NCBI RefSeq assembly: GCF_900115475.1
Contig: NZ_FOWP01000003.1
Span: forward strand, 124,001 to 188,000
Source of the DNA: Ectopseudomonas composti
GTDB taxonomy: Bacteria; Pseudomonadota; Gammaproteobacteria; Pseudomonadales; Pseudomonadaceae
Reading direction: 5' to 3'
Length of the DNA stretch: 64,000 nt
The notes beneath the pieces were generated by a model, which was not told where the DNA came from, made no database searches, and was given only the letters and a program-made list of their open reading frames with translations. This document shows, one piece after another, positions 1 through 64,000 of this stretch. The position numbers and the translations under genes were made by a program. Numbering within the stretch: the first letter of the stretch is position 1; each line of letters begins with the position of its first letter.

Positions 1-912
1 GAAGCCCATCAGTTTGAATGGATCGTTCTTGTCCTTGGCCTTGGCGATGAACTTGTCGATGTTCGACACGTCGCCGATCTCGTCGAGCATGGCCAGTACG
101 GCTTCGTTGGCGCCGCCGTGTGCCGGGCCCCAGAGCGCGGCGATACCGGCTGCAATACAGGCGAACGGGTTGGCGCCCGAGGAGCCTGCCAGGCGTACGG
201 TGGAAGTGGAGGCGTTCTGCTCGTGGTCGGCGTGGAGGATGAAGATCTTGTCCATCGCCTTGGCCAGCACCGGGCTGATCGGTTTGATCTCGCACGGGGT
301 GTTGAACATCATGTGCAGGAAGTTTTCCGCGTAATTCAGGTCATTGCGCGGGTACATCATGGGCTGGCCCATGGAGTACTTGTAGGTCATGGCGGCGATG
401 GTCGGCATCTTGGCCACCAGGCGCATGGCCGACACTTCGCGGTGCTGCGGGTTATTGATGTCCAGCGAGTCGTGATAGAAGGCGGACAGAGCGCCAACCA
501 CGCCGCACATGATGGCCATTGGGTGGGCATCGCGGCGGAAACCGTTGAAGAAGGTCTTCAGCTGTTCGTGAACCATAGTGTGGTTCTTGATGGTGCTGAC
601 GAACTGGGCCTTCTCTTCCTTGCTCGGCAGTTCGCCGTTGAGCAGCAGGTAGCAGGTTTCCAGGTAGTCGGACTGCTCGGCGAGTTGCTCGATCGGGTAG
701 CCGCGGTGCAGCAGAATCCCTTTGTCGCCGTCGATATAGGTGATCTTCGACTCGCAAGAGGCGGTCGACATGAAACCAGGATCAAATGTGAACCGACCCG
801 TGGCGGTCAGGCTCCGCACATCGATTACATCGGGACCAACAGTGCCGGTCAGAACGGGCAGTTCGACGGGGGCATTGCCCTCGATGATCAACTGCGCTTT
901 TTTGTCAGCCAT
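1..912 (-). CDS. gltA: Citrate synthase, C-terminal part cut off by the window edge
   Basis: This gene encodes type II citrate synthase, which condenses acetyl-CoA and oxaloacetate in the first step of the TCA cycle. The 304 visible codons begin [12 protein letters not shown] and include the typical segment [11 protein letters not shown] and the catalytic-region motif [12 protein letters not shown]. The proteobacterial enzyme is about 428 residues, so roughly 125 C-terminal residues lie outside the window. The start is fixed by a strong AGGAGG at 919-924 (minus strand), six bases before the ATG. It is transcribed divergently from the sdh genes, as in other pseudomonads. The family and gene name are secure. 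Confidence 0.97.
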
Positions 913-971
913 ATGTGGCCTCCTAGTTATGCTTGAAATCATCAGACAGCCCCCCACGCAGGGCCCGCACC

Positions 972-999
972 ACTATAGTGGGATAAATCCGAAAGTCAA
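972..999 (-). promoter_or_regulatory. Sigma-70 promoter of gltA
   Basis: On the minus strand TTGACT (994-999) and TATAGT (972-977) are separated by 16 bp; each hexamer matches five of six consensus bases. The start point would be near 965, leaving a leader of about 50 nt before the gltA ATG at 912. Confidence 0.7.
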
Positions 1000-1113
1000 T
1001 TTGCGAGAACCCAGGCAGTAGAAGGGTTTGAACGGTATTTTCAACGAAAAAAGGCCGCTATTTACGCCATTTGTTTAAAGGCCGCAATGCGCTTTTTGGG
1101 GGAGGGCATTGCA

Positions 1114-1142
1114 TTGTCATTAGTCTGCTAACTGTCTATACT
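1114..1142 (+). promoter_or_regulatory. Sigma-70 promoter of the sdh-suc genes
   Basis: TTGTCA (1114-1119) and TATACT (1137-1142) are separated by exactly 17 bp, and each hexamer matches five of six consensus bases. Transcription would start near 1149, giving an untranslated leader of about 125 nt before sdhC. Confidence 0.75.
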
Positions 1143-1275
1143 CTGCGGCCGACCGCCACAGGCTTTAGGGCCGTGTCATGGCGGTTGTCACTCATTGGGT
1201 GATGGGTACCTTGCCAGTGCACTTCCCAACAACTTTGCCCTGATCGTTAGGGGCTCTCAGTGTGATAAAAAAGCC

Positions 1276-1650
1276 GTGAATAGCCAACGACCTGTAAACC
1301 TAGACCTTCGGACTATCAAGCTTCCGATCACCGCTTACACGTCCATTCTTCACCGTATCTCCGGTGTCATCCTCTTTGTCGGTATCGCCATTCTGCTGTT
1401 TGGCCTCGACAAGTCGCTGGCCTCCGAAGAGGGCTTCGCCCAGGTGAAAGAGTGCCTGACCAGCCCGCTGGCCAAGTTCGTGATCTGGGGTCTGTTGTCC
1501 GCTCTGCTGTACCACCTGGTGGCCGGTGTACGCCACTTGATCATGGACATGGGCATCGGTGAGACGCTGGAAGGCGGCAAGCTGGGCTCGAAAATCGTCA
1601 TCGCCGTTGCGGCGGTCGTGATCGTGCTGCTGGGGGTATGGATATGGTAA
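1276..1650 (+). CDS. sdhC: Succinate dehydrogenase cytochrome b556 subunit
   Basis: SdhC is the larger membrane anchor of complex II. With SdhD it binds haem b and ubiquinone in the inner membrane. The 124-residue product carries the family signature SILHRISGVILF near residue 25 and three hydrophobic segments, and the haem-ligand region LLYHLVAGVRHL lies near residue 75. I chose the GTG at 1276 because the protein then begins NSQRPVNLDLR after the initiator, as I recall for other pseudomonads. No upstream in-frame ATG is closer than 1195 and no strong ribosome site is visible, so the start is moderately certain. It overlaps sdhD by 7 nt. Confidence 0.93.
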   Translation: MNSQRPVNLDLRTIKLPITAYTSILHRISGVILFVGIAILLFGLDKSLASEEGFAQVKECLTSPLAKFVIWGLLSALLYHLVAGVRHLIMDMGIGETLEGGKLGSKIVIAVAAVVIVLLGVWIW

Positions 1651-2012
1651 CTAATGTCACGAATTTCTCGCGTTCGGGCCTCTATGACTGGATGGCTCAA
1701 CGTGTTTCTGCGGTCGTTCTCGCGGCTTACACGCTGTTTCTGCTGGGCTATGTGATCTGTAATCCGGGTATGGGCTATGCCGAGTGGCACGGTCTGTTCT
1801 CGCATACCGCAATGCGCATCTTCAGCCTGCTGGCCCTCGTTGCACTGAGTGTGCACGCCTGGGTTGGCATGTGGACCATCTCCACCGACTACCTGACGCC
1901 GATGGCGCTGGGCAAGTGGGCGACTGGTGTGCGTTTCCTGTTCCAGGCCGTGTGTGGCATCGCGATGTTCACGATGTTCGTCTGGGGCGTGCAGATTCTG
2001 TGGGGTTTCTGA
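1644..2012 (+). CDS. sdhD: Succinate dehydrogenase hydrophobic anchor subunit
   Basis: SdhD is the second membrane anchor of complex II. The 122-residue product has three membrane helices, and HAWVGMWTISTDYL near residue 70 contains the conserved haem/quinone-region histidine. An ATG six bases further upstream (1638) is in frame; 1644 was chosen because the product then begins MVTNVTNFSRSG, the usual length. It overlaps the sdhC stop, indicating translational coupling, and is followed 3 nt later by sdhA. Confidence 0.94.
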   Translation: MVTNVTNFSRSGLYDWMAQRVSAVVLAAYTLFLLGYVICNPGMGYAEWHGLFSHTAMRIFSLLALVALSVHAWVGMWTISTDYLTPMALGKWATGVRFLFQAVCGIAMFTMFVWGVQILWGF

Positions 2013-2015
2013 TTC

Positions 2016-3788
2016 ATGGCTAGCATCCGTACTCTTTCCTATGACGCCATCATCGTTGGTGGTGGCGGCGCCGGCATGCGTGCCGCGCTGCAACTGGCTC
2101 AGGGCGGTCACAAGACTGCCGTGGTCACCAAGGTGTTCCCGACTCGTTCGCACACCGTTTCCGCTCAGGGTGGCATCACCTGCGCCATCGCTTCGGCCGA
2201 CCCGAACGATGATTGGCGCTGGCACATGTACGATACCGTCAAGGGTTCCGACTACATCGGTGACCAGGACGCTATCGAATACATGTGTTCTGTCGGTCCG
2301 GAAGCCGTGTTCGAGCTCGAGCACATGGGCCTGCCGTTCTCGCGTACCGAGCAGGGCCGCATCTATCAGCGTCCGTTCGGTGGTCAGTCCAAGGGTCCGG
2401 ACAATCCGACTCAGGCCGCTCGTACCTGCGCCGCTGCCGACCGTACCGGTCACGCACTGCTGCACACCCTGTATCAGGCCAACCTGAAAGCCGGCACCTC
2501 GTTCCTCAACGAGTGGTACGCCGTTGACCTGGTGAAGAACCAGGACGGCGCCATCGTCGGCGTCATCGCCATCTGCATCGAGACTGGCGAAACCGTCTAC
2601 ATCCGTTCCAAGGCCGTGGTTCTGGCCACTGGCGGTGCTGGCCGTATCTACGCCTCCACCACCAACGCTCTGATCAATACCGGTGACGGCGTGGGCATGG
2701 CCCTGCGTGCTGGTGTGCCGGTGCAGGACATCGAGATGTGGCAGTTCCACCCGACCGGTATTGCCGGCGCGGGTGTACTGGTTACCGAAGGCTGCCGTGG
2801 TGAGGGTGGTTACCTGATCAACGCCCATGGCGAGCGCTTCATGGAGCGTTATGCGCCAAACGCCAAGGACCTTGCCGGTCGTGACGTAGTGGCCCGTTCC
2901 ATGGTCAAGGAAGTCATCGCTGGCAACGGCTGTGGCCCTGACAAGGACCACGTGCTGCTGAAGCTCGACCATCTCGGCGAAGAAGTGCTGCACAGCCGCC
3001 TGCCGGGTATCTGCGAACTGTCCAAGACCTTCGCTCACGTCGACCCGGTCGTGGCTCCGGTTCCGGTTATCCCGACCTGCCACTACATGATGGGCGGCGT
3101 ACCGACCAACATCCATGGTCAGGCCATCACCCAAGATGCCAATGGCAACGACAAGATCATCGAAGGTCTGTTCGCCGTAGGTGAAGTGGCGTGCGTATCG
3201 GTACACGGTGCCAACCGTCTGGGCGGTAACTCGTTGCTCGACCTGGTGGTATTCGGCCGTGCTGCTGGCCTGCACCTGGAAAAAGCGCTGAAAGAAGGCG
3301 TGGAAGCGCGTGGCGCCAGCGAAACTGACATCGAGCAGTCGCTGTCGCGTCTGGCTGGTGTCAATGAGCGCAGCACCGGCGAAGACGTCGCCCCGCTGCG
3401 TAAAGAGCTGCAACAGTGCATGCAGAACTACTTCGGTGTATTCCGTACTGGCGAATACATGCAGAAGGGCATCCAACAACTGGCCGACCTGCGTGAGCGC
3501 ATCGCGAAAGTCAAAATCGCGGACAAGAGCCAGGCGTTCAACACTGCGCGTATCGAAGCGCTGGAACTGCAAAACCTCCTCGAAGTTGCTGAAGCGACCG
3601 CGATCGCGGCCGAGGTTCGTAAGGAATCCCGTGGCGCCCACGCTCGTGAAGACTTCGAAGAGCGCGATGACCAAAACTGGCTGTGCCACTCCCTGTACTT
3701 CCCAGGCGAGAAGCGCGTTGCCAAGCGTGCGGTCAACTTCGCGCCGAAGACCGTTCCGGCTTTTGAACCCAAGGTTCGGACTTATTAA
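2016..3788 (+). CDS. sdhA: Succinate dehydrogenase flavoprotein subunit
   Basis: SdhA oxidises succinate to fumarate at a covalently bound FAD on the cytoplasmic face of complex II. The 590-residue length is usual. The N-terminal dinucleotide site [11 protein letters not shown] is near residue 14. SHTVSAQGG near residue 45 carries the histidine that links [12 protein letters not shown] and CRGEGG near residues 246-265 line the dicarboxylate site. The C-terminal helical domain ends in the typical [11 protein letters not shown]. It lies 3 nt after sdhD and 11 nt before sdhB in the same operon. Confidence 0.98.
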
Positions 3789-3799
3789 GGGTGACTGAT

Positions 3800-4507
3800 A
3801 TGTTGCAAGTCAGTGTTTATCGCTACAACCCGGAGAAAGACGCTGCTCCGTTCATGCAGGACTTCCAGGTCGACACCGGCGGCAAGGACATCATGGTTCT
3901 TGACGTGCTGGCGCTGATCAAGGAACAGGACGAAGGTTTCTCTTATCGTCGCTCCTGCCGTGAGGGCGTATGCGGCTCCGACGGCATGAACATCAACGGC
4001 AAGAATGGCCTCGCCTGCATCACGCCGATCTCCGCTGCCGGCCTCAAGGGCGGCAAGCTGGTGATTCGTCCCTTGCCGGGTCTGCCGGTCATTCGTGACC
4101 TGGTCGTCGATATGAGCATCTTCTACAAGCAGTACGAGAAGGTGCAGCCGTTCCTGCAGAACGATACGCCGGCTCCGGCCATCGAGCGTCTGCAGTCGCC
4201 GGAAGAGCGCGAGAAGCTCGACGGTCTGTACGAGTGCATTCTGTGCGCTTGCTGCTCGACCAGCTGCCCGTCGTTCTGGTGGAACCCCGACAAGTTCCTC
4301 GGTCCCGCTGCACTGTTGCAGGCCTACCGTTTCCTGGCTGACAGCCGTGACACCAAGACCGCTGAGCGTCTGGCCTCGCTGGACGATCCGTTCAGCGTGT
4401 TCCGTTGCCGCGGCATCATGAACTGCGTGAACGTTTGCCCCAAGGGTCTGAACCCGACCAAGGCGATCGGCCACGTGCGTAACATGCTGCTGCAGAGCGG
4501 TACCTGA
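3800..4507 (+). CDS. sdhB: Succinate dehydrogenase iron-sulfur subunit
   Basis: SdhB carries electrons from FAD to ubiquinone through three iron-sulfur clusters. The 235-residue product shows CREGVCGSDG plus a downstream cysteine for the [2Fe-2S] cluster. CILCACCSTSC and CRGIMNCVNVCPKG supply the [4Fe-4S] and [3Fe-4S] clusters. The ATG at 3800 gives the expected MLQVSVYRYNP start with an AAGGGTGA ribosome site; a GTG three codons upstream is in frame but spaced poorly. It closes the sdh part of the cluster. Confidence 0.98.
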   Translation: MLQVSVYRYNPEKDAAPFMQDFQVDTGGKDIMVLDVLALIKEQDEGFSYRRSCREGVCGSDGMNINGKNGLACITPISAAGLKGGKLVIRPLPGLPVIRDLVVDMSIFYKQYEKVQPFLQNDTPAPAIERLQSPEEREKLDGLYECILCACCSTSCPSFWWNPDKFLGPAALLQAYRFLADSRDTKTAERLASLDDPFSVFRCRGIMNCVNVCPKGLNPTKAIGHVRNMLLQSGT

Positions 4508-4756
4508 TTCGCAAGTTGCTATACCTGTAACACCTGCGAGTCCGACTCTGGTCGGCCTCGCAGTAAAGCCAGAGCCGCAGCCCACAAAGCCGCGGCTCAT
4601 ACTCGAAAAATATGACGACCAGCAGGGGCATCCGGGCTGGTACCCGGACTATCTGCGGGAACCCAAGTGGCTTTATCCGAGTCGCAGCATCATGACTTTG
4701 ATTAGGACCATGCGGTATTCGCGCCGATGGTGTCCCCTTACCGAGGGTGACCAAGC
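4508..4756 (+). promoter_or_regulatory. Structured sucA leader (probable sucA-II type RNA motif)
   Basis: The gap between sdhB and sucA contains several clear hairpins. At 4534-4563 a 7-bp stem (CTGCGAG) is stacked on a 5-bp stem (CCGAC). At 4572-4598 GAGCCGC pairs with GCGGCTC. At 4631-4648 there is a 6-bp stem (TCCGGG). None is followed by a T-run, so these are not simple terminators. A conserved 5' leader motif called sucA-II has been described upstream of sucA in pseudomonads; identity with it is inferred from position and structure, not from a covariance search. The sucA ribosome site GAGGGTG ends the region. Confidence 0.6.
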
Positions 4757-7588
4757 ATGCAAGAAAGCGTGATGCAGCGCATGTGGGACAGTGCCCACCT
4801 ATCCGGTGGCAACGCTGCCTACGTGGAAGAGCTCTATGAGCTCTACCTGCACGATCCCAACGCTGTGCCAGAAGAGTGGCGCACTTACTTCCAGAAGTTG
4901 CCGACCGACGGCAGCGCTGCAACGGACGTATCGCATTCGACCATTCGCGATCATTTCGTCCTGCTCGCCAAGAATTCGCGTCGTGCCCAGCCGGTTTCCG
5001 CCGGGGCCGTCAGCAGCGAGCACGAAAAGAAGCAGGTGGAAGTGCTGCGCTTGATCCAGGCCTACCGCATGCGTGGCCATCAGGCCGCCCAGCTCGACCC
5101 TCTGGGTCTGTGGGTGCGTACTGCGCCGTCTGACCTGTCGATCAATCATTACGGCCTGACCGACGCGGATCTGGATACCACCTTCCGCACTGGTGAGCTG
5201 TATATCGGCAAGGAAGAGGCAACGCTACGCGAAATCCGCGATGCGCTGCAGCAGACATATTGTCGCACCATCGGTGCCGAGTTCACTCATATCGTCGACT
5301 CTGGTCAGCGCAACTGGTTCGCCCAGCGTCTGGAAAGCGTGCGCGGTCGTCCGCAGTTTTCCGCCGAGGTTCAGGCGCACGTGCTCGAGCGCGTCACCGC
5401 TGCCGAAGGTCTGGAAAAGTATCTGGGCACCAAGTACCCGGGCACCAAGCGTTTCGGTCTGGAAGGCGGCGAGAGTCTGATCCCGCTGCTGGACGAAATC
5501 ATCCAGCGCTCCGGCTCCTACGGCACCAAGGAAATTGTCATCGGCATGGCCCACCGTGGCCGTCTCAACGTTCTGGTCAACACCTTCGGCAAGAACCCGC
5601 GCGACCTGTTCGACGAGTTCGAAGGCAAGAAGACCGAAGGCCTGAGCTCCGGTGACGTGAAGTACCACCAGGGTTTCTCCTCCAACGTCATGACCGCTGG
5701 TGGCGAAGTGCACCTGGCGCTGGCGTTCAACCCTTCGCACCTGGAAATCGTTTCCCCGGTGGTCGAGGGTTCGGTACGTGCTCGTCAGGATCGTCGTAGC
5801 GACGCCAGTGGCGAGAAAGTGCTGCCGATCTCCATCCACGGTGACGCGGCCTTCGCCGGTCAAGGCGTGGTCATGGAAACCTTCCAGATGTCGCAGACCC
5901 GCGGCTACAAGACTGGCGGCACCATCCACATCGTGATCAACAACCAGGTTGGCTTCACCATCAGCAACCCGCTGGATGCACGCTCCACCGAGTATGCGAC
6001 CGACGTGGCCAAGATGATCCAGGCGCCGATCTTCCATGTGAACGGTGATGATCCGGAAGCTGTGCTGTTCGTGACTCAGTTGGCTGTCGACTACCGCATG
6101 CAGTACAAGCGTGACGTGGTCATCGACCTGGTCTGCTACCGCCGCCGCGGTCACAACGAGGCCGACGAGCCGAATGGCACCCAGCCGCTGATGTACCAAC
6201 AGATCGCCAAGCAGCGCACCACCCGTGAACTGTACGCTGACGCCCTGATTGCGGCTGGTGCACAGAGCAGCGATGACGTGCAGGCCAAGATCGACGAGTA
6301 CCGCACTGCGCTGGACAACGGTCAGCATGTGGTCAAGAGCCTGGTCAAGGAGCCGAACAAGGAGTTGTTCGTCGACTGGCGTCCTTATCTGGGCCATGCC
6401 TGGACTGCGCGTCATGACACGCGCTTTGATCTGAAGACCCTGCAGGATCTGTCCGCCAAGCTGCTGGAGACTCCGGAAGGCTTCCTGGTACAGCGCCAGG
6501 TATCGAAGATCCTCGAAGACCGTCAGAAGATGGGCGCTGGCGGCCTGCCGATCAACTGGGGCTTCGCCGAGACCATGGCCTACGCCACTCTGCTGGTCGA
6601 AGGCCATCCGATTCGCATGACTGGCCAGGACATCGGCCGCGGTACCTTCTCGCACCGTCACGCGGTGCTGCACAACCAGAAGGATGCCTCGACCTACGTT
6701 CCGCTGAAGAACCTGTACGACGGTCAGCCGAAGTTCGAACTGTACGACTCCTACCTCTCCGAGGAAGCAGTGCTGGCCTTCGAATACGGCTACGCCACCA
6801 CCACGCCGAACGCGCTGGTGATCTGGGAAGCCCAGTTTGGCGACTTCGCCAACGGCGCCCAGGTGGTATTCGACCAGTTCATCTCCAGCGGCGAGACCAA
6901 GTGGGGCCGTCTCTGCGGTCTGACCGTTCTGCTGCCGCACGGCTATGAAGGGCAGGGGCCTGAGCACAGCTCGGCGCGTCTGGAGCGTTACCTGCAACTG
7001 TGCGCCGAGCACAATATGCAGGTCTGCGTACCGACCACCCCGGCTCAGGTCTACCACATGCTGCGTCGCCAGGTGATCCGCCCGCTGCGCAAGCCGCTGG
7101 TAGTCCTGACGCCGAAGTCGCTGCTGCGTCACAAGCTGGCCATCTCGACCCTGGAAGATCTGGCCGAAGGCTCCTTCCAGACCGTGATCGGCGAGATCGA
7201 TTCGCTGGATACGAAGAAGGTCGAGCGTCTGGTTCTGTGCAGCGGCAAGGTCTACTACGATCTGCTGGAGAAGCGTCGTGCCGAGGGTCGCGAAGACACC
7301 GCCATCGTGCGCCTGGAACAGCTCTATCCGTTCCCGGAAGACGATCTGACCGAAGTTCTGGCCCCGTACAAGAACCTCAAGCACATCGTCTGGTGCCAGG
7401 AAGAACCGATGAACCAGGGCGCCTGGTATTGCAGCCAGCACCACATGCGTCGCGTCGCCACTGCGCACAAGAAGTCGCTGCTCCTGGAGTACGCCGGTCG
7501 TGATGCGTCGGCAGCGCCTGCTTGTGGTTATGCGTCGATGCACGCCGAGCAGCAGGAAAAACTGCTGCAGGACGCCTTTACTGTTTAA
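4757..7588 (+). CDS. sucA: 2-oxoglutarate dehydrogenase E1 component
   Basis: SucA is the thiamine diphosphate-dependent E1 subunit that decarboxylates 2-oxoglutarate and passes the succinyl group to the SucB lipoyl domain. The 943-residue length and the start MQESVMQRMWDSAHLSGGNA are typical of pseudomonads. The thiamine-binding core shows AHRGRLNVLVN near residue 263 and HGDAAFAGQGVV near 362, and the transketolase-like C-terminal half has GHEGQGPEHSSAR-like sequence (here HGYEGQGPEHSSAR) near 730. It follows the structured leader and is separated from sucB by 64 nt containing a strong hairpin. Confidence 0.98.
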   Translation: MQESVMQRMWDSAHLSGGNAAYVEELYELYLHDPNAVPEEWRTYFQKLPTDGSAATDVSHSTIRDHFVLLAKNSRRAQPVSAGAVSSEHEKKQVEVLRLIQAYRMRGHQAAQLDPLGLWVRTAPSDLSINHYGLTDADLDTTFRTGELYIGKEEATLREIRDALQQTYCRTIGAEFTHIVDSGQRNWFAQRLESVRGRPQFSAEVQAHVLERVTAAEGLEKYLGTKYPGTKRFGLEGGESLIPLLDEIIQRSGSYGTKEIVIGMAHRGRLNVLVNTFGKNPRDLFDEFEGKKTEGLSSGDVKYHQGFSSNVMTAGGEVHLALAFNPSHLEIVSPVVEGSVRARQDRRSDASGEKVLPISIHGDAAFAGQGVVMETFQMSQTRGYKTGGTIHIVINNQVGFTISNPLDARSTEYATDVAKMIQAPIFHVNGDDPEAVLFVTQLAVDYRMQYKRDVVIDLVCYRRRGHNEADEPNGTQPLMYQQIAKQRTTRELYADALIAAGAQSSDDVQAKIDEYRTALDNGQHVVKSLVKEPNKELFVDWRPYLGHAWTARHDTRFDLKTLQDLSAKLLETPEGFLVQRQVSKILEDRQKMGAGGLPINWGFAETMAYATLLVEGHPIRMTGQDIGRGTFSHRHAVLHNQKDASTYVPLKNLYDGQPKFELYDSYLSEEAVLAFEYGYATTTPNALVIWEAQFGDFANGAQVVFDQFISSGETKWGRLCGLTVLLPHGYEGQGPEHSSARLERYLQLCAEHNMQVCVPTTPAQVYHMLRRQVIRPLRKPLVVLTPKSLLRHKLAISTLEDLAEGSFQTVIGEIDSLDTKKVERLVLCSGKVYYDLLEKRRAEGREDTAIVRLEQLYPFPEDDLTEVLAPYKNLKHIVWCQEEPMNQGAWYCSQHHMRRVATAHKKSLLLEYAGRDASAAPACGYASMHAEQQEKLLQDAFTV

Positions 7589-7597
7589 CGCCTTCAT

Positions 7598-7625
7598 CCG
7601 GCAGGTGGCGAGCGCCGCCTGCCGG
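7598..7625 (+). other. Intra-operon hairpin between sucA and sucB
   Basis: CCGGCAGG-T-GGC pairs with GCC-G-CCTGCCGG around a GAGC loop, giving about 11 base pairs. There is no following T-tract and the sucB ribosome site (AAGGAA) comes shortly after. It is more likely a 3'-end stabiliser or processing signal that sets relative E1 and E2 levels than a terminator. Confidence 0.6.
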
Positions 7626-7652
7626 TAAACCGAATTTAAGGAAACGCATACA

Positions 7653-8879
7653 ATGGCTATCGAGATCAAAGCCCCAACCTTCCCGGAATCGGTTGCCGAC
7701 GGCACCGTGGCCACCTGGCACAAGAAGCCGGGCGAAGCGGTCAAGCGTGATGAGCTGATCGTCGACATCGAGACCGACAAGGTTGTGATCGAAGTGCTGG
7801 CCGAGGCCGACGGTGTCCTGGCTGAAATCATCAAGAACGAAGGCGACACTGTTCTCTCCAACGAACTGCTGGGCAAGCTGACCGAAGGTGGCGCTGCTGC
7901 CGCTGCTCCGGCTGCAGCCCCGGCCGCTGCTGCCCCTGCGCAGGCTGCTGCTCCAGCTGCCGCCGCTGGCGACGACGCCATCCTCTCGCCGGCTGCGCGC
8001 AAGCTGGCCGAAGAGAACGGCATCGACCCGAACAGCATCGCTGGCACCGGTAAAGGTGGTCGTGTGACCAAGGAAGACGTGGTCGCTGCCGTCGAAGCCA
8101 AGAAGAACGCTCCGGCCGCTCCGGCTGCCAAACCGGCTGCCGCTGCTAGCGCTCCGGTGGTGACCGCTGCTGGCGACCGCACCGAGAAGCGTGTGCCGAT
8201 GACCCGTCTGCGTGCCAAGATCGCCGAGCGTCTGGTCGAAGCCCAGTCCACCATGGCCATGCTGACCACCTTCAACGAAGTCGACATGACCGAAGTCATG
8301 GCACTGCGTTCGAAGTACAAAGACCTGTTCGAGAAGTCCCACAATGGCGTGCGCCTGGGCTTCATGTCGTTCTTCGTCAAGGCGGCTACCGAGGCGCTGA
8401 AGCGCTTCCCGGCGGTCAATGCTTCGATCGACGGCAACGACATCGTTTACCACGGCTTCGCCGACATCGGTGTTGCTGTGTCCAGCGACCGCGGCCTGGT
8501 GGTTCCGGTACTGCGTAACGCCGAGCAGATGAGCCTGGCTGAAATCGAGAGCGGCATCGCCACCTTCGGCAAGAAAGCCAAAGACGGCAAGCTGTCGATC
8601 GAAGAAATGACCGGCGGCACCTTCACCATCACCAACGGTGGTACCTTCGGTTCGATGATGTCCACCCCGATCGTCAACCCGCCGCAGGCCGCGATCCTGG
8701 GTATGCACAACATCGTTCAACGTCCGATGGCCATCAACGGTCAGGTCGTTATCCGTCCGATGATGTACCTGGCGCTGTCTTACGACCACCGCCTGATCGA
8801 TGGTAAGGAAGCCGTGACCTTCCTGGTGACCATCAAGAACTTGCTTGAAGATCCGGCTCGCCTGCTGCTGGAAATCTAA
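7653..8879 (+). CDS. sucB: 2-oxoglutarate dehydrogenase E2, dihydrolipoyl succinyltransferase
   Basis: SucB forms the core of the complex and transfers succinyl groups from lipoate to CoA. The 408-residue protein has one lipoyl domain with the modified lysine in ETDKVVIEV near residue 43, and an Ala/Pro-rich linker around residues 80-105. A peripheral subunit-binding domain follows at about 107-143 ([15 protein letters not shown]). After a second linker comes the catalytic domain ending in [13 protein letters not shown], which carries the active-site histidine. The second linker and short lipoyl repeat number are normal for SucB. The start has a good AAGGAA site. Confidence 0.98.
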
Positions 8880-10382
<1,503 letters not shown>

Positions 10383-10621
10383 GCGTGGCAGTGGCCGACC
10401 TGTTCGGCCACTCAAGTTGTTGTAAGCCACCGGGTAGGCGGGGCGTCGCGTAATCGCCTCGTCGCTGCGGTGGTGTTTGCAAGCAGAACCACGTCGGAAG
10501 GCCCGCGTCGAGTTCGACTCGCGGTGGAATATCTGGCGGACTGCTTCGGCAGTCACAGGTGGCGCGGTATCAAAAGTACAGCGCCGAATGCGCAATACCT
10601 AAACGAAGACGGTAGACAAGC
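10383..10621 (+). promoter_or_regulatory. Structured sucC leader (probable sucC RNA motif)
   Basis: The 239 nt between lpd and sucC fold into several hairpins. AGTGGCCGA pairs with TCGGCCACT at 10390-10412, CGAGT with ACTCG around 10508-10520, and a perfect GACTGC-TTCG-GCAGTC tetraloop hairpin lies at 10539-10554. The first lacks a T-run. A sucC leader RNA motif has been described in Pseudomonas at this position; assignment here rests on location and structure. The sucC ribosome site is weak, so translational control through the leader is plausible. Confidence 0.6.
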
Positions 10622-11788
10622 ATGAATCTTCACGAGTATCAGGGTAAGCAGCTGTTCGCTGAATACGGCCTGCCCGTATCCAAGGGCTTCGCGGTAGACA
10701 CCCCGGAAGAAGCCGCAGAAGCCTGCGAAAAAATCGGTGGCAGCGAGTGGGTCGTCAAGGCTCAGGTCCACGCTGGTGGCCGCGGCAAAGCCGGTGGCGT
10801 AAAGCTGGTCAAGAGCAAAGAAGACGCCAAGGCCTTCGCCGCCAACTGGCTGGGCAAGCGTCTGGTGACCTACCAGACTGACGCCAATGGTCAGCCGGTC
10901 ACCAAAATCCTGGTCGAATCCTGCACCGACATCGCCAAGGAACTGTACCTGGGCGCTGTAGTGGACCGCTCCAGCCGTCGCATCGTGTTCATGGCTTCCA
11001 CCGAAGGTGGCGTGGACATCGAGAAAGTGGCCCACGAAACCCCTGAGAAGATCCTCAAGGCCACCGTCGATCCGCTGGTCGGCGCTCAGCCGTACCAGGG
11101 CCGCGAGCTGGCTTTCCAGCTGGGTCTGGAAGGCGATCAGATCAAGCAGTTCACCCACATCTTCGTTGGCCTGGCCAAATTGTTCCAGGACTACGACCTG
11201 GCACTGCTGGAAGTGAACCCGCTGGTAATCAAGGCTGACGGCAACCTGCACTGCCTGGACGCCAAGATCAACATCGACTCCAACGCCATGTACCGTCAGC
11301 CCAAGCTGCGCGCCATGCACGATCCGTCCCAGGACGATCCGCGTGAAGCCCATGCGCAGAAGTGGGAGCTGAACTACGTTGCGCTGGAAGGCAACATCGG
11401 TTGCATGGTCAACGGTGCTGGCCTGGCCATGGGTACCATGGACATCGTCAACCTGCACGGCGGTCAGCCGGCCAACTTCCTCGACGTAGGTGGTGGCGCG
11501 ACCAAAGAGCGCGTGACCGAAGCGTTCAAGATCATCCTCTCCGATGACAACGTCAAAGCCGTACTGGTGAACATTTTCGGCGGTATCGTTCGTTGCGACA
11601 TGATTGCCGAAGGCATCATCGGCGCGGTGAAAGAAGTCGGCGTGAAAATCCCGGTTGTCGTCCGTCTGGAAGGCAACAACGCTGAACTGGGCGCTAAAGT
11701 CCTGGCAGAAAGCGGCCTGAATATCATCGCGGCAACCAGCCTGACCGACGCTGCTCAGCAAGTCGTCAAAGCTGCGGAGGGCAAATAA
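10622..11788 (+). CDS. sucC: Succinyl-CoA synthetase (ADP-forming) beta subunit
   Basis: SucC binds ADP/ATP and, with SucD, interconverts succinyl-CoA and succinate plus ATP. The 388-residue protein starts [19 protein letters not shown], has the ATP-grasp nucleotide loop [12 protein letters not shown] near residue 53, the succinate-site loop GGGATKERV near 292, and [13 protein letters not shown] near 320. All are usual. The stop codon overlaps the sucD start by one base (TAATG), so the two subunits are translationally coupled. Confidence 0.98.
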
Positions 11789-12675
11789 TGAGCGTCCTGA
11801 TCAATAAAGACACCAAGGTTATCTGCCAGGGCTTCACTGGCTCGCAGGGCACCTTCCACAGCGAACAAGCCATCGCCTACGGCACCAAGATGGTCGGCGG
11901 CGTTACTCCGGGCAAGGGTGGCAGCACTCACCTGGGCCTGCCGGTGTTCAACACCGTCAAGGAAGCCGTAGAAGCCACTGGCGCTGAAGCGTCCGTGATC
12001 TACGTTCCGGCTCCGTTCTGCAAGGACTCGATCCTGGAAGCGGCCAACGGCGGCATCAAGCTGATCGTCTGCATCACCGAAGGCATCCCGACCATCGACA
12101 TGCTGGAAGCCAAGGTCAAGTGCGACGAGCTGGGCGTACGCCTGATCGGCCCGAACTGCCCGGGCGTGATTACTCCCGGCGAGTGCAAGATCGGCATCAT
12201 GCCGGGTCACATCCACCTGCCAGGCAAAGTCGGCATCGTGTCCCGCTCGGGCACCTTGACCTATGAAGCCGTGAAGCAGACCACCGACGCCGGCTTCGGC
12301 CAGTCCACCTGCGTGGGCATCGGCGGTGACCCCATCCCGGGCTCCAACTTCATCGATATCCTGAAGCTGTTCCAGGAAGATCCGAAGACCGAAGCGATCG
12401 TCATGATCGGTGAGATCGGCGGTTCGGCCGAGGAAGAAGCGGCTGCCTTCATCAAGGCCAACGTCACCAAGCCTGTAGTTTCCTACATCGCTGGTGTGAC
12501 CGCTCCTCCTGGCAAGCGCATGGGCCACGCTGGCGCCATCATCTCCGGCGGCAAGGGCACTGCAGACGAGAAATTCGCTGCACTGCAAGACGCTGGTGTG
12601 AAAACCGTGCGTTCCCTGGCTGACATCGGCAAGGCCCTGGCCGAGCTGACCGGTTGGGAAGTCAAGAACGCCTAA
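11788..12675 (+). CDS. sucD: Succinyl-CoA synthetase alpha subunit
   Basis: SucD binds CoA and carries the phosphohistidine intermediate. The 295-residue product has the CoA-binding [16 protein letters not shown] near residue 13 and the active-site histidine in [12 protein letters not shown] near residue 247. It is the last gene of the TCA cluster and is followed 20 nt later by a strong terminator. Confidence 0.98.
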
Positions 12676-12695
12676 GCGTTTCTGACCGTTTGCAG

Positions 12696-12721
12696 AAAGG
12701 CCACCTTCAGGTGGCCTTTTT
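12696..12721 (+). terminator. Intrinsic terminator after sucD
   Basis: AAAGGCCACC and GGTGGCCTTT form a 10-bp stem around a TTCA loop followed by TT and a T-rich stretch. It ends the sdh-suc transcript. Confidence 0.88.
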
Positions 12722-13003
12722 GTTTGAGTGCGTTTTTGCCGCTGTCGAGTTGACCTCGAGCGATACCGGGTTTGGTAAGTGTTGCTGATGCGACAGTCAG
12801 TTACGCCAGTTCGACAGCTCGTCTAGCAACTGTGCTGCTGATGGGCGCTTTTCGTTAGTATTCGCGCCTTATCCCGTGTCCGTGGCGCCACAAGCGCCTG
12901 GCGATGCCTGCAGTGGTTCGAGCCAAACGCTCGGGCGACGTTTCCCCGATCCCTCAAGGAAACCCCCGCAACTCTTCGATTTCTGCTTCCGGTATTTCCC
13001 TTT
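12722..13003. other. Gap between the suc terminator and the BraB gene
   Basis: Together with the terminator this is a 328-bp gene-free stretch. It should contain the promoter of the downstream carrier, but I see no convincing -35/-10 pair and no open frame with coding character. The carrier start at 13004 has no strong ribosome site; the nearest purine tract (CAAGGAAAC) is about 45 nt upstream. Confidence 0.5.
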
Positions 13004-14317
13004 ATGACTCGTTTGAAAGGCTCGGACCTCCTGGCCCTCGGCTTCATGACATTTGCGTTGTTCCTTGGCGCAGGCAACATCATCTTCCCACCCAGTGCTG
13101 GCCTGGCTGCGGGCGAGAACCTGCTTCCTGCGGCCATCGGTTTTCTACTGACCGGTGTCGGTCTGCCGCTGCTGACCGTGGTGGCTCTGGCCCGCGTGGG
13201 TGGCGGCATGGACCTGCTTACCGCGCCACTGGGCAAGGTCGCCGGTGCCATCCTCGCGGTGGCGGTGTATCTGGCCATCGGGCCTCTTTTCGCGACACCA
13301 CGCACCGCAGTGGTGTCGTTCGAGATGGGCATTGCCCCGTTCACCGGTAATGAGGGGGCGCCGCTGCTGATCTACACCCTGGTGTATTTCGCTGCCGTGT
13401 TGTTCCTTTCCCTCAATCCGGGGCAACTGGTCGACCGCATCGGCAAGTTCATCACGCCGGTGCTTTTGGCGGCGTTGCTGGTGTTGGGTGGCGCCGCTCT
13501 GTTCGCACCGGCGGGCGAGATCGGCGTGGTAGCCGAGAGCTACCGTGAGGCTCCGCTGGTGCAGGGTTTCCTGCAGGGTTACCTGACCATGGATACCCTC
13601 GGTGCGCTGGTTTTCGGTATCGTCATCGCCAGTGCCATTCGCGATCGCGGCGTTAGCGACGCCGGCCTTATCACCCGTTATTCGGTGACCGCTGGGGTCA
13701 TCGCAGCCATCGGTCTCTCGCTGGTCTACCTGGCACTGTTCTACCTCGGCGCCACCAGCCAGAGCATCGCTGGCGATGCGCAGAATGGCGTCCAGGTGCT
13801 GACTACCTATGTGCAGCACACCTTCGGTAATACCGGTAGCCTGCTCCTCGCAGTGGTGATCACCCTGGCGTGCCTGACCACCGCCGTGGGGCTGCTTACC
13901 GCATGCGGCGAGTTCTTCAGCAAGCTGCTGCCAGTTTCCTACCGCAGCGTAGTGATCGTCTTCGGTATCTTCAGCCTGGTGGTGGCCAACCAGGGCCTGA
14001 CCCAGTTGATCAGTTTCTCCATCCCGGTATTGGTCGGTCTTTACCCCCTGGCCATCGTGCTGATCGCCCTGAGCCTGGCCAACCGTCTGTGGCTTTCGCA
14101 GTCGTTGGTCTTCGTGCCGGTGATGACGGTAACCCTGATCTTCGGCGTGGCTGATGGCGTTGCCGCCACGCCATGGGCTGACAAGGTGCCGGCTTGGTTC
14201 GGGCAGTTGCCACTGGCCGGTCAGAGCTTGGGTTGGCTGCTGCCGGTGGCAGTGACGCTGGTTGTGATGGTGTTGCTGGATCGCATCCTCGGTCTGCGCC
14301 AGCGCGTTACCGCTTAA
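13004..14317 (+). CDS. braB: Branched-chain amino acid:sodium symporter, BraB/BrnQ family
   Basis: This inner-membrane carrier imports leucine, isoleucine and valine with Na+. The 437-residue product is highly hydrophobic with about 12 membrane segments. The N-terminal FALFLGAGNIIFPPSAGLAAG is the family hallmark, and the length equals that of the known Pseudomonas BraB. Its position after sucD matches braB in P. aeruginosa as I recall it. A second paralogue (BraZ) has the same architecture, so the B assignment rests on context. An intrinsic terminator follows. Confidence 0.88.
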   Translation: MTRLKGSDLLALGFMTFALFLGAGNIIFPPSAGLAAGENLLPAAIGFLLTGVGLPLLTVVALARVGGGMDLLTAPLGKVAGAILAVAVYLAIGPLFATPRTAVVSFEMGIAPFTGNEGAPLLIYTLVYFAAVLFLSLNPGQLVDRIGKFITPVLLAALLVLGGAALFAPAGEIGVVAESYREAPLVQGFLQGYLTMDTLGALVFGIVIASAIRDRGVSDAGLITRYSVTAGVIAAIGLSLVYLALFYLGATSQSIAGDAQNGVQVLTTYVQHTFGNTGSLLLAVVITLACLTTAVGLLTACGEFFSKLLPVSYRSVVIVFGIFSLVVANQGLTQLISFSIPVLVGLYPLAIVLIALSLANRLWLSQSLVFVPVMTVTLIFGVADGVAATPWADKVPAWFGQLPLAGQSLGWLLPVAVTLVVMVLLDRILGLRQRVTA

Positions 14318-14336
14318 AACGAGCTGGAAACAAAAC

Positions 14337-14363
14337 AAGGCTGCCCACAAGGCGGCCTTTTTT
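14337..14363 (+). terminator. Intrinsic terminator after braB
   Basis: AAGGCTGCC pairs with GGCGGCCTT (one G-U pair) around a CACAA loop and is followed by TTTT. Confidence 0.8.
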
Positions 14364-14422
14364 GTCGAACAAGGAAGCAGGCGCCCTGGCTATAATCGGC
14401 AGCAGTCTTACAAGGAGTTGGC

Positions 14423-15157
14423 ATGCTCAACAGCTACCCGTACCTGCCTCATCTTCTGGCCGCACTCTGGTTCGTTCTGTGTTGGGGCGGCTATACCCGT
14501 TACGCCTCGGTGAAAGGCCAAACCACCCCCTGTCTCGCCAGCGTGCTGCACCTGTACCGTGAGGACTGGATGCGCCGCATGCTGCTGCGCGACAACCGCA
14601 TTGCCGACGCCAACGTTATCGGCAACCTCGAGCGCAACGCCTCCTTCTTCGCTTCCAGTACGCTGATCATCCTGGCCGGTATCCTCACCGTGTTGGGCGC
14701 TTCGGATCGTGCCTTGTCGCTGCTGGCCGACATTCCTTTCGTGCAGCCAGCCAGTCGCGGGTTGTCGGAGATCAAGCTGCTGTGGCTGGGCGTCATCTTC
14801 GTCTACGCCTTCTTCACCTTCAGCTGGTGCATGCGTCAGTACAACTTCGCTGCCGTGCTGGTCGGTTCGGCGCCGATGGTAGGGGAGCGGCATGTCACCG
14901 AGCAGGAGCGCAAGGCCTTTGGCGAGCGCACGGCGCGTGTCATCTCGATGGCCGCCAACCAGTTCAACTTCGGTTTGCGTGCCTATTATTTCGGTATGGC
15001 GACACTGGCCTGGTTCATCAACCCCTGGTTCTTCATGCTGGTGAGCACCGGAGTGGTCGTGGTGCTGTATCGCCGAGAGTTCCATTCGGATGTGCTGGAA
15101 GTAATGGTCTATACCCCAACGCCGGCCGCTGAAGTGGCCAAGGAGAAGAGTGAATGA
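14423..15157 (+). CDS. DUF599 family membrane protein
   Basis: The product is a 244-residue integral membrane protein of the uncharacterised DUF599 family. It has about four hydrophobic segments (near residues 8-25, 72-95, 118-138 and 195-225), with the conserved region DNRIADANVIGNLERNASFF near residue 60 between the first two. The ribosome site AAGGAG is well placed and a TATAAT sequence lies at 14391-14396 upstream. It overlaps the next gene by four bases, so the two form an operon. Its function is unknown. Confidence 0.85.
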   Translation: MLNSYPYLPHLLAALWFVLCWGGYTRYASVKGQTTPCLASVLHLYREDWMRRMLLRDNRIADANVIGNLERNASFFASSTLIILAGILTVLGASDRALSLLADIPFVQPASRGLSEIKLLWLGVIFVYAFFTFSWCMRQYNFAAVLVGSAPMVGERHVTEQERKAFGERTARVISMAANQFNFGLRAYYFGMATLAWFINPWFFMLVSTGVVVVLYRREFHSDVLEVMVYTPTPAAEVAKEKSE

Positions 15158-15549
15158 GCATTCCGTTCTGGTGCGTCTTTATCAGCGCCTTGTTGATCTT
15201 CATCGCCAAGGCGCCGGTGGCCAAGGCCATGGCTGCGGAGGGCGGTGGGCGCTACGACAACCATCATCCGCGTGCCCAGCAGGCACGCCTGACCGGCTTC
15301 GGCGCACGAGCCCTGGCCGCGCATTTGAACAGTATCGAGGCGTTCCCGCTGTTCGCGGCCGGTGTGCTGATGGCGCACAGCACGCAGACCTACGGCTATC
15401 TGATCGACATCCTGGCGATCACCTTCGTCGTCAGTCGCGTGCTGTATATGCTGTTTTACTGGTGGGATCTGCACTGGCAGCGCAGCCTAGTATGGGTGGT
15501 TGGCTTGGCCTGCAGCCTGTTGCTGATGATCAGCCCAGCGCTCAGATGA
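15154..15549 (+). CDS. MAPEG family membrane protein
   Basis: This is a small (131-residue) four-helix inner-membrane protein of the MAPEG superfamily, which in eukaryotes includes glutathione S-transferases and eicosanoid enzymes. The family features NHHPRAQQARLTGFGARALAAHLNSIEAFPLFAAGV near residues 34-70 and a C-terminal hydrophobic pair are present. Bacterial members of this subgroup have no established substrate. It is coupled to the DUF599 gene (ATGA overlap), suggesting a joint membrane function that cannot be named. Confidence 0.85.
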   Translation: MSIPFWCVFISALLIFIAKAPVAKAMAAEGGGRYDNHHPRAQQARLTGFGARALAAHLNSIEAFPLFAAGVLMAHSTQTYGYLIDILAITFVVSRVLYMLFYWWDLHWQRSLVWVVGLACSLLLMISPALR

Positions 15550-15551
15550 AA

Positions 15552-15582
15552 AAAAGGCCCGCATTGCGGGCCTTTTCTTTTT
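15552..15582. terminator. Bidirectional terminator between convergent genes
   Basis: AAAAGGCCCGC and GCGGGCCTTTT form an 11-bp stem around ATT. It is flanked by A-runs on one side and T-runs on the other, so it can end both the MAPEG transcript and the lipoprotein transcript coming from the opposite strand. Confidence 0.85.
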
Positions 15583-15591
15583 CGGCTGAGA

Positions 15592-15882
15592 TTACTGGCC
15601 GTCGACAGCGTCTTTGGCTTCGTCGCCAGCATCTTCGATGGCGTCGGCCGCATCGCTGGCCGCATCCTCAATTTTTTCGCCAGTGGTAGGTTCGTTACCC
15701 AGGGCTTCGTTGGTTTTCTGTTCGATGGCGTCGCCGGTGTCTTTGGCTGCATCGCCCATGTTCTCCATGGCTTCGGAGACTGACTCCTTGGCCGACTCCA
15801 TCTTGTCTTCCGGGGTTTTCTCGCAGGCGGCGAGACCCAGGGCAGTGGCAAGCAGCAGGGCATAAGTCAGAGGTTTGTTCAC
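15592..15882 (-). CDS. Small alanine-rich acidic lipoprotein
   Basis: The product is about 96 residues with a lipoprotein signal: NKPLTYALLLATALG followed by lipobox LAAC near residue 20. The mature part is a low-complexity amphipathic helix with repeating D-A-A-x-D and E-x-A units (AASDAADAIEDAGDEAKDA). This recalls CsbD-like or YtxH-like coil proteins, but I do not assign a family. I chose the GTG at 15882 because GGAG lies 8 nt upstream; the ATG two codons earlier (15888) has only 2 nt spacing. Location is predicted to be membrane-anchored in the envelope. Confidence 0.8.
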   Translation of the reverse strand: MNKPLTYALLLATALGLAACEKTPEDKMESAKESVSEAMENMGDAAKDTGDAIEQKTNEALGNEPTTGEKIEDAASDAADAIEDAGDEAKDAVDGQ

Positions 15883-16068
15883 GGTCATCACTCCATGTGT
15901 GAGAGTTGTTAGTGGTTGGGTTGACCCCAAAGCGCACAGTCACTTCGAACGCCAGCGGTGTCGATTAGTTCCCTTGGCCCGAATGGGGGCAGCTGAGGCG
16001 GGTGTGACTCCAGGCGTAGGGCGCTATCATGCGCACCGTTTTCCGTGGCAGAACAGAGCGGCAGAGTG

Positions 16069-16548
16069 ATGAGCGAGCAGTCGATTCAGGAGCGGGCGCA
16101 GCGGTTTCTAGCCGCGCTGCGTCATTGTCAGGTGCTGGGCATGAGTGTCGAGTCGGCTGATGGCAAAGGGCTGACGCTGCGACTGCCATACGCGCGGCAC
16201 ATCGTCGGCAATCCGGACACTGGTGTGATTCACGGTGGTGCCATCACCACGCTGATGGACACGACCTGTGGTATCTCGACGGTCTGCGTGCTGCCGGAGT
16301 TCGAAATCTGTCCGACCCTCGATCTGCGTATCGACTACATGCATCCGGCCGAGCCCGGCAAGGACGTGTTCGGTTTTGCCGAGTGCTACCGGGTCACGCC
16401 CAACGTCATCTTCACCCGTGGCTATGCCTATCAGGACGATCCTGAGCAGCCGATCGCCCATGTGGTCGGCGCCTTCATGCGCATGGGCAAGGCTGTGAAG
16501 GGTGGCGGTGAACTCAAGCAGAACATCCAGCAAGGCGGTGGCGAATGA
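16069..16548 (+). CDS. PaaI-family hotdog thioesterase (first of a tandem pair)
   Basis: The 159-residue hotdog-fold protein resembles PaaI-type acyl-CoA thioesterases. The motif GVIHGGAITTLMDTTCG near residue 54 contains the HGG turn and the acidic residue on the central helix used for catalysis. The C-terminal sheet ends with HVVGAFMRMGK. It overlaps the next gene by four bases (ATGA). The substrate is unknown. An in-frame ATG at 16045 exists, but MSEQSIQERAQRF is the more usual beginning. Confidence 0.82.
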   Translation: MSEQSIQERAQRFLAALRHCQVLGMSVESADGKGLTLRLPYARHIVGNPDTGVIHGGAITTLMDTTCGISTVCVLPEFEICPTLDLRIDYMHPAEPGKDVFGFAECYRVTPNVIFTRGYAYQDDPEQPIAHVVGAFMRMGKAVKGGGELKQNIQQGGGE

Positions 16549-16991
16549 GCGAGCTGAACCTGGAGCAGCTGGTGGCGCGTGCACATCAGCAGAACGACTA
16601 TGACCCGCTGATCAGCCTGATTCCCTACGCCAAACTGCTTGGTATCGAGTGCCTGCGCCTGGGCGACGACATGGTCTTGCGTCTGCCGGCCAACCGCGAC
16701 TGCATCGGTAACCCGGTGCTGCCAGCGTTGCATGGTGGGGTGATCGCCGGCTTCATGGAGCATGCGGCCATGCTTCACCTGCTGATGTTCATGGGCATCC
16801 CACATTTGCCCAAAATCATCGACTTCTCGATAGATTACCTGCGCGCGGGTCATTATCGTGACACCTTTGCGCAGTGCCAGGTCTGGCGCCAGGGGCGGCG
16901 AGTGGCCAATGTGGCGATCACCGCTTGGCAGACGAATCAGGCCGAGCCGATTGCCACCGCCCGTGCTCATTTCAAGGTCGATGAACCCTGA
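16545..16991 (+). CDS. PaaI-family hotdog thioesterase (second of a tandem pair)
   Basis: This is a 148-residue paralogue of the preceding gene. The matching motif is PALHGGVIAGFMEHAAML near residue 61, where a glutamate takes the place of the aspartate of the first copy. The two overlap by four bases and could form a heteromeric hotdog complex, since the fold normally works as dimers of dimers. That pairing is inference. Confidence 0.82.
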   Translation: MSELNLEQLVARAHQQNDYDPLISLIPYAKLLGIECLRLGDDMVLRLPANRDCIGNPVLPALHGGVIAGFMEHAAMLHLLMFMGIPHLPKIIDFSIDYLRAGHYRDTFAQCQVWRQGRRVANVAITAWQTNQAEPIATARAHFKVDEP

Positions 16992-17049
16992 GTCGATGAG
17001 GCTCATGGCGGCACGGCTGCGCAGCGAAATCATGACAAGGATTCTGTAG

Positions 17050-18297
17050 ATGGATGCGTTGCTGATAATTGGCGGCCTGTTGCTGATGCTGGCCGGCCTG
17101 GTCTGGCTGGTTATGCGTGCCTTCGCCACCAGCCTGTTGTGGGGCTGGGGCAGCCTGATCCCACCGATTACGCTGATCTACATGGTGCGCCACTGGGCGC
17201 GCGCGCGTGGTGCGGTCACGCTGATCGGGCTTGGCGTCATCCCGCTGGTGGTGGGCTTGACCTTGCTGGCCAGCAAGGACGCCGAGCGTCTGGCGGCGAT
17301 CATTCGCCTGGACTGGCTAAAACCCGAGGTGCAGACGCCGGCGGAGCTGGCTATCGACCTGGGCGGCGAACTCAACGGTCAACCGTTTCGGCCGCAGCAG
17401 GGTGAGCTGATCGACGGTGTACTGGTGTTGCGTGAGGGGCTGGATTTCTTCGCCCTGCGCGAACTGAGTATTCGCCTGCCGCAGCCAGTCGACGGCGCCG
17501 TGCGCGTCGACGTGTTGCCACAGGACAGCGGCAATCTACCGGAAGTGGAACTGAGCTGGTTGCTGCCGGAGCAGGATCTGCCCGAGGCTCGTCGCCTCAG
17601 CCGTGGCTACACCTTGCACCTGGATCTGCAACCGCAGGCACCCAATCGGCTGGTCGGGGATTTCCATCTGGTCTTGCCGCCGCGCTTCAAGACCAGTCTC
17701 AGTGGTCGCGTCGAGCTGTACCGTGATCGCCTGCGCTATGTCGACGATCAGGTCGATACCCGCTACGACTCGCGCGATACCGTCGCCCATGTCGTGCAGG
17801 ACTACCTGCAACGGCGTTTCGCCACGCGTGATGTGCGCGAGCTGAAACTGCCGGTGTTCACCTTCAAGGGCGACACGTTGGAGTTGCAGGTCGATGCGCA
17901 GGTTGCCGGGCGTAGCGAAAGCCTGCCGATTCGTCTGCATAAACGGCCCGAGCATGGTTGGGCGGTGGAGGGTGATCGTTTCCCGGCGTTGCCAGCCGTC
18001 GTGGCCAGGCAACCTGCCCAGCAGGCTGAAGTCGCGCCTGTCGAGGAGCGCCTGAGTCGCCCGGTCGACCGTCGCCAGCGCTTCAGCCTGGCACGTCTGC
18101 AGCGCAATCCCGAGCAGTATCGCAACCTCAGCATGCGCCTGAGCCGCGCCAGCGGCGGCACGGTGGAGGGCCGTTTCGTCGGTATCGATAACGATGGCAA
18201 CATTCGCCTCAGTCAGCAGATGGGTAGTGGCGGCGGCCAGGCCAGCTTCAGCTTCAAATCGGAAGAAATCAGCCGCTTGGAACTGCTGGAACCGTAG
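17050..18297 (+). CDS. Membrane-anchored protein of unknown function
   Basis: The 415-residue protein has two or three N-terminal membrane segments (residues about 2-30 and 33-78), then a large soluble domain rich in beta-strand-like sequence. The C-terminal portion (NPEQYRNLSMRLSRASGGTVEGRFV and onward, residues 355-410) resembles an SH3/Sm-like barrel with a final FKSEEISRLELLEP. I do not recognise a named domain. The gene immediately upstream of htpG in P. aeruginosa is, from memory, also a hypothetical protein of this kind. The ribosome site is AAGGA, 9 nt before the ATG. Confidence 0.75.
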   Translation: MDALLIIGGLLLMLAGLVWLVMRAFATSLLWGWGSLIPPITLIYMVRHWARARGAVTLIGLGVIPLVVGLTLLASKDAERLAAIIRLDWLKPEVQTPAELAIDLGGELNGQPFRPQQGELIDGVLVLREGLDFFALRELSIRLPQPVDGAVRVDVLPQDSGNLPEVELSWLLPEQDLPEARRLSRGYTLHLDLQPQAPNRLVGDFHLVLPPRFKTSLSGRVELYRDRLRYVDDQVDTRYDSRDTVAHVVQDYLQRRFATRDVRELKLPVFTFKGDTLELQVDAQVAGRSESLPIRLHKRPEHGWAVEGDRFPALPAVVARQPAQQAEVAPVEERLSRPVDRRQRFSLARLQRNPEQYRNLSMRLSRASGGTVEGRFVGIDNDGNIRLSQQMGSGGGQASFSFKSEEISRLELLEP

Positions 18298-18317
18298 CAA
18301 CGGGTTTTGGCTAAGCC

Positions 18318-18343
18318 CTTGAAATTTATCTTGCTGGCCCCAT
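18318..18343 (+). promoter_or_regulatory. Sigma-32 (RpoH) heat-shock promoter of htpG
   Basis: CTTGAAA (18318-18324) and CCCCAT (18338-18343) with 13 bp between them match the RpoH consensus exactly. The start point would be near 18350, about 190 nt before the htpG ATG. The palindromic repeat copy at 18365-18504 therefore lies inside the transcribed leader. Confidence 0.88.
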
Positions 18344-18364
18344 TTGTAGGTCATCGCCGCAAGG

Positions 18365-18504
18365 GGGGCTTCTAAAAACGTAGGCGAGGCAGCCAGCGCA
18401 AGGCAAAAACGGGCGAAAAAGCGGAGTTTACGAGTTGTAAATGAGCATTTTGAGCCTGTTTTTAACGCAGCGATGGCAACGCAGGTAGTTTTTAGAGGTG
18501 CCCC
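18365..18504 (-). repeat. Palindromic dispersed element, copy 1 (short form, in htpG leader)
   Basis: This is a 140-bp element with imperfect inverted ends: GGGGC then TTCTAAAAAC on the left, and the complement of GGGGCACCTCTAAAAAC on the right. It contains the core TTTACGAGTTGTAAA (reverse orientation relative to copies 2 and 3). An inner stem pairs AAAAACGGGC (18405-18414) with GCCTGTTTTT (18454-18463), with one G-U pair. It lacks the extra small hairpin seen in the two longer copies. Confidence 0.85.
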
Positions 18505-18541
18505 ATAGCGGTTCCTGTCCTACAGATGGAGTTAGAAGACC

Positions 18542-20440
18542 ATGAGTGTGGAAACTCAAAAAGAAACCCTGGGCTTCCAGACCGAGGTGAAGCAGCTGCT
18601 TCACCTGATGATCCATTCCCTGTACTCGAACAAGGAAATCTTCCTGCGCGAGTTGATCTCCAACGCCTCCGATGCCGCTGACAAGCTGCGTTTCGAGGCG
18701 CTGGCCAAGCCCGAGCTGCTCGAAGGCGGCGCTGAGCTGAAGATCCGCCTGTCCTTCGACAAGGACGCCAAGACCGTTACCCTCGAGGACAACGGCATCG
18801 GCATGAATCGCGATGAGGTCATCGCGCACCTGGGCACCATCGCCAAGTCTGGTACTGCCGACTTCCTGAAGAACCTCTCCGGCGACCAGAAGAAGGACTC
18901 GCACCTGATCGGTCAGTTCGGCGTGGGCTTCTATTCGGCGTTCATCGTTGCCGATGAGGTCGAGGTCTTCAGTCGTCGTGCCGGCAGCCCGGCCAGCGAA
19001 GGCGTGCATTGGTCGTCGAAAGGCGAGGGCGAGTTCGAGGTTGCGACCGTCGAGAAAGCCGAGCGTGGTACCCGCATCGTTCTGCACCTGAAGAGTGGTG
19101 AAGAAGAGTTCGCCGATGGCTGGCGCCTGCGCAACATCGTCAAGAAGTACTCCGACCATATCGCGCTGCCCATCGAACTGCCGAAGGAGCATCACGGCGA
19201 GGACGAGCCGGAAGAGATCGAGTGGGAAGTCGTCAACCGCGCCAGCGCCTTGTGGACCCGTCCGCGTACCGAGATCAAGGACGAGGAATACCAGGAGTTC
19301 TACAAGCACGTCGGCCATGACTTCGAGAACCCGCTGAGCTGGAGCCACAACAAGGTCGAAGGCAAGCTGGAGTACACCTCGCTGCTCTACGTGCCGGGTC
19401 GCGCGCCGTTCGATCTGTATCAGCGCGAAGCGCCCAAGGGCCTCAAACTGTACGTGCAACGCGTGTTCATCATGGACCAGGCCGACCAGTTCCTGCCGTT
19501 GTACCTGCGCTTCATCAAGGGGGTGGTCGACTCCAACGACTTGTCGCTGAACGTCTCCCGCGAAATCCTGCAGTCCGGTCCGGTCATCGACTCGATGAAG
19601 TCGGCGCTGACCAAACGTGTGCTGGACATGCTGGAGAAGCTGGCCAAGGACAAGCCGGAGGATTATCAGAACTTCTGGAAAACCTTTGGCCAGGTGCTCA
19701 AGGAAGGCCCAGCGGAAGACTTCGCCAACAAGGAGAAGATTGCCGGTCTGCTGCGTTTCGCCTCCACCGCTGGCGAGGGCGACGAGCAATCGGTTGCCCT
19801 GGCTGACTACCTGGGGCGCGTCAAGGAAGGCCAGGACAAGATCTACTACCTCACAGGCGAAAGCTACGCACAGATCAAGAACAGCCCGCACCTGGAAGTC
19901 TTCCGCAAGAAGGGCATCGAAGTGCTGCTGCTCACCGATCGCATCGACGAGTGGCTGATGAGCTACCTGACCGAGTTCGACGGCAAGCAGTTGGTCGACG
20001 TGGCCCGTGGCGACCTGGATCTGGGCACGCTGGACTCGGAAGAGGACAAGAAGGCCCAGGAAGAGGTGGCCAAGGCCAAGGAAGGGCTGATCGAGCGCCT
20101 CAAGGGTGCGTTGGGTGAGCAAGTCGCCGAGGTGCGCGTGTCGCACCGCCTGACCGACTCGCCGGCGATCCTGGCGATTGGTGAGCAGGACCTTGGCTTG
20201 CAGATGCGCCAGATTCTTGAAGCCAGTGGGCAGAAGGTGCCGGATGCCAAGCCGATCTTCGAGTTCAACCCCGCGCACCCGCTGATCGAGCGCCTGGACG
20301 CCGAGCCGGATGAGGATCGCTTCACCGATCTGTCGCACATTCTGTTCGATCAGGCTGCTCTGGCCGCCGGCGACAGTCTCAAAGACCCTGCCGCTTACGT
20401 GCAGCGCCTGAACAAGCTACTGGTGGAACTCTCCGCCTGA
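18542..20440 (+). CDS. htpG: Chaperone HtpG (Hsp90 family)
   Basis: HtpG is the bacterial Hsp90, an ATP-driven homodimeric cytosolic chaperone. The 632-residue length is usual. The GHKL ATPase domain has [14 protein letters not shown] near residue 34, [11 protein letters not shown] near 83 and [11 protein letters not shown] near 124. The middle domain includes the NVSREILQ catalytic-loop region near 340, and the C-terminal dimerisation domain is complete. Expression is expected to be heat-inducible from the sigma-32 promoter at 18318-18343. A terminator follows 19 nt after the stop. Confidence 0.98.
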
Positions 20441-20458
20441 TTGGCTAAGCTGTAGAAC

Positions 20459-20481
20459 AAGCCCGCTCCGGCGGGCTTTTC
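20459..20481 (+). terminator. Intrinsic terminator after htpG
   Basis: AAGCCCGC pairs with GCGGGCTT around TCCG and is followed by TT then CT. Confidence 0.82.
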
Positions 20482-20576
20482 TATGGGCGCGATAGATCAG
20501 CCGGATTTGACAAGCGCAGCCCCGTCGTTTCAGATGCTGGCAATTGGCTGGCTTTTTGTCGGTACCCTGGGGTTGT

Positions 20577-24265
<3,689 letters not shown>

Positions 24266-24269
<4 letters not shown>

Positions 24270-25270
24270 CCCTGGCTGCCGATACGCGTCCGCTGTTGCT
24301 GCTGGTCGATGACGAATCTACCAATCTACAGGTCCTGCGCCACATCCTGCAGGAGGACTATCGCCTGCTGTTCGCCAAGGAGGGTGCCCGTGCTCTGGAG
24401 ATGGCCGAACGTGAGCGGCCCGATCTGATCCTGCTCGACGTGATGATGCCGGGCATGACCGGTTACGAGGTGTGTGAGCAACTCAAGGAAAATCCGCTGC
24501 TGCAGGCGATTCCGGTGATCTTCGTTACCGCTCTGGGCGATGTCGATGACGAGGCGCGCGGCTTCGAGGTCGGTGCGGTGGACTACATCACCAAGCCGGT
24601 GAGCCCGCCTATCGTGCGTGCCCGGGTGCGCACTCATCTGTCGCTGGTGCGTGTCGATGAGCTCAAGCAGACCCGCCTGCAGATCGTCCAGCGCCTGGGC
24701 ATGGCCGCCGAGTACAAGGACAACGAGACGGGCCTGCACGTCATTCGCATGAGCCATTTCTCCAAGGTGCTGGCACTGGCTGCTGGTTTCAGCGAAAGCG
24801 CAGCCGAGGAGCTGCTCATCGCAGCGCCGATGCACGATGTCGGCAAGATCGGTATCCCCGATGCGGTGCTGCGCAAGCCGGGCAAGCTCGACGAGCAGGA
24901 GTGGCAGGTGATGCGCCAGCACGTAGAGATCGGTGCGCGGATCATTGGCGAGCACAGCTCAGGATTGCTGCGCACGGCGCAACTGATCGCCCTGTCGCAC
25001 CATGAGAAGTGGGACGGTAGCGGCTACCCCAACGGCCTCAGTGGCGAGGACATCCCCCTGGAGGGGCGCATCGTTGCCATCGCCGACGTATTCGATGCGT
25101 TGACCAGCGTGCGTCCTTACAAGCAAGCGTGGACCGTGGAGGCGGCGGTGGACTTCCTGCGTGAGCAGAGTGGCCGTCACTTCGATCCGCGACTGGTCGA
25201 GCTGTTCATCGCTTGCCTGCCAGAGATTCTGCTAATCAAGGAGCGTTGGGCCGAACAGCCTGCCGCTTGA
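24266..25270 (+). CDS. Response regulator with HD-GYP c-di-GMP phosphodiesterase domain
   Basis: The 334-residue protein has a receiver domain (residues 10-130, DLILLDVMMPG phospho-acceptor near 54, conserved lysine in YITKPVSP) and an HD-GYP output. The metal motif MHDVGKIGIPD and the signature HHEKWDGSGYPNGLSGEDIP are both intact, so cyclic di-GMP hydrolysis is expected. Translational coupling to the upstream hybrid kinase makes it the probable phosphorelay target, linking the MHYT sensor to c-di-GMP turnover. This pair appears to sit between htpG and the dienelactone hydrolase, which I recall as adjacent in P. aeruginosa. Confidence 0.92.
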
Positions 25271-25365
25271 AACGTTCTGTCTAACTCCTGAGCGTTGCCG
25301 ATTTGGCCATTGCCGTCTGCGCGGCTATTGTTAGGGACCTACCATTGCCAAGTGCAGGCCTCACC

Positions 25366-26154
25366 ATGCAGAAGAAGACACTGGTTCCCCTGTTATGCGC
25401 GGCATTCGCCGGCCTCGCCGATGCGGCCGTCGTGACCAAGCCGATTGCTTATGAGATCGATGGCGAAGCCTTCGAGGGCGTGCTGGTTTATGACGACTCG
25501 GTGAGCACTCCGCGCCCCGGACTGCTGGCCGTTCCCAACTGGATGGGGGTGAATGAAGACACCGTGGCCAAGGCTGCACGCGCAGCAGGCAATAAATATG
25601 TAGTGTTTGTTGCCGACATGTATGGCAAGTCCATTCGCCCCAGCAATGCCGAAGAGGCTGGTGCCGCCGCAGGCGCGGTGCGTGCTGACCGTCCGCTGAT
25701 GCGCAAGCGTGCTCAGGCTGCGGTTGAGGTGCTCAAGGCGCAGAGCGGTGAGGTGGCACTGGATCTGAGCAAGCTGGGCGCCATCGGCTTCTGCTTCGGC
25801 GGTGGCACGGTACTGGAGCTGGCCCGCTCAGGCGCGCCGTTGAAGGGCTTCGTGTCCTTCCACGGCAATCTGGATACACCCAACCCGGCCGATGCCAAGA
25901 ACATCAAGGCGCCGGTGCTGGTGCTGCACGGTGCGGACGATCCGGCTGTGCCGCAGGAGCAGGTCGACGGTTTCGTCGCTGAAATGAAGGCCGCCAAGGT
26001 GGATTGGCAACTGGTCAGCTATGGCGGTGCGGTGCATTCATTCACTAACCCCAAGGCCAACGTACCGGGGCGCAACCAATATCATCCGGTGGTGGCCGCG
26101 CGGGCGTTCAAGGCGATGAACGATCTATTCGATGAGGTATTCGCCGAACAGTGA
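25366..26154 (+). CDS. Exported dienelactone hydrolase family protein
   Basis: The 262-residue alpha/beta hydrolase starts with a signal peptide (MQKKTLVPLLCAAFAGLADA). The cysteine nucleophile sits in GFCFGGGT near residue 147, the acid in HGADDPAVP near 188 and the histidine in AVHSFTNP near 223, the complete triad of the dienelactone hydrolase family. The true substrate is unknown; most family members outside catechol pathways act on unidentified esters. The start excludes an upstream in-frame GTG because the signal peptide begins at 25366. Confidence 0.88.
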   Translation: MQKKTLVPLLCAAFAGLADAAVVTKPIAYEIDGEAFEGVLVYDDSVSTPRPGLLAVPNWMGVNEDTVAKAARAAGNKYVVFVADMYGKSIRPSNAEEAGAAAGAVRADRPLMRKRAQAAVEVLKAQSGEVALDLSKLGAIGFCFGGGTVLELARSGAPLKGFVSFHGNLDTPNPADAKNIKAPVLVLHGADDPAVPQEQVDGFVAEMKAAKVDWQLVSYGGAVHSFTNPKANVPGRNQYHPVVAARAFKAMNDLFDEVFAEQ

Positions 26155-26180
26155 TAGCGGCTTTACCGCGCGTTGAACGA

Positions 26181-26211
26181 AAGGCTGCGCCCAGTGGGCG
26201 CAGCCTTTTTT
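26181..26211. terminator. Terminator between convergent genes
   Basis: AAGGCTGCGCCC pairs with GGGCGCAGCCTT around AGT and is followed by TTTT on the plus strand. It ends the hydrolase transcript; on the minus strand the run after the stem is a weaker CGTTC. Confidence 0.85.
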
Positions 26212-26215
26212 CGTC

Positions 26216-26995
26216 TTACTTCGTGGGCAGTACGGCGATGTCGATGATGCCGTCCGGCAGGTCGGCGATGTCGCCCAGGGTGGTGGGCTTGCCACTGGCC
26301 AGATCCAGCTGGTGCAGGGTCTTGCCGGTCAGCACGTAGGCCGTGTTGCCGCCTTTGCCATCGCTGGCGATGTCTATGGCAGCCGCCTTGAGACCATCAG
26401 CGACCTTGCCGACCACTTGCTGCACGCCATCGTTCGGTGGGTTTTGCAGCATCAGGCTGCTGTTGGCCAGGTCGATGTTGTATAGCGCAGTGCTCTGCGT
26501 GCCGGCGTAGGAGTTGGTGTAGGCGCCGGCAACTACCTGCGGCTGTTTGCCGGCGTAGGGGCCATCGGTGGCATAGGCAAGCTTGCCGTCTACCGCGACT
26601 TCACCGGTATCGACATTCACCCGCAGGTTGGTGCCGTCCGGGCTCATCAGGCGCAGACGGTCGGCCACCGGGTTGAAGTCGACCACGGCCTGGCCGCTGC
26701 CTGGCAGCGCGGTTTTCAGCTTGCTGCCTGCCGTTGCCTTACCGCTGGCAGCATCAAGGGTGTAGAGCTGATCGGTACCGCCGAGGAGGTAGACCTGGCC
26801 GCTGGCCGGACGTACGTCCAGGCCGCGCAGGTCGCTGGCGCCGCTGACGGCCATGTTACCGGTGACCTTGAGGCTGGCGACATCGACCTTGAACAGCTTG
26901 CCGTCGGCGCCCAGCGCGAGCAGTTCGGTGGCGCTGGCGGCACCTGCGCTCAGGGTCAGCAGGCCGGCGGTGCAGAGGGTAGTGATGCGTTTCAT
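26216..26995 (-). CDS. Exported DUF4394 protein, probable ECF-sigma target
   Basis: The 259-residue protein has a signal peptide (MKRITTLCTAGLLTLSAGAASA) and then a DUF4394 domain. It is built of beta-propeller-like repeats such as LYTLDAASGKATAGSKL and VDFNPVADRLRLMSPDGTNLRVNVDTG. The domain resembles quinoprotein/NHL-type propellers and has no known activity. It lies downstream of the RskA-like gene on the same strand but is separated by a terminator. It has its own promoter, with the same motif as the sigma gene promoter (27079-27104). The ribosome site is GAGGAAC. Confidence 0.88.
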   Translation of the reverse strand: MKRITTLCTAGLLTLSAGAASATELLALGADGKLFKVDVASLKVTGNMAVSGASDLRGLDVRPASGQVYLLGGTDQLYTLDAASGKATAGSKLKTALPGSGQAVVDFNPVADRLRLMSPDGTNLRVNVDTGEVAVDGKLAYATDGPYAGKQPQVVAGAYTNSYAGTQSTALYNIDLANSSLMLQNPPNDGVQQVVGKVADGLKAAAIDIASDGKGGNTAYVLTGKTLHQLDLASGKPTTLGDIADLPDGIIDIAVLPTK

Positions 26996-27078
26996 GGTTG
27001 TTCCTCACAAAGGTTTCAGCATCGAGACGAAGCCGGTTGGCCCGGCTTCGCAGGTGCCTCGACGAAACACCTGTGAGC

Positions 27079-27104
27079 TATACCCGCGAGGAACGGGGTT
27101 GGAT
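27079..27104 (-). promoter_or_regulatory. Predicted ECF-sigma promoter of the DUF4394 gene
   Basis: On the minus strand ATCCA (27100-27104) is followed after 13 nt by CGGGTATA (27079-27086). The identical pair of boxes with identical spacing precedes the sigma gene at 28476-28501. The predicted leader (about 75 nt) contains a perfect 9-bp hairpin, CGAAGCCGG with CCGGCTTCG, at 27028-27050. Confidence 0.7.
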
Positions 27105-27152
27105 GTCGGCGGATGAAAATATTTTTTCGGCAGATGAGCGATGGTTCAAAAG

Positions 27153-27176
27153 GTTGCCGGCCGAATGGCCGGCAAC
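27153..27176 (-). terminator. Terminator after the anti-sigma gene
   Basis: GTTGCCGGCC and GGCCGGCAAC form a perfect 10-bp stem around a 4-nt loop, immediately after the anti-sigma stop codon. On the minus strand the stem is followed by CTTTTG, a short T-run. Confidence 0.75.
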
Positions 27177-27180
27177 CTGC

Positions 27181-27894
27181 TCAGTTGACGCTGGCCAGCA
27201 CGGCGCGACCGATATACAGCACCGGGCCGCTGGGGCGGTTATACGGCGAGCCGCCGGCCGGTTCCAGTGTCAGTTCGAACAGTTGCCCCGCCTGCACGGC
27301 GCCGATCTGTTCGGCAGGCAGACGCAGTGGCTGACCGGCTTCGACCAGGCCCAGCGAGCGTGGGCCGTCGGCCGGGTCGATCAGCGTCCAGAACTGCAAG
27401 GCGCGACCTTCAGGCACTTGGTCGGCGACCAGCGGATCGAGCTGCAAGGTGCCATCGCGGTTGACCTGGATGACCCAGCCCGGCTTGGCGGCTTCGCCGG
27501 GCTGTTGCAGCACCACGGTGTAGCGTTTGCCGGCGATATCCGGGGCGCGCAACAGCGGCGTCAGTACTGCGACCAGCAGTGCCATGGCCAGCGCGGCGGC
27601 GGTCAGACGCCAGGTCAGCAGGCTGTTCCACCAGTTGCTTAGCGGGCTCGAGCGTGGCGCTTCATGCAGGCCCAGGCTCTGCCTAATGCGGGGCCAGAGT
27701 GCCGGGGAGGGCGTCTGCGCCGGCAACTGGTCGCTCAGTTCGAGAAAGTGCCGCTCCCATTCCAGTGCCATGCGGGCGGCCTGCTCATCCTCTTCGAGCA
27801 ACTGGCGTACCTCTGCTGCTTCCTGCTCGCTGAGTAGGCCGAGCAGGTATTCGCCAATCAGGGCACGGCGTTCTTCGGGATCGTGCGTAATCAT
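27181..27894 (-). CDS. RskA-type transmembrane anti-sigma factor
   Basis: The 237-residue product has an N-terminal cytoplasmic anti-sigma helix bundle (EERRALIGEYLLGLLSEQEAAEV). A single membrane segment follows near residues 100-120 (LTAAALAMALLVAVLTPLL), then a periplasmic RskA-like domain with FWTLIDPADGPRSLGLV near 180. It should bind and inactivate the sigma factor encoded just upstream. The ATG at 27894 overlaps the sigma stop codon (ATGA), giving stoichiometric coupling. Members of this family lacking the zinc site, as here, respond through the membrane rather than by direct thiol redox. Confidence 0.9.
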   Translation of the reverse strand: MITHDPEERRALIGEYLLGLLSEQEAAEVRQLLEEDEQAARMALEWERHFLELSDQLPAQTPSPALWPRIRQSLGLHEAPRSSPLSNWWNSLLTWRLTAAALAMALLVAVLTPLLRAPDIAGKRYTVVLQQPGEAAKPGWVIQVNRDGTLQLDPLVADQVPEGRALQFWTLIDPADGPRSLGLVEAGQPLRLPAEQIGAVQAGQLFELTLEPAGGSPYNRPSGPVLYIGRAVLASVN

Positions 27895-28439
27895 GCTTGC
27901 AGACACTCCTGCAGCGCGCGCAGGCCGGCGCGGATACGGCCTTTGATGGTGCCCAGCGGTGTGCTCAGGCGGCTGGCGATCTGCTCGTGGGTCAGGCCAC
28001 GGTAGAAGGCCAGTAGGATCGGATGGCGGCGCGGCCGTTCCAGGCGCTGCAGACAGCGACGCAGCAAACGCTGTTCGGATTGCTCCAGCGCCTGCGCTTC
28101 GGCCTGCGGGCTGTCGTCCAGCACGCGTTCAATGAAATCATCGTCCACCTCGGCATGTCGGCCGCTACTGCGCAGGGCATTGAGCACGCGGTAGCGCAGG
28201 ATGCTGTGCACCCAGGCCCGGCCGCTGCCCAGTTCGCGCTGATAGCGCGTGGCGTGTTGCCAGATGCGCACGAAGGCGTCGTGCAGGCAGTCTTCGGCAA
28301 TATCGCGCCGGCCCAACATGCTGATGGCCAGGCCGAGCAACTGCCCAGCCTCCTGCCGATAGAGCGCCTGGAAGGCACGTTCGTCTCCACGTGCGCAGGC
28401 TTCCAAGGTGCTTTCGTAATCGAAATCGCGATCTGCCAT
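27891..28439 (-). CDS. ECF-family RNA polymerase sigma factor (SigK-like)
   Basis: The 182-residue protein has sigma region 2 (ALYRQEAGQLLGLAISMLG through DAFVRIWQHA, residues 23-65) and region 4 (LTHEQIASRLSTPLGTIKGRIRAGL, residues 148-172), with no region 1 or 3. The PLGTIKGRIRAGL helix and the RskA partner place it with the SigK-type ECF group. The promoter at 28476-28501 carries the same motif as the DUF4394 gene, so positive autoregulation is likely. The inducing signal is not evident from sequence. Confidence 0.93.
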   Translation of the reverse strand: MADRDFDYESTLEACARGDERAFQALYRQEAGQLLGLAISMLGRRDIAEDCLHDAFVRIWQHATRYQRELGSGRAWVHSILRYRVLNALRSSGRHAEVDDDFIERVLDDSPQAEAQALEQSEQRLLRRCLQRLERPRRHPILLAFYRGLTHEQIASRLSTPLGTIKGRIRAGLRALQECLQA

Positions 28440-28475
28440 GGGTCATCCGTTGGCCTGAGAAATCCGCATGCAGCT

Positions 28476-28501
28476 TATACCCGGCAGCTGCGCTTCTGGA
28501 T
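28476..28501 (-). promoter_or_regulatory. Predicted autoregulatory ECF promoter of the sigma gene
   Basis: ATCCA (28497-28501) and CGGGTATA (28476-28483) are spaced by 13 nt on the minus strand, exactly as before the DUF4394 gene. The start point would fall near 28469, about 30 nt before the sigma ATG. Confidence 0.72.
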
Positions 28502-28558
28502 CACGCACAGGTAACAAAAAACTGCGGAGGCGTTGCAGTGCATGCAAAGGGTGAGGCT

Positions 28559-29371
28559 TCAGGGTTGCGCTTGGGCATAGGCCTGGTCGAGTGAAACCCA
28601 ACGCTCCAGCGGCCCCTTGCGTGAGACGTAGCGAATCAGCAGCCAGTTGCTTTGCTGATCCAAGACTTCGCAGACGTCTCCTTCGATCAAATAGGCCTTG
28701 CTGCGGCTGGCTTGGTCTGGGCGGGCGTGGAGGTACAGGCGTGAGGCGGGCACCGTCCAGCGCTGCGGTTGGTCATCGTCGTCGAGCGCTCGGCTGGCGA
28801 TGATCTTGCCCTGAGGGTTGAGGGTCTTCTCGAAAACGGCAAAGAACACGGGAGCATCGGGATCGTAGTCGTGGCGCACCAGCAGCGTCTTGTACAGCCA
28901 AGGTGTGCCGGAATCGTCGAAGCGGTAGGCGTCGTAGTACCAGCGCGGCCCGCTGCGGCAGTGGCTGTAGAGCGCCCGCTCTTCAGTGTTGGGTTGCAAC
29001 TCCGACAGCTCCGAGCAATTGGCGCGCTCCGTCAGCCCAGGCGGCATCTGCAACCGCTCGAAGCGGTGCTGTGCCGGGCGGTAGAGGTAAAGGTGGTAGG
29101 CCGAGTTGACCATCCCGACCGGAACTCGAATCGCCAGATCCGGGTGGCCGTCGAAGTTGTAGTCCTCGATGTTGAAGCTCGGCGCCTCTGCATCGTTGCC
29201 TTCAGGGATGCTCAATGCAAGGCGGCTGCCGTCGGGTTGCTGCAGAAAATAGCGTTCGCCTTGTTGCTGTACCTGGGCATGCCGTCCGGGCTCAGATTCG
29301 AAATGGGGTAGATCGGCCAGGGCCAGGCTGGGCAGCAACAGCAGGCTGACGAGGGTGCGATACGAGGGCAA
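28559..29371 (-). CDS. Exported protein with C-terminal SH3-like region
   Basis: The 270-residue product begins with a signal peptide (PSYRTLVSLLLLPSLALA). A middle region, YNFDGHPDLAIRVPVGMVN near residue 85, resembles the XAC2610/FG-GAP-like fold. It ends with a possible bacterial SH3 segment (LYLHARPDQASRSKAYLIEGD through GPLERWVSLDQ, about 205-265). I chose the TTG at 29371 because AGG lies 9 nt upstream and the signal peptide starts there. The only upstream ATG (29437) is inside the repeat element. Function is unknown; a periplasmic binding or wall-associated role is a guess. Confidence 0.72.
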   Translation of the reverse strand: MPSYRTLVSLLLLPSLALADLPHFESEPGRHAQVQQQGERYFLQQPDGSRLALSIPEGNDAEAPSFNIEDYNFDGHPDLAIRVPVGMVNSAYHLYLYRPAQHRFERLQMPPGLTERANCSELSELQPNTEERALYSHCRSGPRWYYDAYRFDDSGTPWLYKTLLVRHDYDPDAPVFFAVFEKTLNPQGKIIASRALDDDDQPQRWTVPASRLYLHARPDQASRSKAYLIEGDVCEVLDQQSNWLLIRYVSRKGPLERWVSLDQAYAQAQP

Positions 29372-29407
29372 GAGGGCAATCCTTGGCGAGCGACAGGCGC
29401 CTTTCCA

Positions 29408-29589
29408 GGTTGTGTGAAAACTACTGCGCTCGATCATGCTGCGTTAAAAACAGGCTCGTGCGCGAGTCCGATCAAAATGCTCATTTACAACTCGTAAACT
29501 CGAATGCGAGCCCAGTGCGTTCTTCGCCTGTTTTGCGGGGCCGCCATCGGTATTGCCTGACCTTCGCTCGCTACGTTTTCACACGGCCT
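29408..29589 (+). repeat. Palindromic dispersed element, copy 2
   Basis: This 182-bp element lies between the pirin stop and the start of the exported-protein gene. Its ends are GGTTGTGTGAAAAC and the complement of GGCCGTGTGAAAAC. Inside, AAAACAGG (29447-29454) pairs with CCTGTTTT (29528-29535), CTCG-TGCG-CGAG forms a small hairpin at 29455-29466, the core TTTACAACTCGTAAA is at 29484-29498, and CTCG-AATG-CGAG is at 29499-29510. It is about 85% like copy 3 across its right half, but its stem sequences differ. Confidence 0.88.
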
Positions 29590-29619
29590 GTTTCAGCGCC
29601 TGTCTGCGGTTGAGCGGTT

Positions 29620-30480
29620 TCAGCGCGGCAGTTCGATGCGCGTGGTTTCGCCTGGCACCTGTGGCCAGTCGCCGGCGGCCCAGCGCTGGCGCGCCTGGTC
29701 GATCAGCTCCGGGGTGGTGGCGACGAAGTTCCAGTTTATCCGTCGCGGACCGATGGGTTCGCCGCCGATCAGGGCCAGGTGGCACTCGCCGCAGGCGCTG
29801 AGCAGAGGCGTTTCACCTGCCGGGATCACTGCCATGGTGTGCCTGGGCAGCGTCTCGCCATCCAGTTCCGCTTCACCATCGATCAGGTACAGGGCGCGCT
29901 CGCTGTGTTCGGCCGGGATCAGCAGGTTGGCACCGGCAGTCAGGCGTAGTTCGGCATACAGGGTCGGCGAGCGAACCGGTACCGGCGATTCGAGGCAGAA
30001 GCCGCTGCCGGCGATCAACGTGATCTGCACGCCCATGGCATCGCTGCGTGGCAGGGAGGCGGCCGGGTGATGGCTGTAGCTCGGCTCGCACTGCTCGTCG
30101 GCCTCTGGCAGCGCCAGCCAGACCTGCAGGCCGTGTGCCCGTTTGTTCTGGCCAAGTTGTGCCGGCGGCGTACGCTCGACATGGGCGACGGCGCGCCCTG
30201 CGGTCATCCAGCTCACGTCGCCTGGCCCCACCACCTGATCGGAGCCCAGGCTGTCCTTGTGCTGCAGTTGACCTTCGAACAGGTAGGTGAGGGTGGACAG
30301 GCCGATGTGCGGATGCTGGGCGATATTCATGCCGCTGCCGGCGGGATAGTCCTGCTCGAGCATGTGATCGAAGAACACGAACGGGCCGATGCTGCGAAAG
30401 CGCGCCGAGGGCAGCGGGCGCAGGATTGGCTGGCCGGCGATGTCCTCGGCGCGCGGGCGAATCAGTTGCAGCTCGCTCAT
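29620..30480 (-). CDS. Pirin family protein
   Basis: The 286-residue protein has the two-cupin pirin architecture. The N-terminal cupin shows FDHMLEQDYPAGSGMNIAQHPHIGLSTLTYLFEG near residues 35-70, with the metal-binding histidines of HPHIG. The C-terminal cupin has the usual LIPAEHSERALYLIDGEAELDG. Bacterial pirins include quercetinase-like enzymes and regulators of central metabolism; this one is not assigned further. The ATG at 30480 overlaps the stop codon of the OsmC gene (ATGA), so the two are co-translated. Confidence 0.9.
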   Translation of the reverse strand: MSELQLIRPRAEDIAGQPILRPLPSARFRSIGPFVFFDHMLEQDYPAGSGMNIAQHPHIGLSTLTYLFEGQLQHKDSLGSDQVVGPGDVSWMTAGRAVAHVERTPPAQLGQNKRAHGLQVWLALPEADEQCEPSYSHHPAASLPRSDAMGVQITLIAGSGFCLESPVPVRSPTLYAELRLTAGANLLIPAEHSERALYLIDGEAELDGETLPRHTMAVIPAGETPLLSACGECHLALIGGEPIGPRRINWNFVATTPELIDQARQRWAAGDWPQVPGETTRIELPR

Positions 30481-30878
30481 GCCGGGGCTCCAGCCAGGCG
30501 GGTTTCGACCTGGATGTCGGTGCTGGTCATCAGCTTGTGGATTGGGCACTTGTCGGCGACGCGCAGCAATTGCTGGCGCTGCGCGTCGTCCAGCGGACCT
30601 TTGAGCGACAGCTCGACGATCAGGTGGTAGTTGCCTTCGCGTTCTTCGCTGTCGTCACGCTCGACGCTGACGTCGATGCCTTCCAAAGGCAGGCCGCGTT
30701 GGCGCGCGTAGAGCAGCAGGGTCATGGCCTTGCAGGTGCCGAGCGAGGCGTCGAACAGGTCGTGTGGATCGGGGCCGGCGCCCTCGCCACCAAGCTCGGT
30801 CGAAACATCGCCGAGCAGTTGGTGCGAACCGATTTCGATCTGCTGCTGCAGGCCCTTGCTGTTGTGAATACGGATCAT
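30477..30878 (-). CDS. OsmC/Ohr family protein
   Basis: The 133-residue protein belongs to the OsmC family of thiol peroxidase-like proteins. It has GEGAGPDPHDLFDASLGTCKAMTLLLYARQRG near residues 40-70 with the reactive cysteine in LGTCKA. The second conserved cysteine is in VADKCPIHKLM near 112. Both redox cysteines are therefore present. Family members reduce organic hydroperoxides or act on unknown substrates. The start has an AAGGA site. It precedes and overlaps the pirin gene. Confidence 0.9.
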   Translation of the reverse strand: MIRIHNSKGLQQQIEIGSHQLLGDVSTELGGEGAGPDPHDLFDASLGTCKAMTLLLYARQRGLPLEGIDVSVERDDSEEREGNYHLIVELSLKGPLDDAQRQQLLRVADKCPIHKLMTSTDIQVETRLAGAPA

Positions 30879-30993
30879 GGCGCTTCCTTGTAGGCGTGAC
30901 GGCAATGCCCGTCAGCCTAGGGGCTGTTGGCGTTTCGGCGCAAGCTGCGTTGCCGCGAGAAATGCCAACGGACCCTGATCCAGGCAGGACAGA

Positions 30994-32388
30994 TCACACC
31001 AGCGCGGACAACCGCACATCGGCGCCCAGCACGCGCAGTAGCCGGCCCTGGCCGTCGACGATAGGCACCGACACGGTGAAGCAGAAGTCGTCGGTCGCCG
31101 AAGAACGGTAGACCTGGGTGATATGGCCGTCCATCCGTTCGACCACGGCGCGGAACCAGGGGCGCTGGCTCCAGTCGCGGCCACGACAGCTGGCCTGCTC
31201 AGTGTGCGCGACATCGGCGGCGAAGACGTTCTCGGAAACCTGTACACCGCGGTTGTCGACCAGGTAGAACAGCTCGAAACGGCTGTCGCGTGCCAGCGTA
31301 TCGGCGAGCAGGCGTTCGGCGCCTGCCACGTCGCCTGCCAGTTCGGCGCGCGTTGCCAACTGCTCGACACTGGCGCGCACGGCTGCGTGGATCTCCAGGC
31401 GGAAGTCGCCAAGCCCGGCGAGCAGGCGATCACCATCCTCGCGCACCGCCTGACTGTGGTGCAGCACCTGGCCGGCCTTGCCGAGCAGCTCACCGGCCAC
31501 CTGGGCGATGTTCTGTACATCGCCGTTGATCGAGCGCACGGCCTGGCCGATCTGCTCGGTACCGGCGGCGATCTGACCGACCTGGCCATCCAGGCGATCC
31601 ATGGCCTGGCGCGTGCTGTCCAGTCCCTGGCTGACAGCAACAATGCCGGTGCGACCGTCAGCCACGGCCTGGTTCATGTGCTGGCCAGCATCACCGAGCT
31701 GCTGCATCCCGTCGCGAAAACGCTCAATGATGGTGCTGACCTGGCCGGTGGCATCGGTGGTGTGACCGGCCAGGCGGCGCACTTCCTCGGCGACCACGGC
31801 AAAGCCACGGCCGTGTTCGCCGGCGCGCGCGGCCTCGATAGCGGCGTTCAGCGCCAGCAGATTGGTCTGCTGCGAAATGCTGGCGATCACGCCGATGACC
31901 TTGCTCACTTCATCGAGTTGCCCGGCCAGTTGCTGGATCACCAAGGCCAGTTGCGCCTCGCTGGCGTCGATCACTTCGACCTGGCGCAGCACCGCCTGGC
32001 CGCTCTGTTGGCATTGGTTGAGGGTCGCGGAAACTTCGGCGGACAGGCGCGCGACCTCACCGGCACCAGGCACCAATTCGGCATCCAGAGTCGTGGTGAC
32101 TTGCTCGCTGGCGCTGGCGATCAGTTCCGAGGACTGCGCCAGCGTCTGCCCACTCTGCTGGTTGGCGGCGGCGATGCGTGCCAGCTGCGGCGCATGTGCG
32201 GCGATGCCGACGGCGGCACCCAGGCTGGCGCGGATACGTTGCTGGAGACCCGCGCTGAAGTCGTTCAGGCGTGTCATCCATTGATAGTGCTCCGGTAGGC
32301 GAGTGGTGAGGTCGTGCTGTTGGAACAAAGCGTCCAATGCGGCCTCGTCCTGGGCCTTGCGGGCTGGCTTGCGCAGCAACTGCAACAT
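30994..32388 (-). CDS. Soluble chemoreceptor with C-terminal Cache-like sensor domain
   Basis: The 464-residue protein has no membrane segment. The first two thirds form a short methyl-accepting signalling coiled coil with the hairpin tip [37 protein letters not shown] near residues 185-222, the part that contacts CheA/CheW. The last 110 residues ([20 protein letters not shown] through [13 protein letters not shown], about 345-460) look like a PDC/Cache ligand-binding domain with the [12 protein letters not shown] element. Sensor-last order is the reverse of classical receptors and implies detection of a cytoplasmic ligand. The coiled coil is shorter than in most receptors. The start has GGGGAA upstream. 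Confidence 0.88.
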
Positions 32389-32620
32389 GATGATTCCCCT
32401 GTCTGGTCTGCCTCAGACACTGCAAGCGAGGTGCCATCATCGGCCAGCCAGCCCATGGCCGTCCCAGGCCGTTAGCCGGCTATTTATGTTTCGATCTGGT
32501 GCGATCCGTGTTTGCCTGCGCCACATGAGGGCGGCGAGGTGAGCGGGGCTGATAAGTGCCCATAGAACTTGGTCAGTGGCTCGGCGGTCTATGCTGCTCG
32601 TACCGTCAGGAGGACTCACC

Positions 32621-33649
32621 TTGCCCATCTCTCGATCCATGCCATGGATACTTGCGCTCAGTGCCGCTATCGCGTGCAGCGCCCAGGCCCGCGAATACCG
32701 CTACAGCGATGCGCACCTGCACTATGTGGACTTCTTCCAGGAAAGCGCCGGCATGGATGAGTTGCTGGAGAAAATGGCGGAGAACAACGTCGATCACGTG
32801 ATGTTCTCCGGCATTCCGGTGGCCAAGAAGTGGGACGAGGACGAGCCCAAGCGCCCGCGCTATTACGCCGGTGATGACGCCAATGCCTATTGGTACAGCG
32901 CCACCGACGTGTTCATCGCCGCCGCCTACAAGCGCTTGCCGGCCGAGCAGCGCAAGCGCTTCCACCCGTTTCTGTCCGGCTTCAACCCCAATGACAAGAA
33001 CGCCGATGCGCATATCCGCCGCATGCTGGAGCTCGACCCTGGCCTGTGGCAGGGCATTGGCGAGGTCTTCACCCGCCACGACGACCTGACCGCGCTGATT
33101 CACGGCAGCGCGCCGCGCGCCAACAACGAGGCGCTGGCGCGGGTGTTCCACCTGGCCGCCGAATACGACCTGCCGGTGATGCTGCATTCGAACATCACCT
33201 CCAAGCGCGAACGTGAGCCGCTGTTTCTGGAAGAAATCGAGGCGCCGCTGCGTAACCACCCGCACGTGCGTTTCATCTGGGCGCATGCCGGTACCAGTGC
33301 CGAAATTCACCGTCACCAGGAAAAGCTCGACTTTCTGCTGGATACCGTAGAACGCATGCTTGGCCAGTACCCGAATCTTTATATCGACCTTTCCTGGACC
33401 ATGTTGCGCCCCTATCTGCTGGACGAAAACGGCAAGCCTGATCCGAAATGGGTGCATCTGGTCAGCAGTTACCCGGAACGCTTCATGCTGGGCTCGGACG
33501 TGGTCGGCCGTTTCGGCAACCTGGGCGAGTATATGAAAGGCTTCGATCCTTTCCTCGATGCCTTGCCCGAGGACGTGGCGCATAAAGTGGCGCGCGACAA
33601 CTTCCTCTCCGTGTTGCCGCGCAAGGTACAGGCCGAGCTGGATCGCTAG
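32621..33649 (+). CDS. Exported amidohydrolase-family metal-dependent hydrolase
   Basis: The 342-residue product has a signal peptide (MPWILALSAAIACSAQA after a short basic lead) and a TIM-barrel amidohydrolase domain. Metal-ligand motifs are visible: SDAHLHYVDF at the first strand, VMLHSNI near residue 200, IWAHAGTS near 225 and LGSDVVGRF near 290. A TTG start is proposed because a perfect AGGAGG (32608-32613) sits 7 nt before it. The ATG six codons later (32639) lacks such a site. The substrate is unknown, and the exported location is unusual for this superfamily. Confidence 0.82.
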   Translation: MPISRSMPWILALSAAIACSAQAREYRYSDAHLHYVDFFQESAGMDELLEKMAENNVDHVMFSGIPVAKKWDEDEPKRPRYYAGDDANAYWYSATDVFIAAAYKRLPAEQRKRFHPFLSGFNPNDKNADAHIRRMLELDPGLWQGIGEVFTRHDDLTALIHGSAPRANNEALARVFHLAAEYDLPVMLHSNITSKREREPLFLEEIEAPLRNHPHVRFIWAHAGTSAEIHRHQEKLDFLLDTVERMLGQYPNLYIDLSWTMLRPYLLDENGKPDPKWVHLVSSYPERFMLGSDVVGRFGNLGEYMKGFDPFLDALPEDVAHKVARDNFLSVLPRKVQAELDR

Positions 33650-33715
33650 CGCATCTGTCATCAGGCTGTCACTCGGGCGTCATAGGCTCGCGCTCATCTC
33701 AACGAGGAGCGCACC

Positions 33716-34180
33716 ATGCATTACACCCGAGTGGCCATGATGGCCGGTCTATTCGCCTGGGCAGGTCTGAGCCAGGCTGACGTCCGTGTCGACGGGCCGG
33801 TGGAATACGGCATCTTCAGCAGTCAGTATCAGGACTTTCAGCCTGGTGAGCGGGTACTGACCCGCAGCAATCAGGACATCGAGCGCACCGAGCAGGTTCC
33901 GGCCAAACTCGGCACCAAGTTCGGCATGCGCTACAGCCTGGCCGGCAAGCGCGAGGGGGATACGCCGCTAACGCTGCTGTACCTCACGCCGGGTGTGGTC
34001 ACCCCGGATGGCCAGCGCCATGACAAGTTCGAAGTGCAGCAGAAGCTGGTAGTCGGTGCACCGCAGGACGTGATGGCTTTCGAGTTCACCGAACATCACG
34101 AAGTGGTGCCCGGCGAATGGCATTTCATCGTCTATCAGGGCGATCGCAAGCTGGCTGAGCAGCGTTTCACCGTGCGCTGA
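33716..34180 (+). CDS. Exported DUF3859 protein
   Basis: The 154-residue protein has a signal peptide ending GLSQA near residue 21. Its single domain matches DUF3859 in pattern (VDGPVEYGIFSSQYQDF near the start and VVPGEWHFIVYQGDRKLAEQRFTV at the end). It is probably periplasmic. The neighbours on its other side are envelope genes on the opposite strand, and the two transcripts converge with no gap beyond the stop codons. No activity is known. Confidence 0.8.
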   Translation: MHYTRVAMMAGLFAWAGLSQADVRVDGPVEYGIFSSQYQDFQPGERVLTRSNQDIERTEQVPAKLGTKFGMRYSLAGKREGDTPLTLLYLTPGVVTPDGQRHDKFEVQQKLVVGAPQDVMAFEFTEHHEVVPGEWHFIVYQGDRKLAEQRFTVR

Positions 34181-34567
34181 TCAGAGCAGGATGATTGCCC
34201 AGGTCAGGGCGATCATCAGCAGCGCGACCATCTGCGCCGCGCTGCCCATGTCCTTGGCCTGCTTGGACAGTGGGTGCAGATTCAGCGAGATGCGGTCGAC
34301 CACCGCCTCGATGGCGGAATTGAGCAGCTCCACCACTAGCGCCAGCAATGGCACCAGTACCAACAGCGCCCGCTCCGCGCGACTGACATCCAGCACGAAT
34401 GCCAGCGGCAGCAGCACCAGATTCAGCCACACCAGTTGGCGGAACGCCGCTTCGCCCTGGTAGGCGGCGCGCAGCCCGGCGAGCGAGTAGCCGGTGGCGT
34501 CGAGAATACGTGCCAGGCCGCGACGGCCCTTGAACGACAACGCATCCAGATCGGGACTTTCGCTCAT
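34181..34567 (-). CDS. dgkA: Diacylglycerol kinase
   Basis: DgkA is a small trimeric inner-membrane kinase that recycles diacylglycerol, produced when phospholipid head groups are used for envelope modification, to phosphatidic acid. The 128-residue product has three membrane helices and the catalytic signature VVELLNSAIEAVVDRI near residue 80, with the conserved N-terminal FRQLVWLN. The ATG overlaps the inaA stop codon (ATGA), making it the third gene of a methyltransferase-inaA-dgkA operon. An ATG further upstream would give a long non-conserved extension and was rejected. Confidence 0.95.
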   Translation of the reverse strand: MSESPDLDALSFKGRRGLARILDATGYSLAGLRAAYQGEAAFRQLVWLNLVLLPLAFVLDVSRAERALLVLVPLLALVVELLNSAIEAVVDRISLNLHPLSKQAKDMGSAAQMVALLMIALTWAIILL

Positions 34568-35268
34568 GGCTGCAGCCCGCCCCATGGTGTGCTTAGCGCA
34601 TGCTGATAAGCCTGGCGCAGGTAGCGCATGTCGGCCTCGGGCATAGCGCCACGATGCCGATCCAGCTGGCCAAGGTCGCGCCGCGAAGCGCTGGAGGCGC
34701 GCCACCGTCTTCGGCTTTTTTCCAGATCCAGCAGGGCAATGTCTACATCACCATCGCCACGCACTTTGACGAATAGATGCTTTGCGTAGCAGCAGCCGTG
34801 TTGCCAGCCGCCCAGATGCAGGCGTGCAAGGGTGACCGCCAGGCGCTGCAGCATTACCTGGTTGAGCAGCGGCGCGCGGGGTTCGCTGTACCACTGCTCC
34901 AGGCTGATGAAACCTGGTAGCGCTTCGGTGACCAGCAGTGCCTGCCACTGCCCGCTTTGCTTGCGTGCGGCGCAGTAGACGATGTTCGGCGTGCGCACAC
35001 CGAGGCGGGCGAGGGCGCGATAGGCCTGCAGCTCACGCAGAATGGTGGGTCGCCCCCATGGATGGCGCAGCGAGCGGTAGATGTGTCCGCTCTGGCGCTT
35101 GCAGAACAGCAGTGGCCGGCTTGTGTCCCAGTGTTGCAGCAGGCGCACACCACTTTCGCCGCCGCGTCGTTGATTGGCTGGCTCGACCCATTCGCCAGGG
35201 CTATGCCACCAGCGGTCGAACTCGGTCGAGGGCAGGGCGGTCAGTGCCTGTTCGCTGAGAATACCCAT
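34564..35268 (-). CDS. inaA: InaA-type lipopolysaccharide kinase family protein
   Basis: The 234-residue protein is a kinase-fold member of the Kdo/WaaP-InaA family. It has an ATP-site lysine region (LLFCKRQSGHIYRSLRHPWGRPTILREL, residues 50-80), a catalytic-loop equivalent GWQHGCCYAKHLFVK near 150 and the metal-binding DLEKSRRRW near 180. Family members phosphorylate lipopolysaccharide core heptose or an unidentified envelope substrate. It starts 1 nt after the methyltransferase stop. In P. putida the equivalent pair downstream of colRS is a known ColR target, which fits the box at 36029-36044. Confidence 0.85.
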   Translation of the reverse strand: MGILSEQALTALPSTEFDRWWHSPGEWVEPANQRRGGESGVRLLQHWDTSRPLLFCKRQSGHIYRSLRHPWGRPTILRELQAYRALARLGVRTPNIVYCAARKQSGQWQALLVTEALPGFISLEQWYSEPRAPLLNQVMLQRLAVTLARLHLGGWQHGCCYAKHLFVKVRGDGDVDIALLDLEKSRRRWRASSASRRDLGQLDRHRGAMPEADMRYLRQAYQHALSTPWGGLQP

Positions 35269-35269
35269 C

Positions 35270-35959
35270 TCAGACCACCTTGCGCAGAACGTAGGTGCGC
35301 CACATGGCGTAGCCGGGCAGGAAGTCCAGGTGGCCGAGAATGCTGAAGCCGGCCTGGTGGAACTCGCGTTCCAGCGTGCTGCGGGCGACGACGAAGCGGT
35401 TCTGGTTTTCCGCAGCGCGGCCCTGTGCAGCGCGGCGGGCTTCCAGGCGCTGGCGTTTCCAGGCCTTGTAGTTGCCATCGACCCACAGCGAGACGATCAC
35501 CGTATCGCGGCTGACGCGATGAAACTCGCGCAGGATCGCCAGGCGGTGTTCGGCCGATTCGATGTGATGCAGCAGGCGGATGCAGAAGATGCAGTCCACC
35601 GCGTTGGCGCCCAGGTCGATAGCGAAAGCGGAGGTGCGGAAGCTGTTGACCCGCGCTACCACCTCGGGTGCCTGGGCGGCACGTGCGGTGGCGATCATGT
35701 CGGCCGAGTTGTCGGCGGCGAAGATTACCCGGTTCGGTTGTTCGCAGAGCATTGGCCAGAAACGTCCTGCACCGCAGGGCAGGTCGAGCACCAGATTCGG
35801 TTCATCGGCCATCTGCAGCGCGCGGCGCGCCACCTGCACGTCGCGCCAGTGCGACAGACGCCGGGAAAGGCCGTCCTGATGCTTGTGCAGGTATTGCTGG
35901 GCGTGCTCGAAATCGTACTTGCGGGAAAAATCCAGTTCGATGGGGCTAGGCTTGGGCAT
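35270..35959 (-). CDS. Class I SAM-dependent methyltransferase (ColR operon)
   Basis: The 229-residue protein has the Rossmann methyltransferase motifs: VLDLPCGAGRFWP (motif I, near residue 58), FAADNSADMI, and CIFCIRLLHHIES near 127 (motif IV to post-IV). It corresponds in position to the ORF downstream of colS in P. putida that forms an operon with inaA and is controlled by ColR. The substrate is unknown but, from context, is likely a membrane or lipopolysaccharide component. A near-consensus ColR box lies about 70-85 nt upstream. Confidence 0.85.
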   Translation of the reverse strand: MPKPSPIELDFSRKYDFEHAQQYLHKHQDGLSRRLSHWRDVQVARRALQMADEPNLVLDLPCGAGRFWPMLCEQPNRVIFAADNSADMIATARAAQAPEVVARVNSFRTSAFAIDLGANAVDCIFCIRLLHHIESAEHRLAILREFHRVSRDTVIVSLWVDGNYKAWKRQRLEARRAAQGRAAENQNRFVVARSTLEREFHQAGFSILGHLDFLPGYAMWRTYVLRKVV

Positions 35960-36028
35960 GACGAACGTCCCTTGGTGGATACGTTCGTCACCCTAAAGAG
36001 CCAGGCATCAAGTTCACGTCAAAGGGAT

Positions 36029-36044
36029 GTGAAAATTTCGTCAA
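36029..36044 (-). promoter_or_regulatory. Probable ColR box before the methyltransferase-inaA-dgkA operon
   Basis: On the minus strand the sequence TTGACGAAATTTTCAC differs at two positions from the ColR consensus I recall, (T/C)(T/C)NA(C/G)NN(T/C)TTTTTCAC. A second TTTGACG follows closely. The site overlaps the last codons of colS and points toward the methyltransferase gene. Confidence 0.6.
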
Positions 36045-37309
36045 GTGTCGGGGTTCAGTGTCACTCGAAAGCGTGTATGGCCCGGTTCGCTCTGCAGGCT
36101 GACCTGCCAGCCCTGTTTGGCGCAGATGCGTTTGACCAGTGACAGCCCCAGGCCAAGCCCCTCGCCGCGTGCCTGCGCGCCGCGCACGAAGGGCTGGAAG
36201 ATGCGCTCGTGCTGCTCGGCAGGAATGCCGGCGCCGCTGTCCTCGATACGGAAGGCGCCCTGTTCGAGGATCAGTCGCACACTGCCACTTTCGGTGTAGT
36301 GCAGGGCATTGCGCAGCAGGTTAGCCATCACCGTGCCGAGAAAGGTGGCGTTGTAACGGCCGTCGTCCTGGCCTTCCTCGGCCAATTGGAAGTCGAGACC
36401 CTTTTCCTTCATCAGGGCGCCCCAGCGACTCGCCTGTTCATGGGCGATGGTGGCGAGGGTACGGTCGCCGACGAACACAGCTTCATTACTCTTGTCGCGT
36501 GCCAGTTGCAGGAAGGTCTGTACCAGTTCGCGCATTTCCTCGCTGGCGCGGGCGATGCGCGCCACCTGTTCCTTCTCGCGCGGTCCCAGAGGCGCTTCGG
36601 CGAGCAATTCGCAGGAGGTGGCGATGACCATCAGTGGTGTGCGCAGTTCGTGGCTGACGTCACTGGTGAACAGCCGCTCGCGTTCCAGGGACTGACGCAC
36701 CTGGCCCAGTGTGCTGTCGAAGGCCGCGGCCAACTGGCCGATTTCATCGTCGGGATAATCCGGTGCCAATGGCGGCGCCAGTGGGTGCAGCTGATCGCGA
36801 TGGCGCACCTGCTGGGCCAGGCGGCTGATCGGCGCCATGACCTTGCGCGCCATCATCAAACCCAGGCCCCAGGCGGCGACCACCGTCAGCAGGAAGCCGG
36901 CCAGCACCACATTGAACAGCGCATTCTCGCGGGCTTCGAATTCCTGCTGTTCCTGCACCAGCATGTAGGTCTCGCCGTTGATCTTCTGCACGTAGACGTA
37001 GAACGCCTCGTTGCCGCTGACCACTTCGTTGAATCCCTCCTGCAAGCCGGTGTACTGCTCAGGAATCAGGTACTGGTCGTGGTAGGAGGAGAAGAACTGC
37101 GTACTGCTGTCCAGGCGTGGCGGGCGGCCCTGACGAATGTCCTCGTTGAGCGTTTCGCCCAGCTCGCGGCTCATCTCCTGGGAAACCAGGTGCTCTTCAA
37201 TGAAGTGCACCACACCGACGATGCTCAGCGAGAACAGGCCGCTGACCATCACCGTCATCAATACGAAGGCGATCAGAATCCGCCGTTCGAAGGGCTGCTT
37301 AGACAGCAT
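36041..37309 (-). CDS. colS: Sensor histidine kinase ColS
   Basis: The 422-residue inner-membrane kinase has two membrane segments (about residues 12-36 and 138-158) enclosing a roughly 100-residue periplasmic loop. That loop contains QEQQEFEARE, an ExxE-type motif like the one by which ColS binds zinc or ferric iron. HAMP, HisKA (TSDVSHELRTPLMVI, near 222) and HATPase (NLLRNALHYT, EDSGAGI, GLGLGLSLVKRI) domains follow. It overlaps the end of colR by 11 bases. ColRS maintains outer-membrane function and metal tolerance in pseudomonads. A paralogous ColS-like kinase is the alternative. Confidence 0.82.
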   Translation of the reverse strand: MLSKQPFERRILIAFVLMTVMVSGLFSLSIVGVVHFIEEHLVSQEMSRELGETLNEDIRQGRPPRLDSSTQFFSSYHDQYLIPEQYTGLQEGFNEVVSGNEAFYVYVQKINGETYMLVQEQQEFEARENALFNVVLAGFLLTVVAAWGLGLMMARKVMAPISRLAQQVRHRDQLHPLAPPLAPDYPDDEIGQLAAAFDSTLGQVRQSLERERLFTSDVSHELRTPLMVIATSCELLAEAPLGPREKEQVARIARASEEMRELVQTFLQLARDKSNEAVFVGDRTLATIAHEQASRWGALMKEKGLDFQLAEEGQDDGRYNATFLGTVMANLLRNALHYTESGSVRLILEQGAFRIEDSGAGIPAEQHERIFQPFVRGAQARGEGLGLGLSLVKRICAKQGWQVSLQSEPGHTRFRVTLNPDT

Positions 37310-37982
37310 CGGCGCTCTCCGCCAGGCGATAACCGACACCATGGATGGTGTGCAGCAGGGGGGTGGGGAAAGGCTTGTCGAGCACCTGGCGCAGTTGATG
37401 GACGTGGCTGCGCAGGCTGTCGCTGTCCGGGCAGTCGTCACCCCACAGCGATTCTTCCAGCGCCTCGCGCCGCACCACGGCCGGGCTGCGCTGCATGAGG
37501 ATGGCCAGTAGTTTGAGGCCCAGCGGGTTGAGCTTGAGCGGTTGACCGGCACGGCTGACGTGCAGGGTGTCGAGGTCGTAGCTGAGGTCGGCGACCTGCA
37601 GCTGGCGTTTGCGACTGCCGCGGCTGCGACGCAGGATCGCCTCGATGCGCGCCACCAGCTCGGACAGCGCGAACGGCTTGATCAGGTAGTCGTCGGCACC
37701 GGCGTTGAGGCCCTGCAGGCGGTCATCCAGGGCATCACGTGCGGTGAGCATGAGGATCGGCACCTCGCTACGGCCATCCTCGCGCAGGCGCTTGCACACC
37801 TGATAACCGTCGATGCCGGGCAGCATGATGTCCAGCACGATAAGGTCATAGTGGCCGCTGCTGGCCAGGTGCAGGCCGCTCAGGCCGTCCTGCGCGCAGT
37901 CGACTGAAAAGCCCTTGAGCTGCAGGTAGTCGAGCACGTTGGCGAGGATGTCTCGGTTGTCTTCGATGACCAGAATGCGCAT
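37299..37982 (-). CDS. colR: OmpR-family response regulator ColR
   Basis: The 227-residue protein has a receiver domain (MRILVIEDNRDILANV, phospho-acceptor in DLIVLDIMLPG at about residue 51, lysine in DDYLIKPFA). Its winged-helix DNA-binding domain ends ESLWGDDCPDSDSLRSHVHQLRQVLDKPF and HTIHGVGYRLAE. These stretches closely match ColR as I remember it. It is transcribed first in colRS and divergently from the LtaS-like operon, with a perfect ColR consensus box between them. In P. aeruginosa I recall colRS at a different map position, so its location here is notable. Confidence 0.85.
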   Translation of the reverse strand: MRILVIEDNRDILANVLDYLQLKGFSVDCAQDGLSGLHLASSGHYDLIVLDIMLPGIDGYQVCKRLREDGRSEVPILMLTARDALDDRLQGLNAGADDYLIKPFALSELVARIEAILRRSRGSRKRQLQVADLSYDLDTLHVSRAGQPLKLNPLGLKLLAILMQRSPAVVRREALEESLWGDDCPDSDSLRSHVHQLRQVLDKPFPTPLLHTIHGVGYRLAESADAV

Positions 37983-38000
37983 CGCGGGGTATTCCTGAGT

Positions 38001-38016
38001 TTGACGATTTTTTCAC
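38001..38016 (+). promoter_or_regulatory. ColR box before the LtaS-like operon
   Basis: TTGACGATTTTTTCAC matches the reported ColR consensus at every position and is oriented toward the LtaS-like gene. A further TTTGACGAG follows at 38022-38030. It lies between colR and that gene, so it could also affect colRS itself. Confidence 0.75.
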
Positions 38017-38085
38017 ACGGCTTTGACGAGAGGCTCACGGCACGCCTCGCACACTGCGGCACGTTCATCCTTCAAGGATCATACG

Positions 38086-40044
38086 ATGCCTCGGCTTCAA
38101 TACGCGCAACTTCGTTATCTGTCGATCATTCTGCTGGCCTGGCTGGCGGTTTTCTTCCTTACGCGCAGCGTGCTGCTGATCGCACATATGGGCGATGCCG
38201 GCGTCACCCTGGCGAACCTGCTTGGTCTGTATGGCGTCGGCCTGGTCTACGACCTCAGCTTCCTGGTCTACGCCGCAGCGCCGCTGGCGCTTTACCTGCT
38301 GCTATGTCCTGCCTGGTTATGGCAGCGCCGTTGGCATCAACGTCTGCTGATCGCCCTGATGGCCGTCAGCCTGTTCGCGATGTTCTTCACCGCAGTGGCC
38401 GAATGGCTGTTCTGGGACGAGTTTGGCGTGCGTTTCAACTTCATTGCCGTGGACTACCTCGTCTACTCCAAAGAGGTCATCGACAACATCCTCGAGTCCT
38501 ACCCGATCTATCCGCTGCTGGCGCTGCTCGCAGCCTTGGCCATCGGCTTGACCCTGGCGCTACGCCGGCCACTGCGCGCTGCGCTGCAGGCACCGTGTTT
38601 ACCACGCCTGCGTGCGGCCTATGCACTGGTCATGCTGGCATTGCTGGTCGGGCTGTGTAGCGGCCTGGTAGGACAGGACGTGCCACGCAGTCTGGGTGGC
38701 AATACCTACCAGCGCGAGCTGGCGAGCAATGGCCCGTACCAGTTCTTCGCCGCATTTCGTAACAACGAGCTGGATTATCAGCAGTTCTACGCCACCTTGC
38801 CCGATGCCGCGGTGGCCGAGCAGCTGCGCGCCGAAGTGGCCGAGCCCAATGCGCGCTTCATCGGCAGCGACCCGCAGGACATTCGCCGGCTGATCGACAA
38901 CCCCGGTCAGGCGCGCAAGCTCAACGTGGTGCTGGTCACTATCGAGAGCCTGAGTGCCAAGTACCTGGGCAGCTTCGGCGATACCCGTGGGCTGACCCCG
39001 AACCTGGACGAGCTGCGCAAGCACAGCCTGGTGTTCACCAACTTCTACGCCACGGGGACGCGCACCGACCGTGGTCTGGAGGCGCTTACCCTGTCGGTGC
39101 CGCCGACACCGGGGCGCTCGATCGTCAAACGCATCGGCCGCGAATCCGGCTATGCCAGCCTCGGCCAGCAGTTGGGCGCGCAGGGTTACGACAGCGTCTT
39201 CGTCTATGGCGGTCGTGGCTACTTTGACAACATGAACGCCTTCTTTGGCGGTAACGGCTACCGCATCGTTGATCAGAGCAGCGTCGATGAGGCCGAGATG
39301 AGTTTCCAGAACGCCTGGGGCATGGCCGACGAGGACCTCTATCATCAGGCGATGAAGGTGGCCGATGCCGACCATGCGACCGGCAAACCGTTCTTCCTGC
39401 AACTGATGACCACCTCCAACCATCGCCCCTACACCTATCCCGAAGGTCGTATCGACATCAAATCGGGCGACGGCCGCGAGGGTGCGGTGAAGTACACCGA
39501 CTACGCCATCGGCCAGTTCCTCGCCGAGGCGCGTAGCAGGCCCTGGTTCGACAATACGCTGTTCGTCTTCGTCGCCGACCACACTGCTGGCAGCGCCGGA
39601 CGCGAGGATTTACCGGTGGCCAACTACCAGATTCCGCTGTTCATCTACTCGCCGCGCTACGTCAAACCGGCGGAGTACGCCGACGTGGCCAGCCAGATCG
39701 ACGTGGCGCCGACGCTGCTCGGTCTGCTCAACCTGGACTACGTCTCCACCTTCTTCGGCCGCAACCTGCTGCGCGCCGACCATGCACCCGGCCGGGCGCT
39801 GCTCGGCAACTACCAGCACCTGGGCCTGTTCGACGGACAGAACCTGGCGATTCTCAGTCCGCGTCAGGGCATGCGCCGCCACGACGATGCCCTGGGCCTG
39901 AGCCGTGAGTGGCGGGTTGATGGCAGCGATCCGCTGCTGCATCGCGATATCGCGTACTACCAGGGCGCCAGTCATGCCTTTGGCAAGCGGCTGATCGCCT
40001 GGCACCCCGATGACCAACCGATCCAGCAGCTCAGCCAGCGCTAA
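38086..40044 (+). CDS. LtaS-like membrane sulfatase (phosphoglycerol/phosphoethanolamine transferase family)
   Basis: The 652-residue protein has about five N-terminal membrane helices (residues 8-200) and a periplasmic sulfatase-fold domain. Metal-site motifs are present: VLVTIESLSAKYLGSFG near 285, the threonine nucleophile in FYATGTRTDRGLEAL near 325, HRPYTYPEG near 445 and VADHTAGSAGRED near 500. Relatives transfer phosphoglycerol or phosphoethanolamine to lipids or glucans. The acceptor in Gram-negative members of this branch is unknown. The start has AAGGA 7 nt upstream. It opens a four-gene operon under a ColR box. Confidence 0.88.
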   Translation: MPRLQYAQLRYLSIILLAWLAVFFLTRSVLLIAHMGDAGVTLANLLGLYGVGLVYDLSFLVYAAAPLALYLLLCPAWLWQRRWHQRLLIALMAVSLFAMFFTAVAEWLFWDEFGVRFNFIAVDYLVYSKEVIDNILESYPIYPLLALLAALAIGLTLALRRPLRAALQAPCLPRLRAAYALVMLALLVGLCSGLVGQDVPRSLGGNTYQRELASNGPYQFFAAFRNNELDYQQFYATLPDAAVAEQLRAEVAEPNARFIGSDPQDIRRLIDNPGQARKLNVVLVTIESLSAKYLGSFGDTRGLTPNLDELRKHSLVFTNFYATGTRTDRGLEALTLSVPPTPGRSIVKRIGRESGYASLGQQLGAQGYDSVFVYGGRGYFDNMNAFFGGNGYRIVDQSSVDEAEMSFQNAWGMADEDLYHQAMKVADADHATGKPFFLQLMTTSNHRPYTYPEGRIDIKSGDGREGAVKYTDYAIGQFLAEARSRPWFDNTLFVFVADHTAGSAGREDLPVANYQIPLFIYSPRYVKPAEYADVASQIDVAPTLLGLLNLDYVSTFFGRNLLRADHAPGRALLGNYQHLGLFDGQNLAILSPRQGMRRHDDALGLSREWRVDGSDPLLHRDIAYYQGASHAFGKRLIAWHPDDQPIQQLSQR

Positions 40045-40053
40045 GGAGCGACC

Positions 40054-40779
40054 ATGCCGTCTCGTTATTTCGATTTTCGCCTGGCGTTGGGCATTCCGCT
40101 GCTGTTGATGGTGTGCATGCTGGTGATCGATCCCCGCCCAGTGGATTTCGCCCTGGCCAATCTGTTCTACCAGCCTGGCGAAGGCTTCATCGGTCGCCAC
40201 AGCTTCTGGTTGGAAGACATTCTGCATGACCGCGCCAAGCAGGCGGTGATCGTGCTGGGTGTGCTGGCCATCGCCGGCTTTGTGCTCAGCCTGCTGCCGA
40301 CGCGCTTGCGCGCATGGCGCCGTCAGCTTGGTTATCTGGTGCTGGCGCTAGGCCTGTCGACCTCGGTGGTCACGCCACTGAAGACGCTGACCGGCATGCA
40401 CTGCCCCTGGAGCTTGAGCGAATTCGGTGGCCAGGAGCAGTTCACGCCGCTGCTCAGTGAGCGTGCACCCACGGCCAATCCCGGGCGTTGCTGGCCGGGC
40501 GGGCATGCCTCGGCCGGATTCTCGCTGCTGGCGCTGTTTTTCGTGCTGCGCGACCGCCGGCCGCGCCTTGCGCGTGCCGCTCTGGTCGTCGCGCTGGGGC
40601 TTGGTTCACTGTTTTCCCTGGGACGGATGCTGCAGGGCGCGCATTTTCTTTCGCACAACCTGTGGACGCTGCTGATCGACTGGGTGATCTGCGTGCTGAC
40701 CTATCGCTGGCTGCTTTACCGCGTCCCAGTGACGCGTCGTTCGTATCAACAGCCCGTCTTGGGAGAAACCTGCCGATGA
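40054..40779 (+). CDS. PAP2-family membrane phosphatase
   Basis: The 241-residue protein has about six membrane segments and the three PAP2 motifs: KTLTGMHCPW near residue 110, PGGHASAGFS near 148, and SLGRMLQGAHFLSHNL near 192. The catalytic histidines are intact. Such enzymes dephosphorylate lipid pyrophosphates, phosphatidic acid or lipid A on the periplasmic side. Coupling to the LtaS-like gene and to the tyrosine-phosphatase-like gene suggests processing of the lipid by-product of that transfer. That link is inference. Confidence 0.88.
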   Translation: MPSRYFDFRLALGIPLLLMVCMLVIDPRPVDFALANLFYQPGEGFIGRHSFWLEDILHDRAKQAVIVLGVLAIAGFVLSLLPTRLRAWRRQLGYLVLALGLSTSVVTPLKTLTGMHCPWSLSEFGGQEQFTPLLSERAPTANPGRCWPGGHASAGFSLLALFFVLRDRRPRLARAALVVALGLGSLFSLGRMLQGAHFLSHNLWTLLIDWVICVLTYRWLLYRVPVTRRSYQQPVLGETCR

Positions 40780-41456
40780 ACCGATTCGTACACAGCCTGC
40801 GCCTAGTGCTGGCAGCCCTGATGTTCTTCAGTGCACTGCTGGCACTGCCCTTGAGCATGGCCTGGGGCGCGACGAGCGCGCCAGCCCCCTTGCAGGACGT
40901 GCGCCCGGCCAACTGGGCGCAACCCTTGGATACCCGTATCAATCTCTATCGCATGGCGCCCGATCTGTATCGCAGCGCGCTGCCAGCGGCGCAGGACTGG
41001 CCGCAACTGCAGGCACTCGGTGTCGCCACGGTGATCAATTTCTACCAGCACGGCGACGATCAATGGCTGGTCGATCCGCGCGTTCAGCAGGTGCATCTGC
41101 CGTTGCGCACGGACCGTATCGACGACACCGACGTCATCGAGGTGCTGCGCAGCATCCGCCAGGCGCAGAGTCGTGGCACGGTGTTGATTCACTGCAAGCA
41201 TGGGCAGAACCGCACCGGGCTGATCGCCGCGCTGTATCGCGTCATCTATCAGGACTGGAGCAAGGAACAGGCCCTGGCGGAAATGCGCGGCGGTGGCTTC
41301 GGCGGTGAGGATCGTATGGGCGATGCCGAACGCTACCTGAGTGACGCCAACATTCCAGCGTTGCGTTCGGCCCTGGCCTCTGGCGCCTGCAGCACCAGCC
41401 CCTGGGCGATGTGTGCGCTCAAGGATCGCCTGCTGGGTGTGATCGAAGGAGCATGA
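40776..41456 (+). CDS. Exported dual-specificity/tyrosine phosphatase-like protein
   Basis: The 226-residue product starts with a signal or anchor segment (residues 8-31). It contains the P-loop LIHCKHGQNRTGLIAALYR near residue 140, a full Cx5R cysteine-phosphatase site, with a plausible general acid in LRTDRIDDTD near 110. Periplasmic members of this fold may act on phospholipids or inositol-like phosphates rather than proteins. It overlaps the PAP2 gene (ATGA), so both are made together. Confidence 0.85.
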   Translation: MNRFVHSLRLVLAALMFFSALLALPLSMAWGATSAPAPLQDVRPANWAQPLDTRINLYRMAPDLYRSALPAAQDWPQLQALGVATVINFYQHGDDQWLVDPRVQQVHLPLRTDRIDDTDVIEVLRSIRQAQSRGTVLIHCKHGQNRTGLIAALYRVIYQDWSKEQALAEMRGGGFGGEDRMGDAERYLSDANIPALRSALASGACSTSPWAMCALKDRLLGVIEGA

Positions 41457-41460
41457 CGCC

Positions 41461-41811
41461 ATGCGCCTCACACGCTTGCTGATCTGCGTGCTTGCACTAC
41501 TGAACCTGTTCGGTTGCCAAAGCCTGCGCGAACAGATGCTGGCGGCCAATTATCCGCCGGCCTTCGTCGACGGTTTCGAGGCCGGCTGCGGCAGTGGGCG
41601 TTCGGCAGTCGGACCGCTGGGTCAATTCGACAAGGACGTACCACGTTATATGGCCGAGCCACTCTACACGCAGGGTTGGGATGACGGGTTTCGCCAGTGT
41701 GAGGACGTGCAGCGCATCGATGACTGGCAGGCGCGACGGGAGGAGCGGTGGCGCGATGATGAATGGCGCCAGCATGTCGACCAGGCGATAGCCAAAGCGC
41801 TGCGGCGCTAG
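41461..41811 (+). CDS. Small lipoprotein of unknown function
   Basis: The 116-residue product has a lipoprotein signal with lipobox LFGC at residue 19. The mature part, YPPAFVDGFEAGCGSG through YTQGWDDGFRQCED, carries two G-F/W-x-x-G-C-type repeats that look like a pair of small cysteine-containing motifs. It begins 4 nt after the phosphatase stop and closes the operon. I recognise no family. Confidence 0.8.
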   Translation: MRLTRLLICVLALLNLFGCQSLREQMLAANYPPAFVDGFEAGCGSGRSAVGPLGQFDKDVPRYMAEPLYTQGWDDGFRQCEDVQRIDDWQARREERWRDDEWRQHVDQAIAKALRR

Positions 41812-41829
41812 ATTTTTCGCTTATCCTTA

Positions 41830-41856
41830 TAAAGTGCGCGGAAATAGCGCCGATAG
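41830..41856 (+). promoter_or_regulatory. FliA (sigma-28) promoter of the chemoreceptor gene
   Basis: TAAA (41830-41833), exactly 15 nt, then GCCGATAG (41849-41856) agree with the flagellar sigma-28 consensus TAAA-N15-GCCGATAA at all but the last base. It lies about 90 nt before the receptor start. Confidence 0.85.
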
Positions 41857-41945
41857 CACGATGGGATCGGCGCAATCTCACCCGATTCCTAGCCAGGTAT
41901 GGCCAGGGATGACTCGATTTCTGCGCGCAAAAGGAGTTTCACGAC

Positions 41946-43571
41946 ATGTCGCTGCGTAATCTTTCAATCGCTCCACGGGCTGCTTTGGGGTTCGGCCTGG
42001 TGGCTTTGCTGGTGTTGCTGCTCGGTTCATTTTCACTGTTCCAGATGACCGAGATGCGCAAGCAGTCGGAGGCTGTCGATCAGGATTGGCTGCCAAGCGT
42101 GATGGCACTGGGCGAGGTCAGCCAGGACATACTGCGCCTGCGTGCCGTGACGCTACGGCTGATGCTCAACCGCGAGCCGGAGGAACTACAGCGCAATCTT
42201 CGCTTGGCAGATGATCTGCGTAATGCGCTCAGTACGGCCGATTCATCCTACGAAAAGCTGATTTCCAGCAGCGATGAGCGAGGCCTTTATGAAGGCTTTC
42301 GCCGCGCCGAAGCGGCCTACTTGCAGGAGCAGGGCAAGATCGTCGCCTTCGTCCGCCAGGGCAATTTCGACGATGCCATTGTCGTGTCTCGTGGCACGCT
42401 CAATCAGCATGCCGATGAAATGACCCGTGCGTTACGCGATCTGTCCGAGCTTAACCGCCAGGGCGCTACCGAGGCGGCTCGCGAAGCCGGACAGGTGTTC
42501 GATTCGGCGCGTATCTGGGTGGTGGTGATGATGGTGTTGGCGGCTCTGGCCACCGTGGTTTTGGCGCTGTTGCTGACCCGCAGCATCGTCGCGCCGCTGG
42601 CGGAGGCGGTGCGTCTGGCCGAGGTAGTGGCGTCGGGTGATCTGACCCAGAACATCCTCGCCGAGGGGCGTGACGAGCCAGCACAGCTGCTCAATGCGCT
42701 TAAAAGCATGCAGCAGAGTCTGCGTACCACCATTCAGAGCATTTCCGATTCGTCCAACCAGCTGGCGTCGGCCTCCGAAGAGCTGCACGCGGTGACCGAG
42801 GATTCGACTCGTGGTCTGCATCAGCAAAACACCGAGATCGAGCAGGCCGCCACCGCGGTGAACGAGATGACAGCGGCGGTCGAGGAGGTGGCGCGTAACG
42901 CGGTGAGTACCTCCGAAGCCTCGCGCGAATCGAACGTCACCGCGCAGCAGGGCCGTGAGCAGGTGCGCCAGACCGTCGACTCTATCGGCCAGTTGGCTGC
43001 CGACGTCACCAGCACTTCGGGCGAGGTGGAGCAATTGGCCGAGCGCGTGCACGAGATCAGCAAGGTGCTCGACGTGATTCGCTCCATCGCCGAGCAGACC
43101 AACCTGCTGGCGCTCAATGCCGCCATCGAGGCCGCCCGTGCCGGCGACGCAGGTCGTGGTTTCGCGGTGGTGGCCGACGAGGTAAGAGCGTTGGCGCATC
43201 GTACTCAGCAGTCGACTCAGGAAATCGAGCAGATGATCGGCGGTATCCAGAGTGGTACTGATCGCGCCGTCAGCGCCATGCAAAACAGCAATGGCCGTGC
43301 CCGCTCCACGCTGGAGGTGGCCCAGGCCGCCGGTGTTGCGCTGGAGCAGATTACCCAGGCGATTTCCTCGATCAACGAGCGCAACCTGGTGATTGCCAGT
43401 GCGTCGGAGGAGCAGGCGCAGGTGGCCCGCGAGGTGGATCGCAACCTGGTCAACATTCGCGACCTGTCGATGCAGACCTCGGCAGGGGCCAATCAGACCA
43501 GTGCGGCGAGCCAGGAGCTGTCGCGCCTGGCGGTTGATCTCAACAACCTGGTGGCGCGCTTCAAGGTTTGA
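41946..43571 (+). CDS. Methyl-accepting chemotaxis protein (PA1608 type)
   Basis: The 541-residue transmembrane receptor has two membrane segments (about residues 12-34 and 190-212). They flank a periplasmic four-helix-bundle ligand domain with the conserved ILRLRAVTLRLM region. A HAMP domain follows at about 212-265, then a signalling domain with the tip [37 protein letters not shown] near residues 380-416. No C-terminal CheR-tethering pentapeptide is seen; it ends NLVARFKV. The gene sits just before fabB as a receptor does in P. aeruginosa. The FliA promoter ties it to motility. Confidence 0.92.
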   Translation: MSLRNLSIAPRAALGFGLVALLVLLLGSFSLFQMTEMRKQSEAVDQDWLPSVMALGEVSQDILRLRAVTLRLMLNREPEELQRNLRLADDLRNALSTADSSYEKLISSSDERGLYEGFRRAEAAYLQEQGKIVAFVRQGNFDDAIVVSRGTLNQHADEMTRALRDLSELNRQGATEAAREAGQVFDSARIWVVVMMVLAALATVVLALLLTRSIVAPLAEAVRLAEVVASGDLTQNILAEGRDEPAQLLNALKSMQQSLRTTIQSISDSSNQLASASEELHAVTEDSTRGLHQQNTEIEQAATAVNEMTAAVEEVARNAVSTSEASRESNVTAQQGREQVRQTVDSIGQLAADVTSTSGEVEQLAERVHEISKVLDVIRSIAEQTNLLALNAAIEAARAGDAGRGFAVVADEVRALAHRTQQSTQEIEQMIGGIQSGTDRAVSAMQNSNGRARSTLEVAQAAGVALEQITQAISSINERNLVIASASEEQAQVAREVDRNLVNIRDLSMQTSAGANQTSAASQELSRLAVDLNNLVARFKV

Positions 43572-43586
43572 GGCAGGGCACAAAAG

Positions 43587-43613
43587 AAAACGGCGCCCGA
43601 AGGCGCCGTTTTC
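43587..43613. terminator. Bidirectional terminator between the receptor gene and fabB
   Basis: AAAACGGCGCC pairs with GGCGCCGTTTT around CGAA, so it works for both converging transcripts. Confidence 0.85.
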
Positions 43614-43626
43614 ATGACCGCAGCGG

Positions 43627-44847
43627 TTACTTGCCGGCCCAGCGCTTGAGCACCAGGGTGGCGTTGGTGCCGCCGAAGCCGAAGCTGTTGCTCATCACGG
43701 TGTCGAGCTTGGCGTTCTCGACAGTGGTGAGCTGGATCGGCATGTCGGCCACTTCCGGGTCGAGCTCGTCGATGTTGGCCGACGCGGCGATGAAGTTGCC
43801 CTCCATCATCAGCATGCAGTAGATCGCTTCCTGCACGCCGGCAGCGCCGAGGCTGTGGCCGGACAGGCTCTTGGTCGAGCTGATCGCCGGAGCCTTGTCA
43901 CCGAATACGGCACGCACGCCTTTGATTTCCGCGACGTCACCAACCGGCGTAGAGGTGCCGTGGGTGTTCAGGTAGTCGATCGGAGCGTCAACGGTTGCCA
44001 GCGCTTGCTGCATGCAGCGAATCGCGCCTTCACCGCTCGGGGCGACCATGTCGTAACCGTCGCTCGTTGCGCCGTAACCGACGATTTCCGCATAGATCTT
44101 GGCGCCGCGTGCAAGAGCGTGTTCCAGCTCCTCGACCACGACCATGCCGCCGCCACCGGCGATGACGAAACCGTCACGCTTGGCGTCGTAGGCGCGGGAG
44201 GCTTTCTCCGGCGTCTCGTTGTACTGGGTGGAGAGGGCGCCCATGGCGTCGAACAGGCAGCTCTGGCTCCAGTGTTCTTCTTCGCCGCCGCCGGCGAAGA
44301 CCACATCCTGTTTACCCAGCTGGATCTGCTCCATGGCCTGGCCGATGCAATGCGCACTGGTGGCGCAGGCCGAGGAGATGGAGAAGTTGACGCCCTTGAT
44401 CTTGAACGGTGTGGCCAGGCACGCCGATACGGTGCTGCCCATGGTGCGGGTCACGCGGTATGGGCCGATACGCTTGACGCCTTTCTCGCGCAGGGTATCG
44501 ATGGCTTCCATCTGGTTGACGGTGGAAGCACCACCGGAACCGGCAATCAGACCGGTACGCGGGTTGGAAATCTGCTCTTCGCTGAGGCCGGAATCCTTGA
44601 TCGCCTGTTCCATCGACAGATAGGCGTAGGCCGCAGCGTCGCCCATGAAGCGGAACAGCTTGCGGTCGATCAGTTCTTCCAGGTTCAGGTTGACCGAGCC
44701 GGACACCTGGCTACGCAGGCCCATTTCGGCGTAGGACGGATTGAAGCGGATGCCGGACTTGCCTGCACGCAGGCTGGCAGCTACGGCTTCTTTATCAGTA
44801 CCCAGGCAGGAAACGATGCCCAGACCGGTGATCACTACACGACGCAT
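43627..44847 (-). CDS. fabB: 3-oxoacyl-ACP synthase I
   Basis: FabB elongates unsaturated acyl-ACP intermediates and is essential for unsaturated fatty acid synthesis. The 406-residue product carries the thiolase-fold triad: cysteine in SSACATSAH near residue 163, histidines in [11 protein letters not shown] near 298 and [12 protein letters not shown] near 333. The start [16 protein letters not shown] is typical; a GTG-type extension five codons upstream is less likely. It lies 11 nt after fabA in the classical fabAB operon. Confidence 0.97.
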
Positions 44848-44858
44848 GTGCAAGTCCT

Positions 44859-45374
44859 TCAAAAACTGTCGGTGGAGGTGAACAGGCCGACGCGCAGGCC
44901 TTCGGCGCTGTAGATCTCGCGCCCGTCGACGGCCACGGTGCCATCGGCGATGCCGAGGATCAACGAGCGGCTGATGGTGCGCTTGATGTGAATGTTGTAG
45001 GTGACCTTCTTGGCGGTCGGCAGCACCTGACCGAAGAATTTCACTTCGCCACTACCCAGGGCGCGGCCGCGGCCCGGGTTGCCTTGCCAGCCAAGGTAGA
45101 AGCCGACCAGCTGCCACATGGCGTCGAGACCGAGGCAGCCTGGCATTACCGGGTCACCCTCGAAGTGGCAGCCGAAGAACCACAGGTCCGGATTGATATC
45201 GAGCTCAGCGACGATTTCGCCCTTGCCGTACTTGCCGCCGGTTTCGCTGATGTGAGCGATACGATCGATCATCAGCATGTTTGGGGCGGGCAGTTGCGCG
45301 TTCCCCGGGCCGAACAGTTCGCCGCGGCTGCAGGCGAGCAGATCTTCCCGGGTGTAGGCGTTTTGTCTTGTCAT
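44859..45374 (-). CDS. fabA: 3-hydroxydecanoyl-ACP dehydratase/isomerase
   Basis: FabA dehydrates 3-hydroxydecanoyl-ACP and isomerises the product to cis-3-decenoyl-ACP, the branch point to unsaturated fatty acids. The 171-residue length is standard. The catalytic histidine is in [14 protein letters not shown] near residue 71 and the aspartate in [11 protein letters not shown] near 85. It is the first gene of fabAB and lies 127 bp downstream of a palindromic operator. Confidence 0.98.
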
Positions 45375-45500
45375 GCGAGCTCCTCAATTGTCCCCACGCT
45401 TCTAAGGCTGGGCGAATCGTCCTGGCCGGCCATACCTGGTAGGCGTCTGCCGGCAGCCTAGTCATAGACTGTTGCGTTGTGGTGAAAGTCACAGCGCAGT

Positions 45501-45516
45501 GAGTACAGTTGTACTC
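45501..45516. promoter_or_regulatory. Palindromic operator upstream of fabAB (DesT/FabR type)
   Basis: GAGTACA and TGTACTC form a perfect inverted repeat with 7-bp arms separated by GT. The half-site resembles the GTACA of FabR/DesT operators, TetR-family regulators that tune unsaturated fatty acid synthesis. Its position before fabA supports that reading. The exact regulator is inferred. Confidence 0.65.
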
Positions 45517-45598
45517 TGCTGGTTCTGCATTGTCACATTAGGGAGCAGACCCTCGCAGTTTCCCTTTGTAACTCTGGCTTGTCACGGTAGCTACTCGC

Positions 45599-47581
45599 CT
45601 ATGGTCGGGCTGGCAGCCAGCGCAGCAGAATGCGTTGCAAATCTGCTCGTTTGAACGGTTTTGCCAGGTAATCGTTCATTCCTGCTTCCAGGCAGGCTTC
45701 GCGGTCCCCCTGCAGGGCATTGGCTGTCAGGGCGATGATCGGCACCTGCTGCCCTGTTTCTAGCTGACGGATCTGTCGCGTGGCTTCGTAACCGTCCATC
45801 AAAGGCAGGCGGCAGTCCATCAGGATCGCGGCGTAGCCGTGCTGAGCGTAATGATGCACGGCCTGCTGGCCATCGCCGACCAAACTGACCTGATAGCCCA
45901 GGCTGCGTAGCATGGCTTCGATCACCGTCTGGTTGACCGGGTTGTCCTCCACCAGCAGCACTGCTTGGCCGTCGCCGCTGCCGAGCGTCTGATTGTCATT
46001 GCTCTGCGATTGCTCGCTGCAGGCCAGGAAGGGCAGCGGTATTTCCAGGGTGAACACCGAGCCCGCGCCCAACTGGCTCTCCGCACGCAGGGTGCCGCCC
46101 ATGCGCTCGGCCAGGGTCCGAGCGATCGGCAGGCCAAGCCCTGTGCCGCCGTAGCGCCGAGAGATCGAGGTGTCGGCCTGCTGGAAGGCGTCGAACATAT
46201 GCTCCAGGCGCTCGGCATCGACGCCGATACCGCTGTCATGCACTGCGCAGGTGAACCACAGCACCTGATCGTCCAGCTTCTGCCAGCGGGTCTCCACGCG
46301 AATCTGGCCCTCTTCGGTGAACTTCAGGGCGTTGCCGACCAGATTGACCAGGATCTGCCGGATGCGTGTGGGATCGCCGCGCACCTCCAACTGCTCCAGC
46401 CCTGGCTGGGTTTCCAGCAGCAGCTGCAGGCCGCGCTGATGGGCGCTGTGCTGGAACACCTGTACCGAGCCCTGCAGCAGCTCCAGCAGGCTGAAGGGAA
46501 TGGCCTCGAGTTCCAGCGCGCCGCGTTCGATGCGCGAGAAATCGAGGATGTCGTTGATCACCTTGAGCAGGTGTTCGGTGGATTCGGTGGCCAGGGCGGC
46601 GTATTCGGTCTGTTCGTCATTCAGGCTGGTGGTTTCCAGCAGTTGCAGCATGCCCAGAACGCCATTCATCGGAGTGCGCAATTCGTGGCTCATCATCGCC
46701 AGGAAGTCAGACTTCGCACGGTTGGCTTGCTCGGACTCCTCGCGGGCCTGAATCAGCTCGGCAATCGCCTGCTGCTGCTCCTTGCCGCTTTGCTCGAGCG
46801 CGCGCGCCAGGTTGTTGATGTGTCGGGCCAGGTCCGTCAGTTCGTCGTTGCCGCGCTCGACCAGGGACGGACGGTAGTCGCCACTCTGAATGCGCTCCAG
46901 GGCCTGGCCCATGGCGCTGAGCGGTTGTGCCAGACGCCTGGCCAGGCGACGAGCGAGCAGGAAGGTCAGCAGCAGGGCGAACAATGAAAGAACGCCGGCC
47001 TTGAGCAGAATTTCCTGCTGGCGGGTGTTGAAGGTGTCGTTGGATATGCCTACCACGACCCGGCCCAGGTAACCGTCGCCGAGCGCCTTGCCAAGCGGTG
47101 GCAATGTCTGTGCGAGGGGGGGCGGCCCCTGCAGGCGAATAGGCGCTTGGAATACCTCGACCTGCGGGGTGCTATGGCCTTGCTCCTTGGGGCGCTCGAC
47201 GTAGACCAGGATGTTGTCGTCGCGGTCGCGAACTTCGGCAAAACGCACGTCGGGAGTGCTGAGGGTGGCGCGCAGCAGGGTTTCCAGCGTGTTCAGATTG
47301 CCATTGAGCACGCCGTACTCGGTGGCCGGTGCGAGTTGATTGGCGATCAACTGGCCGGTATGGCCCTGCTCCTGACGCAGATCCTGCAGGCGCGTGAAGG
47401 TCAGAAATCCAGTCAGCAACAACGTCAGCAATAACGCCGGGCCGACACTGATCAGCTGGGTACGGGTGTGGATGTTCCAGCCGCGGCGCAGGCCGATGGC
47501 CGTACCGTCCTTGGCTGGTTGTGGCTCTGCTGCCTGCTGACGAGCGGAGCAGGGCGGAGGCAAGGGGCTGCCTGTGGGCAC
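45599..47581 (-). CDS. Hybrid sensor kinase, PA1611 type
   Basis: The 660-residue inner-membrane kinase has a membrane segment near residue 48-65 and a periplasmic domain of about 130 residues. A second segment lies near 198-215, then HAMP, HisKA ([18 protein letters not shown], near 290), HATPase ([17 protein letters not shown]) and a C-terminal receiver ([13 protein letters not shown], about 590). Its place after fabA matches PA1611 of P. aeruginosa, which as I recall acts in the RetS/GacS network controlling the switch between acute and biofilm lifestyles. The GTG start has AAGGA 6 nt upstream. Confidence 0.88.
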
Positions 47582-47785
47582 GAATCGTCCTTGGCAATTA
47601 ACGTCGATCCGGCATGTTAACCGACCCGCCGCGCTTTGCCAGTCTCAGGCGCACGCACTCTGCGGTAATTCTCGTTTGGCACCTTCGATGGGCGGTCAGT
47701 ACTGAACTTTTGCCCTGGCCGGGTACTCTCGGCTCCGTATAATGCCCGCAGACCGCCATCACGGATGGCCTCATTCGGAAGACCT

Positions 47786-48808
47786 ATGACACAGCTCCAA
47801 CCCATTGCCGTACTCGGCGGCGGCAGCTTCGGCACCGCCCTGGCCAATCTGCTGGCGGAGAACGGCCAGCGCGTTATGCAGTGGATGCGTGACCCCGAGC
47901 AGGCCGAACAGATGCGCCAGAGCGGGGAAAACCCGCGCTACCTGAAGGGCGTCAAACTGCATTGCGGTATCGAGCCGACCAGCGACCTGAGCGGTGTGCT
48001 ACAGCAGGCCGAGCTGGTGCTGGTCGCGTTGCCTTCCAGTGCCCTGCGCGATGCGCTGCAACCGGTTGCGCCGCTGCTGGCGGGCAAGATGCTGATCAGC
48101 ACGACCAAGGGCATCGAGGCCAAGACTTTCAAACTGATGAGTCAGATTCTCGAAGAGATCGCACCTGACGCGCGCATCGGCGTGCTGTCCGGGCCGAACC
48201 TGGCCAAGGAAGTGGCCGATCACGCGCTGACTGCGACGGTGATCGCCAGTGAAGACGAAGAGCTGTGTCTGCGTGTGCAACAAGCCCTGCACGGCCGCAC
48301 GTTCCGCGTCTACGCCAGTGCCGATCGTTTCGGCGTCGAGCTCGGTGGGGCGCTGAAGAACGTCTACGCCATCATGTCTGGCATGGCGGCGGCGCTGGGT
48401 ATGGGCGAAAACACCAAGAGCATGCTGATTACCCGCGCCCTGGCGGAGATGACCCGTTTCGCGGTCAAGCTTGGCGCCAACCCGATGACCTTTCTCGGCC
48501 TGGCAGGCGTCGGCGACCTGATCGTCACCTGTTCGTCACCGAAGAGTCGCAACTATCAGGTTGGCTTTGCCCTGGGCGAGGGCCTCAGTCTGGAGGAGGC
48601 TGTGCAGCGCCTTGGCGAAGTCGCCGAAGGGGTCAATACGCTTAAGGTACTCAAGGCTCGTGCCGAAGAACTGGACGTGTACATGCCGCTGGTCGCAGGT
48701 CTGCATGCCATTCTTTTCGAGGGGCGTACGCTGGCTCAGGTCATCGAACTGCTGATGCTCGGCGAGCCCAAGACCGATGTCGATTTCATCCCCACTGCGG
48801 GCTTCTGA
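47786..48808 (+). CDS. gpsA: NAD(P)-dependent glycerol-3-phosphate dehydrogenase
   Basis: GpsA reduces dihydroxyacetone phosphate to sn-glycerol-3-phosphate for phospholipid synthesis. The 340-residue product has the nucleotide-binding [15 protein letters not shown] near residue 10, the catalytic lysine in [14 protein letters not shown] near 194, and [23 protein letters not shown] near 235. A perfect TATAAT lies at 47738-47743. It is followed after 29 nt by the DUF4389 gene. Confidence 0.97.
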
Positions 48809-48837
48809 GCCCGGCAGCCAATCAAGGAGCGTGAGTC

Positions 48838-49185
48838 ATGAGTGATGAAAAACAGGAACTGGAGCGTGAGTCGATTCTGCTGCGCATTCTGTGGATGGTG
48901 ATTTTCGTCATCGTCTGGCAACTGGCTGAGGTGGTGCTCGGTGCAGTGGTGTTGCTGCAACTAGGCTATCGCCTGTTCTACGGGGCACCCAATGCCGGGC
49001 TGATGGGCTTCGGCGACAGCCTGAGTCAGTACCTGGCGCAGATCGGCCGTTTCGGCACCTTCAATACCGATGAAAAACCCTGGCCGTTTGCCGATTGGCC
49101 GACGCCACGTGCGCCGGAAGGCGAAGTCGCACACAGCATTCCGCCAGCGCCGCACCCCGTGCGCGACGAAGAGCCCAAGCTGTGA
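48838..49185 (+). CDS. DUF4389 membrane protein
   Basis: The 115-residue product has a hydrophobic pair of segments near residues 14-40 (LLRILWMVIFVIVWQLAEVVLG) and the DUF4389 pattern LSQYLAQIGRFGTFNTDEKPWPFADWP near 62-88. The C-terminal tail is proline-rich and probably cytoplasmic. Its function is unknown. It is coupled to the downstream sixA gene (GTGA overlap) and sits in a likely gpsA-DUF4389-sixA operon. Confidence 0.85.
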   Translation: MSDEKQELERESILLRILWMVIFVIVWQLAEVVLGAVVLLQLGYRLFYGAPNAGLMGFGDSLSQYLAQIGRFGTFNTDEKPWPFADWPTPRAPEGEVAHSIPPAPHPVRDEEPKL

Positions 49186-49640
49186 GGCTATGGTTGCTGC
49201 GTCATGGTGAGGCCGAGCCGCAGGCTGCCAGCGATGCGGCCCGCGAGCTGACGGCCCATGGTCGCCAGGAGGTGCAGCAGGCAGCGGCTCAGCTCGCCGG
49301 TCGGCCATTGACCGCCATTGTTGCCAGCCCCTATGTACGTGCTCAGCAAACGGCCGAGTTGGTGCGCAGCGAACTGGGCTTCGCCGGCAAAGTCGTCACG
49401 GTGCCCTGGTTGACTCCGGACAGTGACCCGCGTGATGCGCTGAAGTATCTCGATGAGCGCGAAAGCGCCGAAGTGCTGCTGGTCAGCCACCAGCCGCTGA
49501 TCGGTGCGCTGGGTGGGCTGCTGGTGCACGGTCATCGTCAGGAGTCGCTGCCCATGCGCACTGCCAGCCTGGCAGAGCTGGAAGGCGATATTCCGGCTGC
49601 AGGGCTGATGGAACTGCTGGCGCTGATCCACCCCCGTTGA
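49182..49640 (+). CDS. sixA: Phosphohistidine phosphatase SixA
   Basis: SixA is a histidine-phosphatase-superfamily enzyme that removes phosphate from histidine in phosphorelay or nitrogen-PTS proteins. The 152-residue product starts with the RHG motif (LWLLRHGEAEP, catalytic histidine near residue 8). It has the second arginine in SPYVRAQQTAEL near 48 and the second histidine in LLVSHQPLIGALGG near 97. The GTG start overlaps the preceding TGA. Confidence 0.9.
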   Translation: MRLWLLRHGEAEPQAASDAARELTAHGRQEVQQAAAQLAGRPLTAIVASPYVRAQQTAELVRSELGFAGKVVTVPWLTPDSDPRDALKYLDERESAEVLLVSHQPLIGALGGLLVHGHRQESLPMRTASLAELEGDIPAAGLMELLALIHPR

Positions 49641-49737
49641 CCTTTGCCCTGTGGCTCCGCTTGCGGCGCTGCAGTCGCGTGATGCCCGTTTTATCGCCCC
49701 TGAAGGCAAATATTCCAGGCGAGAAACATTTCTTAAC

Positions 49738-49789
49738 TTGCACCTCCTTTGTCTGCGTGGAATATTCAACCAAGCAAGTGCTTGGTTGA
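49738..49789 (+). promoter_or_regulatory. Promoter with overlapping large palindrome before the acyl-CoA synthetase
   Basis: TTGCAC (49738-49743) and AATATT (49761-49766) are 17 bp apart and could be a weak sigma-70 promoter. Directly downstream, at 49766-49789, TCAACCAAGCA and its exact complement form 11-bp arms separated by AG. A palindrome covering the start site suits a TetR-type repressor. No TetR gene is adjacent. Confidence 0.65.
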
Positions 49790-49820
49790 TTCCTACAAAA
49801 ACAACAAAGGAGGAAGCCCT

Positions 49821-51488
49821 GTGGCTGATGTAATCCGTTTGCCGCTCGAGCTGTTCTACGAACGTGAAGCAAGGCACCCGAACAAACGCTACATGGTGCA
49901 ACCATTGGGGGGCGGCCAGCTGCTGGAGCTGAGCTGGGCCGATGTCGGCGAACAGGCTCGCCGTGCAGCCAATTGGCTGCGAAACCGCGAGCTGCCGCCG
50001 GGCAGCCGTATCGCCATCATCTCCAAGAACTGTGCGCACTGGATCGTGACCGATCTGGCCATCTGGATGGCCGGTCATGTCTCGGTCCCGCTCTATCCCA
50101 ATCTCACTGCCGACTCCATACATCAGGTACTGGAGCATTCCGAAGCGGCTCTGGCCTTCGTCGGCAAGCTCGACGACTGGGCTTCGATGGCTCCGGGCCT
50201 GCCGCCGGGCCTGCCGACTGTCAGCCTGCCACTGCATCCACATGGCGACTTCGATTACCGCTGGGATGACCTGCAGCGCAGTGCGCCGATTCAGGATGAC
50301 CCCAAGCCTGCAGCCAACCAGCTGGCGACCATCATCTATACCTCTGGCACTACCGGCACACCCAAAGGCGTGATGCACAACTTCTCCAACTTCGGCTTCG
50401 CCGCCAGCAACGCCATCAAGCTGTTCGGCGTGGGCGAGGATGATCGACTGATCTCCTACCTGCCGCTGTGTCACGTGGCCGAGCGCATGTTCGTCGAGCT
50501 GGCGTCGCTCTATGCGGGACAGACGATCTTCTTCGCCGAAAGCCTGGATACCTTCCTCGAAGACCTCAAGCGCGCGCGGCCAACCGTGATGTTCGGCGTG
50601 CCGCGCATCTGGACCAAGTTCCAGATGGGCGTGTACAGCAAGATGCCAGCGCAGAAACTCGAGCGCCTGCTGCGGCTGCCGATCATCGGCCGCTTCATTG
50701 GGCGCAAGGTGCTGGCCGGTCTGGGTCTGGACGCAATTCGCTATGCGCTGTCCGGCGCCGCGCCGGTGCCCGAGGCGCTGCTCAACTGGTATCGCCGTCT
50801 GGGCATGGAGATCCAGGAGGTCTACGGCATGACCGAGAACTGCGGTTATTCCCACGTCTGCCTGCCCGGCAAGTTCAAACAAGGCTGGATCGGCCAGAAC
50901 AATCCGGGCGTCGAGGTGCGCATCGCCGAGGATGGCGAAGTCCAGGTGCGTAGTGGCGCGACCATGCAGGGCTACTACAAGGACCCAATCAAGACGGCCG
51001 AGACGCTGACCGACGATGGCTTCCTGCGTACCGGCGACAAAGGCGAGCAGGATGCCGAAGGTAATCTGCGCCTCACCGGGCGTATCAAGGAAATCTTCAA
51101 GACCAGCAAGGGCAAGTACGTGGCACCTGCGCCGATCGAGAACCGCATCGGCGAACACTCACGTATCGAGCAGGTCTGCGTGGTGGGCGATGGTCTGCCG
51201 CAGCCGATTGCCCTGTGCGTGCTCTCGGACGCGGGGCGTCAGGAGGCAGCCAACGACAGCCGCGAGGAACTGGAGAGTAGCCTCAAAGCGTTGCTCGCCG
51301 AGGTCAACGGTCGTCTCGATCATCATGAGCGGCTGCAAGGCCTGGTGCTGGTCAAGGAGGTCTGGGCGGTGGAGAACGGTTTCCTCACCCCGACGCTGAA
51401 GATCAAGCGCGCGGTGATCGAGGGCACTTACGGCGAGCGTTTCGCCGAATGGCAGCAGCGCAGCGAAGCCGTGCTCTGGCACGATTGA
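49821..51488 (+). CDS. Long-chain acyl-CoA synthetase / AMP-binding enzyme
   Basis: The 555-residue protein belongs to the ANL adenylating superfamily. The phosphate-binding loop is IIYTSGTTGTPKGVM near residue 175, the adenine-binding motif is EVYGMTENCGYSH near 333, the hinge region is GFLRTGDKGEQDAEGNLRLTGRIKEIFKTSKGKYVAP near 400-440, and the C-terminal lysine is in LTPTLKIKR near 525. The layout is that of long-chain fatty acyl-CoA ligases. The GTG start is set by AGGAGG 7 nt upstream. The downstream thioesterase suggests paired making and breaking of acyl-CoA. Confidence 0.92.
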   Translation: MADVIRLPLELFYEREARHPNKRYMVQPLGGGQLLELSWADVGEQARRAANWLRNRELPPGSRIAIISKNCAHWIVTDLAIWMAGHVSVPLYPNLTADSIHQVLEHSEAALAFVGKLDDWASMAPGLPPGLPTVSLPLHPHGDFDYRWDDLQRSAPIQDDPKPAANQLATIIYTSGTTGTPKGVMHNFSNFGFAASNAIKLFGVGEDDRLISYLPLCHVAERMFVELASLYAGQTIFFAESLDTFLEDLKRARPTVMFGVPRIWTKFQMGVYSKMPAQKLERLLRLPIIGRFIGRKVLAGLGLDAIRYALSGAAPVPEALLNWYRRLGMEIQEVYGMTENCGYSHVCLPGKFKQGWIGQNNPGVEVRIAEDGEVQVRSGATMQGYYKDPIKTAETLTDDGFLRTGDKGEQDAEGNLRLTGRIKEIFKTSKGKYVAPAPIENRIGEHSRIEQVCVVGDGLPQPIALCVLSDAGRQEAANDSREELESSLKALLAEVNGRLDHHERLQGLVLVKEVWAVENGFLTPTLKIKRAVIEGTYGERFAEWQQRSEAVLWHD

Positions 51489-51543
51489 GCCTGAGCGGGC
51501 CGGCTTGACCGGCCCTGTTTTCAACGCACAAGGAGCGCTCCCC

Positions 51544-51987
51544 ATGGGATTGTGGCAACGAACGCCCGATATCGATGCACTCAACGCGACCCTGAAAAAC
51601 AGCATTGGCGAGGTACTGGACATTCGCTTCGAAGCCTTCGACGACGAATCGCTCAGCGCCAGCATGGTGATCGACTCACGTACCCATCAGCCTTACGGCC
51701 TGTTGCATGGCGGCGCGTCAGTGGTGCTGGCGGAAACACTGGGCTCCACCGCCAGCTACCTGTGCATCGACAGCAGTCGTTTCTACTGCGTCGGCCTGGA
51801 GGTCAACGCCAACCACCTGCGTGGCCTGCGCAGTGGACGTGTGCACGCGGTGGCGCGGCCAGTGCATCTGGGGCGTACCACGCATGTCTGGGACATTCGC
51901 CTCAATGGCGACGACGGCAAGGCCAGTTGCATCTCGCGGCTGACCATGGCCATCGTGCCCTTGGGCGAGCAGCCTCCGAAGCTCTGA
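51544..51987 (+). CDS. Hotdog-fold thioesterase (YdiI/PA1618 type)
   Basis: The 147-residue hotdog thioesterase starts MGLWQRTPDIDALN and has the motif QPYGLLHGGASVVLAETLGS near residue 48. The glutamate in LAET is the expected catalytic base of the YdiI-type group. Such enzymes hydrolyse aromatic or hydroxynaphthoyl-CoA esters with broad range. It follows the acyl-CoA synthetase after 55 nt with a good AAGGAG site. Its stop codon abuts the palindromic repeat, whose first base is the last base of the TGA. Confidence 0.9.
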   Translation: MGLWQRTPDIDALNATLKNSIGEVLDIRFEAFDDESLSASMVIDSRTHQPYGLLHGGASVVLAETLGSTASYLCIDSSRFYCVGLEVNANHLRGLRSGRVHAVARPVHLGRTTHVWDIRLNGDDGKASCISRLTMAIVPLGEQPPKL

Positions 51988-52172
51988 GAGCCTGTTCAAA
52001 GTCTGCTGCGCGTCGGCCATGCTGTGTTGAAATCAAGCTGGAACGCCAGCCCGGTCAAGTGCTCATTTACAACTCGTAAACTCGAATGCGAGCCCAGTGC
52101 GTTCTTCGCTTGATTCGCGGGGCCGCCATCGGTATTGCCTGGCTCTAGCTCGCTAGCCTTTGAAAAGGCTCT
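51987..52172 (+). repeat. Palindromic dispersed element, copy 3
   Basis: This 186-bp element fills most of the gap between the thioesterase and the AraC gene. Its ends AGAGCCTGTTCAAAG and the complement of AGAGCCTTTTCAAAG match at 14 of 15 positions. AATCAAGC (52031-52038) pairs with GCTTGATT (52108-52115), CTGG-AACG-CCAG forms a hairpin at 52038-52049, the core TTTACAACTCGTAAA is at 52066-52080 and CTCG-AATG-CGAG at 52081-52092. It could also act as the terminator of the thioesterase transcript. Confidence 0.88.
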
Positions 52173-52227
52173 GATATCTGCAATTTCATCCAAGATTTGC
52201 CTGATCCATGGCGCTACAGTACGCGTC

Positions 52228-53031
52228 ATGGACCAGATCACTCACATTCAAAGCAGCTTGCCCGGCGTTCGCCTGATCGACGCCGAGTACCGCCGCTTCG
52301 CCTTTCCCCGGCATTTTCATCTGGAGTACCACGTCGGCCTGCTGATTCAGGGGCAGCATCGCTACGCCTATGGTGGTGAGCGTCGGCATGTCGGGGCAGG
52401 GGACGTGCTGCTGATGGCGCCGGAAGGGATTCATGACGGCGCCTGCCTGGAGGGTCAGAGTTACCGCATACGAGTGATGGCCTTCGATCCCTCCTGGTTG
52501 GATGAAGCCAGTCGCACCTTGAGTGGCGGCTGTCAGGGCGCGCCGCGTTTGACCACCAGCAGCTTGCGCCATCCTTTGTTATCGCAACATCTGCAGCGAT
52601 TTCACGCGGCGATGCTGGAGGGTTCGCAACTGGCGCAGGAAGAGACGCTCTGGCAGGCATTGGCCCATCTGCTGGAAATGGGTTCGACCTTGCGCGTCAG
52701 CGAGCCGGACCGTGTCTTCGACGCGCGCACTTGGCAGCAACTGCGTGACTGGCTGGAGAGCCGCCTGGACGATCCGCCCGCGCTGGAGGAAATCGCCGCC
52801 TTCTGCGCCATGAGCCCCTGGCAGGCTCTGCGGCGTTTCCGTCAGCACACCGGCTTGCCACCGCATCAGTGGCTGATGCAGCTGCGTCTGCAACGGGCGT
52901 TGCCGCTGGTGTTGGCCGGGCAGCCCTTGAGCGATATCGCCTTGCGCCTGGGCTTCTATGATCAGGCGCATTTCTCGCGGCTGTTCCGCCGCACCTACGG
53001 TCTGCCACCTGCGCGCCTGCGTCAGGGCTGA
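52228..53031 (+). CDS. AraC-family transcriptional regulator
   Basis: The 267-residue protein has an N-terminal cupin-like ligand domain (FPRHFHLEYHVGLLIQG near residue 28; a His-rich entry loop) and a C-terminal pair of helix-turn-helix motifs. These are ALEEIAAFCAMSPWQALRRFRQHTGLPPHQWLMQLRL at 188-224 and LSDIALRLGFYDQAHFSRLFRRTYGLPP at 233-260. It is followed by a LysE-type exporter on the same strand, so it probably controls that gene in response to the exported compound. The ATG at 52228 is preferred to upstream in-frame starts within or just after the repeat. Confidence 0.88.
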   Translation: MDQITHIQSSLPGVRLIDAEYRRFAFPRHFHLEYHVGLLIQGQHRYAYGGERRHVGAGDVLLMAPEGIHDGACLEGQSYRIRVMAFDPSWLDEASRTLSGGCQGAPRLTTSSLRHPLLSQHLQRFHAAMLEGSQLAQEETLWQALAHLLEMGSTLRVSEPDRVFDARTWQQLRDWLESRLDDPPALEEIAAFCAMSPWQALRRFRQHTGLPPHQWLMQLRLQRALPLVLAGQPLSDIALRLGFYDQAHFSRLFRRTYGLPPARLRQG

Positions 53032-53075
53032 TCCACCCCGCACACCTCGTATTTTTCAATTTCCTGGAGATCACC

Positions 53076-53708
53076 ATGCAGGAGACGTCCGTCTTGCTGT
53101 CGCTGGCTGCCGTGTTCGCGGTCGCTCTTATCAGTCCCGGCCCGGATGTGGCGTTGGTGGTGCGCACCGCCCTGCATCAAGGGCAGCGTGCAGGTTTGCT
53201 CAGTGCGCTGGGCCTGGCGTGCGGGATTCTTCTGCACGGCACGTTGGTGCTCAGTGGCGTGGCCTTGCTGCTCAGTCGTACCGAATGGCTGTTCGATCTG
53301 GTGCAAGTAGGTGGGGCGCTCTATCTGGGCTGGTTGGGCGTTACTGCGGTGCGCGCCTGGTGGCGCGGCAGTGCTGGCCCAAGGCGCCTGGATGGCGAGC
53401 TGGCGCCCTCGATGTTCGGTCCCTGGCTGCGCGGTGTGTTCACCAACCTGGGCAATCCCAAGGCACTGGTGTTTTTCCTGGCCCTGCTCAGCAGCCTGGT
53501 GCCGGCCGATATGTCGGTGCCCGGCAAGGTGGCCTGTGCCGCACTGTTGTTCGGTCTCAGCCTGTTCTGGTTCAGCCTGCTGGGTATCACGCTGAGCCGC
53601 CCGCTGATGCGCCAGCGACTGCTGCAGGTGGCGCCGAGCATCGACTTCGTCTGCGGCCTGGTATTTATGTTGGTGGCGGCCAGTATCGTCGGGCGCCTGC
53701 TGTTATAG
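53076..53708 (+). CDS. LysE/RhtB-family amino acid exporter
   Basis: The 210-residue inner-membrane protein has about six membrane segments. The family start is VFAVALISPGPDVALVVRTALHQGQRAGLLSALGLACG (residues 13-50), and TNLGNPKALVFFLALL is near residue 126. LysE/RhtB members export amino acids or related small molecules by proton antiport. The ribosome site is TGGAGA. Pairing with the AraC regulator is a common arrangement. Confidence 0.9.
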   Translation: MQETSVLLSLAAVFAVALISPGPDVALVVRTALHQGQRAGLLSALGLACGILLHGTLVLSGVALLLSRTEWLFDLVQVGGALYLGWLGVTAVRAWWRGSAGPRRLDGELAPSMFGPWLRGVFTNLGNPKALVFFLALLSSLVPADMSVPGKVACAALLFGLSLFWFSLLGITLSRPLMRQRLLQVAPSIDFVCGLVFMLVAASIVGRLLL

Positions 53709-53806
53709 CCCTGACCATTGCGCCGCCATCAATGGCCGTTACGGTCATTGCCGCGGGGCCATGGCTGCCGGAGAATCCGGGTATGTTCGCTTTTCGAGTG
53801 TGATGC

Positions 53807-54610
53807 ATGCCGCAGCCGATCTTCTTCGCTCATGCCAACGGCTTTCCGTCTGCCACCTACGGCAAACTGTTCGCGGCCCTGGCGCCGGATTTTCAGGTGC
53901 GGCACCTGGAGCAGCACGGCCACGACCCGCGTTTCCCGGTCAATGACAACTGGTCGAACCTGGTCGATGAGCTGATTCATCACCTCGAGGGCGGCGACGA
54001 AGCTGTCTGGGGTGTCGGTCATTCGCTGGGCGGTGTGCTGCATTACCACGCGGCCTTGCTTCGCCCCGAGCTGTACCGTGGGGTGGTGATGCTCGACTCG
54101 CCGGTGCTGACCCTGGCTGACCGCATGGTGATTCGCGCCGCCAAACGCTTTGGCTTCATCGACCGCATCACCCCCGCCGGCCGTACCCTGGGGCGCCGCG
54201 AAGCCTTTGCCGATCTGGTCGAGGCGCGGGCGTACTTTGCCGGCAAGAGCCTGTTTCGCCGTTTCGACCCCGAGTGCCTGGATGCCTATGTCAGTCACGG
54301 CCTGCAACTGGGCGAGCAGGGGCTGCGCCTGAGGTTCGACCCGGCCACCGAGATCAGTATCTATCGCAGCGTTCCGCATACTTCGCCGGGGCGGCCGCAG
54401 CAGTTGGCAGTGCCGCTGGCCATGGTCCGAGGCCGTCACAGCCGGGTGGTGCTGCCGCATCATGCGCATCTGCTGCGGCGTATGCCGCGCGCCGAATATC
54501 ACAACCTGCCTGGCGGGCATATGTTCCCGCTGGAGCGCCCACAAGCCACCGCCGAGTTGCTGCGACAGCTGTTCAGGCGTTGGGCCGGTAGCCAGGAGCA
54601 ACGTGCATGA
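53807..54610 (+). CDS. Alpha/beta hydrolase (first of a pair)
   Basis: The 267-residue protein has the oxyanion region FFAHANGFPSATY near residue 6, the serine nucleophile in GVGHSLGGVLHYH near 69, and a terminal histidine in LPGGHMFPLERP near 238. The cap region is arginine-rich. It lies in the position of a hydrolase in the PA1621 region of P. aeruginosa. No specific substrate can be assigned. It overlaps the next hydrolase gene by four bases. Confidence 0.87.
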   Translation: MPQPIFFAHANGFPSATYGKLFAALAPDFQVRHLEQHGHDPRFPVNDNWSNLVDELIHHLEGGDEAVWGVGHSLGGVLHYHAALLRPELYRGVVMLDSPVLTLADRMVIRAAKRFGFIDRITPAGRTLGRREAFADLVEARAYFAGKSLFRRFDPECLDAYVSHGLQLGEQGLRLRFDPATEISIYRSVPHTSPGRPQQLAVPLAMVRGRHSRVVLPHHAHLLRRMPRAEYHNLPGGHMFPLERPQATAELLRQLFRRWAGSQEQRA

Positions 54611-55470
54611 GCATGGATTTCGAGGAAGTTCGTCTGAGCCTGCCACATATCGAGTTGGCGGCTCATCTCTACGGGCCGGAGGATGGTGTGCCGGTTCTGG
54701 CCCTGCACGGCTGGCTGGATAACGCAGCGAGCTTCGCGCGTTTGGCGCCGAAGCTGGAGGGGCTGCGTATCGTCGCCCTGGATTTTGCCGGCCACGGTCA
54801 CTCCGAGCATCGCTGCGCTGGCGCCGGCTATGCGCTTTGGGACTATGCCTTTGATGTGTTGCAGGTCGCCGAGCAGTTTGGCTGGGAGCGGTTTTCCCTC
54901 CTGGGGCACTCCATGGGGGCGATCACGGCGGTGTTGCTGGCAGGGGCGATGCCGGAGCGAATCGCTCGTCTGGCGCTGATTGACGGCCTGGTGCCTCATA
55001 CCGGTGAAGCCGAACAGGCGCCGGAGAAACTGGGCGAAGCCTTGCGCGCCAGGCAGGCACTGACCGATAAGCGCAAGCCGGTGTATGCCGAGATGGCGCG
55101 TGCTGTCGAAGCGCGCATGAAAGGCGTGGGTGCGGTCAGTCGAGAGGCGGCCGAACTGCTCGCCCAGCGGGGGCTGATGCCGGTACCGGGTGGTTACACT
55201 TGGCGCACCGACAGCCGCCTGACTCTGCCGTCGCCGCTGCGCCTGAGCTGGGCGCATGCGCAGGCGTTCGTTCGTGCGCTGCAATGTCCGGTCAGCCTGG
55301 TGTTGGCAGAGCAGGGCATGATGGGCACGCAGTCGGCCGTGCGCAGCTTGTTGCAGGATCTGCCATTCGAGGTGCACCGTCTGCCCGGTGGTCACCATCT
55401 GCATCTGGATGATGAAACCGGCGCGCAGCTCGTAGCGGATTGTTTCAATCCATTCCTGCGCTTGCCTTGA
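54607..55470 (+). CDS. Alpha/beta hydrolase (second of a pair)
   Basis: The 287-residue protein shows ALHGWLDNAASFARL near residue 35, nucleophile GHSMGAITAVLLAG near 101 and histidine in LPGGHHLHLDDE near 263. The triad is complete, and the sequence resembles serine esterases of the MhpC/lipase group. It is translationally coupled (ATGA) to the upstream hydrolase, although the two are only distantly alike. Substrate unknown. Confidence 0.87.
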   Translation: MSMDFEEVRLSLPHIELAAHLYGPEDGVPVLALHGWLDNAASFARLAPKLEGLRIVALDFAGHGHSEHRCAGAGYALWDYAFDVLQVAEQFGWERFSLLGHSMGAITAVLLAGAMPERIARLALIDGLVPHTGEAEQAPEKLGEALRARQALTDKRKPVYAEMARAVEARMKGVGAVSREAAELLAQRGLMPVPGGYTWRTDSRLTLPSPLRLSWAHAQAFVRALQCPVSLVLAEQGMMGTQSAVRSLLQDLPFEVHRLPGGHHLHLDDETGAQLVADCFNPFLRLP

Positions 55471-55609
55471 CTTGCCTGCGGTCGTGGGGAAAGGTGTGGC
55501 GGTCTGCCATGGAGGATCGCATGATCGACCCGTTAAACGTCGTCACCCACTGCTTCGCAAGCCCGCCTGCCGCTTCCCTTCAACCGGCTTGCCCTCGATG
55601 ACGGGGCGT

Positions 55610-56413
55610 ATGAAGCTGTTTTCTGCCGTGCTTGCCACCTTCTGCAGCGGTGCTGTGCTGGCAGCCGATCTACCTGGCAGTCGCGATCTTGAGGTATTGC
55701 CGCGTTTTCCCGCCAGCCAGATCGTCGCATTCAAGGAAGCGCCTGATGTCGAGCGTATTTACCCGCAAGGCTCGATTCGCCGCATCAGCGGACGCTTGCG
55801 TTTTGAGCGCGAGGTTCTCGTTCAGGGCCAGCACCGTGCAGTGACCTACGAATTGCCGCGCACCCACAGCGCCGATCAGGTTTTCACTGCGTCACGGGAG
55901 GCGTTACTGGAGCAGGGGGCCGAGCTGCTCTACTGGTGCCAGGGCCGTGAGTGCGGCGCGAGCAGCCTGTGGGCAAACTCGGTATTCGGTAATTCCACGC
56001 TGTATGGCTCCGACGATCAGCAGGCCTACGCGCTGTTGCGCCTGGCCGAGCCGAATCATGAGAGCTTGCTGGCGATGTATAGCATCACCCGCGGTAATCG
56101 CCGTGCCTACCTGCATGCCGAGCAACTGGATGCCGAGGCACCGTTGGGTGACCTCCTGCCAACCCCCGCGACCCTGCTGCGTCAGCTACGCACCGATGGC
56201 CAGCTGAAACTGCCTGACGAGGCGAAGGCCGACAGTGCCTGGGTAGAAGTGCTGGCGCGCAGCCTCAACCTCGACAGCACCTTGCGCGTCAGCCTGGCCG
56301 GCAGCCAGGCCGAGGCCTGGCGTGAGGCTCTGGTCGAGCAACGCGTGCGTGAAGCGCGTCTGGAACTCGGCGACACTGCGGATGACGCACTGAGCGTGCG
56401 CTTGTTGCGTTAA
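55610..56413 (+). CDS. Exported DUF4892 family protein
   Basis: The 267-residue product begins with a signal peptide (MKLFSAVLATFCSGAVLA). The DUF4892 region has GSRDLEVLPRFPASQIV near the start and the cysteine pair ELLYWCQGRECGASSLWAN near 115. The C-terminal part (LDSTLRVSLAGSQAEAW through LGDTADDALSVRLL) resembles an OmpA-like fold edge. An ATG four codons upstream is possible; 55610 was preferred because GGGGC precedes it and the signal peptide starts there. It is likely periplasmic or outer-membrane associated. Confidence 0.8.
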   Translation: MKLFSAVLATFCSGAVLAADLPGSRDLEVLPRFPASQIVAFKEAPDVERIYPQGSIRRISGRLRFEREVLVQGQHRAVTYELPRTHSADQVFTASREALLEQGAELLYWCQGRECGASSLWANSVFGNSTLYGSDDQQAYALLRLAEPNHESLLAMYSITRGNRRAYLHAEQLDAEAPLGDLLPTPATLLRQLRTDGQLKLPDEAKADSAWVEVLARSLNLDSTLRVSLAGSQAEAWREALVEQRVREARLELGDTADDALSVRLLR

Positions 56414-56440
56414 GCTAGCGCTCGCAATCGCCTATAACAG

Positions 56441-56460
56441 AGCGCCCGTAAGGGCGCTTT
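56441..56460 (+). terminator. Hairpin terminator after the DUF4892 gene
   Basis: AGCGCCC pairs with GGGCGCT around GTAA and is followed by only TTGT, so it is a moderate candidate. Confidence 0.55.
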
Positions 56461-56488
56461 GTCGTTTCGTCGAAGGGAGTTTCGCTTG

Positions 56489-57574
56489 ATGGCCACTAAT
56501 GATCGTCTGCTGGTGCAGATTCTGCTGCTCGGCCTGCTGGCAGCCAGCCTCTGGGTGTTGGCGCCATTCTGGTCGGCGCTGTTCTGGGCTGCCGTACTGG
56601 CCTTCGCCAGCTGGCCGCTGATGCGCCTGCTGACACAACTGCTCAATGGCCGTATGTCGCTGGCGGCGGGCATACTCACCGGTGTCTGGGTAGTGCTGGT
56701 GGCGGTGCCGCTGGTCTGGCTGGGCTTCAACCTGGCCGATCACATCAAGGACGCCAACGCGTTGGTCAAGGATCTGCAGGTCGAAGGCCTGCCGCCACCG
56801 CCGAGCTGGCTGGCCAGCATCCCGCTGGTCGGCGATCGTCTGGTGGAGTTGTGGCGCACCATCGATCAGCAGGGCGCAGCCTTCTTCGACACCGTGCGGC
56901 CCTATCTGGGGCAGGTCGGCAACTGGCTGGTGGCGCGCAGCGCGAAGATCGGTGCCGGCATGGTCGAACTGGCCTTGAGCCTGGTGCTGGTGTTCTTCTT
57001 CTACCGTGATGGGCCACGTCTGGCAGTGTTCGTGCACAGCCTGCTGGAGCGCCTGATCGGCGAGCGTGCCGATCATTACCTGGAACTGGTCGCCGGCACC
57101 GTGCAGCGTGTGGTCAATGGCGTGATCGGTACCGCCGCGGCGCAGGCGGTGCTGGCCTACATCGGTTTCGTCATCGCCGGGGTGCCGGGTGCGTTGGTGC
57201 TGGGACTGCTGACCTTCGCCTTCAGCTTCATCATGATCCCGCCGCTGATCTGGGGTCCGGCCGTGGCCTGGTTGGTGTGGCAGGGCGAGATCGGCATGGC
57301 GATCTTCTTGGGCATCTGGGGCTTCTTCATCATCAGCGGGGTAGACAACATTCTCAAACCCTACCTGATCAGCCGTGGCGGCAATCTGCCGCTGGTGGTG
57401 GTGCTGCTCGGGGTTTTCGGTGGCATCCTGGCGTTCGGCTTCATGGGCCTGTTCCTTGGCCCAACCTTGCTGGCAGTGGCCTACAGCCTGCTCAGCGACT
57501 GGGTGGCAAACAAGACACCAGTCGCCGAAGCGGTGGTGGACAAACCGCTGCCGGGCGAGGAGCCACGCGGCTGA
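56489..57574 (+). CDS. AI-2E family transporter (YdiK/TqsA-type permease)
   Basis: The 361-residue inner-membrane protein has the family layout: paired hydrophobic segments at residues 8-40 and 60-90, an extracytoplasmic stretch, then LSLVLVFFFYRDGPRL near 165. It ends with a block of membrane segments with PPLIWGPAVAWLVWQGE and GVDNILKPYLISRGGNLPLVVVLLGVFGG near 285-315. Some family members export autoinducer-2, others are sodium/proton antiporters, so the substrate is open. The ribosome site is AAGGGAG. Confidence 0.88.
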   Translation: MATNDRLLVQILLLGLLAASLWVLAPFWSALFWAAVLAFASWPLMRLLTQLLNGRMSLAAGILTGVWVVLVAVPLVWLGFNLADHIKDANALVKDLQVEGLPPPPSWLASIPLVGDRLVELWRTIDQQGAAFFDTVRPYLGQVGNWLVARSAKIGAGMVELALSLVLVFFFYRDGPRLAVFVHSLLERLIGERADHYLELVAGTVQRVVNGVIGTAAAQAVLAYIGFVIAGVPGALVLGLLTFAFSFIMIPPLIWGPAVAWLVWQGEIGMAIFLGIWGFFIISGVDNILKPYLISRGGNLPLVVVLLGVFGGILAFGFMGLFLGPTLLAVAYSLLSDWVANKTPVAEAVVDKPLPGEEPRG

Positions 57575-57597
57575 GCCGCAGGTCAGGTGGGGCGTAG

Positions 57598-57614
57598 GGC
57601 GGGTGCAACCCGCC
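57598..57614. repeat. REP-like GC hairpin between convergent genes
   Basis: GGCGGGT and ACCCGCC form a perfect 7-bp stem around GCA, preceded by GGGCGTAG. This is a form often seen as a dispersed repeat in pseudomonads, where it marks 3' ends. The nearby GGCGGGTTTCAG may continue the structure. Copy number elsewhere in the genome cannot be seen here. Confidence 0.5.
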
Positions 57615-57641
57615 GTTATCTGGCGGGTTTCAGCGTACTGA

Positions 57642-58655
57642 TCAGCCGCGTTCGCTTTCGTACTTGTCGAGGGTGTCGCGAGCGATCTGCCGACCCAGCA
57701 TGATCAGCTCCGGAGCTTTGTAAAACTCGAAGAAGCGGCAGGCCCGCTTGGGTACGTTGATCAGGACATCGGGTGGGTAACCGGCGATCTTGTACTGCGC
57801 CAAAGAGGTCTGCATCACCTCGAAGCTCTGGTTGACCAGCTCCAGCAGCGACGCCGGCCCGCTGAACTCGGCTACCCGTGAGCCACTGGCGGATTTCGGT
57901 GCCGGTTCGTCCTCGTCCACCTTGCGGCTTGGCGCCGCGGCCGGGCTTACATCATCGGCCAGTAGCTGCTCTTCGGCGAGCAGCAGGGTTTCATCCTCAC
58001 TCTTGCGGCGAAAGCTCGGCAGGCGCGAGCCGAGGCTGTTCATCAATTGATCGATGCGGCCTTTGAGGGCAGCGGGACGTTCGATCACCGGCAACTGGTA
58101 GTGATTCTGGTTGGTCGCATTGAGGTTGACCGCGATGATCAGGTCGCAGTGGCTGGAAACCACCGGCACGATCGGCAGTGGGTTGAGCAGGCCGCCGTCG
58201 ACCAGCATGCGCTTGCCCTGGATGACAGGGGTGAACAGGCTGGGAATTGCCGCCGACGCGCGCATCGCCTGATGCAGGCAGCCCTCCTGAAACCAGATTT
58301 CCTGCTGATTGGTCAGGTCGGTGGCGACAGCGGTAAAGGGGATGTCGAGATTTTCGATGTCCACGTCACCGACGATTTCCTGAATACGCCCGAATACCCG
58401 CTCGCCGCGGATGGCGCCGAGACGAAAGCTGACGTCGAGCAGGCGCAGCACGTCGAGATAATCCAGGCTTTCCGTCCATTCGCGGTATTCGCGCAGCTTG
58501 CCTGCGGCGAAGATGCCGCCGACCACCGCACCCATGGAGCAGCCGGCGATGCAGCCGATTTCGTAGCCGCGCGCTTGCAATTCCTCGATCACGCCGATGT
58601 GCGCATAGCCGCGCGCACCTCCCGAGCCCAGTACCAGCGCCACTTTCTTGCTCAT
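57642..58655 (-). CDS. Patatin-like phospholipase (RssA type)
   Basis: The 337-residue protein has the patatin oxyanion loop LGSGGARGYAHIGVIEEL near residue 9, the nucleophile serine in GCSMGAVVGG near 40, and the catalytic aspartate in DGGLLNPLPIVPV near 153, a complete Ser-Asp dyad. A charged linker around 225-260 is variable. It lacks a signal peptide and is cytoplasmic. RssA-type members may act on lysophospholipids. The start has a GAGGGAA site. Confidence 0.9.
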   Translation of the reverse strand: MSKKVALVLGSGGARGYAHIGVIEELQARGYEIGCIAGCSMGAVVGGIFAAGKLREYREWTESLDYLDVLRLLDVSFRLGAIRGERVFGRIQEIVGDVDIENLDIPFTAVATDLTNQQEIWFQEGCLHQAMRASAAIPSLFTPVIQGKRMLVDGGLLNPLPIVPVVSSHCDLIIAVNLNATNQNHYQLPVIERPAALKGRIDQLMNSLGSRLPSFRRKSEDETLLLAEEQLLADDVSPAAAPSRKVDEDEPAPKSASGSRVAEFSGPASLLELVNQSFEVMQTSLAQYKIAGYPPDVLINVPKRACRFFEFYKAPELIMLGRQIARDTLDKYESERG

Positions 58656-58888
58656 CGATGATTTCCCTCTGTGAAGGCTCCGACCTTACTCGGGCGGTGG
58701 GGCTCAGCCAAGGGCGCGTTTGCTAGAATCTGTCGGCTGACGTCCCGGAAGGTAGATGGGCTCGCTATCCGTCCGTCGGCGTCGGTATGATCGGGCAAGC
58801 GAAGCGGCGGGTACCGGGCACTTTCCCTATGCCGCAGCGTCATAGACTGGGCCAACCCGTAGTCATATCCGTTCGAGGAGTGTGGTCG

Positions 58889-59167
58889 ATGAAACTTTGG
58901 ATCTGTTTGCCGCTGCTTGCGGTGGCGCTCACCGGCTGCGCCGGCAAGACCGTCTACCGCGATACCTGCGCCAATCAGCTGGATGCCGCCTGGAAAGAAC
59001 TGAGCATCGCCGAGGCCGAAGGCTTCGCCGGTACCGTGAGCTATTCCAAGGCATTTTCTCTGCTCACCGCTGCCAAGACCCAACAGCAGTTCGAAGCCTA
59101 CGCAGGCTGCACCAGCAAGGCCGAACGTGCGCGCTTCTACATTCGTGAATCGCGAGCGGGGCGTTGA
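58889..59167 (+). CDS. Small cysteine-containing lipoprotein
   Basis: The 92-residue product has a lipoprotein signal (MKLWICLPLLAVA, lipobox LTGC at residue 17). The mature part is helical with conserved-looking cysteines in YRDTCANQLDAAW and AYAGCTSKAERARFY. A strong GAGGAG lies upstream. The stop codon overlaps the next ATG by one base, so it is coupled to the flavin reductase gene. I recognise no named family. Confidence 0.82.
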   Translation: MKLWICLPLLAVALTGCAGKTVYRDTCANQLDAAWKELSIAEAEGFAGTVSYSKAFSLLTAAKTQQQFEAYAGCTSKAERARFYIRESRAGR

Positions 59168-59772
59168 TGCTGCTCGATTTTGCTGCTCTGAGCCCACTCG
59201 AGGCTTATCGCTGGATGGCTTCCAGTGTCACGCCACGACCCATCGCCTGGGTCTCGACCCGTTCGGCCGAAGGTGTGGCCAATCTGGCACCGTTCAGTTT
59301 CTTTCAAGTCATCAGCGACAATCCGCCGACGCTGCTGGTCAACGTCAACACCCGTGACGATGGCAGCCTCAAGGACACCCTGCGCAATGCCCAGACCAGC
59401 GGTGAACTGGCGATTCAGCTGGTCAGCTTCGCGCAGGCCGAAGCGATGAACGCCAGTGCCGCGATCCTGCCCCACGAAGTCAGCGAATTCGCCCACTGCG
59501 CCATTGCCAGCCAGCCCTGCGAGCGCATCGACGTGCCGCGTGTCGCCGGTGCTGCAGTGACCTTCGAATGCCGGGTGGCGCAGATTCAGCCTTATCCGGC
59601 GCAGCAGCCCAACTGCCATCTGATCTTCGCCGAAGTGCTACTGGCGCACATCGATGACGCGGTACTCAACGAGCAGGGGCGTATCGACCCGCTCAAGCTC
59701 GACCTGGTCGGCCGTCTGGGTGGCAGCGCTTACTGCCGTACGCGTGACCTTTTCCAAATGCAGCGGCCCTGA
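59167..59772 (+). CDS. Flavin reductase family protein
   Basis: The 201-residue protein has the FMN-binding split-barrel features: YRWMASSVTPRPIAWVST near residue 15 and NLAPFSFFQVISDNPPTLLV near 40. GRLGGSAYCRTRDLFQM lies at the C-terminus. Such proteins bind FMN and either supply reduced flavin to monooxygenases or act as oxidoreductases. No monooxygenase partner is nearby, so the role is undefined. Confidence 0.88.
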   Translation: MLLDFAALSPLEAYRWMASSVTPRPIAWVSTRSAEGVANLAPFSFFQVISDNPPTLLVNVNTRDDGSLKDTLRNAQTSGELAIQLVSFAQAEAMNASAAILPHEVSEFAHCAIASQPCERIDVPRVAGAAVTFECRVAQIQPYPAQQPNCHLIFAEVLLAHIDDAVLNEQGRIDPLKLDLVGRLGGSAYCRTRDLFQMQRP

Positions 59773-59895
59773 ATCCGTTCTGAAAACGACGCCCAGATAA
59801 CTCTCCCGGCCATCTCGGTGTTTGCTGGCTTGTCGCCAGTAGCGCTGCGATCCTATGTTCCAGAATTGTCAGGCTGTAGTAGGCAGGGGGATGTC

Positions 59896-61863
59896 ATGGG
59901 GCGCTCATTGAGCAACCGGCTGGCCAGCATGAGCACGGCCAGCAAGTTGATGCTGGGTTTCGCGCTGGTATTGATGCTGACCGCTCTGGTGGCTGTTACT
60001 GGTCTGCTGGCATTACGTGAAGTCAGTGCCGGTGCCGAATTGCAGCAGCGCATGAGTGCGCTCAGCGAACAGGTCCTGCGTATGCGCCAGAGCGAGCAGG
60101 CGTTCGCGCTGAGTGGCGACAGCCAGCACGCCGAGCGCCTGGCAGAGCAGGCTGAGAGCATTTTGCAGGCCGGCCTGGCACTGCAAGGTGAGCTCGATAG
60201 CGACACAGCGGCGATCCTGGCTCAGGTCGAACCGGCACTGGCCGACTACCGCAGCGCCTTTGCTCGTTACGTCGAGCTGACCGACAACATGCAGCTGTCC
60301 TTGCAGGCAGCCGACTGGCTGGTGGTCAGCGCCGCCAACAGCCTGGATCTGCTGCAGGAAGGGCTGGCCGAGGACGGTGTCGACCTGCTCAAGAGCAGCC
60401 AGGGCGCGCAGGGTGGCGACTCGGTGGAACAGGCCGGCAAGGTCAGCAAGATCCATCAGTTGTTGCTGCAGGCGCTGGACCAGGCCCGCCAACGTCTGGA
60501 GGCCAGCCGGCGCAGCGACAACAGTGAGCAGACACAGATCGCCCAGGCCGGCGAAGCGCAGGCACTGGCTGCCGAATTACGTGATGCGTTGGACGATCCT
60601 GGTTACGCCGCGGTATTGGGCGAGGTGGTGGTCAACGTCGACTCCTTCAACGAGCGTCTGAAGGAGTACGCCACCCAGCTGCAACAGCAGAAACAGGTCT
60701 ATGAGCAACTGGTGGCTCAGGTCGAGCAGTTGCTGCAGCGCGTCGAGTTGGCCCTGGACGCTCAGCGCCAGGCCATGCACGCCGAGCGTCAGGCCAGCAG
60801 TGGTCTGATCGTCGGTGCGGCGGCGCTGGCGCTGCTGTTCGGGCTGGGCGCGGCGATCATGATCAGCCTGGCCATCGTGCGTCCGCTCAAGCGGGTGATC
60901 GGCTTGGCCGAGTCCATCGCCAAGGGCGATCTCAGCGTACGTATCGAGCAGGATCGTCGCGACGAAATCGGCCAGTTGCTCGCCGCGATGCAGGGCATGG
61001 CGGGTAACTTGAGGGAAATGGTCGGCCGCCTGCAAGGCGGTGTGGCGCAGATTTCCAGTTCTGCCCAGACGCTGTCAGCCGCTGCCGAACAGACGCGCCA
61101 GGGCGTCAATGGTCAGAAGTTGGAGACCGATCAGGTTGCCACTGCCATCAACCAGATGGCCGCCACCGTGCACGAGGTGGCGCGCAATGCCGAAGCGGCA
61201 GCGGCTTCCACCGAGCAGGCCGATCAGCGTGTCGTTAGCGGTAGTCAGGTGGTGCGTCAGACCCTGCAGCGCATCGAACAATTGGCCAGTGCCATGGACG
61301 CCACCACCGTGAGCATTCAGCGTCTGAGCCAGGACACTCAGCGCATCGATGCGGTGCTCGACGTGATCAAGAGCGTGGCCGAGCAAACCAATCTGCTGGC
61401 ACTTAATGCGGCCATCGAGGCAGCGCGCGCCGGTGAACAGGGGCGCGGCTTCGCGGTGGTCGCCGATGAAGTGCGGGCGCTGGCCAAGCGCACCCAACAA
61501 TCCACTGCCGAGATCGAATCGCTGATCGCGGCTCTGCGCGAGGGCAGCCGCCGCGCCGTGGCGGACATGGAGCAAAGCGCCAGCCTGGTGAGCCTGACGG
61601 TTGGCGATGCCAATCAGACCGAGGGCGCCCTGGCGACGATTGCCGAAGCGGTGAGTCTGATTGCCGAGATGAATCAGCAGATCGCCGCAGCGGCTGAACA
61701 GCAGACCGCGGTGGCCGAGGAAATCAGTCGTAGCGTCACCTCGATCCGCGATATTGCTGACCAGTCAGCCACCGCCATGGATGAAACCGCCGCGTCGAGT
61801 ATCCAGTTGGCGGAGCTTGGGCGCGAACTGCAGGGTATGGCTGGGCATTTTCGTCTGACATAG
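59896..61863 (+). CDS. Methyl-accepting chemotaxis protein with helical bimodular (HBM) sensor domain
   Basis: The 655-residue receptor has membrane segments at about residues 16-38 and 306-328. They enclose a large, roughly 265-residue all-helical periplasmic domain, the size and composition of HBM domains such as that of McpS, which binds TCA-cycle acids. A HAMP domain (329-382) and a signalling domain with [37 protein letters not shown] near 494-530 follow. It ends [10 protein letters not shown] with no tethering pentapeptide. The HBM call rests on length and helical pattern. Confidence 0.85.
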
Positions 61864-61958
61864 CGTCTGGCCTCACAGATTCGTGAGCAAAAATGTCATA
61901 GCGCTTTGCCCTGCACGGGCGCCCCAGTAGCATCGATGCTCTGCATAAGGAGTAAACG

Positions 61959-62876
61959 ATGCGAACCAAACTGGATGCTTGCCTCGACTCGGTCAATCAG
62001 GTGGTGCTGGGGAAAGAGGCGCAGGTGCGCCTGGCGCTGACCTGTCTGCTGGCGCGTGGTCATTTGTTGATCGAAGACCTGCCTGGCATGGGTAAGACCA
62101 CGCTCAGTCACGCATTGGCGAGGGTGCTGGGCTTGAGCTTTCAGCGCATTCAGTTCACCTCCGATCTGCTGCCGGGCGACATCCTCGGCACCTCGGTCTT
62201 CGACAAGGACAGTGGGCAGTTCGTCTTCCACCCAGGGCCGATCTTCGCCGAGCTGGTGCTGGCCGACGAGATCAACCGTGCCACGCCGAAGAGTCAGAGT
62301 GCGCTGCTTGAAGCCATGGAGGAGGGGCAGGTGACCATCGAGGGCGCGACCCGACCGCTGCCCGAACCGTTTTTCGTCATTGCCACGCAGAATCCGGTCA
62401 GCAGTGGCGGCACCTTCGCCTTGCCAGAATCCCAGCTCGACCGCTTTCTCATGCGTCTGTCGCTCGGTTATCCGGCGCAGGCTGCAGAGCGGGCGTTGTT
62501 GCTCGGCGATGCCCGGCGCGATCTGCTGCCGCGCCTCGAGCCGATCCTGGATCACGCCGAGCTGGCGCGCCTGCAGGCACAAGTGCCCAAGGTGCGCGCC
62601 AGTGATGCCTTGGTCGACTACGTGCTGCGTCTGGTCGAGGCGACGCGTAGTCAGCCGCAGTTCGCCTGGGGGCTGTCGCCGCGCGCCAGCCTGGCTTTGC
62701 TCGCCGCTGCCCGGGCCTGGGCGCTGCTGGCCGAGCGTGATTACGTGATTCCCGAGGATGTGCAGGCGGTGCTGCCATCGGTGGTCGGGCATCGCCTGCG
62801 TGAACGCGCCGATCCGACCGGCCATGGTGGCGGCAGTCTGGTGCAATGGTTGCTGCGCGAAGTACCGGCACTCTGA
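61959..62876 (+). CDS. MoxR-family AAA+ ATPase
   Basis: The 305-residue ATPase has Walker A LIEDLPGMGKTTLSHALA near residue 38, Walker B LVLADEINRATPKSQSALLEAMEE near 100, sensor 1 IATQNPV near 145 and the sensor 2 helical lid. MoxR proteins act as chaperones with von Willebrand factor A-type partners. The next gene overlaps its stop (TGATG), giving a moxR-DUF58-tgpA operon. Confidence 0.95.
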   Translation: MRTKLDACLDSVNQVVLGKEAQVRLALTCLLARGHLLIEDLPGMGKTTLSHALARVLGLSFQRIQFTSDLLPGDILGTSVFDKDSGQFVFHPGPIFAELVLADEINRATPKSQSALLEAMEEGQVTIEGATRPLPEPFFVIATQNPVSSGGTFALPESQLDRFLMRLSLGYPAQAAERALLLGDARRDLLPRLEPILDHAELARLQAQVPKVRASDALVDYVLRLVEATRSQPQFAWGLSPRASLALLAAARAWALLAERDYVIPEDVQAVLPSVVGHRLRERADPTGHGGGSLVQWLLREVPAL

Positions 62877-63832
62877 TGCGGGCAGCACTGAAACCGCTCT
62901 GGCGGCGCTGGCTGGCCAGGCGAATTCCGCCGGCGGCGAGCGTGCGCCTGAACCAGCGCCGTATCTTCATTCTGCCCAGTCGGGTCGGTGCTGTTTTTGC
63001 CGTGGTGCTGTTGCTGATGTTGTTGGTGGGCATCAATTACCAGAACAGCCTGGCCTATGGCCTGACCTTCCTGCTGATGGCGGTATTCGTCGTCACCATC
63101 TTGCATACCTATCGCAACCTGGCCGGGTTGGTGCTCAAGGCCGGCGGCGGCGGGGCGGTGTTCGTTGGCGAACAGGCGCGCTTTCGTGTGCGCCTGGAAA
63201 GCCGCGAGCGTGAACACCAGGCCGTTGCACTGGGCTGGCCGCCAGCTGAGCTGGTGGTGCGCGACGTGCCGCGTGAAGGCCTGACAGAGGTCGACCTGAG
63301 CCTGCCGGCAATACGGCGAGGCTGGTTGCGCCCCGAGCGGCTGCGGGTGGAAAGCCGTTTTCCCCTGGGTCTGCTGGTGGCCTGGAGCTGGGTCGACCTG
63401 GACCAGGCGGTGCTGGTCTATCCGCGGCCATTGCAGGGCGACCTGCCGGTGTCCGCGGGCTTGGGTGACGAGGAGGAGGAAGAGGGCATGCGTGCCCGCG
63501 GCCAGGGCGCTGACGATTTTCAGGGTTTGCGCGAGTACCAGCCAGGTGACTCGAAGCGGCGTTTGGACTGGAAAGCCTACTCGCGCGGCCAGGGCCTGTT
63601 GGTCAAGGACTTCGCCATGCTCAGCGGCCGTGACCTGTGGCTGGACTTCGACAGCCTGGGAGGCGACAGCGAAATGCGTCTGTCGCTGTTGTGCCATTGG
63701 GTGTTGCAGTTTTCCGAGCGCCAGCAGGCATTTGGCCTGCAACTGCCGGGGCAGGTGATTGCGCCGGATTATGGTGAAGGTCACCGCGATGCCTGCCTGC
63801 GTGCTCTGGCCCTGTTCGGAGCGCGTGCATGA
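62876..63832 (+). CDS. DUF58 domain membrane protein
   Basis: The 318-residue protein has two hydrophobic segments near residues 37-58 and 62-80. The DUF58 signature GADDFQGLREYQPGDSKRRLDWKAYSRGQGLLVKDF is near residues 215-252, a degenerate von Willebrand factor A-like domain that partners MoxR ATPases. The start is the ATG overlapping the moxR TGA; an upstream in-frame GTG lies within moxR. It overlaps the next gene by four bases. Confidence 0.93.
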   Translation: MRAALKPLWRRWLARRIPPAASVRLNQRRIFILPSRVGAVFAVVLLLMLLVGINYQNSLAYGLTFLLMAVFVVTILHTYRNLAGLVLKAGGGGAVFVGEQARFRVRLESREREHQAVALGWPPAELVVRDVPREGLTEVDLSLPAIRRGWLRPERLRVESRFPLGLLVAWSWVDLDQAVLVYPRPLQGDLPVSAGLGDEEEEEGMRARGQGADDFQGLREYQPGDSKRRLDWKAYSRGQGLLVKDFAMLSGRDLWLDFDSLGGDSEMRLSLLCHWVLQFSERQQAFGLQLPGQVIAPDYGEGHRDACLRALALFGARA

Positions 63833-64000
63833 GCAGCCTGGGTATCCCGAGAGTCGCCCTGACCTGGCTACTGGTCGCCCAGGTGCTGGTGATTGTGCCG
63901 CATCTGGTGCACTTGCCGCTGTGGATGATCGCCTTGTGGCTGGGCGCTGCCGGCTGGCGTGTGCAGATTTTTCGCATGCGTGCGCGCTATCCCAATGGCT
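63829..64000 (+). CDS. tgpA: Transglutaminase-like membrane protein (TgpA/DUF3488), N-terminal fragment
   Basis: Only the first 57 codons are inside the window. They encode two hydrophobic segments (RVALTWLLVAQVLVIVPHLV and LPLWMIALWLGAAGW) followed by a basic stretch, the usual beginning of the DUF3488/transglutaminase membrane protein found third in moxR-DUF58 operons. In P. aeruginosa TgpA is essential and thought to act on the envelope. The name is given from context and the short N-terminus only. Confidence 0.7.
   Translation, partial: MSSLGIPRVALTWLLVAQVLVIVPHLVHLPLWMIALWLGAAGWRVQIFRMRARYPNG

Follow-up and report, generated by a model that had tools for sequence, protein, structure and literature searches.

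Three short dispersed sequences in a stretch of 64,000 nucleotides of the Ectopseudomonas composti genome (contig NZ_FOWP01000003.1, positions 124,001 to 188,000; hereafter the window) have one core in common and differ in the parts that base-pair, which raises the question of what kind of element they represent, by what means it was dispersed and why its stems remain paired. The core TTTACAACTCGTAAA occurs exactly at 52066 (+), 29484 (+) and 18427 (-), and six core matches with at most three mismatches are found in the window against 0.23 expected, the near-palindrome being counted on both strands. A first, sequence-only reading of this DNA had reported three elements sharing a core, with terminal arms, inner stems and small hairpins that change between copies and stay paired, and all of these parts are present as it described them. 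The features are as follows.

51988..52171 (+): copy 3, class C element of 184 bp, with terminal repeats GAGCCTGTTCAAAG/CTTTGAAAAGGCTC and a TGA duplication
51985..51987 (+): left target duplication TGA, doubling as stop codon of the 4HBT-thioesterase ORF 51505-51987
52172..52174 (strand not assigned): right target duplication TGA
51988..52001 (+): class C left terminal inverted repeat of copy 3
52158..52171 (+): class C right terminal inverted repeat of copy 3
52031..52038 (+): inner stem 5' arm AATCAAGC of copy 3, whose partner is 52108-52115
52108..52115 (+): inner stem 3' arm GCTTGATT of copy 3
52038..52049 (+): site-1 hairpin module CTGG-AACG-CCAG of copy 3
52066..52080 (+): core terminal hairpin TTTAC-AACTC-GTAAA of copy 3
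52081..52092 (+): site-2 hairpin module CTCG-AATG-CGAG of copy 3
52117..52138 (+): site-3 module GCGGGGCCGCCATCGGTATTGC of copy 3
29406..29590 (+): copy 2, class B element of 185 bp, with a TTTC duplication at 29402-29405 and 29591-29594
about 18365..18504 (-): copy 1, class E element of about 140 bp, a short form without extra modules

No matching target duplication was found in the flanks of copy 1. This copy lies just upstream of an ORF that, from reading it by eye, we take to be htpG, so that the minus strand of the element is in the sense strand of that gene. With DNA parameters, copy 3 folds equally well on both strands (-37.7 on each), and neither an intrinsic terminator nor a sigma-70 promoter was found around it, in positions 51800-52400 of the window.

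These copies belong to a large family, in which a hairpin core of some 80 nt can be supplemented by hairpin modules at three fixed sites. The E. composti genome holds 24 cores with at most one mismatch, and a covariance model made from 15 copies gave 78 matches in it at E <=0.01, corresponding to 71 places once 7 second-strand matches are subtracted; the weakest of these places are truncated elements. The model has matches in 31 of 38 genomes and, in a search without outgroup control, in 91 of 274 evenly drawn Gammaproteobacteria genomes, E. composti being counted in both cases; this class-wide survey places the element in 77 of 222 genera. Distant copies, where they were read out, display the same core with ends such as CTAG-CAGGCTGTTGAAAAAC, and one core is common to all classes of ends described below and to many families of Gammaproteobacteria. 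A genome of the same order and of another family (G029) has 37 matches, which suggests an independent expansion outside the genus. Among plasmids and phages, distant matches occur in 7 and 1 records, respectively, none of them reaching 80% coverage.

The ends of the element are more diverse than its core. Both ends can be assigned to one class, with at most 6 mismatches, in 257 of 324 copies (the other 67 are untyped), and among the aligned copies the terminal inverted repeats fall into several classes, A, B, C, D, E and F, three of which are represented in the window by copy 3 (C), copy 2 (B) and copy 1 (E). Target duplications were counted on 253 unique typed copies, with expectations taken from non-self pairs. 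Class A (CAGGCYGTTGAAAAAC) has a 4 bp duplication, mostly YTAR, in 37 of 91 copies (9.9 expected), class B (CAGRCTGTGTGAAAAC) one of 4 bp in 12 of 33 (0.34 expected), class C (GARCCTGTTCA...) the 3 bp duplication TNA in 35 of 92 (10.6 expected) and class E (GGGGCACCTCTAAAAAC) one of 2 bp in 10 of 21 (2.1 expected), the excess in these four classes having p values from 1e-5 to 4e-16. The 2 bp duplication TA of class D (GGGTCTGTACGAAAAG), present in 7 of 11 copies, is not above the expected 5.6, and class F (GAGGGCGTCTACAAATT) has a 3 bp duplication in 1 of 5.

Several of these ends are also those of insertion sequences elsewhere in the genus. Partners were found for class A in G012 and G073, with CTAG/CTAG flanks and transposases of the IS5 family, and for class B in G018, with TTCG/TTCG flanks and a transposase of the IS1182 family, the transposases of both classes being above the cut-off. 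The class D partners, in G008 and G001, have ends with one or two mismatches, TA/TA flanks and an IS5_3-like transposase fragment below the cut-off, and the class E partner, in G076, has approximate ends only and an IS5-family transposase. A class C partner was not found with PF13340, PF05598 or PF13586, each searched in 15 genomes. The E. composti genome itself has no PF13340 or PF13586 match and only two partial PF05598 matches; one of the latter is cut off by the end of a contig, so that a complete copy may have escaped the draft assembly. Elements and partners have their terminal 15-17 bp in common, and no similarity to the core or the subterminal parts of the element was detected within 5-6 mismatches in 11 insertion-sequence loci. 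The IS5- and IS1182-family insertion sequences agree with classes A, D and B of the element in their terminal 15-17 bp and in their target duplications; they differ in carrying a transposase, and the interior of the element is not in the loci examined. The element has several attributes of miniature inverted-repeat transposable elements (MITEs), namely terminal inverted repeats, duplications of fixed length (A, B, C and E) and empty orthologous sites. A parent carrying the same ends was seen for A, B and D, approximated for E and not found for C. MITEs usually, though not necessarily, have an interior that comes from their parent, and this was not seen in the 11 loci.

Empty sites are available for all three window copies, each of which is absent in two or three sister genomes, as expected from clean insertion at orthologous loci. 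The site of copy 3 is empty in G077, G076 and G091, with flanks 88-91% identical, and these genomes read TAA where E. composti has the TGA stop preceding the element; a relative of copy 3 (91%) is present at an unrelated place in G077. At the site of copy 2, the flanks are exactly contiguous in G076, the 189 bp missing there being equivalent to the element and one duplication; G091 and G077 likewise lack this copy. The site of copy 1 is empty in G077 and G012, and contains in G076 and G091 120 bp that do not align.

The location of copy 3 on a stop codon is a frequent situation. The duplication coincides exactly with the end of a coding-like ORF in class C (51 of 92 copies), class A (48 of 91) and class F (3 of 5), and this is rare elsewhere (2 of 33 in B, 0 of 11 in D and 1 of 21 in E). 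Class A has 20 further ORF ends served by a stop at +11 within the element end, 12 on the left and 8 on the right. The TNA and YTAR targets can contain the stops TGA, TAA and TAG; because the stop-containing target is duplicated, the stop of the gene is intact after insertion, which accounts for about half of the class A and class C copies being located on a stop codon. Class C copies at stop codons are biased in orientation towards the plus strand (39 left and 12 right, p 0.0002), and those of class A are not (29 and 19, p 0.19).

Changes in the paired parts are compensated throughout the family. In an alignment of 66 chosen sequences, for which 48 were retained out of 64 Pseudomonas representatives (the 16 set aside being long forms or fitting poorly) and 18 out of 19 distant ones, 24 of 26 pairs have changed on both sides and 94.2% of the cells are paired, a value that is favourable beside the 92.6% of Watson-Crick cells (3448 of 3725) at the 25 mostly paired pairs of 149 distinct short forms drawn from 215 copies. 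Two of the 27 pairs, paired in just 71 and 86 of these 149 forms, are left out of the latter total. For the 66 sequences the covariation score is 0.549, against 0.188 +/- 0.008 after shuffling and at most 0.135 after sliding. The excess of compensatory over one-sided changes that the sequence-only reading had anticipated among genomic copies is upheld in this chosen sample, where two-sided changes affect 346 cells (91.5 when shuffled) and one-sided ones 42. Its description of compensated arms holds for the stems, which covary family-wide, and less well for the terminal arms: the three window copies carry ends of classes C, B and E, and part of what looked like compensation there is therefore the swapping of whole ends. 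Four long forms in E. composti (L230, L231, L213 and L224) have three extra site-1 hairpins which, by eye, differ between copies in a paired way.

The mismatches that remain in the core are distributed unequally between strands. Counted once per cluster on the plus strand, the core helices H1-H3 contain 61 A-C against 20 G-T mismatches (p 6e-6), of which 30 versus 8 are at pairs that are mostly G-C and 31 versus 12 at pairs that are mostly A-T; these A-C mismatches are G-U or G-T wobbles on the minus strand. The outer stem (H4, H5) does not follow this pattern, with 25 A-C versus 37 G-T clusters (p 0.16; 26 and 70 unclustered rows), and its G-T excess is mostly due to one pair, G-T in 29 class C rows. 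Located at (-36,+35) from the core hairpin, this pair reads G-T on the plus strand of those rows and G-C in classes A and B, a class-specific condition opposed to the strand bias of the core. All 27 pairs together give 86 A-C versus 57 G-T (p 0.02), and 79 versus 33 are obtained without two weakly paired positions, the outer G-T pair being paired in less than 60% of rows. At unpaired sites, C>T changes number 36 over 9 positions and G>A changes 6 over 3, so that the result at G-C pairs is not what a mutation bias between C and G would predict; the asymmetry at A-T pairs, for which only one unpaired A position is countable, could still come from mutation bias. The minus strand, which reads TTTACGAGTTGTAAA, is the better folder in 216 of 249 copies with RNA parameters and in 231 of 249 with DNA parameters, and 130 of 149 short forms have GA/GA in internal loop 2 of this strand, tandem G-A pairs being stable. 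The proposal of the sequence-only reading that a folded single strand is under selection is thus sustained for the core, by covariation, the 61/20 bias and minus-strand folding, and does not extend to the outer stem, where the bias is absent (25/37). One strand of the core seems to be kept foldable, and these results fit selection on one folded core strand, being neutral between RNA and single-stranded DNA.

In tandem gene contexts the plus-strand orientation is found 67 times against 42 for the other (p 0.02), 16 of 215 copies with short flanks being omitted, as well as 11 more without two neighbours (5 intragenic and 6 unclear). Because of this orientation and of the 39/12 bias of class C copies at stops, the better-folding strand is the scarcer one in sense messages, which argues against a simple role as terminator or mRNA protector; what remains is an effect at the element's own level, as RNA or single-stranded DNA. 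With respect to replication, 58 of 98 copies are co-directional (p 0.085) among the matches listed for G091 and G077, where 120 and 76 exist, assuming that the records begin at the origin; a replication-strand bias is thus not established.

Copies at orthologous places inform on how the element changes once inserted. Among 229 copies, mostly better-scoring ones, a sampling that favours conserved pairs (71 from E. composti, 50 each from G077 and G091, 39 from G001, 9 from G076, 6 from G022 and 4 from G018), 20 orthologous filled pairs were obtained at 18 loci. One of them was set aside: L432 of G091 and L147 of E. composti are different elements at the same TNA site with orthologous flanks, so that this site either received two insertions independently or had its element completely replaced. 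Of the other 19 pairs, which represent 17 loci, 8 differ in their interior modules although ends and flanks agree, for example none versus three modules (L151 of E. composti and L389 of G077) or 156 versus 283 nt (L403 of G091 and L230 of E. composti). The switch between L392 and L428 concerns two single-contig genomes, so that assembly error cannot be the whole explanation of these differences. The interior of L214 is 96% like that of L008 in the same E. composti genome, as gene conversion would give, and for the other seven switches the candidate donors are weaker, with none so close in the genomes concerned among the copies sampled, this sampling being incomplete. Compensation is also present in place, and it is thin: 938 base pairs compared show 3 double compensations and 46 single-sided changes, 19 with pairing kept and 27 with pairing broken, some of the latter stemming from module switches. 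Two of the three double changes are in L144/L301 (C-G to G-C and A-T to G-C).

The relationship between cores and ends was further evaluated on a tree of cores, comprising 90 rows and in which few branches are resolved. It implies 23 changes of end class, between the minimum of 4 and the mean of 47.3 after shuffling, which indicates that cores and ends reassort, yet non-randomly; its starred branches force at least 5 changes for class C and at least 4 for class A.

Taken together, these results make it probable that the family is a MITE-like, non-autonomous transposon of Gammaproteobacteria that is transposed in trans by DDE transposases, reassorts its modules and ends, and undergoes selection on the folded minus strand of its core. 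The element would consist of two parts, ends and core, with partly separate histories. Transposases of insertion sequences would cut and paste it in trans, and recombination or gene conversion among copies would swap modules and combine cores and ends anew. The pairing would be preserved because the minus strand of the core is selected for its fold, either as RNA (slightly favoured) or as single-stranded DNA. Stop codons within the duplicated class A (YTAR) and class C (TNA) targets let the host gene retain its stop. A bolder version, to which we give distinctly less credit and which we propose only tentatively, depicts the core as a selfish folded molecule distributed over the whole class, an RNA or single-stranded DNA untied to any transposase, which would adopt whichever IS5- or IS1182-type ends are available, switch modules in place and spare its host through duplicated stops.

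The termini and duplications would also fit a more conventional origin, in which each class is an ordinary MITE formed by deletion from a separate insertion sequence. The pairing would result from inverted-repeat matching and arm-to-arm template switching, the fold having no function. The double changes in L144/L301 would then each require one step of arm copying, and the lack of the predicted kind of strand bias in the outer stem also agrees with this origin. We nevertheless find it rather doubtful, considering that the 11 insertion-sequence loci have only the terminal 15-17 bp in common with the element, that a single core extends across end classes and many families, and that arm copying is strand-symmetric, yet the core is biased (61/20) and its minus strand folds better (216/249). 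An unlikely explanation is that of a domesticated structured RNA at gene ends, acting as regulator, terminator or 3'-end protector, whose mobility belongs to the past. The better folding of one strand and the location of copies at stop codons point in this direction, as does conservation in the 19 orthologous pairs, where 91 of 2744 positions differ within the element and 120 of 2225 in the near flanks (0 of 146 against 13 of 120 for L153 of E. composti and L324 of G076). However, the pairs compared are mostly high-scoring, which favours conserved ones; the siting at stop codons follows from the targets that classes A and C use, classes B, D and E being seldom found there; and the window copies are each absent in sister genomes. 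Moreover, sense messages contain the better-folding strand less frequently, the promoter search at copy 3 gave nothing, and Rfam (release 15) gave no match at the three window elements with gathering thresholds nor at the elements of the 11 loci with E up to 1, the two weak matches of the latter search being outside the elements. A known structured RNA family was rejected on this absence of Rfam matches at the elements tested.

The sequence-only reading had also compared the element with REP sequences, moved as single-stranded DNA by a Y1 (RAYT) transposase. REP and REPIN sequences are palindromic, dispersed hairpins, as the present element is, one strand of its hairpin folds better, and the E. 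composti genome has two Y1_Tnp genes (L503 and L504, the two matches to Y1-type, RAYT-like transposases). The comparison did not survive the analysis of the ends: in contrast with REP, REPIN and RAYT systems, the termini and duplications of the element are those of DDE transposition, with inverted repeats common to DDE insertion sequences in three classes and duplications of 2, 3 or 4 bp according to the class, and no core-like sequence was found in the 3.3-kb loci of the two Y1_Tnp genes. A REP- or BIME-like element mobilised in this way was therefore rejected and appears highly improbable.

By its termini the element is MITE-like and in kind close to MITEPsy1, from which it differs by one structured core, several end classes and two insertion-sequence families. 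MITEPsy1 of Pseudomonas syringae, of 100 nt and with a single end type GGAAGGTCTGAAAAAGCC, is reported to transpose in vivo (PMC3189936); like class A, it is a small Pseudomonas MITE with IS5-type ends and a 4-nt duplication, CTAG or YTAA. The part of its description considered here mentions no core common to several end classes, no covariation and no modules, and its printed terminal repeats differ from our class consensuses, the comparison bearing on ends and description only (PMC3189936). In P. fluorescens, the dispersed intergenic repeats R0, R2, R178 and others form hairpins and include some that have inverted repeats and were proposed as MITEs, and R178 is present in all three strains in the portion of that study drawn upon here (PMC2718517); R178 could be a relative of the element, to which it is likened by description only. 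TIMEs are likewise non-autonomous Pseudomonas elements forming long RNA hairpins; unlike the present family they derive from Tn3, and the part of their description used for this comparison reports no core common to several transposase families (PMC4133298). A description of the present family was not found in searches of open-licence literature, which gave no match to the core string in either orientation.

Bacterial MITEs are usually described as the wrecks of one insertion sequence. Here one folded core is found under ends of several transposase classes and across much of a bacterial class, and its covariation is unexpected for a mobile element. Two questions become testable: whether a non-autonomous element can change transposase by changing both its ends, and whether a mobile element can have a folded single strand under selection. 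The duplication of a stop-containing target, by which the gene keeps its stop, also provides a simple rule for harmless insertion.

A few local arrangements complete this survey. Three copies (L146, L162 and L166) are gathered within 2.7 kb on one E. composti contig (C13, about 103921-106615), and a similar cluster exists on contig C7 of G001 (L253). In G022, three identical or near-identical class B copies with a TACC duplication (L237, L238 and L239) are located inside what reads by eye as REP-like Pseudomonas sequence, and a further copy (L240) has its interior present twice with N between. The window also contains, at 4534-4753 and 10552-10620, the Rfam motifs sucA-II and sucC RNA.
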